Positions 1 through 22,845 of a stretch of DNA of 22,845 nucleotides are shown here, piece after piece (the first letter of the stretch is position 1; every line of letters begins with the position of its first letter). This DNA comes from a virus: positions 1 through 22,845 of IMG/VR virus record IMGVR_UViG_3300012925_000016; one strand, given 5' to 3'. The notes under the pieces were generated by a model. The model was given only the letters and a program-made list of their open reading frames with translations. It was not told where the DNA came from and did no database searches. The position numbers and the translations under genes were made by a program.

Positions 1-1
1 C

Positions 2-214
2 GGCGATCTCATCCAGGTCGAGGACAGCAACGGCGTCTCCCGCAGGGCGTTCAAGCTGGAGGACGGCCTGGATTGGTGGGCTGCAAAGTCGGCTCGGGCG
101 GCCGAGCGCAAGGCGAACGCCGCTTCGAAGAAGGCTGCGCCGAAGAAGTCGGACAACCTGCAGGCTGGTCCCGCGGGCGAGTCGGACGATGAGGTCGCCG
201 AAGAGGCGGAGTGA
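2..214 (+). CDS. C-terminal end of an unidentified phage protein (partial)
   Basis: This is an open frame entering from the left edge and ending in TGA at 212-214, leaving 70 residues. The first part (GDLIQVEDSNGVSRRAFKLE) looks like the end of a folded domain. It is followed by an Ala/Lys-rich stretch with KKAAPKK and then a strongly acidic end (SDDEVAEEAE). Such a basic-then-acidic disordered tail is common in phage nucleic-acid-binding or structural proteins, but the family cannot be recognised from this fragment. It is the last protein gene before the large non-coding region, which lies on the same strand. No terminator with a U-tract separates the two, so readthrough into the RNA is possible. 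Confidence 0.7.
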   Translation, partial: GDLIQVEDSNGVSRRAFKLEDGLDWWAAKSARAAERKANAASKKAAPKKSDNLQAGPAGESDDEVAEEAE

Positions 215-264
215 AACGTCGGCGGTGAGGAGTGTTGTCGACAAGCCCTCCTCATCGTCGGTCA

Positions 265-364
265 AGCCCAATAGCTCAGTGGCAGAGCATCGCATCACCC
301 GGCCAGAGGCACCCAGGTGCCGAGGAGTGATGAGAAGACGGGGGTTCGATTCCTCTAAGGGCAC
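265..364 (+). other. tRNA-like domain, not a canonical tRNA
   Basis: The D arm is textbook: TA then GCTC (274-277) paired with GAGC (285-288) around AGTGGCA. The T arm is also standard: GGGGG (340-344), loop TTCGATT, CCTCT (352-356), with two G-U pairs. The acceptor is degraded: GCCC (266-269) pairs with GGGC (359-362), but the inner two positions and the outermost one do not pair. Between the two arms are 51 nt instead of the usual 23 or so, and no register gives a 5-bp anticodon stem with a 7-nt loop. That segment instead forms CATCAC/GTGATG (293-298/327-332) around a GGCAC/GTGCC hairpin (308-312/317-321). It is therefore probably a tRNA mimic built into the larger RNA, not a decoding tRNA. 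Confidence 0.55.
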
Positions 365-887
365 AAGGTAGGCACACTCGTTCCCCGGGATTGTGCCTAC
401 CGGAAGCAGGCGACTGAAACTCCCTAACCCTCGGACGTTAGCGTAAGCAACGTTACAGTGGATCGGAAAGCCAGTCGCCGTTAGCAGGGAAGTACAGGCT
501 GATTACCTGTCGAAGTCGGCTCATCACCGGCGAAGTGCTAACGTTGATCGGATGCAGTGTCAACCGACACAATAGCAGCTTCCCGTTAGCGGACCTGAAA
601 GCGTCGGTACTGTAAATCCCTTCCGGTACCGACCCCGAGTCAGGTCTGTGGAGCGTTACCCGAAATGCTTGCCCCCGTGAGCATGGTCGGCAGCCTCAGA
701 TGTACTTCGCGGGATGGAGTACATCGGTCCGTTGCACAACCCCAACTGTGCCCCCCGTGCGGACGGTTCGAGTCAGGCTAACGCGCTGGAGCTCTTCACG
801 CCCATCACCTAATGTCTTCCCGAGAGCATAAGGTCAACTGGCATGTTGAGCTCCTTCAACCCGGTGGGGATCGGGATGGGAGATAAG

Positions 888-947
888 GCCCGCAATGTTA
901 CACGGCGTCAGCATCGGCGTAGCGGTGACATTGCGGGCTTTCTTTTT
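888..947 (+). terminator. Intrinsic terminator of the large RNA
   Basis: A perfect 11-bp stem pairs GCCCGCAATGT (888-898) with ACATTGCGGGC (928-938). It is followed directly by the T-rich tract TTTCTTTTT (939-947). The loop can form an additional CAC/GTG pairing (901-903/925-927). The hairpin lies just before the promoter of the next operon, so it insulates the RNA unit from the genes at 1003-1972. Confidence 0.88.
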
Positions 948-951
948 CCTC

Positions 952-981
952 TTGATTTCCCGTTAGGGGTTCCTATATAAT
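952..981 (+). promoter_or_regulatory. Promoter P1 (TTGATT-18-TATAAT)
   Basis: The -35 box TTGATT lies at 952-957 and the -10 box TATAAT at 976-981, with an 18-bp spacer. It starts just after the terminator U-tract and precedes the strong ribosome site AAGGAGGTAA of the gene at 1003. It is one of five promoters in the window with the same spacing. The spacer contains CCCGTTAGGGG (959-969), a relative of a motif repeated inside the upstream RNA. Confidence 0.85.
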
Positions 982-1002
982 AGAAGATAAGGAGGTAAGT
1001 AA

Positions 1003-1413
1003 ATGACTGACCCGATGCCGCAGATGTTCAACCACTGCGTTCAGGTGTACAACGCTATGCACAAGACGGCGGAGCTGGTTCAGAATGGCGAGGGTCCGCC
1101 TCGACGCATCTGGACCGGCTTTCTGACGAAGCTTATCAACGAGGACTGCAAGCTTGCCGTTCCATACTTCACGGGTGTTCGCAACAACTTGATGCGTATG
1201 GGTTGCATCGCACAGATCACCCGCGGAGGCGGCACGCACCCTTCGATTTGGGAGTTGATCACAGCCCCGACTGAGGAGCTGTTCAACGCCAAGGGCAAGG
1301 TTCGTACCAACAGCAAGGCGTCGCAGCTGCAGGGACAGCTTGCAGACGTGAACACACGGCTCGAGCGTGTGGAGCGCATGCTCGCCAACTTGGCGTCGGA
1401 GGAGGCATCGTGA
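1003..1413 (+). CDS. Winged-helix-like protein with C-terminal coiled coil
   Basis: This 136-residue protein starts at ATG after an excellent ribosome site (AAGGAGGTAAGTAA) and is the first gene behind promoter P1. Residues of roughly 35-85, including YFTGVRNNLMRMGCIAQITR followed by a Gly/Thr-rich turn and SIWELIT, look like a helix-turn-helix followed by a beta wing. This suggests a small DNA-binding domain. Residues of roughly 100-130 (LQGQLADVNTRLERVERMLA) form a heptad-like coiled coil, probably for dimerisation. A role as a transcriptional regulator is inferred from this layout. The stop overlaps the GTG of the DUF397 gene, and HTH plus DUF397 pairs are a known actinobacterial regulatory arrangement, although those partners are usually XRE-type. 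Confidence 0.8.
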   Translation: MTDPMPQMFNHCVQVYNAMHKTAELVQNGEGPPRRIWTGFLTKLINEDCKLAVPYFTGVRNNLMRMGCIAQITRGGGTHPSIWELITAPTEELFNAKGKVRTNSKASQLQGQLADVNTRLERVERMLANLASEEAS

Positions 1414-1649
1414 TTCCACAGGGCGATGATGGCAGACCAGGAAGCGGCAAGATCAGTAGTTTCTGCGAGGATGGTGGCTGCGTGAAGGTGTCCAAGGACC
1501 CACTCACTGACCTCATCACCGTGAGTGACGAAGACGGTAGCGAGGCCTCTTTCTTCTTCCACGAGTGGGATGCTTTCATCAAGGGCGTCAAGGCAGGGGA
1601 GTTCGACCTTGACAAGCTCGCCGAGCCGACCGGGACGAGGGAGGGCTAG
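1410..1649 (+). CDS. DUF397-family protein (BldB/WhiJ-partner type)
   Basis: This 79-residue protein starts at GTG in a 4-nt GTGA overlap with the gene upstream. The core fits the actinobacterial DUF397 pattern: SSFCEDGGCVKV, then a beta strand ending in VSDEDG, then FFFHEWDAFIKGVKAGEFD, matching the family's typical W-x-x-F-x-x-G-V-K-x-G-E-F ending. DUF397 includes BldB and the small partners of XRE regulators in Streptomyces, where they act in development, antibiotic control or toxin-antitoxin-like pairs. In this phage it directly follows a DNA-binding-like protein, so a regulator/partner pair is plausible. The family call is strong; the function here is inferred. Confidence 0.82.
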   Translation: MIPQGDDGRPGSGKISSFCEDGGCVKVSKDPLTDLITVSDEDGSEASFFFHEWDAFIKGVKAGEFDLDKLAEPTGTREG

Positions 1650-1972
1650 TGGCTGAGTCGGAACTAGAACGCCGTCAGCGGTGCAGCAAGTGTGGTGAGT
1701 CAGGTGAGCAAGAGGGCATCAGACCCACTCAGGACTTCACCAAAAAGGCGATTACCATGATTTGTAAGAACCAGCGATGCGTCTGGTTCGAGACCGGATG
1801 GGTGATCACCGTCATGCTCGACGGAAGCCTTCCCGCCGAGGAGGCGCCTGAGATCATTCGGGCCAAGCCGAAGGCATACCCGGTTCTGGATCGGGGAGTC
1901 TCCGGTGATGAACGTGAGCGGCAGATCAAGGCACTATACGGATCGTATGGGGAAGACATCAAGCGTAGCTAA
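1649..1972 (+). CDS. Small zinc-ribbon protein
   Basis: This 107-residue protein has a GTG start that shares one base with the upstream TAG. Four cysteines in the first 45 residues (CSKCGESG, then CKNQRC) form a C-x2-C...C-x4-C zinc ribbon. The rest contains a hydrophobic beta segment (WFETGWVITVML) and a charged helical C-terminus. No specific family is recognised. It is the last gene of the P1 operon, and a 13-bp hairpin follows its stop. It may bind nucleic acid or a host protein, but nothing in the sequence decides that. Confidence 0.78.
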   Translation: MAESELERRQRCSKCGESGEQEGIRPTQDFTKKAITMICKNQRCVWFETGWVITVMLDGSLPAEEAPEIIRAKPKAYPVLDRGVSGDERERQIKALYGSYGEDIKRS

Positions 1973-2078
1973 GTCTAAGCTAGTCTACGAGAGTGAATCC
2001 TAAGCCTCAACGAGTTACATAGGGGCTTAGGATTCATCTCAGTAGAACTACCTTAGATTTAGTCTATTCGATAGTCTA
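1970..2078 (+). repeat. Cluster of TAGTCTA motifs in the intergenic gap
   Basis: TAGTCTA occurs exactly at 1981-1987, 2060-2066 and 2072-2078, with a near match TAAGTCTA at 1970-1977. The last two copies are 12 bp apart. The core TAGACT (the complement of AGTCTA) recurs in two other intergenic gaps, 13779-13852 and 19332-19425. This may be a phage operator or other regulatory site, but the number of copies is small and no binding protein is identified. Confidence 0.4.
1994..2036 (+). terminator. 13-bp hairpin, probable terminator of the P1 operon
   Basis: TGAATCCTAAGCC (1994-2006) pairs perfectly with GGCTTAGGATTCA (2024-2036) over a 17-nt loop. It lies 20 bp after the stop of the zinc-ribbon gene and before promoter P2. 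There is no U-tract after it (TCTCAGTAG follows), so it may act as a weak or factor-assisted terminator or as an mRNA-stabilising hairpin. Confidence 0.6.
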
Positions 2079-2115
2079 GGAGCTAGCTGAGCTTAGAGCT
2101 CTCGAGCTTCGTGAC

Positions 2116-2145
2116 TTGAAAGGTACTTTGAGGTACCTATATAAT
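2116..2145 (+). promoter_or_regulatory. Promoter P2 (TTGAAA-18-TATAAT)
   Basis: TTGAAA lies at 2116-2121 and TATAAT at 2140-2145, with an 18-bp spacer. The ribosome site GAGGAGGAAAAG follows before the ATG at 2166. Box sequence and spacing match the other four promoters. Confidence 0.85.
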
Positions 2146-2165
2146 TATAGAGAGGAGGAAAAGAA

Positions 2166-2489
2166 ATGGTGAACAAGCTCACTGCCATGAAGAACGTGCT
2201 GGAACAGATGCGAATGTACCAGAATCTGCTGGAGGAGCTGTCAGAGGCAGCCGCAGAAGAATTCGGTCTGGAAGGCTCGGTTATGGACGAAGAGGGCTAC
2301 AGGCCCATGACGATCATGAGTATTCTCGGCCAACAGGTCCGTCTTGGCGAAGATTACACTAAGGCGTTCTACCCCAAAGGGGACAGCGGCGCGTTCAAGA
2401 TCGCGATCGACCCGGAAGCGCCGACCGAAGGTTTCCTGAAGAACCATCCGATGCTGAAGTCACGCCGTGAACTCGACGAGTCGGTATGA
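2166..2489 (+). CDS. Unidentified 107-residue phage protein
   Basis: The ATG start is preceded by a strong purine-rich ribosome site (GAGAGGAGGAAAAG), and this is the first gene behind promoter P2. Residues 1-40 form a long amphipathic helix (VLEQMRMYQNLLEELSEAAA). The rest is mixed and ends with a basic/acidic helix (SRRELDESV). There are no cysteines, membrane segments or recognisable catalytic motifs. It overlaps the next gene by ATGA. The function is unknown. Confidence 0.75.
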   Translation: MVNKLTAMKNVLEQMRMYQNLLEELSEAAAEEFGLEGSVMDEEGYRPMTIMSILGQQVRLGEDYTKAFYPKGDSGAFKIAIDPEAPTEGFLKNHPMLKSRRELDESV

Positions 2490-2779
2490 ACATCGAAGAG
2501 ATGCTGGCAGCGATGGAAGCCGACGAGCGTGAGGATGCTCTCGAGGAGCAGACGACCGCTTCGATCAGTGACTACGCGCGTGCGCGGGGGTTCAGACCAC
2601 AACTAGTTCACTATCACATCAGGCGCAGACACTTCCAGAAAGTCAGGTGTGCCTGTGGACGATTGGTCATCAACATCGCCGAGGCCGACGCCGTCATGGT
2701 TAGAGGGCGGCAAGAAGCTATACCGGAGACGGAAGAAGTGGCAGGGAGCAGACTGGACACCTCCGAGCCAGAGTGCTGA
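2486..2779 (+). CDS. Small helix-turn-helix-like protein
   Basis: This 97-residue protein has its ATG in a 4-nt overlap with the gene upstream. Residues of roughly 27-50 (SISDYARARGFRPQLVHYHI) look like a helix-turn-helix whose second helix would read the DNA. The RRRH basic patch and a short C-x-C beta hairpin (VRCACGRLVINI) follow. The layout resembles excisionase/MerR-like or terminase-small-subunit-like HTH domains, without a decisive match. Its 3' third overlaps another frame that encodes a zinc-finger-like protein (2649-3017), so the exact end of functional coding here deserves caution. Confidence 0.68.
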   Translation: MNIEEMLAAMEADEREDALEEQTTASISDYARARGFRPQLVHYHIRRRHFQKVRCACGRLVINIAEADAVMVRGRQEAIPETEEVAGSRLDTSEPEC

Positions 2780-3017
2780 TCCGCAAGATGGTAAGTACTG
2801 TAGGGCATGTCACAAGTGGCACGGCTACAGCAACTTAGGCATGAAGCACGAGAAGCGGGGTGAGGCATGGGTGTCACTCTGGATTTGTCGTGTAACGGGT
2901 AACGTCATCGGCGAATTATGGTTAGGTGCTAATGTCACAGATACCAATTCCGGATCTGACTCCGGAACAGCAAGCAGCAATCCAGAAGGATCTGGACCTG
3001 ATCAACAGGGAGTTTAA
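2649..3017 (+). CDS. Zinc-finger-like protein in an overlapping frame
   Basis: The frame runs from GTG 2649 to a stop at 3015-3017 (122 residues). It overlaps the HTH-like gene by 131 nt and the next gene by 86 nt. The middle (bases of about 2787-2925) has clear protein character: KYCRACHKWHGY, then MKHEKRG, then WVSLWICRV, which gives C-x2-C-x2-WH...C candidate zinc ligands and regularly spaced aromatics. Without it, 2780-2931 would be empty in an otherwise gapless operon. The only in-frame starts are GTG 2649 and GTG 2655, and neither has a good ribosome site. A frameshifted fusion with the upstream gene is an alternative. Existence of a coding segment is likely; the exact boundaries are not. 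Confidence 0.5.
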   Translation: MPVDDWSSTSPRPTPSWLEGGKKLYRRRKKWQGADWTPPSQSADPQDGKYCRACHKWHGYSNLGMKHEKRGEAWVSLWICRVTGNVIGELWLGANVTDTNSGSDSGTASSNPEGSGPDQQGV

Positions 3018-3315
3018 GATTTGGGTAGAGATCGATATGACCCTTGTACCTCTCGCACTTTCAGCCATGGCAGAGTTTCTATTCATACAGGGTCAAGATA
3101 GTGCGAAGGAGCTCTACCAGGAAGGCAAGATCGACGCAGCTGCACGTATGCAGGTAAGTACGATTATCAATGCGCTTTCGTTCGGCATGTACCTCGGCAA
3201 GCAAGGCCACGACGACAAGAGCTTTGCACAGGTGATCAGCACAACGCTATCTGCAGAAGACGAGAGGAGGCTACTCAGTGCTGACTCTGGAGACGCAACT
3301 GAAGAAGGGGTATGA
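2932..3315 (+). CDS. Unidentified mostly helical phage protein
   Basis: This protein has 127 residues from ATG 2932; GTG 2926 is an alternative two codons upstream. It is mostly alpha-helical: PDLTPEQQAAIQKDLDLINR, then a hydrophobic helix LVPLALSAMAEFLFIQG, then EGKIDAAARMQVSTIINALS. The hydrophobic stretch is too polar at its ends to call a membrane span with confidence. Its 3' end overlaps the helicase gene by 38 nt and contains that gene's ribosome site, suggesting translational coupling. The family is not recognised. Confidence 0.75.
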   Translation: MSQIPIPDLTPEQQAAIQKDLDLINREFKIWVEIDMTLVPLALSAMAEFLFIQGQDSAKELYQEGKIDAAARMQVSTIINALSFGMYLGKQGHDDKSFAQVISTTLSAEDERRLLSADSGDATEEGV

Positions 3316-4828
3316 ACTCTTCCCTTTCCAGGAAGAGGCCCTTCAGAAGTTCAAGGACATCGACCACGTTCTCTGTGGCGACGACATGGGTCTGGGAAAG
3401 ACTCTCGAGGCAATCGCAACGGACCGTGAGTGGCGCCTAAACAAGGGTACGACGAGATCCAAGACCTTGGTCACTGCACCACTCGGTGTACTCGGAAGCT
3501 GGGAAGATCACTACGCGTGGACTGTTCCTGGCCTGAAGGTGTACTGCATCAACCCGAAGGACCGGGAAGCGTTCAAGCTTGCCCTGAAGCAGAACTACCA
3601 GATCTACCTCATTCACTGGGATGCTCTCCGCCTAGTGCAGGAAGCTCTGGCACGTACGGAATGGTTCAACGTCATTGGCGACGAGATCCACCGGGCCAAG
3701 AACCGCAAGAGCCAGATGACACGTGCCCTCAAGATGATGCGCCCTGAACACAAGTTTGGCGCCTCTGGTACGCCTGCCGACAGCAAGCCTCACGACCTGT
3801 GGAGTATTTTACATTGGCTCCGCCCGCGTGAGTACACGTCGTACTGGCGCTTCTACAAGGAGCACGTCGAATACGAAACGACACCGCAGGGGTACCACAA
3901 GATCAAGGGTGTCAAGAACGTTGACAAGCTGCTTCGGGATATCAAACCCTTCTACCTACGTAGGCGCAAAGAAGAGGTTCTGAAGGATCTTCCGGAGAAG
4001 TACTATACCACGATGTGGGTAGATCTGACTCCTCAGCAGCGGAAGGCCTACGACGAGATCCGTAAGAAGCAACTGACCTGGGTGACCAATAATAGGGGGG
4101 AAGAAGTTCCACTCCCTGCGCCTCAGGCCATCTCACGTCTGGTTCGCCTGCAACAGTTCGCAGTAGGTTCCATTCAGCATGAGGACTACCGCAAGAAGGA
4201 ACTGAATCGTCGGTGGGATCCGAATAGAGACACCGAACTGTACGACAAGCAACGACACTTCGATCCGAATCACAACTGGAAGTGGCGCGTTGTCCAAGCT
4301 GTTCGATACAATATCATCGATCCTTCCGTGAAGATCAAGGCCGTCATGGACCTGCTTGAGGACAGCGATGAGCCTGTGGTAGTCTTTTCGCAGTTCAAGT
4401 CGTCGATCAACTTGCTCGCGCAACACATGATGAAGGAAGGTATGCCGTACGGACTCCTCACAGGCGACATCGAGGAGCGCGCACGGTATAACTACATCAA
4501 TCGGTTCCAGGCCGGAAAGCTGAAGTGCATTGCCGGTACTGTCCAAGCAGGCGGAGTGGGCATCACTCTGACACGGTCTTCGCACATCGTGTTCATTGAT
4601 CGATCGTGGAAGCAGGCAATCAACAGGCAAGCGGAGGACCGTCTCCACAGGGTTGGGCAGAAGAATGCAGTACAGGTCACGGACATTATGGCCAGGAACA
4701 CCGTAGACCTTGGTAGGCACCAACAGTTGCAGGAGCAGTGGACGTGGCTTCAGCAAATCCTCGGCGACTCCGTCTTGGATTACCAGATCGCACAACAGCG
4801 TACACAGGCACTGGGAGAGTTTCTGTGA
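3278..4828 (+). CDS. SNF2-family DNA helicase/translocase
   Basis: This is a 516-residue superfamily 2 ATPase. Motif I is DDMGLGKT (residues 35-42, K41) and motif II is DEIH (135-138). Motif III is SGTP (163-166). The C-terminal lobe has VVFSQF, AGGVGITLT and motif VI QAEDRLHRVGQ (451-461), the SNF2/Rad54 signature with GQ at its end. Such proteins translocate on double-stranded DNA; phage versions act in replication, recombination or repair. GTG 3278 is chosen because GAGAGGAGG lies just upstream at the right spacing. No extra nuclease or SNF2 accessory domain is visible and the length is compact. It sits late in the P2 operon and its stop overlaps the next gene by GTGA. Confidence 0.95.
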   Translation: MLTLETQLKKGYELFPFQEEALQKFKDIDHVLCGDDMGLGKTLEAIATDREWRLNKGTTRSKTLVTAPLGVLGSWEDHYAWTVPGLKVYCINPKDREAFKLALKQNYQIYLIHWDALRLVQEALARTEWFNVIGDEIHRAKNRKSQMTRALKMMRPEHKFGASGTPADSKPHDLWSILHWLRPREYTSYWRFYKEHVEYETTPQGYHKIKGVKNVDKLLRDIKPFYLRRRKEEVLKDLPEKYYTTMWVDLTPQQRKAYDEIRKKQLTWVTNNRGEEVPLPAPQAISRLVRLQQFAVGSIQHEDYRKKELNRRWDPNRDTELYDKQRHFDPNHNWKWRVVQAVRYNIIDPSVKIKAVMDLLEDSDEPVVVFSQFKSSINLLAQHMMKEGMPYGLLTGDIEERARYNYINRFQAGKLKCIAGTVQAGGVGITLTRSSHIVFIDRSWKQAINRQAEDRLHRVGQKNAVQVTDIMARNTVDLGRHQQLQEQWTWLQQILGDSVLDYQIAQQRTQALGEFL

Positions 4829-5145
4829 ATAGCATCCAACCCATACGGGCGGGCATACTCGAACTACTCGACGACTTCAGCACGAGTATGGTTGAGAACC
4901 CACGATACGATAGCAAGGGCAACATCGACAACCTGACAATGAAGAACATGTTGACGCTAGCCCAGATCGCCTTCGAAGCCTTCGAGGAGATCAGTATTCA
5001 ACAGAAGATGCTGAACGGTGCTCCGACTGGTGCCGAGAAGTACGCCTTCAAGGACCTTCCTGACAACGAACGAATCAAGTACCGTTCTGTCAAACACAAG
5101 ATAGACCTACTGAGGTCTCTCTACGCACCCAAAACTGAGGCTTGA
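4825..5145 (+). CDS. Unidentified 106-residue protein
   Basis: The GTG start at 4825 forms a GTGA overlap with the helicase stop. Upstream in-frame codons run inside the helicase gene and are not needed. It is predominantly helical: a leucine-rich N-terminus (RAGILELLDDFSTSMVE), then MLTLAQIAFEAFEEISIQQK, then a basic C-terminal helix (RSVKHKIDLLRSL). No cysteines, no membrane segment and no catalytic motif are seen. It is the last gene before promoter P3, and the P3 -35 box overlaps its final codon and stop. The function is unknown; coupling to the helicase suggests a replication accessory role, but this is only contextual. Confidence 0.75.
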   Translation: MNSIQPIRAGILELLDDFSTSMVENPRYDSKGNIDNLTMKNMLTLAQIAFEAFEEISIQQKMLNGAPTGAEKYAFKDLPDNERIKYRSVKHKIDLLRSLYAPKTEA

Positions 5146-5171
5146 TAACCCGCGAGGAGACCATATATAAT
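5142..5171 (+). promoter_or_regulatory. Promoter P3 (TTGATA-18-TATAAT), predicted leaderless
   Basis: TTGATA lies at 5142-5147 and TATAAT at 5166-5171, with an 18-bp spacer. Seven bases after the -10 box is the A of ATG 5178, which is where transcription should begin, and no ribosome site fits between. The message for the gene at 5178 is therefore predicted to be leaderless, a mode common in actinobacteria. Confidence 0.85.
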
Positions 5172-5177
5172 AAAGAT

Positions 5178-5417
5178 ATGAAGCAAGCAAAACATAAGTT
5201 GAAGGTACCCGAAGGGCCTCGTATCCGACGGTACTACATCTTCAACGAGAAGATCGTCAACAAGGCCGAGTGCATCGTACAGGGTCGCCGATCGATCAAC
5301 GTAGGCGACTACGATCAGGTCGAGGTACACATGCACGGTACCGGCGATGCGTGTCGGGGCGTGCACATCAAGGACGAGCACGGCAAGTGCTTCAGGTTCG
5401 GGAAGGGAATCAAGTAA
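5178..5417 (+). CDS. Small basic protein on a leaderless transcript
   Basis: This 79-residue protein starts at ATG 5178. A TTG 36 bases upstream is also in frame, but it falls in the -35 box of P3 and its reading would run through the promoter, so it is rejected. The protein is basic at the N-terminus (MKQAKHKLKVPEGPRIRRYY) and beta-rich afterwards (SINVGDYDQVEVHMHG, GVHIKDEHGKCFRFGKG). It could be a small beta-barrel, but no family is recognised. Its stop overlaps the next ATG (TAATG). Being first on a strong-looking promoter suggests high expression. Confidence 0.75.
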   Translation: MKQAKHKLKVPEGPRIRRYYIFNEKIVNKAECIVQGRRSINVGDYDQVEVHMHGTGDACRGVHIKDEHGKCFRFGKGIK

Positions 5418-5641
5418 TGCCGATCGTGACCGTTGTTGCTACGATTCAGATCAACACCGATGAAACGGGAATCGACGTCCTGACCGAGACGGACGACCCG
5501 ACTACAGACGACGTCGAGAACGCTGTCTATGGCTACTTCCAGGGACACGCAGACGAGCTCGCAGACCTGATCAAGCAGCAGTGCGACGAGCTTAAGAACT
5601 ACCAGGACACCGTCGAGGTTGCATTCGAGGAGTGGGGATGA
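5417..5641 (+). CDS. Small acidic protein, unknown
   Basis: This 74-residue protein has its ATG at 5417 sharing a base with the upstream TAA. It begins with a hydrophobic beta strand (MPIVTVVATIQI), continues with an acidic stretch (DETGIDVLTETDDPTTDDVE) and ends in a helix (ADLIKQQCDELKNYQ). The high Asp/Glu content could indicate a DNA-mimic or a protein-interaction module, but that is speculation. It overlaps the next gene by ATGA. Confidence 0.7.
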   Translation: MPIVTVVATIQINTDETGIDVLTETDDPTTDDVENAVYGYFQGHADELADLIKQQCDELKNYQDTVEVAFEEWG

Positions 5642-5832
5642 CTGTCTTCTACGCGTACTTGTGCTTCGCAACTGCGGGAATTATCACAGCCATGATTAGT
5701 TGGATCGTGATCGATGCCCAGCTTAACTGGAACGGTGACTACAAGATGAGTCCCGCAGAGAGGGGAACGCGTCGCTGCATCAAGCGCAATCCGCACCTGG
5801 AGAGACTGTTCGTGGAACAGGGGCTGCTGTGA
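5638..5832 (+). CDS. Small single-pass membrane protein
   Basis: This 64-residue protein starts at ATG 5638 (ATGA overlap; GAGGAGTGGGG is the ribosome site). GTG 5632, two codons earlier, is an alternative. Residues of about 3-27 (VFYAYLCFATAGIITAMISW) form one hydrophobic transmembrane helix. A basic, soluble C-terminal part follows (PAERGTRRCIKRNPHLERL), which by the positive-inside rule should face the cytoplasm. The function is unknown; small membrane proteins in phage early operons sometimes act in superinfection exclusion or host modulation. Confidence 0.72.
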   Translation: MTVFYAYLCFATAGIITAMISWIVIDAQLNWNGDYKMSPAERGTRRCIKRNPHLERLFVEQGLL

Positions 5833-6392
5833 AGGTTGGCGAGGCATACACGACACCTGCGGGGGAAAAGTTCTACTGGAAGTGTAACAACGATGGTACA
5901 AACTTCCAATTCACTGCGCTCGGTGAGGACCAGACCACACTAATAGGCACCGAGTTCATCAACGCACCTGACCACATCAAGTGCTGGGGTGATGTAGCAC
6001 ACTTGATGGGCCAAGAGACCATCGTCTGCAAGGAGTGTGGCCAGCGAGGCGAACTCGAGAACCGCTACGATAAGGACAAGCTGAAGGAAAATAGTCTCTG
6101 CTCCAAGTGCTGGTTCTGGACCGAGAAGTACTTGGCTGCCAGGGAACGATTCATCGACAACAAGTGGCAACTGTACACAACTGGTCCAGAACCGACCGAA
6201 GAGCAGTGGAAGAAACACAAGGCAGGACTCGGTTTCGGAGGTGCACGCTACGAGTTCGAACTGCATAGCGACCAGTCACATGTGGTAAGTCACAACGTCT
6301 GGTATGGTGGTGAAGTGCCCGAACACTTTAGGGATCGCTTCCCTGTGAACTGCACCATCATCGCAGACACAAAGGAATGGTGGCAGTACTGA
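5829..6392 (+). CDS. Zinc-binding protein of unknown function
   Basis: This 187-residue protein has a GTG start in a GTGA overlap with the membrane-protein gene. The centre holds two CxxC knuckles, CKECGQRGELENRY and CSKCWFW (residues of about 67-110), enough for a treble-clef or zinc-ribbon site. The N-terminal part is beta-rich. The C-terminal half has a possible helix (TEEQWKKHKAG) and a beta-rich end. No enzyme motif is seen and no family is recognised. It shares one base with the next ATG (TGATG). Confidence 0.75.
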   Translation: MKVGEAYTTPAGEKFYWKCNNDGTNFQFTALGEDQTTLIGTEFINAPDHIKCWGDVAHLMGQETIVCKECGQRGELENRYDKDKLKENSLCSKCWFWTEKYLAARERFIDNKWQLYTTGPEPTEEQWKKHKAGLGFGGARYEFELHSDQSHVVSHNVWYGGEVPEHFRDRFPVNCTIIADTKEWWQY

Positions 6393-6766
6393 TGGCTAGG
6401 TACGTTCTGGTTTCCTTCGACGACAATGAGAAGGCTGACACCTTCGTCACTGCCTGTCAGGATACTGGCATCCTCGGAGTCGTATCGAATGAAGATGCCT
6501 CGATGCGTCACTTCGCGCCTGAGGTTCGTGCCGTCTATCAGATGCCGACGAAGTTCTGCGATTGCACCGATGGCAAGAACAGGAAGTTCACCAGGGGGAA
6601 GAAGTACGGCTGGTGGGTTCACAGCCTGTGTGGGAAGCCTACTCGAGCATGGGCTCGAGGGGAGCATTGGTTCCAGGCACTCGGGCGAAACCTTCTGGCA
6701 AAGACTCCACAGGCCCCTGAATATCGCGGCGATGGCGACTTCACGTTGGCCAAGGAAGGAAGCTGA
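6392..6766 (+). CDS. Unidentified 124-residue protein
   Basis: The ATG at 6392 shares a base with the upstream TGA. An earlier in-frame ATG at 6377 lies inside the upstream gene and is less likely. It starts MARYVLVSFDDNEKADTFVT, which looks like a beta-alpha unit of a ferredoxin-like fold. A Cys-rich, basic, Trp-rich segment follows (KFCDCTDGKNRKFTRGKKYG, then WWVHSLCGK). Possible metal ligands are the three cysteines and one histidine. The function is unknown. Confidence 0.72.
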   Translation: MARYVLVSFDDNEKADTFVTACQDTGILGVVSNEDASMRHFAPEVRAVYQMPTKFCDCTDGKNRKFTRGKKYGWWVHSLCGKPTRAWARGEHWFQALGRNLLAKTPQAPEYRGDGDFTLAKEGS

Positions 6767-7065
6767 TGGGTTTCTTCGAGACATGGGACTGGGTCAAGAA
6801 GAACGGTCCGGTAAAGGAGTACGGTCCGCAGGCGCAATTCGAGGATCATACTCTGCGTAGACACAACGGGTCGGCGACTCCTGGCTACATGCAGATTGAG
6901 TACCACAACGGTCAGGAACTGCACGTCATCAAGAAGCATGTGCTGGACCACGATATCACGTCCGACCAGTTCGGCGGCATCCAGTACATTCAGCTCCTGC
7001 ACGACGATGGTCACATCCAGATTATCAAGGCCAGCCAATTCATCATCGACTTCTGGGCCGACTAG
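6766..7065 (+). CDS. Unidentified 99-residue beta-rich protein
   Basis: The ATG overlaps the upstream stop (TGATG). The protein is beta-rich with many His and aromatic residues (GYMQIEYHNGQELHVIKKHV, GGIQYIQLLHDDGHIQIIKA) and ends FIIDFWAD. There are no cysteines, no membrane segment and no known motif. It lies immediately before queE, whose ribosome site (AGGAG, 7064-7068) overlaps its stop codon, so the two are probably translated together. The function is unknown. Confidence 0.72.
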   Translation: MGFFETWDWVKKNGPVKEYGPQAQFEDHTLRRHNGSATPGYMQIEYHNGQELHVIKKHVLDHDITSDQFGGIQYIQLLHDDGHIQIIKASQFIIDFWAD

Positions 7066-7073
7066 GAGCTCCT

Positions 7074-7793
7074 GTGGACATGACACTACCCCTCAACGAG
7101 GTCTTCGGTCCGACTATCCAGGGTGAGGGCCCGTACATGGGACGAGTTGTCAACTTCATCCGTCTGGGTCTGTGCAACTTGCACTGTACCAACTGCGACA
7201 CGAAGCAGACCTGGGACAAGGCCAACTACAACCTGGAGAAGGAGAATCCTGCCGTCGAGGCTGAAGCGATTGCTGACGCGAACGACGCCTTAGGTAGCTG
7301 GGCGTCCATTGTGGTCATCTCGGGCGGTGAGCCCTTGATCCACCAGGACAAAGCAGGCTTTAGGGCGCTACTACGAACCCTAGTTCATGACTGTTTCGAC
7401 GTCCACATTGAGACCAATGGCACTCGACTAGTTCGTCCAGAGGTTGCTGACCTCGTCTCCCACTTCTCCGTGTCCCCCAAGATCACCTCCGCACTTATCT
7501 CCCCTCTGGATGCTTCTTCGAAGCGTATCAAGATGGGTACTCTCAGGCAGTATGCAAACTACGTGAAGCAAGGGAAGGCCTGCTTCAAGATCGTCTGCGC
7601 CTCTATCGATGACGTGGATACGGCACTTGCGTTATGCGAAGAGCTAAACTGCAACCGTAATGACTTCTGGATCATGCCAATGGGTGCGACTCCGAATACC
7701 ACAAACCAGAGTACCAATGCTGTTCTGGAGCGCGCTCTTTACCATGGCATGAGCTTCTCACCGCGGCTGCATATTCTGACCGGTCTCAAGTGA
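7074..7793 (+). CDS. queE: 7-carboxy-7-deazaguanine synthase QueE
   Basis: This 239-residue radical SAM enzyme converts CPH4 to 7-carboxy-7-deazaguanine, the third step from GTP to preQ0. The QueE opening (LNEVFGPTIQGEGPYMGR) is followed by the CX3CX2C iron-sulfur motif with C34, C38 and C41 (GLCNLHCTNCDTKQTWD). The SAM-binding GGEP occurs as VISGGEPLIH, and IETNGT follows. Length is typical. GTG 7074 is preferred over ATG 7080 because AGGAG at 7064-7068 gives 5-nt spacing. The C-terminus HILTGLK corresponds to the family's conserved end. Together with FolE, QueD, QueC and the DpdA-like protein in this window it forms a DNA 7-deazaguanine pathway. It ends the P3 operon. Confidence 0.94.
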   Translation: MDMTLPLNEVFGPTIQGEGPYMGRVVNFIRLGLCNLHCTNCDTKQTWDKANYNLEKENPAVEAEAIADANDALGSWASIVVISGGEPLIHQDKAGFRALLRTLVHDCFDVHIETNGTRLVRPEVADLVSHFSVSPKITSALISPLDASSKRIKMGTLRQYANYVKQGKACFKIVCASIDDVDTALALCEELNCNRNDFWIMPMGATPNTTNQSTNAVLERALYHGMSFSPRLHILTGLK

Positions 7794-7808
7794 CATCAAA
7801 AGTCACCG

Positions 7809-7838
7809 TTGATTTCCCACGATGAGACCATATATAAT
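7809..7838 (+). promoter_or_regulatory. Promoter P4 (TTGATT-18-TATAAT) with an ATG-TAA start-stop
   Basis: TTGATT lies at 7809-7814 and TATAAT at 7833-7838, with an 18-bp spacer. ATG followed at once by TAA lies at 7843-7848, at or near the expected transcription start, in the same relative place as the leaderless start of P3. The real downstream gene begins at ATG 7881. A small GTGAC/GTCAC hairpin (7790-7794/7802-7806) lies just upstream, without a U-tract. Confidence 0.85.
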
Positions 7839-7880
7839 AGATATGTAAGCAGTTCAGTGAACCAAACGTGAGGTTCGAGC

Positions 7881-9161
7881 ATGACGCTCCTGACTGTTCA
7901 GGACTACATCGACGCGAAGCTGGTGCACTCGTTGCACACCAGCGAGTCGAAGTCCTTCCGAGGATGCCGACGCAGGTGGAACTGGATCTTCCGTGAGTTC
8001 TGGTACCCGCGTACGACAGCCAAGCCGCTTGAGTTTGGCACAGCATACCACAGTGCGATGGAAAAGTTCTACGAGCCGACCTTGTGGGACAAGCCTCGTG
8101 ACGTCGTAACGAATCTGGCCGTACAGACCTTTCGCAAGAAGTGCATGAGCCAGCTCGATAACTACTGCGAGAAGAACAATATTGCCAGGCGCGACCTCGA
8201 TCCGGAGGTTGCCAAGGACTACGAAGAGCGTATGACTCTCGGCGAAGGGATGATTCAGTACCACGCCGAAGAGGTTTCACCCGTTCTCGATGTCAACCTG
8301 ATCCCCCGCAAGGTCGAAATCGCCTTCGAGGTGCCAATTACTAACCCGGACAACGGCGACCAGCTCTGGTGTGAATGCAGCACCTGCCTCAACAGGTGGA
8401 AAGCATACTGGGACACCCGCTACTCCGAGTCGCAGTGGGCACCTATTACCAGGTGTCTTATCTTCCCTGACGGTACAACCGCTAGCTGGCAAGGTCTACC
8501 TGTTACCTACGGTGGTCGAATCGATGCGATCTTCGAAGGCGTTGACGGTCGCTACTGGATCGTGGACTGGAAGACCGCAGCTCAGCTTGCTGGTGATAGG
8601 GATGAGTTCCTTCTCATCGATGACCAGATCACGCGCTACTGTTGGGCCCTGTGGAGTATGGGTCTTCGCATCGCCGGGTTTATCTACCACGAACAGCGGA
8701 AGGGTTTTCCCGAAGAGCCTGAGCCTATGACTCGTCGTCGACTGGGTTGCCTGTATAGTGTCTCAAAGAACCAGAACACTAACTACGACCTGTACAAGAA
8801 GACGGTTGAGGAGAATGACAACGGTGCCTACGTCATGGGTGCCTACGACGAGTACCTGGAGTGGCTGAAGGAGAACGGAGGCGTCTTCCATCAGCGACAC
8901 ATGGTCCACAGGAACGAGACAGAACTGAAGCAAGCGGCGCGGAACATCTTGATGGAAGCGCTGGACATGACCGATCCGCACCTGCGAGTTTATCCCAATG
9001 CAGGACGGTTCGGATGTACTACATGTGCCTTCAGGCAGCCATGCATCGGTGCGAACCAAGGCGAGGACTTTCTGTATACCCTGGAAACGATGTTCGATAA
9101 GCGCAAGTATCATTATTGGGAGGACAAGGTCCCTTCCACTGAGTCCAAGGGTAATGAGTGA
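7881..9161 (+). CDS. Cas4/RecB-like Fe-S PD-(D/E)XK nuclease
   Basis: This 426-residue nuclease has the RecB-family motif with His (FGTAYHSAME, H57). The metal-binding D215 lies in GGRIDAIF, and D229-W-K231 in WIVDWKT forms the catalytic D-x-K. Four cysteines suited to a 4Fe-4S cluster bracket the fold: C29 (FRGCRRRW) plus C379, C382 and C388 (GCTTCAFRQPCIG), as in Cas4 and AddB. Such phage proteins are DNA exonucleases used in recombination and end processing. An insertion at about 160-195 adds C164, C166, C169 and C192, a possible extra zinc site. It is the first gene of the P4 operon, next to a Sak4-like recombinase and a DUF669 protein, which supports a recombination role. There is no cas1/cas2 or CRISPR nearby. 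Confidence 0.9.
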   Translation: MTLLTVQDYIDAKLVHSLHTSESKSFRGCRRRWNWIFREFWYPRTTAKPLEFGTAYHSAMEKFYEPTLWDKPRDVVTNLAVQTFRKKCMSQLDNYCEKNNIARRDLDPEVAKDYEERMTLGEGMIQYHAEEVSPVLDVNLIPRKVEIAFEVPITNPDNGDQLWCECSTCLNRWKAYWDTRYSESQWAPITRCLIFPDGTTASWQGLPVTYGGRIDAIFEGVDGRYWIVDWKTAAQLAGDRDEFLLIDDQITRYCWALWSMGLRIAGFIYHEQRKGFPEEPEPMTRRRLGCLYSVSKNQNTNYDLYKKTVEENDNGAYVMGAYDEYLEWLKENGGVFHQRHMVHRNETELKQAARNILMEALDMTDPHLRVYPNAGRFGCTTCAFRQPCIGANQGEDFLYTLETMFDKRKYHYWEDKVPSTESKGNE

Positions 9162-9244
9162 GTCATACGCTCTACCGGCTTTACTGCATAGTAGCCGTCC
9201 TGGTTCTAGTCGTCGTCTTCACATATGGAGCGTGCCGTGCCTGA
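9158..9244 (+). CDS. 28-residue single-span membrane peptide
   Basis: GTG 9158 overlaps the nuclease stop by GTGA, and the frame ends in TGA at 9242-9244. It fills what would otherwise be a gap between two tightly packed genes. The peptide starts MSHTLYRLYC and has one unbroken hydrophobic run (IVAVLVLVVVFTYGA) flanked by arginines, giving a single transmembrane helix. Its stop overlaps the start region of the Sak4-like gene. The function is unknown; its size and topology fit small regulatory or lysis-type membrane peptides. Overlap architecture and composition are the only evidence. Confidence 0.6.
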   Translation: MSHTLYRLYCIVAVLVLVVVFTYGACRA

Positions 9245-10013
9245 ATTACTCACCCCGTCCAACTTTGCCGGCTTGAAGGTATTCAAGGCAGGGCAGAGAG
9301 AATCGCACCTGAACATTCTGGTCTATGGCGACAGCGGTGTAGGCAAGACCCGCCTGGCCGGATCAGCTGATGACGTGCCTGAGATGCGTTCCGTCCTCGT
9401 TGTGGACTTCGAAGGTGGAAGCGAAACCCTCAAGCACACCTACCCGAACTGTGATACCGTACGTGTGACGTCCTGGAAGGACATGCAGCTCGTCTACGAT
9501 GAGCTGTACGCAGGCAATCACAAGTACCGCACTATCATTCTGGACTCGCTGACCGAGGTCCAGAAGTTCAACATGTACGGTATCATGCAGAAGCTCGTCG
9601 AGGACAAGGGCGAGAGCCGCGACGTCGATGTACCGTCCATGCGTGAGTGGGGCATCAACTTGGAGCAGATGCGAAAGTTCGTCCGCGCGTTCCGTGACCT
9701 GCCCTACAACACCATCTTCACAGCACTGGTCAAGGTCGAGAAGGATCAGAAGACAGGTATGCTCATTAAGGAGCCCAGCCTGTCGGGTAAGTTGGCCAAG
9801 GAGGTTGCTGCCTTCCTCGACATCGTCGTCTTCATGTACATGCGTGAGATGGAAGTCGACAACGAGACTCGGCAGACCCGGCTCGTGCTGTCCCAGGCTA
9901 CGGATACCTGCACTGCAAAGGACCGTACTGGAAAGCTTCCGCAGGTCATGATCGAACCGACCATGGCGGAAATCATGAAATACATCAACCAGGAAAACGA
10001 AACGGGAAACTAA
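9237..10013 (+). CDS. Sak4-like RecA-type single-strand annealing ATPase
   Basis: This protein has 258 residues from GTG 9237, chosen because GGAG at 9227-9230 fits as ribosome site; ATG 9225 would add four residues. The Walker A is GDSGVGKT (residues 31-38), preceded by LNILVY. VLVVDFEGGSET follows, and the Walker B-like strand is YRTIILDSLTE (D103). The later part has TALVKVEKD and LSGKLAKEVAAFLDIVV, the AAA_24/Sak4 pattern of short RecA-core proteins in phages. These bind single-stranded DNA and promote annealing with a partner SSB. A DUF669 SSB-like gene follows one base after the stop, and a Cas4-like nuclease precedes it, making a compact phage recombination module. Confidence 0.9.
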   Translation: MPELLTPSNFAGLKVFKAGQRESHLNILVYGDSGVGKTRLAGSADDVPEMRSVLVVDFEGGSETLKHTYPNCDTVRVTSWKDMQLVYDELYAGNHKYRTIILDSLTEVQKFNMYGIMQKLVEDKGESRDVDVPSMREWGINLEQMRKFVRAFRDLPYNTIFTALVKVEKDQKTGMLIKEPSLSGKLAKEVAAFLDIVVFMYMREMEVDNETRQTRLVLSQATDTCTAKDRTGKLPQVMIEPTMAEIMKYINQENETGN

Positions 10014-10014
10014 C

Positions 10015-10476
10015 ATGGATCTGAAGGTCAACTTCTCCAGCGAGGAGGCCTCCAGCGAGGCCAGGAAGCCCATTCCTCGCGGCGAGTATCATGTCAAGAT
10101 CACGGACATCGACCTGCGTGAGTCGCAGTCCGAGAAGAACAATGGCAAGCCGTACTGGGCCATCGAGTTCACCGTGCAGGATGGCGAGTACTCGGACAAG
10201 AGGGTCTGGACGAACTGCATGCTGTTCGAAGGTGCTCTCTACACCTTCGCGCAGCTGATGAAGGCTCTTGGGTACGACATCCGTTCCGGCGAGTTCACCG
10301 TGCCCGATGCCGAGGACCTGATTTCCCGTGACGTCATCGTTCGCGTGTCGATCCGACCCGAGCGTACGGTCGGTGACAAGACCTACGACGAGAGCAACGA
10401 GATCAAGGGCATCAAGGCCTGGACCGAGGGTGCTTCGGTCGGAGGCAAGAAGAAGTCCGGCTCGCTCCTGCCGTAA
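10015..10476 (+). CDS. DUF669-like single-stranded DNA-binding protein
   Basis: This 153-residue protein starts at ATG one base after the Sak4 stop. The layout matches DUF669 phage proteins: an N-terminal PIPRGEYHVKITDIDLRES strand pair, NNGKPYWAIEFTVQDGEYSD, then RVWTNCML and a helix containing LMKALGY, followed by a beta strand VIVRVSIRPER and a flexible basic tail (GGKKKSGSLLP). DUF669 members are thought to act as SSB-like OB-fold proteins working with Sak4 or related recombinases, which is exactly the neighbour here. It differs from host SSB by lacking the acidic tip. The following 93 bp form a structured leader for the primase gene. Confidence 0.82.
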   Translation: MDLKVNFSSEEASSEARKPIPRGEYHVKITDIDLRESQSEKNNGKPYWAIEFTVQDGEYSDKRVWTNCMLFEGALYTFAQLMKALGYDIRSGEFTVPDAEDLISRDVIVRVSIRPERTVGDKTYDESNEIKGIKAWTEGASVGGKKKSGSLLP

Positions 10477-10483
10477 CTGAACT

Positions 10484-10544
10484 GGTGAGCGGGGCTCTCC
10501 CCGTTAGCGGATTCCTTAACCGACCGAACATGGTGCCGCTCACC
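10484..10544 (+). promoter_or_regulatory. Structured leader with anti-Shine-Dalgarno sequence
   Basis: GGTGAGC (10484-10490) pairs with GCTCACC (10538-10544), extendable to 9 bp, closing a branched element. Inside are GGGG-CTCT-CCCC (10491-10502) and weaker CGG/CCG and ACC/GGT stems. CACCTCCTT at 10541-10549 equals the anti-Shine-Dalgarno end of 16S rRNA. The inner CCCGTTAGCGGA (10500-10511) is identical to a 12-mer in the large RNA (582-593). It lies between the DUF669 stop and the weak TTG start of the primase. It could attenuate transcription or translation; there is no U-tract. Confidence 0.5.
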
Positions 10545-10569
10545 TCCTTAGTCCGAAAGGGATGGTAAG

Positions 10570-12765
10570 TTGATCTATAACTCTTTCCTTTCCCATCTCT
10601 TCGGGCAGGCGACAGGTTATCTCTGCATCGCATTCATTCGGCCTGACATGGAGAACTTCAAAGAGGAGTTCTACCAGTGGCCTGAAGAGCAGGATAAGGT
10701 TGACGAGCGCATCGACTTGATGTCGGCGACACACAACGTCTACTTCTGTCCGCAGCTACTGTCACGCCCCAAGAGAAACAAGGATAGCGTCGCTGTCTGT
10801 ACATCCGCCTGGTCGGACCTTGACGAGTGCCATCCCAGTAACTGTATCGTGAAGCCTACACTAGTAGTTCAGACTTCACCCAATCGTTACCAGGCATACT
10901 GGGCATTCGAAGATCCTCTTGATCCGTACGATGCAGAGAGCATTAGCAAGCGGATCGCATACTACCACGCATTCCAAGGAGCGGATAAGAGTGGTTGGGA
11001 CCTCACCCAGCTAATGCGTATCCCCGGCACTTACAACCGCAAGCCGGAATACGACGAGGTGCCTGTAGCACTTATATCACATAGTTCAACTAAGTACCGC
11101 ATGGAAGACTTTGCCAAGTACCCCGTACTAGCACAGACTTCCGGTGTAGAAGAGAAGATGCCCGAAGCTCTACCAGATCTCACGGGCGAAGAGCTTCTCG
11201 AGAAGTATGACAACGACCTGCCTCCTCAAGCCTTCGTCCACTTTACCATTGAGCCGGACAAGGGACAAGACTGGAGCAAGACCCTGTGGAATCTCCACAT
11301 GATGTGCTTCGAGTCGGGCTTGAGTAAGGAAGAAGTGTTCATCGTTGCACGTGATTCGAAGTGCAACAAGTTCAAACGTGACGGACGTACAGAGCTGCAA
11401 CTCTGGAAGGACGTCTGCAAGGCATGGGCAAGGCATCAGGAGAACCAGAAGCTACTCGCACCAGCCGAGATTCACCTATCGCCTCTTCTCATTGACCGTG
11501 AACGAACACAACTTGAAGGCTACACCACCTTCGTAGACGACTACATCAAGTGGGCAAGCTCACTTGGTGACGCAGCTCCACAGTACCATCAAGCAGGAGC
11601 ATTTATCATTCTGTCCGCTTTGCTTGGGGGAGCTGTACGTCTGCCTACATCGTTCGGCACAATGAAGCCCAACCTGTGGTTTATGATCCTGGCAGATACC
11701 ACGCTGACCCGCAAGTCAACAGCGATGGACATTGCAATGGATCTGATCGAGGAGGTGGACAGCAGTGCCATCTTGGCGACCGATGGTTCGATCGAGGGAC
11801 TGATGTCTTCCCTCTCTACCAGGCCTAGTCAACCGTCGATCTTTCTTCGCGACGAGTTCAGCGGACTACTGGACGCGTTGAACAAGAAGGACTACTACGC
11901 AGGCATGGCAGAGACGCTTACCAAGTTGTACGATGGTAAGTTACAAAAGCGTGTACTGAAGAAGGAGGTCATCGAGGTTAAGGATCCAGTTCTGATGTTA
12001 TTCGCTGGCGGCATTAAGAACAAGGTATGTAGCTTGCTAACAACTGAACATGTCAGTTCAGGATTCATTCCTCGCTTCGTCTTCATCACGGCAGAGTCAG
12101 ATGTGACGCGTGTCCAACCGCTCGGTCCACCGACGCACAAAGACTCCACAGGGCGGAACTTCATCCTTGGTGACATGAAGAGACTTCGTGAACACTACTT
12201 CACTGAGCCGACTCTAACGCGTCAAGGTTCGAAGCTTGTCTTCTCTGGTCCGACTACCTGGGATGCTCAGCTGACACCGGAAGCATGGGCACGGTACAAC
12301 CTGCTTGAACAGGACATGATGAAGGCAGGACTCAAGGCAGACCAGCCAGAGATCATGACACCGACGTACGACCGACTATGCAAGTCAGGACTTAAGGCGG
12401 CTATGTTAGCTGCAGCGAGCCGTAACCTGACTGAGCCAGGATTGACCATCGACATAGAACTCATTGACATGCTCTACGCAATCCGGTTTGTAGAGCAGTG
12501 GCGTGACTATACGAACCAGGTAGTCAATAGTATTGGCGTCACTACCAATGAACGTGAGATGGAAAAGATCCTAAATGCTATTGTGAAGAACCCGGGCGTT
12601 TCACGTTCACGCCTAATGCAGAGCTACCACTTGACCTCCAGAGATGCAGGTAACATTTTCCAGACCTTGATCCAGCGTGGGTTGATTCGTGATCACGGTA
12701 AGCAAGGCCGGTCACAGCGTTTCTTTCCCGTCGAAAAGAAAAAGAAGGTGCCTTCCTTTGACTAA
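10570..12765 (+). CDS. Primase-polymerase fused to a DUF3987-like ATPase
   Basis: This 731-residue replication protein has an N-terminal RepB/AEP-type primase: D83-L-D85 in WSDLDE, SPNRYQAYW at 103-111 in place of the usual SxH-type strand, and LTQLMRIPGTYN at 145-155. From about 322 a DUF3987-like ATPase begins. Its P-loop is LADTTLTRKST (374-384, K382), which lacks the glycines of a normal Walker A. The Walker B is IFLRDEF (D428, E429), and GFIPRF (R502) is a likely arginine finger. The last 85 residues form a winged helix (NPGVSRSRLMQSYHLTSRDA). It probably primes and unwinds phage DNA; no separate DnaB-type helicase is seen. TTG 10570 follows GGGATGG and a three-codon ATG frame that ends on it. 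Confidence 0.85.
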   Translation: MIYNSFLSHLFGQATGYLCIAFIRPDMENFKEEFYQWPEEQDKVDERIDLMSATHNVYFCPQLLSRPKRNKDSVAVCTSAWSDLDECHPSNCIVKPTLVVQTSPNRYQAYWAFEDPLDPYDAESISKRIAYYHAFQGADKSGWDLTQLMRIPGTYNRKPEYDEVPVALISHSSTKYRMEDFAKYPVLAQTSGVEEKMPEALPDLTGEELLEKYDNDLPPQAFVHFTIEPDKGQDWSKTLWNLHMMCFESGLSKEEVFIVARDSKCNKFKRDGRTELQLWKDVCKAWARHQENQKLLAPAEIHLSPLLIDRERTQLEGYTTFVDDYIKWASSLGDAAPQYHQAGAFIILSALLGGAVRLPTSFGTMKPNLWFMILADTTLTRKSTAMDIAMDLIEEVDSSAILATDGSIEGLMSSLSTRPSQPSIFLRDEFSGLLDALNKKDYYAGMAETLTKLYDGKLQKRVLKKEVIEVKDPVLMLFAGGIKNKVCSLLTTEHVSSGFIPRFVFITAESDVTRVQPLGPPTHKDSTGRNFILGDMKRLREHYFTEPTLTRQGSKLVFSGPTTWDAQLTPEAWARYNLLEQDMMKAGLKADQPEIMTPTYDRLCKSGLKAAMLAAASRNLTEPGLTIDIELIDMLYAIRFVEQWRDYTNQVVNSIGVTTNEREMEKILNAIVKNPGVSRSRLMQSYHLTSRDAGNIFQTLIQRGLIRDHGKQGRSQRFFPVEKKKKVPSFD

Positions 12766-13429
12766 CGTCGCCGTGGTGAGTGGTGGAATGGACAGCATCA
12801 CGATGCTGTACCATCTGTACGACATCGACAAGGACCTGATGGTCCTGTCCTTCGACTACGGACAGAAGCACAAGAAGGAGCTCGGCTACGTTCGTGACCA
12901 CGTCGAGAAGCTAGACCTGGGGTGGAAGGTTGTCGACCTGACCAGTGTCAGTACATTGCTGACGAGGTCTGCTCTGGTGGGTAGTCGTGAGGTGCCCGAA
13001 GGTCACTACGAGGCCGAGAGCATGAAGCAGACAGTCGTCCCGAACCGTAACATGATCATGGCCAGCATCGCTGCTGCGGCCTGTATCAACGGTGATGGCT
13101 GGCTTCTAGGTCTGGGTGTGCACGCTGGTGACCACGCTGTCTATCCGGACTGCCGCCCAGAGTTCGTACGGACGCTCGAGGCTGTACTGCACATCGCCAA
13201 CCAAGGATTCATCCATCCGCAGTTCCAGATCTTCGCGCCCTGGCTCACTGTTTCCAAGGCGGACATCGTGGCCATGGGCACGGAGCGGTACAACATTAAC
13301 TACTCAGAGACGTGGTCATGCTACAAGGGTGGCGACGTTCACTGTGGCAAGTGTGGCACCTGCGTGGAGCGCAAGGAAGCGTTCGTGCTCGCAAATGTCC
13401 TGGATCCGACCGAATACGAAGGAGAGTAA
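12758..13429 (+). CDS. queC: 7-cyano-7-deazaguanine synthase QueC
   Basis: This protein has 223 residues from TTG 12758, overlapping the primase end by 8 nt. Later GTGs would cut into the first beta strand (NVAVVSGGMDS), so TTG is preferred. QueC uses ATP and ammonia to turn 7-carboxy-7-deazaguanine into preQ0. The PP-loop is SGGMDS (8-13). VVPNRNMIMASIAAA and GVHAGDHAVYPDCRPEF are family motifs, and the zinc site is C188, C196, C199 and C202 (CYKGGDVHCGKCGTC). No Gat-type amidotransferase domain is attached, so preQ0 is the expected product. It is cotranscribed with recombination and primase genes. Confidence 0.95.
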   Translation: MTNVAVVSGGMDSITMLYHLYDIDKDLMVLSFDYGQKHKKELGYVRDHVEKLDLGWKVVDLTSVSTLLTRSALVGSREVPEGHYEAESMKQTVVPNRNMIMASIAAAACINGDGWLLGLGVHAGDHAVYPDCRPEFVRTLEAVLHIANQGFIHPQFQIFAPWLTVSKADIVAMGTERYNINYSETWSCYKGGDVHCGKCGTCVERKEAFVLANVLDPTEYEGE

Positions 13430-13719
13430 TGACGGTCAACGTTACTCAGAAGCTGGCGACGGCAGTCGCTCTGCAATACGACACGACGAACCTGGCTGCC
13501 TTCCAGACCTGGCTAGGACTGGTTCCCTCAGACGCGTCCCAGTACGCTGGACAGAACCACGTCGTGAATGGTAGTGACCCGAACACTCTATACGTTCGTA
13601 ATCCAGGATCCCCGATCATCGTCCTGAACAACACGGACTGGTTCGTCGTTCCTGACGACAGTGCCGAGTGGTACAAGATGACCGACCAGGACTACCACAA
13701 GGCCTGGGTCGCGAGCTGA
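13429..13719 (+). CDS. Small unknown protein after queC
   Basis: This 96-residue protein has an ATG sharing a base with the queC stop (TAATG, after GGAGAG). The N-terminus is helical (VTQKLATAVALQYDTTNLAA). The C-terminal half (TLYVRNPGSPIIVLNNTDWF, then VVPDDSAEWYKMTDQDYHKA) resembles the common small phage proteins that carry a G/N-D-W-[IF]-V strand, a short acidic turn, and a final helix ending in F/Y-x-x-x-[YW]. This similarity is to a general pattern, not a firm family match. A strong terminator follows. A role linked to base modification or DNA metabolism is possible only by context. Confidence 0.72.
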   Translation: MTVNVTQKLATAVALQYDTTNLAAFQTWLGLVPSDASQYAGQNHVVNGSDPNTLYVRNPGSPIIVLNNTDWFVVPDDSAEWYKMTDQDYHKAWVAS

Positions 13720-13722
13720 CAG

Positions 13723-13769
13723 AAAGCACGGAAAATCTATCTCGTTGAGCGCTGGATTTTCCGTGCTTT
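13723..13769 (+). terminator. 15-bp terminator hairpin ending the P4 operon
   Basis: AAAGCACGGAAAATC (13723-13737) pairs perfectly with GATTTTCCGTGCTTT (13755-13769) over a 17-nt loop. The A-run on the left and TTT on the right make it usable in both directions, though the T-run is short (TTTGTCC). It begins four bases after the upstream stop and separates the P4 operon from queD. Confidence 0.85.
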
Positions 13770-13836
13770 GTCCATAGCTAGACTCGCGATAGACAGCTTT
13801 TGTCACAGCTCAGCGCACAGAGCGACAGCTCTAAAA

Positions 13837-13857
13837 GATCTTGCGTTAGACTTGAGG
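13837..13857 (+). promoter_or_regulatory. GATCTTG...TTAGACTTGAGG element upstream of queD
   Basis: GATCTTG (13837-13843) is followed by TTAGACTTGAGG (13846-13857), just before the queD start. An almost identical arrangement lies at 19401-19430 before another block without a TATAAT promoter. Part of it (GAGGAG) is the queD ribosome site. TAGACT fits the loose TAxxxT form of actinobacterial -10 boxes, but no convincing -35 is found. It may be an alternative promoter or an operator. Confidence 0.45.
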
Positions 13858-13865
13858 AGACTTTA

Positions 13866-14381
13866 ATGGTCATGGGTCAGGTGAGCATCGCAGTAGAACA
13901 CAACTTCGAGACCGCTCACAGGTTACCTTTCCTGGGTGGCAAGTGTGAGAACTTGCATGGCCATTCGTGGAAGGCAAAGTTTCACCTCCAGGCCTACGAG
14001 CTCCCTGGCGGCGTAGACGAGAACGGCATCAGCATGGACTTCGGATCAGCCAAGAAGGTGATTCGACAGTGGATCGATACGTACATCGACCACGGTGTGA
14101 TGCTTGGTGGAATGGACAACCTTCTGGACGACATCTGGAACGACGGCTGCAAGATCTTCATCTTCGGCCCTCCTGACAACTACCAAGATTGGATTGGCGC
14201 CTACACACACAAACCATGGCCCACTGTGGAGTCTGTAGCCGAGATGCTCTGTGTCAAGATTCAAGAAGCCCTCGGCAGTGACATCTGGATCATTGGCGTG
14301 GAGGTAACCGAGACCGCCACCAACTCAGCTACATTCACCCAAGCTGTACCACGAATCAAGGATGTGGAAGTCGATGGCTGA
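13866..14381 (+). CDS. queD: 6-carboxytetrahydropterin synthase QueD
   Basis: This 171-residue PTPS-family enzyme makes 6-carboxy-tetrahydropterin (CPH4) from dihydroneopterin triphosphate, the second step towards preQ0. The zinc ligands are H18 (NFETAHRL), H31 and H33 (LHGHSW), with catalytic C27 in GGKCENLHGH. MDFG and WIDTYIDHGVML follow in family order, then WPTVESVAEML and EVTETATNSATF. It is longer than a minimal QueD because of an insertion around residues 80-112 (DNLLDDIWNDGCKIFIFGPP). ATG 13866 has GAGGAG six bases upstream; ATG 13872 is an alternative. It heads the block that continues with folE, MazG-like proteins, DpdA-like and polymerase genes. Confidence 0.94.
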   Translation: MVMGQVSIAVEHNFETAHRLPFLGGKCENLHGHSWKAKFHLQAYELPGGVDENGISMDFGSAKKVIRQWIDTYIDHGVMLGGMDNLLDDIWNDGCKIFIFGPPDNYQDWIGAYTHKPWPTVESVAEMLCVKIQEALGSDIWIIGVEVTETATNSATFTQAVPRIKDVEVDG

Positions 14382-15021
14382 CTATGTCGCCCCTAACGAC
14401 ATCGGCGAGGACATTACACACTACCCGAATGACGGCCATGAGCAGTGCGCACCTGACGTGTACTACCTTCCGGGTATTGACTACCGCGACACGTCCCAGG
14501 TGACCGCGGCTGGCTTCCTGCGCAGCATCGGGGTGGATCTGAAGAAGGAACACCACAGGGACACGCCGCGTAGGTTGGCAGCGGCCATGAAAGAGTTAAC
14601 GGTTCGCGAAGAGTTCAAGTTCACAACCTTCAAGGCCAAGTCGCAAAACATGGTCGTCTTGGGTCCGATTCCCTTCTACACCCTCTGCGCGCACCATGTT
14701 CTGCCCTTCCATGGTAATGCCTGGATCGGCTACGTTCCGGATCAGCTCATCGCAGGTCTGTCCAAGTTCGCAAGGGCCGTGGAATATGTGGCCAAAGGCT
14801 TCCACGTCCAGGAAGAGCTCACCACTGAGCTGCACGACTTCCTGTGGAGTAGATTGGCACCCAAGGGCATGGCCGTCGTCATGAAGGCCGAGCACATGTG
14901 TATGGCGATGCGCGGCGTCAAAGCTTCAGGTGTACTGACTACAACGTCCGAAGTATCCGGTGTCTTTGCAGATCACAATCGTACTGCGAAGGCCGAGTTC
15001 CTGGAGATGATTCGTGGCTGA
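14374..15021 (+). CDS. folE: GTP cyclohydrolase I
   Basis: This 215-residue FolE opens GTP to 7,8-dihydroneopterin triphosphate, the entry step to preQ0. The zinc ligands are C105, H108 (FYTLCAHHVLPF) and C176 (EHMCMAMRG). GYVPDQLIAGLSKFARAVEY is the family core, followed by VQEELT. The N-terminal 40 residues are acidic and variable. ATG 14374 is chosen because it overlaps the queD end by eight bases; GTG 14362 is a less likely longer start. Carrying its own FolE lets the phage draw on the host GTP pool without relying on host folate or queuosine genes. Many actinobacteria lack queuosine synthesis, which would explain why the whole route is phage-encoded. Confidence 0.95.
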   Translation: MADYVAPNDIGEDITHYPNDGHEQCAPDVYYLPGIDYRDTSQVTAAGFLRSIGVDLKKEHHRDTPRRLAAAMKELTVREEFKFTTFKAKSQNMVVLGPIPFYTLCAHHVLPFHGNAWIGYVPDQLIAGLSKFARAVEYVAKGFHVQEELTTELHDFLWSRLAPKGMAVVMKAEHMCMAMRGVKASGVLTTTSEVSGVFADHNRTAKAEFLEMIRG

Positions 15022-15340
15022 TTACAATATCGCCAATGTGGTACTGAATCAGATGCGTGACGAGAGTCATCAGGCATCCAAGGAATGGTTTCCCGAAACT
15101 GCTGACGACCTGAACCATCATGCACTCGCACTCTGCGGTGAGGTCGGCGAAGTCGCTAACATCGTCAAGAAGGCACAACGCGGTAGTATCGAACTGGATG
15201 AGGCACATGCGCATCTCGCGGACGAGTTGGCAGACGTCTTTATCTACCTCCTGAACTGCTGTGCAATCACGGGTTTAGATCTGGCCGAAGCATATAGGCA
15301 GAAGCAGACCTTCAACGAGAAGAGGTTCAACAATGAGTGA
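15014..15340 (+). CDS. MazG-like nucleotide pyrophosphohydrolase
   Basis: This 108-residue protein has a GTG start overlapping the folE end by 8 nt. The all-alpha NTP-PPase signature is present: HHALALCGEVGEVANIVKK with E43 and E46, then LADELADVFIYLLNCC with E71 and D74, the four metal-binding acidic residues. Such proteins hydrolyse (d)NTPs to monophosphates and PPi. In phages they may trim unwanted nucleotides or adjust alarmones. Its place between folE and the DpdA-like gene suggests control of nucleotide pools during DNA modification, but DpdA-type insertion works on finished DNA, so this link is inferred. Confidence 0.88.
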   Translation: MADYNIANVVLNQMRDESHQASKEWFPETADDLNHHALALCGEVGEVANIVKKAQRGSIELDEAHAHLADELADVFIYLLNCCAITGLDLAEAYRQKQTFNEKRFNNE

Positions 15341-15626
15341 CGAACAGCCTGAGATGAGCCTTGGCAATCTGGTGAACATGATCAGCGGTGAGTTCGACCA
15401 TCTCGTGATCTCCAGGCACAATGAAGGTGGCGTAAAGTACGGCGCGTTCTCCTTCATGGGCAAGAACATGTACGAGGAAGCCGCTGCTGAGTTGGCCGAT
15501 CTGTGCAACTACGCTCGCTACGCATATATCAAGTTGCGCCTGATCGAGATGCAGACGGCCGACCTGATTTCCGATGCGCCTGCAGAGCAGAAGCTCCTGC
15601 ATGGGTTCAAGCCGAGCGGGAGCTGA
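15333..15626 (+). CDS. Second MazG-like/helical hydrolase-type protein
   Basis: This 97-residue protein has an ATG overlapping the MazG-like gene by 8 nt. The N-terminal part is variable. Then KYGAFSFMGKNMYEEAAAEL and ADLCNYARYAYIKLRLIEMQ give an E-E-x3-E-L-x-D helix of the MazG/dUTPase-like all-alpha type. Only one half of the usual four-acidic metal site is clear, so it may be a non-catalytic partner or a diverged member. Tandem MazG-like genes are seen in phages. Its position directly before the DpdA-like gene could reflect the same pathway. Confidence 0.72.
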   Translation: MSDEQPEMSLGNLVNMISGEFDHLVISRHNEGGVKYGAFSFMGKNMYEEAAAELADLCNYARYAYIKLRLIEMQTADLISDAPAEQKLLHGFKPSGS

Positions 15627-15627
15627 T

Positions 15628-16368
15628 ATGAAGCTGGCACTCATTCCGCCGTATACACAGATGAACTCCATCTTCAGAACCAACTACCAGCTGGTCCTTC
15701 CGGAGCACCTGACTGACAAGCGATACCAGGAAGCGTACATCGCAGCACGTCGCAATGGTGACTACTTGATCCTGGACAACGGTGCCGCTGAGGGAGATCT
15801 TCTGTCACCTGGTGAGCTGCGTTCGAAGGCGATCGGCTTGATGGTGAATGAGATCGTCGTGCCTGATGTTCTAGGCAACATGATGGAAACACTCCAATTG
15901 GCGAAGGAGTTCTTCCAGCTCGGCGTCGACAAGCGCTTCAAGTACATGGGCGTTATTCAAGGCCAGACGCTCGATGAGTGCTGTGCCTGTGTGGAAGCGT
16001 ACTACAGTGAGCACCCGAACATCAGGGTGCTGGGTATCCCTCGACACCTGATTGACACTACGAAGAACAAGGCAGTCAGGTCAGAGCTCGCGCAGTACAT
16101 CTACAGCAACTACCCTGGCTACCAGATGCACCTGCTCGGCACCAATCCTGGATACATCAAGGAGCTGCGCGACCACGCACAGGACTTCCACAGGGCGATG
16201 GTGCGAGGGGTGGATACCTCAGCGCCGTTCAACTACGCCTGGGGTGCGAAGAGCATGTTGAAGGGTGAGCGCTGCGATCGACCGGAGTACTACTTCGACA
16301 TCGCTCTCCCGACTACACAGTCATTGGACTACAACATCCAACTCCTGAAGGCATGGGCTGATGCCTGA
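15628..16368 (+). CDS. dpdA: DpdA-like transglycosylase, inserts preQ0 into DNA
   Basis: This protein has 246 residues from ATG 15628 (ribosome site GGGAG). It fits the small phage DpdA branch of the TGT superfamily: a TIM-barrel pattern with YLILDNGAAEG (D50), EIVVPDVLG (D80), YMGVIQGQTLDE (Q111), IRVLGIPRH (G136) and MHLLGTNPG, ending with GVDTSAPFNY. In tRNA transglycosylases the matching Asp residues act as general base and nucleophile. DpdA enzymes exchange guanine in DNA for a 7-deazaguanine. Identification rests on fold pattern and on the four preQ0 genes around it, so the substrate base is inferred. The canonical C-terminal zinc site of tRNA TGT is not evident. Confidence 0.82.
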   Translation: MKLALIPPYTQMNSIFRTNYQLVLPEHLTDKRYQEAYIAARRNGDYLILDNGAAEGDLLSPGELRSKAIGLMVNEIVVPDVLGNMMETLQLAKEFFQLGVDKRFKYMGVIQGQTLDECCACVEAYYSEHPNIRVLGIPRHLIDTTKNKAVRSELAQYIYSNYPGYQMHLLGTNPGYIKELRDHAQDFHRAMVRGVDTSAPFNYAWGAKSMLKGERCDRPEYYFDIALPTTQSLDYNIQLLKAWADA

Positions 16369-18724
16369 TCGTCACCACCCACTAGCGAGATGCGAGGACT
16401 GCGACCTACGTGAAGTAGGTCGTTATGTCCCATCCTCTATCCCGGAGGACTCGAATGGGATTGCCGTCGTCGGAGAAGCACCCGGTGTCAAGGAGGCGCG
16501 TGGCGGTGTCCCCTTCGTGGGACCGAGTGGTAAGCTCCTTGACAGAGTACTCAACTACTATGACATTAGTCGAAGAAATACTCTTCTCACGAATGCGACT
16601 TCCTGTCGTCCTCCAGACAACGCTACCCCTTCCGCAAGAGCGGTGGAGTGTTGCCGACCTCGACTTATGTCTGAACTCGAAGGATCGAAACAGGTACTGG
16701 TACTGGGCAATACCGCAGCTCAGGTGGTCCTCAATACGGGTCAGGGAATTACTTCACTTCGAGTTGGACCACCGAAAGAAAGTGCCGCTGTTCCAGGGGC
16801 AGAGATTGTTCCTACGTTCCACCCTGCCTTTTGTCTCCGCAACGGAGATGCCTTCCCATCGTTGGTCAACGACGTGGGCAAGCTCGTGCGAACTATGCAA
16901 CCCTGGAATCCACCTGAGTACGTTGTAGTCGATACTGAAGAGGATGCGCTCCAGGCCTTCGAAGAACTCGACAAGAGAACGGAGCGGTTAGTTGTCGACA
17001 TCGAATGTGGGATCGACAAGGACAACTCCTTTGATCACCCTAACCGTTACCAAATGCTCTGCGTCGGACTTGGTTACGCTAAGGGTAAGGTCTGCGTCGT
17101 TGGTGAAATTGCTTACCAGTCTCAAGCAGTGCGGGATGCATTGGGGGCCTTGCTCCGCCGGAAGAAAGTCATCGCACACAATGGCAAGTTCGACCTTGCG
17201 GGCGTATATCCGACCCTGGGAAACGTCGACCTCTGGTTCGACACAATGCTCGCCCACTACTGCATCGACGAACGCCCAGGATACCACAGGCTAAAGGACC
17301 TGGGTGTGGAGCTCCTCGGGACGCCGCACTGGGAGCACGAGATCGAGAAGTATCTCGGATCGGGGAAGAACTATGCCGTTATCCCTCGTCCTATCCTCTA
17401 CAAGTACAACGCCTACGACATCGCTGTCACGTGGGACCTCATGGAGTACTTCGAAGTCGAACTACTTAGGGAAAGGAATATTAGGCCTTCCTTCCTTCCT
17501 GACGTCCCTGGTAAAACGCTCCGAGACCTGCACGACTTCCTAGTCTCTGCAGCCAATGAACTCAAGTTTCTGGAACTCAACGGAATTCACATCGACGCCG
17601 TGTACTCACTTCAGCTTGAGGCGCAGTACCTTGAGTCCCTTGATGATCGCCGAAAGGTGTTCGATGCCTTCGCTGGCGAACATTGTTATGACAAGGCAGG
17701 GGGACTCAATCCGAATTCGCCGAAGCAGCTCAAGGAATACTTCTACGACAATGGAATTCGTACCGCTTCCACTGACGAAGACCATTGCCTAACCATTCTG
17801 AAGAGACTGGACCCTGAAAGCAGTCTGCACGAGTTCATTACTCTTCTATTGGCGAATCGCAAGGAAGCGAAGAAGTACGGCACATATGTCAAGGGGATCC
17901 GTGAACGAACGTATCGTGGGCGAGTATATACGACGTACTCACTTCATGGTACTACGTCCGGGCGTCTGGCTTCCAAGAACCCGAACCTCCAAAACATCGA
18001 CCGTGACAAGATCATTCGTAGACAGTTCGACGTTACGAAGCCGGAGAACGTCTTCGTGCACGGTGACTATGCACAGGCAGAAGGCCGAGTCATCTGTACA
18101 CTGGCACGTGACGAGTACCTTCGGTCTGTGTTCGCTGACCCTGACGCTGACCTGTTCACGGAGCTAGGCAAGAAGCTCTACCGAGGTATCACACTGAATA
18201 AGGATCAACGTGTTCGTGTCAAGGCATACTTCTATGGCCTGAGCTATGGTCGCACGGCATACACGATTGCCGAGGAATATGGCTGGTCAGTTAGTGACAC
18301 TGAGAAGGATCTCAAGAACTTCCTGGATACGATTCCGCGTGTTCGAGATTGGCAAATGGAGGTGAAGCGACTTGTCCTCAAGGGCAATGACCTGGTTACA
18401 TCGTTTGGTCGGCATCGACGTTTCGCACTCATCACTGAAGAGAACCGAACGGATGTACTCAACGAAGGACTGTCCTTCTTGCCTCAGTCGACAGCTTCAG
18501 ACATCTGCCTGCGAGCACTGGTCCGAGCTCGACCTCGACTGCGAGGGCTTGGTCATATCCGACTTACCATTCACGACGCCTTGGCAGCCGAATGCCATGA
18601 GGACAATCGTGAGAAGGTTGCGACTATCCTCCAAGAGGAAATGATCCGTTCAGCCAAAGAGTGGACGGACTACGTACCCTTCAAGGTCGACATCTCCTAC
18701 GGTAAGAGCTGGGGCGAACTCTAA
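16361..18724 (+). CDS. Uracil-DNA glycosylase domain fused to DNA polymerase I
   Basis: This 787-residue fusion begins at ATG 16361, overlapping dpdA by 8 nt. Residues 1-180 are a family 4/5-type UDG with Fe-S cysteines C11, C14, C82 and C97/C98, motif GEAPG (38-42), PFVGPSGKLLD, and HPA (154-156). Residues of about 187-360 are a 3'-5' exonuclease: D213/E215 (VVDIE), HNGKFD (D278) and Y349-x3-D353. From about 390 is the polymerase: TTSGRLASKNPNLQNI, motif A D569 and E574 (GDYAQAEGRV), motif B R617...K621...Y625, and motif C H738-D739. There is no 5'-3' exonuclease. The residue matching E. coli F762 is Tyr, as in T7. This is the replicative polymerase, with uracil excision built in. Confidence 0.93.
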   Translation: MPDRHHPLARCEDCDLREVGRYVPSSIPEDSNGIAVVGEAPGVKEARGGVPFVGPSGKLLDRVLNYYDISRRNTLLTNATSCRPPDNATPSARAVECCRPRLMSELEGSKQVLVLGNTAAQVVLNTGQGITSLRVGPPKESAAVPGAEIVPTFHPAFCLRNGDAFPSLVNDVGKLVRTMQPWNPPEYVVVDTEEDALQAFEELDKRTERLVVDIECGIDKDNSFDHPNRYQMLCVGLGYAKGKVCVVGEIAYQSQAVRDALGALLRRKKVIAHNGKFDLAGVYPTLGNVDLWFDTMLAHYCIDERPGYHRLKDLGVELLGTPHWEHEIEKYLGSGKNYAVIPRPILYKYNAYDIAVTWDLMEYFEVELLRERNIRPSFLPDVPGKTLRDLHDFLVSAANELKFLELNGIHIDAVYSLQLEAQYLESLDDRRKVFDAFAGEHCYDKAGGLNPNSPKQLKEYFYDNGIRTASTDEDHCLTILKRLDPESSLHEFITLLLANRKEAKKYGTYVKGIRERTYRGRVYTTYSLHGTTSGRLASKNPNLQNIDRDKIIRRQFDVTKPENVFVHGDYAQAEGRVICTLARDEYLRSVFADPDADLFTELGKKLYRGITLNKDQRVRVKAYFYGLSYGRTAYTIAEEYGWSVSDTEKDLKNFLDTIPRVRDWQMEVKRLVLKGNDLVTSFGRHRRFALITEENRTDVLNEGLSFLPQSTASDICLRALVRARPRLRGLGHIRLTIHDALAAECHEDNREKVATILQEEMIRSAKEWTDYVPFKVDISYGKSWGEL

Positions 18725-18732
18725 TTGGTCTC

Positions 18733-18762
18733 TTGTAGACCTTGCGAGGTTCCCTGTATAAT
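18733..18762 (+). promoter_or_regulatory. Promoter P5 (TTGTAG-18-TATAAT)
   Basis: TTGTAG lies at 18733-18738 and TATAAT at 18757-18762, again with 18 bp between. It follows the polymerase stop by nine bases and precedes the ribosome site AGAAGGGAGAG of the gene at 18784. The -35 box is the weakest of the five. Confidence 0.78.
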
Positions 18763-18783
18763 AGAATTAGAAGGGAGAGCTAG

Positions 18784-18990
18784 ATGTCCAAGGAGTTCCA
18801 GATCAACAGTTCGAACTCACGTGTACTTGATGCAGCAGACCTGACTAATAAGCAGAAGCATGACTGTGCTCAGACTATCGCTATGAACGCACAAGACGTT
18901 CCTGACTGTGCAATGCTGCTGGACATGCTGGGACTGACTCCACAGGACGGGGGCGCGGACATGACTCGTGCACTCGAGAGAGGATTGTGA
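18784..18990 (+). CDS. Small unknown protein
   Basis: This 68-residue protein has an ATG preceded by AGAAGGGAGAG and is the first gene behind promoter P5. It appears to be helical (LDAADLTNKQKHDCAQTIAM, VPDCAMLLDMLGL). Its two cysteines may be buried or bind metal with a partner. No family is recognised. Its stop overlaps the start of the HNH-like gene. Confidence 0.72.
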   Translation: MSKEFQINSSNSRVLDAADLTNKQKHDCAQTIAMNAQDVPDCAMLLDMLGLTPQDGGADMTRALERGL

Positions 18991-19316
18991 TGGGAATCGC
19001 TGCCGTTGGTTCGACGCGAATTGCGCAGAATGGGTACAGCTACACGAAGGTGAAGAACGATGGCCAGAATCAGTGGCGCCTGACTCATCACATTCGTGCG
19101 GAAAAGGTTCTGGGTCGCCCGATCGATTCGAATTCGGAGCGGGTCATCTTCAAGGATGGCAACCGTTCTAACCTGCAGTATAACAACATCGAAGTCGTCC
19201 CGAAGGGCAAGGGTTCACTTACCAAGCGCAGGGCCGAACTGGAGGAGCGCATCCGCGAGCTTCAGGCCCAGCTCGAGGACGTGAACAACAGCCTGAGAGC
19301 TCAGGGAGTTCGCTAG
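18990..19316 (+). CDS. Degenerate HNH-type DNA-binding protein with coiled coil
   Basis: This protein has 108 residues from ATG 18990, sharing one base with the upstream TGA; GTG 18987 is one codon earlier. Residues 10-73 follow the small phage HNH layout: THHIRAEKVLGRPI, then ERVIFKDGNRSNLQYNNIEV, corresponding to the family's V-x-H-x-D-G-x-x-x-N-N-x-x-x-N-L. However, the metal/catalytic His is replaced (V52-I-F-K-D56), so nuclease activity is doubtful while the DNA-binding fold may remain. Residues 78-103 (RRAELEERIRELQAQLEDVN) form a coiled coil. It could be a repurposed homing-endonuclease domain acting as a regulator or DNA-binding factor. Confidence 0.75.
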   Translation: MGIAAVGSTRIAQNGYSYTKVKNDGQNQWRLTHHIRAEKVLGRPIDSNSERVIFKDGNRSNLQYNNIEVVPKGKGSLTKRRAELEERIRELQAQLEDVNNSLRAQGVR

Positions 19317-19331
19317 GCTTAGACCTGTGAA

Positions 19332-19430
19332 TAGACTTTATCTCTGGTAGTTCTACCGTGATGACTCAGTCTCTCCCGCGTTACTCGTAAGGGCTTAAAG
19401 GATCTTGATTAGACTCACGTAGACTTGAGG
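19332..19430 (+). promoter_or_regulatory. TAGACT motifs and a second GATCTTG...TAGACTTGAGG element
   Basis: In the gap before the gene at 19455, TAGACTT occurs at 19332-19338. GATCTTGATTAGACT (19401-19415) is followed by TAGACTTGAGG (19420-19430). This repeats the queD upstream element (13837-13857) with an extra TAGACT copy. No TATAAT box is present, so the downstream block may depend on this element. Confidence 0.45.
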
Positions 19431-19454
19431 TAGAGAGGGAAAGGAGACCACGGG

Positions 19455-19793
19455 GTGAATCTGTTATTCTTCTGGCGACAAAGAGGGAAAACTACTCGCA
19501 TCGTGAAGTGGGTGAAGGAAGGAGCTCAAGGCAGCGAGTTTCCTTTTTGGGACCGTGTGATGCTTGTCTTCGGAGACGCTGAGCGTGATCGTGTGATTGC
19601 CAAGTACGAACTTAACCCCCGACAGGTATTCACCTGGGACAACTGGAAGAACACTGCCGGAATCGCCATGTCTGTGGAAGTGGCAATCGACGATGCGGAC
19701 CTGATCCTGAAGTATCTCGTTCGTGGTCATACCATTAGGATAATCGCAATGACTAAGGCAACACACGACGAAGCAGAGACGACGCTGTCATGA
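19455..19793 (+). CDS. Small P-loop-like protein
   Basis: This 112-residue protein has a GTG start after AAAGGAG. The opening MNLLFFWRQRGKTTRIVKWV has RGKTT (10-14), a shortened Walker A at the very N-terminus. A beta strand RVMLVFGDAERDRV, VAIDDADLILKYL (Walker B-like with consecutive Asp) and a final strand TIRIIAMT follow. This is the order of a minimal P-loop NTPase, but the first glycines of the loop are absent and the protein is much shorter than usual. Binding of ATP is plausible and hydrolysis uncertain. It overlaps the next small gene by ATGA. Confidence 0.72.
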   Translation: MNLLFFWRQRGKTTRIVKWVKEGAQGSEFPFWDRVMLVFGDAERDRVIAKYELNPRQVFTWDNWKNTAGIAMSVEVAIDDADLILKYLVRGHTIRIIAMTKATHDEAETTLS

Positions 19794-19954
19794 AACCTGC
19801 TTCGTGGTGGAAGCTCAAGTACCTTCACTGGTTGGATCGACGTAACTGTTTTCACCACAATCACAAGACCGGCGAGTCGTGGATTGAAACAGAGATCATC
19901 GACTGGCGTAAGCTGTACACCTGCAGGGACTGTGGAAGGCGATGGGTCATATGA
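19790..19954 (+). CDS. 54-residue zinc-finger-like protein
   Basis: ATG 19790 overlaps the upstream stop by ATGA and the frame ends at 19952-19954, where it again overlaps the next start by ATGA. The peptide is basic and Trp-rich at the start (MKPASWWKLKYLHWLDRR). It then has CFHHNH (C20, H22, H23, H25) and later CRDCGRRW (C45, C48), giving ligands for one zinc ion. Tight overlaps on both sides and the CxxCG knuckle support it as real. It may bind nucleic acid; no family is recognised. Confidence 0.75.
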   Translation: MKPASWWKLKYLHWLDRRNCFHHNHKTGESWIETEIIDWRKLYTCRDCGRRWVI

Positions 19955-20469
19955 AGGACGGCCACCTCTCCATCACTGCTCTCGACCCAGGAGGTAAGAC
20001 AGGTGTCGCATTCTACGATGCGGACGTCATCTACAACGTCGACAGCCAGCTCGAGTTCCTGAACGAGAAGTGGGATACTCTCCAGCTTGTCGAACCTGAT
20101 CACCACAAGACCCTGAAGCATATGCTGGAACGTCGACACGTATCGAACACCATCGTCGTATGCGAATCGTTTCAGTATCGCCGGCCTGTGGATGCCCCGG
20201 CAGTCGAACTGATCAGCATGGAATACATCGGAGTTGTCAAGCTTGTCGTACAGGAGCGCCCAGACATCCAGGTCATTTGGCAAACGCCTGGCAAGGTCAT
20301 TCCGCCTAAGAACAAAAACCATGCAGGAGGTTTCTGGACCGACGAGAAGCTCAAGCAGGTCAGAAAATGGAGCGCAGGGCGGAAGCACGCAAACGACGCA
20401 ATGCGGCACCTCCTCTACTACATGGCCTTCACTATGGGGCGCCGGGACCTACTGGAGCCACTACGATGA
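19951..20469 (+). CDS. RuvC-like RNase H-fold nuclease
   Basis: This protein has 172 residues from ATG 19951 (ATGA overlap); ATG 19942 is possible but too close to GGAAGG. The RuvC/RNase H core is clear: ITALDPGGKTGVAFYD with D12, then TIVVCESFQY with E72, and HANDAMRHLLYYMA with D149 and H146, which supply the acidic metal site in the expected order. Phage RuvC-like proteins cut Holliday junctions or branched DNA before packaging. The segment 113-130 (PGKVIPPKNKNHAGGF) is a family-like loop. It belongs to the last + strand block, far from the recombination module, which fits a late role in resolving replicated DNA. Confidence 0.85.
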   Translation: MKDGHLSITALDPGGKTGVAFYDADVIYNVDSQLEFLNEKWDTLQLVEPDHHKTLKHMLERRHVSNTIVVCESFQYRRPVDAPAVELISMEYIGVVKLVVQERPDIQVIWQTPGKVIPPKNKNHAGGFWTDEKLKQVRKWSAGRKHANDAMRHLLYYMAFTMGRRDLLEPLR

Positions 20470-20636
20470 TGTGTGTCGTTTGCTTCCTGCTAGGGACCCC
20501 GGACCAGCCAGCACTGGTAGTAGTGAACGGACACTCCGTTTGCGACAAGCATGTGGATGCAACGAAGGTGTCCACCTCCATCAACGTGGTAGTGCACCGA
20601 CTAGTAACGCGTCTAAAGTTTGGAATGGACAAGTAG
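20466..20636 (+). CDS. 56-residue zinc-binding protein
   Basis: ATG 20466 overlaps the RuvC-like stop by ATGA. Ligands are CVVC near the N-terminus and CDKH (VNGHSVCDKHVDA) in the middle, a C-x2-C...C-x2-H arrangement. A helical basic end follows (STSINVVVHRLVTRLKFGMD). This pattern (CVVC, a short strand pair with GHSVC, and DKHV) is common in small actinobacterial and phage zinc-finger proteins. The function is unknown. Confidence 0.72.
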   Translation: MMCVVCFLLGTPDQPALVVVNGHSVCDKHVDATKVSTSINVVVHRLVTRLKFGMDK

Positions 20637-20638
20637 CA

Positions 20639-20737
20639 GTGAAGCTTCTGGGCTACATAATCATTGCCTCGATCCTTGGCATCTTCGCACTCGTAGGCGG
20701 AATCGTCTGCGCCCTGTTCTTCCTGTCCTACCTGTAA
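20639..20737 (+). CDS. 32-residue membrane peptide
   Basis: GTG 20639 starts two bases after the upstream TAG, and the frame ends at TAA 20735-20737. The sequence is almost wholly hydrophobic (KLLGYIIIASILGIFALVGG, then IVCALFFLSYL). A GG in the middle could give a kinked single helix of about 28 residues. It is the last + strand gene before the convergent terminator. It may be a small inner-membrane effector; no family is recognised. Confidence 0.62.
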   Translation: MKLLGYIIIASILGIFALVGGIVCALFFLSYL

Positions 20738-20743
20738 ACAGAC

Positions 20744-20800
20744 GAGAGCCCCTCACCCAGGACTACTCCGGCCCGCATTCGGAGAGGGTGAGGGGCTCTC
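20744..20800. terminator. Bidirectional terminator between convergent operons
   Basis: GAGAGCCCCTCACCC (20744-20758) pairs perfectly with GGGTGAGGGGCTCTC (20786-20800), a 15-bp GC-rich stem. A further CCG/CGG pairing is possible inside the 27-nt loop. It lies seven bases after the last + strand stop and 19 before the last - strand stop. There is no long T-run on either side, but its position between converging transcripts supports a terminator role. Confidence 0.85.
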
Positions 20801-20819
20801 TTACTCCCTAGACACCCGG

Positions 20820-21119
20820 CTAGGGAGCGTTCGGAGGATTGGTAACACTCGAGACGACATGCACGGCCAGCGTCTGGTTGTACACAGGCTGCGTCGGGGC
20901 ACCGAGCAACCAACCCAGCTTCGGCCACTTGCCCTCGAGGTATCGGACGCCGAGATAGTACACGTAGCCGATACCGAATGTGAGTAGGCCTTCCAGCCAG
21001 GTCTGTACGTCTTCCGGAACAGCGAAGCCGAAGTGAATCAGCAGATAGCTGACCACTAAGCCGACCGCGTACGGAACACCCGTACGGATCGCGCTGAGTA
21101 CCTTATCACTCAGATTCAT
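20820..21119 (-). CDS. Two-span membrane protein, holin-like
   Basis: This 99-residue protein has two hydrophobic helices at about 13-34 (TGVPYAVGLVVSYLLIHFGF) and 41-60 (WLEGLLTFGIGYVYYLGVRY). A motif seen in many actinophage holin-like proteins follows: LEGKWPKLGWLLGAPTQPVY. The short basic N-terminus and extended soluble tail fit a class II-type holin that would permit endolysin release. No endolysin lies in the window to confirm a lysis cassette. It is the last gene of the - strand block and overlaps the upstream membrane-protein gene by 14 nt. Confidence 0.78.
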   Translation of the reverse strand: MNLSDKVLSAIRTGVPYAVGLVVSYLLIHFGFAVPEDVQTWLEGLLTFGIGYVYYLGVRYLEGKWPKLGWLLGAPTQPVYNQTLAVHVVSSVTNPPNAP

Positions 21120-21426
21120 TCTTCTGCGCCTCCTTTAGATCCTTGCGATCACGAAACAGAACTCGAAGGAATATCCATAGCCGTTGTGCTACGACCAGGA
21201 ATATCAAGACCGCAATCACCTGAGCTGACTCTACCCTGAAGGGGAGGTTAGGAAACATCAGGCGAAGTGTCGAGTTGAGATAGGTCAGGGAAATAATAAG
21301 GGAGAAGAAGAATAGGTGTCTACCCATTGTAGAGGCATACCACTTGGCCAGCAATCCGTAGAGGATCACGAAGGTCCAGGAGCAGATCAGTGTAGCAACG
21401 ACCACATACACGATGACTGTCTGCAT
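21106..21426 (-). CDS. Three-span membrane protein
   Basis: This 106-residue protein has hydrophobic helices at about 3-27 (VIVYVVVATLICSWTFVILY), 36-58 (RHLFFFSLIISLTYLNSTLR) and 68-90 (AQVIAVLIFLVVAQRLWIFL). It ends in a charged tail (RDRKDLKEAQKNESE). The start overlaps the upstream stop (TAATG). Three spans and a charged C-terminus resemble class I holins, and it directly precedes the holin-like gene, so a lysis role is plausible. Which of the two is the true holin cannot be decided here. Confidence 0.75.
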   Translation of the reverse strand: MQTVIVYVVVATLICSWTFVILYGLLAKWYASTMGRHLFFFSLIISLTYLNSTLRLMFPNLPFRVESAQVIAVLIFLVVAQRLWIFLRVLFRDRKDLKEAQKNESE

Positions 21427-21638
21427 TATCTACCACCCAGCATGGCACGGTAGATGTCGAGCGCAAAGTGGTTAGCTTCACGTTGTGCCTTCAGGTCACG
21501 CATCACAGGCTTAGCCTCTGCAGCAAGCTCCTCCGCAGCTTCTAGCTTCTGTTCGGCCCTCTCCAGGGCTTCCTCCGCCTTTGTTTTGTCGGCCGCTGAA
21601 ACGGCAGGCTTTACCTTAGCCCACTTAAATCGCTTCAT
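21426..21638 (-). CDS. Small coiled-coil protein
   Basis: This protein has 70 residues from ATG at 21638, chosen because it overlaps the preceding gene by only 14 nt. A longer frame from 21761 would run deep inside that gene, and its first 41 residues look non-coding (Pro/Ser/Arg-rich). After a basic start (MKRFKWAKVKPAVSA) it is one long helix (KAEEALERAEQKLEAAEELA, then KPVMRDLKAQREANHFALDI). It may be a structural or chaperone-like partner; the family is unknown. Confidence 0.7.
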   Translation of the reverse strand: MKRFKWAKVKPAVSAADKTKAEEALERAEQKLEAAEELAAEAKPVMRDLKAQREANHFALDIYRAMLGGR

Positions 21639-21960
21639 TGGAACGTCCCGGTGGTAGTTCGGCATACCCATGGGAGGCGTTCCTGACGGCCTGGAGGATT
21701 GCCAAGGAGGCTTTCCCGACCTCGAGGCATTCACGTAGTGCCTCCTCTTGTTTGTCGCCACGCGCTTCTAGCTTACTGAATGCCTCTTCCCAGATCTTAG
21801 CGACTCGAAGAGCTTCGCCGACGCGCTTGTCTGCTTCTTCGCGCATCTGCTTCAAGACGCTGGCTGGAACGAGTAGCCCCCGAAGGATAAAGATGACAAC
21901 AAGAAGGAGTGCAGCCCCCGCGCCTCCTTGTGTAAGCCACCCAATGAGAGCGTCATTCAC
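21625..21960 (-). CDS. Single-span membrane protein with coiled coil
   Basis: This protein has 111 residues from GTG at 21960, preceded on its strand by AGGGGG. Residues of about 10-32 (QGGAGAALLLVVIFILRGLL) form one membrane helix. A long charged helix follows (KQMREEADKRVGEALRVAKI, then AFSKLEARGDKQEEALRECL). This N-in single-span plus coiled-coil layout is common just downstream of tail genes in actinophages and may be a lysis accessory or spanin-like protein, but no signature proves that. Confidence 0.75.
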   Translation of the reverse strand: MNDALIGWLTQGGAGAALLLVVIFILRGLLVPASVLKQMREEADKRVGEALRVAKIWEEAFSKLEARGDKQEEALRECLEVGKASLAILQAVRNASHGYAELPPGRSNEAI

Positions 21961-21969
21961 TTCTGCCCC

Positions 21970-22134
21970 CTAGTGCGTATTCAGTGTCGCTTCCAGACGC
22001 GCAACACGCTTCTGCAGATCCTTGATGATATCGATGAGATCACCCTGAGGTGTGACTCTCGTCCTGAAATTGTGTGAGTCGGCAACAACCTGGTGAGACG
22101 TTGGCCGTTGCGGATACGGTGTCGGTTCACTCAT
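21970..22134 (-). CDS. 54-residue coiled-coil protein next to the tail gene
   Basis: The ATG at 22134 overlaps the tail-protein stop by ATGA, and the frame ends in TAG at 21970-21972. It fills the otherwise empty gap between the tail and membrane-protein genes. The N-terminus is Pro-rich (MSEPTPYPQRPTSHQVVADS) and the C-terminus is a short coiled coil (DLIDIIKDLQKRVARLEATL). Small coiled-coil proteins of this kind often follow minor tail genes in actinophages. Existence is supported by overlap on one side and 9-bp spacing on the other. Confidence 0.75.
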   Translation of the reverse strand: MSEPTPYPQRPTSHQVVADSHNFRTRVTPQGDLIDIIKDLQKRVARLEATLNTH

Positions 22135-22845
22135 GATACACCTGTCAGGTTCATGATGTTGTCAATAGTAAGATTGACTGTCTCAGGGCCGTTCTGACTG
22201 GGCGGCGTCAAGCTATAACCAACGATCCTTGTCACACCCGTAACTGGCCCATTGGGGAAACGGTAGGGATCGTCGATTACCAGCTTGACATTATCACCGA
22301 GGCTCCATGAACCAAACGCATCAGGAACAGTACCATCAAGGATAATGGTTGGCGAGAGCATCGGCGGAGCCACATTAACTAGCTGCGCAGCAGTAACGGC
22401 ATTGAGTGTGTTCTGATCCTCAATGTCGCTCAGAGTCAGGCGCTTATCCAAGCCCGGATAGCCTTGCGTTAAGCTGGAGGCGTTCGTGTAGATCTGCCTA
22501 GGCGTTGATGCGCCATTTGACTTGCCTACCGCAAGCACGCGATTTGCTGCCTGGACAGAATTCTCTGGCCACCAGTACTCCGCAATGCCTGTGGGGTATT
22601 GAAGATCGACACCTGACTGCTGCGCCTGAGCTACAGGAACACCAATGCGCCAGTACGTCGTAGGAGGGTTCTCAACTAGATCCCATCGACCACGTATGAT
22701 CGTAGGCGTGCGTGTTCCTGTAACTGGATCCAGTAGTGGTGCAATGTAGTACTCACATCCAGCAGCGACACAGTTATCAATGACGTCGCCCCAGGAGTTG
22801 TAATCTGTTGCAACAAGCGTACGTGTCAGAGCTGTGCCTGTGCCC
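22131..22845 (-). CDS. C-terminal part of a minor tail protein (partial)
   Basis: The frame is open from the right edge to TGA at 22131-22133, giving 237 residues of a longer protein. No start is needed inside the window; GTG 22538 is only an internal codon. The fragment is beta-rich with aromatic turns (WGDVIDNCVAAGCEYYIAPL, GIAEYWWPENSVQAANRVLA, and a final FGSWSLGDNVKLVIDDPYRF). The ending, GDNVKL...RIVGYSLTPPSQNGPETVNL, resembles the C-termini of siphovirus ReqiPepy6 Gp37-like minor tail proteins. Family assignment is from general resemblance. It marks the edge of the structural gene region. Confidence 0.78.
   Translation of the reverse strand, partial: GTGTALTRTLVATDYNSWGDVIDNCVAAGCEYYIAPLLDPVTGTRTPTIIRGRWDLVENPPTTYWRIGVPVAQAQQSGVDLQYPTGIAEYWWPENSVQAANRVLAVGKSNGASTPRQIYTNASSLTQGYPGLDKRLTLSDIEDQNTLNAVTAAQLVNVAPPMLSPTIILDGTVPDAFGSWSLGDNVKLVIDDPYRFPNGPVTGVTRIVGYSLTPPSQNGPETVNLTIDNIMNLTGVS

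Follow-up and report, generated by a model that had tools for sequence, protein, structure and literature searches.

The locus and its flanking genes

The window, i.e. the whole stretch of DNA analyzed here, is a 22,845-base linear virus record in IMG/VR (IMGVR_UViG_3300012925_000016). Protein matches assign it to the phages of Actinobacteria. Searches of a phage nucleotide database in near and distant mode yielded no isolated phage matching the window DNA. An earlier inspection of the letters had placed a large structured RNA in a gene-free stretch at 226-947. The open reading frame list of the window shows no plausible gene between 215 and 1002, and the gap exists as described. The features of the locus are summarized in Table 1.

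Table 1. Features of the RNA and its immediate surroundings in window coordinates.
Feature	Position	Strand	Basis and details
'up' gene, 3' end	2..214	+	ORF; 70 aa visible, with a charged tail; co-directional with the RNA
5' hairpin	226..254	+	MFE; 7 bp basal stem; equivalent GC-rich hairpin in L009, L013, L025 (alignment)
tRNA-like cloverleaf	266..363	+	Rfam tRNA score; MFE cloverleaf in homologues
Extended arm replacing the anticodon arm	292..333	+	Outer stem covaries (CATCAC/GTGATG, CCCTTTG/CAAAGGG, CAATGCACTT/AAGTGCATTG)
10-bp hairpin 3' of the tRNA-like	367..401	+	MFE
Middle module X	409..479	+	Basal helix GGCGACTG/CAGTCGCC; conserved TAACCCTCGGACGT; holds GTAA hairpin
Middle module Y	480..590	+	CAGGGAAGTACRGGCT...; common to window and L015 only
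Conserved 3' core, span	592-880	+	Kept in all homologues
Core domain 1	592..646	+	Stem 592-598/640-646, inner hairpin 605-611/625-631, conserved loop AATYCCCTTC; both stems covary
Core domain 2	653..784	+	Invariant helix 653-658/779-784 around hairpins 665-684, 700-724, 727-764
Core domain 3	788..854	+	Stem GGAGCTC/GAGCTCC; GAAGCAC/GTGCTTC in L015
Small hairpin, GGGG loop	860..875	+	Stem covaries
Terminator-type hairpin	888..947	+	11-bp stem 888-898/928-938 covaries almost throughout; then TTTCTTTTT
Invariant 22-nt loop in terminator hairpin	903..924	+	CGGCGTC(T)AGCATCGGCGTAGCG
Promoter-like site of the next operon	952..981	+	TTGATT-18-TATAAT; conserved in homologues
'DP' gene	1003..1413	+	ORF; 136 aa; small, no family matched

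Orthologues of the 'up' gene precede the equivalent locus in six other contigs (L007, L013, L027, L038, L039 and L048). For the orthologue at L013 344-859 the prediction comprises a compact winged-helix-like domain together with a long helix and charged tail. A fold search with the protein gave weak matches, the best with a Z of 4.9 to a viral packaging protein, followed by BldC, which is of the winged-helix type. As these structural matches are too weak, the protein is left unnamed here. Downstream of the gap, the promoter-like site would serve the following gene and be separate from the RNA. It belongs to a promoter-type motif, TTGATnnCCC...CTATATAAT, of which three copies lie on the plus strand (952, 5142 and 7809); its spacer holds a conserved CCC...GG element and equivalents occur in relatives.

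Two further observations concern the rest of the window. A second gene-free stretch at 1966-2066 forms a near-perfect extended hairpin of 101 nt (-52.8 kcal/mol, z -8.2). In close relatives it is 69-75% identical; AGTCTA-type repeats surround it, and promoter-like sites lie a short way downstream. Between 7074 and 15021 the window encodes a radical SAM protein (QueE-like), QueC, a PTPS protein (QueD-like) and GTP cyclohydrolase I, i.e. genes of a 7-deazaguanine-type base synthesis, which suggests modified DNA or tRNA.

Homologues of the RNA

Relatives of the window were gathered by a scan with the AAA ATPase protein encoded at 9225-10013. The gap sequence was recovered by blastn at 69-73% identity in L007, L009, L013 and L015. 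L025 and L027 were found with a pattern based on the best-conserved block. Hence, the RNA lies at the equivalent place in six related IMG/VR contigs. In L007, L013, L025 and L027 it is flanked by the same two genes, and the contigs of L009 and L015 begin close to it. Its length across the lineage is about 600-900 bases. Since the RNA regions of L007 and L009 are identical and the cores of L025 and L027 are nearly the same, five clearly distinct cores are available; these share about 70% identity with invariant blocks of 15-22 nt and all belong to one clade.

Within the collections scanned, wider searches returned the same clade. Two further sequence patterns gave no additional true member, and a covariance model (R1) matched the close clade only, with the core absent from the contigs L017, L018, L021 and L022; matches of 7-9 bits in L007 and L011 were discarded as noise. 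Scanning the collection for the terminator loop retrieved this clade plus one coding coincidence, L050, which was rejected as a homologue because the match lies inside coding sequence. A first pattern scan of genome contigs had no match, and a second scan, with an AAA ATPase alignment, returned only L051, which is the L022 contig ('Bacterium UASB270'). The DP protein as sole query gave no match. All homologues are metagenomic, and searches of the phage nucleotide database found no isolate carrying the RNA; with the L013 RNA as query, the sole match was to Gordonia phages, over 23 nt of a tRNA T arm. The contigs bearing the RNA are a soil phage lineage.

Evidence for the fold

The plus strand of the gap, to which the fold had been assigned, is more stable than its shuffles (z -4.8, compared to -3.2 on the minus strand). 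This excess stability is nearly matched by one other tile of the window. Moreover, the number of perfect helices, which had been taken as a sign of structure, proved uninformative, as the RNA holds 31 helices of at least 4 bp and shuffled sequences hold 31 on average. The single-sequence fold alone is therefore weak evidence, and the comparison of homologues is decisive.

For this comparison the cores were aligned by anchoring on conserved blocks, and structural information was not used. RNAalifold assigned the anchored alignment -101.4 kcal/mol, compared to -53.1 ± 5.5 kcal/mol in column shuffles (z -8.9); for the 3' part of the RNA the fold reached z -10.7. On the plus strand the energy was -101 kcal/mol with a covariation term of 4.4, whereas the minus strand gave -89 kcal/mol and -0.4. 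A plain MAFFT alignment of the core showed no significant fold (z -0.8) because hairpins were misaligned, which the anchoring mended. In a hand-made helix table we counted 44 doubly compensated pairs in 12 helices; they occur in the core helices, in the terminator stem and in the extended arm that belongs to the tRNA-like. In a model-fitted alignment 91.5% of the cells were paired, compared to 81.0% in shuffled and 25-36% in slid controls, and 16 pairs had changed on both sides, compared to 6.0 and 1-3, respectively. Such an alignment is biased toward the structure under test; the slid controls are nonetheless far off. The G-U pairs present on the plus strand argue that the RNA is encoded there. 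Thus, the gap at 226-947 contains a real structured RNA of the plus strand. Covariation in homologues, the test that the original prediction had itself proposed, supports a large and highly structured phage RNA with its own terminator.

Architecture of the RNA

The RNA consists of a tRNA-like head, a variable middle part and a conserved core followed by the terminator. The head, which the original prediction had overlooked, is a fixed part of every homologue. The Rfam tRNA model scored it with 25.3 bits in the window, compared to a cut-off of 29, and with 55.7 bits in L009, 48.4 in L025, 38.7 in L013 and 34.6 in L015. In the homologues the minimum free energy structure takes a cloverleaf shape, in which D and T arms are present and a long stem occupies the place of the anticodon arm. 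A 7-nt anticodon loop on a 5-bp stem is missing in all homologues, which have the extended stem with an insert of about 30-45 nt instead. Since it has no anticodon loop, the tRNA-like cannot decode. The sequence of the extended stem is entirely different among the phages and its pairing is kept. The acceptor stem comprises 4 bp plus mismatches in the window and L013; only L009, L025 and L027 have all 7 bp. ARAGORN called no tRNA in the tRNA-likes of the window and the homologues. In L015 a second odd tRNA-like lies directly upstream of the first.

Between the tRNA-like and the core the window carries a hairpin, module X and module Y. The hairpin with a GUAA tetraloop that had been noted near 435-453 is indeed present in the sequence. 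Module X was also found in L007, L009, L025 and L027 and is absent from L013 and L015. L009, L025 and L027 combine X with the lack of Y, L015 has Y without X, and in L013 about 360 nt of different structure stand in for both modules.

All homologues share the core as well as the terminator and its invariant loop. Core domain 2 contains the motif GGTCGGCAGCCTCAG, and its inner hairpins covary. Its closing helix differs from the one originally put forward. The long-range helix 584-590/777-783 did not hold up in the comparison, as all seven pairs form only in the window, compared to six of seven in L013, four in L015 and three in L009, L025 and L027. The strand GCTAACGC and GCGTTA (653-658) are both invariant, and GCGTTA can pair with TAACGC at 779-784 in every homologue, which would enclose the multi-arm domain. 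Therefore, 653-658 is the likely partner of 779-784 in place of the long-range helix; as the pairing never varies, covariation lends it no support. The terminator that had been predicted to close the RNA is borne out by a G+C-rich hairpin (888-938) followed by the U run. A terminator scan with a loop limit of 8 missed it because its loop is about 29 nt long.

Comparison with known RNA families

Lax scans of the window, L013 and L009 with the whole Rfam library found no family in the RNA except the generic tRNA. The covariance model of GOLLD (RF02032) had no match at E<=10 in any of 14 records, i.e. the window and 13 related contigs. For ROOL (RF03087) none of seven records matched at E<=10, a scan whose sensitivity is unproven as control genomes were also negative, and with which the whole-library scans agree. 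Of the two options originally offered, a divergent member of these families or a new class, the results favor the latter, since the window and its homologues lack any match to GOLLD or ROOL at E<=10. A resemblance to a group I intron motif was dropped in the absence of an Rfam match.

In its layout the RNA resembles GOLLD in several respects. GOLLD and ROOL are phage RNAs which are often found near tRNA islands and both form RNA cages (PMC12286853). Like GOLLD, our RNA is encoded by a phage, measures at least several hundred nucleotides and lies in a tRNA-island setting (PMC12286853, PMC6582537). The 5' part of GOLLD is variable and at times includes tRNAs, and its 3' part is conserved (PMC12286853); accordingly, modules X and Y differ among our homologues and the core and terminator are conserved. 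An association with tRNA was also found, with a tRNA-like inside the RNA and tRNAs at the corresponding place in L039 and L048. A mycobacterial GOLLD contains a pseudo-tRNA (PMC6582537). In contrast to GOLLD, no homologue of our RNA lacks the tRNA-like, and a terminator whose loop is invariant forms the 3' end. With ROOL the RNA shares being a large phage or prophage RNA of the kind often located near tRNA islands, but it gives no match to the ROOL model.

The head resembles tRNA (RF00005) in its cloverleaf shape and in having a D arm and a T arm with T loop, and a distant relative has a tRNA array at the locus. Nevertheless, it differs from tRNA in the missing anticodon, the extended arm, the acceptor stem of 4 bp in the window and its connection to a conserved non-tRNA core. 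A tRNA-like end attached to a longer structured RNA is also known from tmRNA. However, the cloverleaf halves of the present RNA are not split by a long insert, and neither ARAGORN nor Rfam detected a tmRNA in the window.

tRNAs and tRNA-likes at the same locus in distant phages

More distant phages carry different RNA material between the same two flanking genes. The L039 locus, about 1,050 nt long, contains a true tRNA-Asp and long perfect helices as well as two tRNA-like folds, and the L038 locus, about 460 nt long, includes a tRNA-like sequence. In L048 a tRNA-like with extended arm is followed by a tRNA array. As the same two genes flank tRNA material in these three contigs, the giant RNA sits at a tRNA island, from which it may have arisen.

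A cloverleaf with such an extended arm, but no accompanying core, is also present in L048 and L020. In L020, a related phage, this tRNA-like (7124-7229) has its anticodon arm enlarged by a long insert; it follows a GGTAGGCA/TGCCTACC hairpin and lies at a locus different from that of the RNA. ARAGORN with introns allowed reads it as tRNA-Tyr with a 27-nt intron. In L048, the spacers of the tRNA array at 1240-3140 are closed by long perfect helices such as GGACTAGATCCTAG/CTAGGATCTAGTCC, which are possibly processing signals between the tRNAs.

Discussion

Since compensatory changes support its fold and no catalogued family matches it, the RNA described here appears to be a new giant RNA of phages, comparable to GOLLD and ROOL. 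We give even chances to the reading that it represents a new family of large phage RNA with a tRNA-like head, interchangeable modules and a conserved core, acting as a scaffold similar to GOLLD and ROOL. As the layout is shared and the sequence models are not, we consider that it probably works like these RNAs and refrain from assigning it to either family. The RNA would be co-transcribed with the upstream 'up' gene and end at the terminator. RNase P and a 3'-end nuclease of the host would then most likely recognize the tRNA-like and thereby fix the mature 5' end. The core would act as a free-standing RNA scaffold, comparable to the RNA-only cages into which GOLLD and ROOL assemble, the GOLLD cage being a 14-mer. 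A more specific and rather doubtful proposal is that the RNA self-assembles, each subunit contributing an anticodon-less tRNA mimic, and that the assembly displays or captures tRNA-handling factors of the host during infection.

The locus could also be a decayed tRNA island of degenerate tRNA genes and structured spacers, whose fold is a leftover of array processing. The L048 array with its long perfect-helix spacers, the tRNA and tRNA-likes of L039 and the acceptor stem reduced to 4 bp in the window are in line with such decay. However, decay would not be expected to maintain compensatory changes across extended arm, core and terminator stem, nor invariant blocks of 15-22 nt within a core of about 70% identity, and the core lies outside any tRNA. 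We therefore regard this explanation as improbable. Just as improbable is that the tRNA-like is the working end, an anticodon-less decoy or substitute against tRNA-attacking defences or toxins, with the remainder as its carrier. Phage tRNAs have been described to counter tRNA-degrading defences (PMC11555353), and the extended-arm cloverleaf occurs without the core in L048 and L020. Nevertheless, the published rescue by phage tRNAs was abolished by altering the anticodon or a stem-loop (PMC11555353). Since that rescue depends on the anticodon and the tRNA-like has none, a decoy would need a different mode of action; moreover, the conserved core would be left unexplained.

The position directly upstream of a conserved gene of the same direction, together with the terminator at the end, would fit a long 5' leader or attenuator controlling this gene. 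Riboswitch leaders are rarely so long, though, and a conserved promoter-like site separates the terminator from the downstream gene, which makes a leader very unlikely; nor did an unsystematic inspection bring an alternative antiterminator pairing to light. A DNA element such as a replication or packaging site, whose inverted repeats mimic RNA structure, would suit the intergenic position and the small, possibly DNA-binding DP protein encoded next to it, but is hardly credible given the strand asymmetry of fold and covariation, the G-U pairs on the plus strand and the shared direction of the tRNA-like fold and the U-run terminator.

Apart from ribosomes and ribozymes, few RNAs are known to be this large and complex. 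An unrelated further family that shares the setting and layout of GOLLD and ROOL and includes a fixed tRNA-like would suggest that tRNA islands repeatedly yield giant RNAs. Furthermore, the RNA would link tRNA processing or mimicry to giant-RNA function in a testable form.
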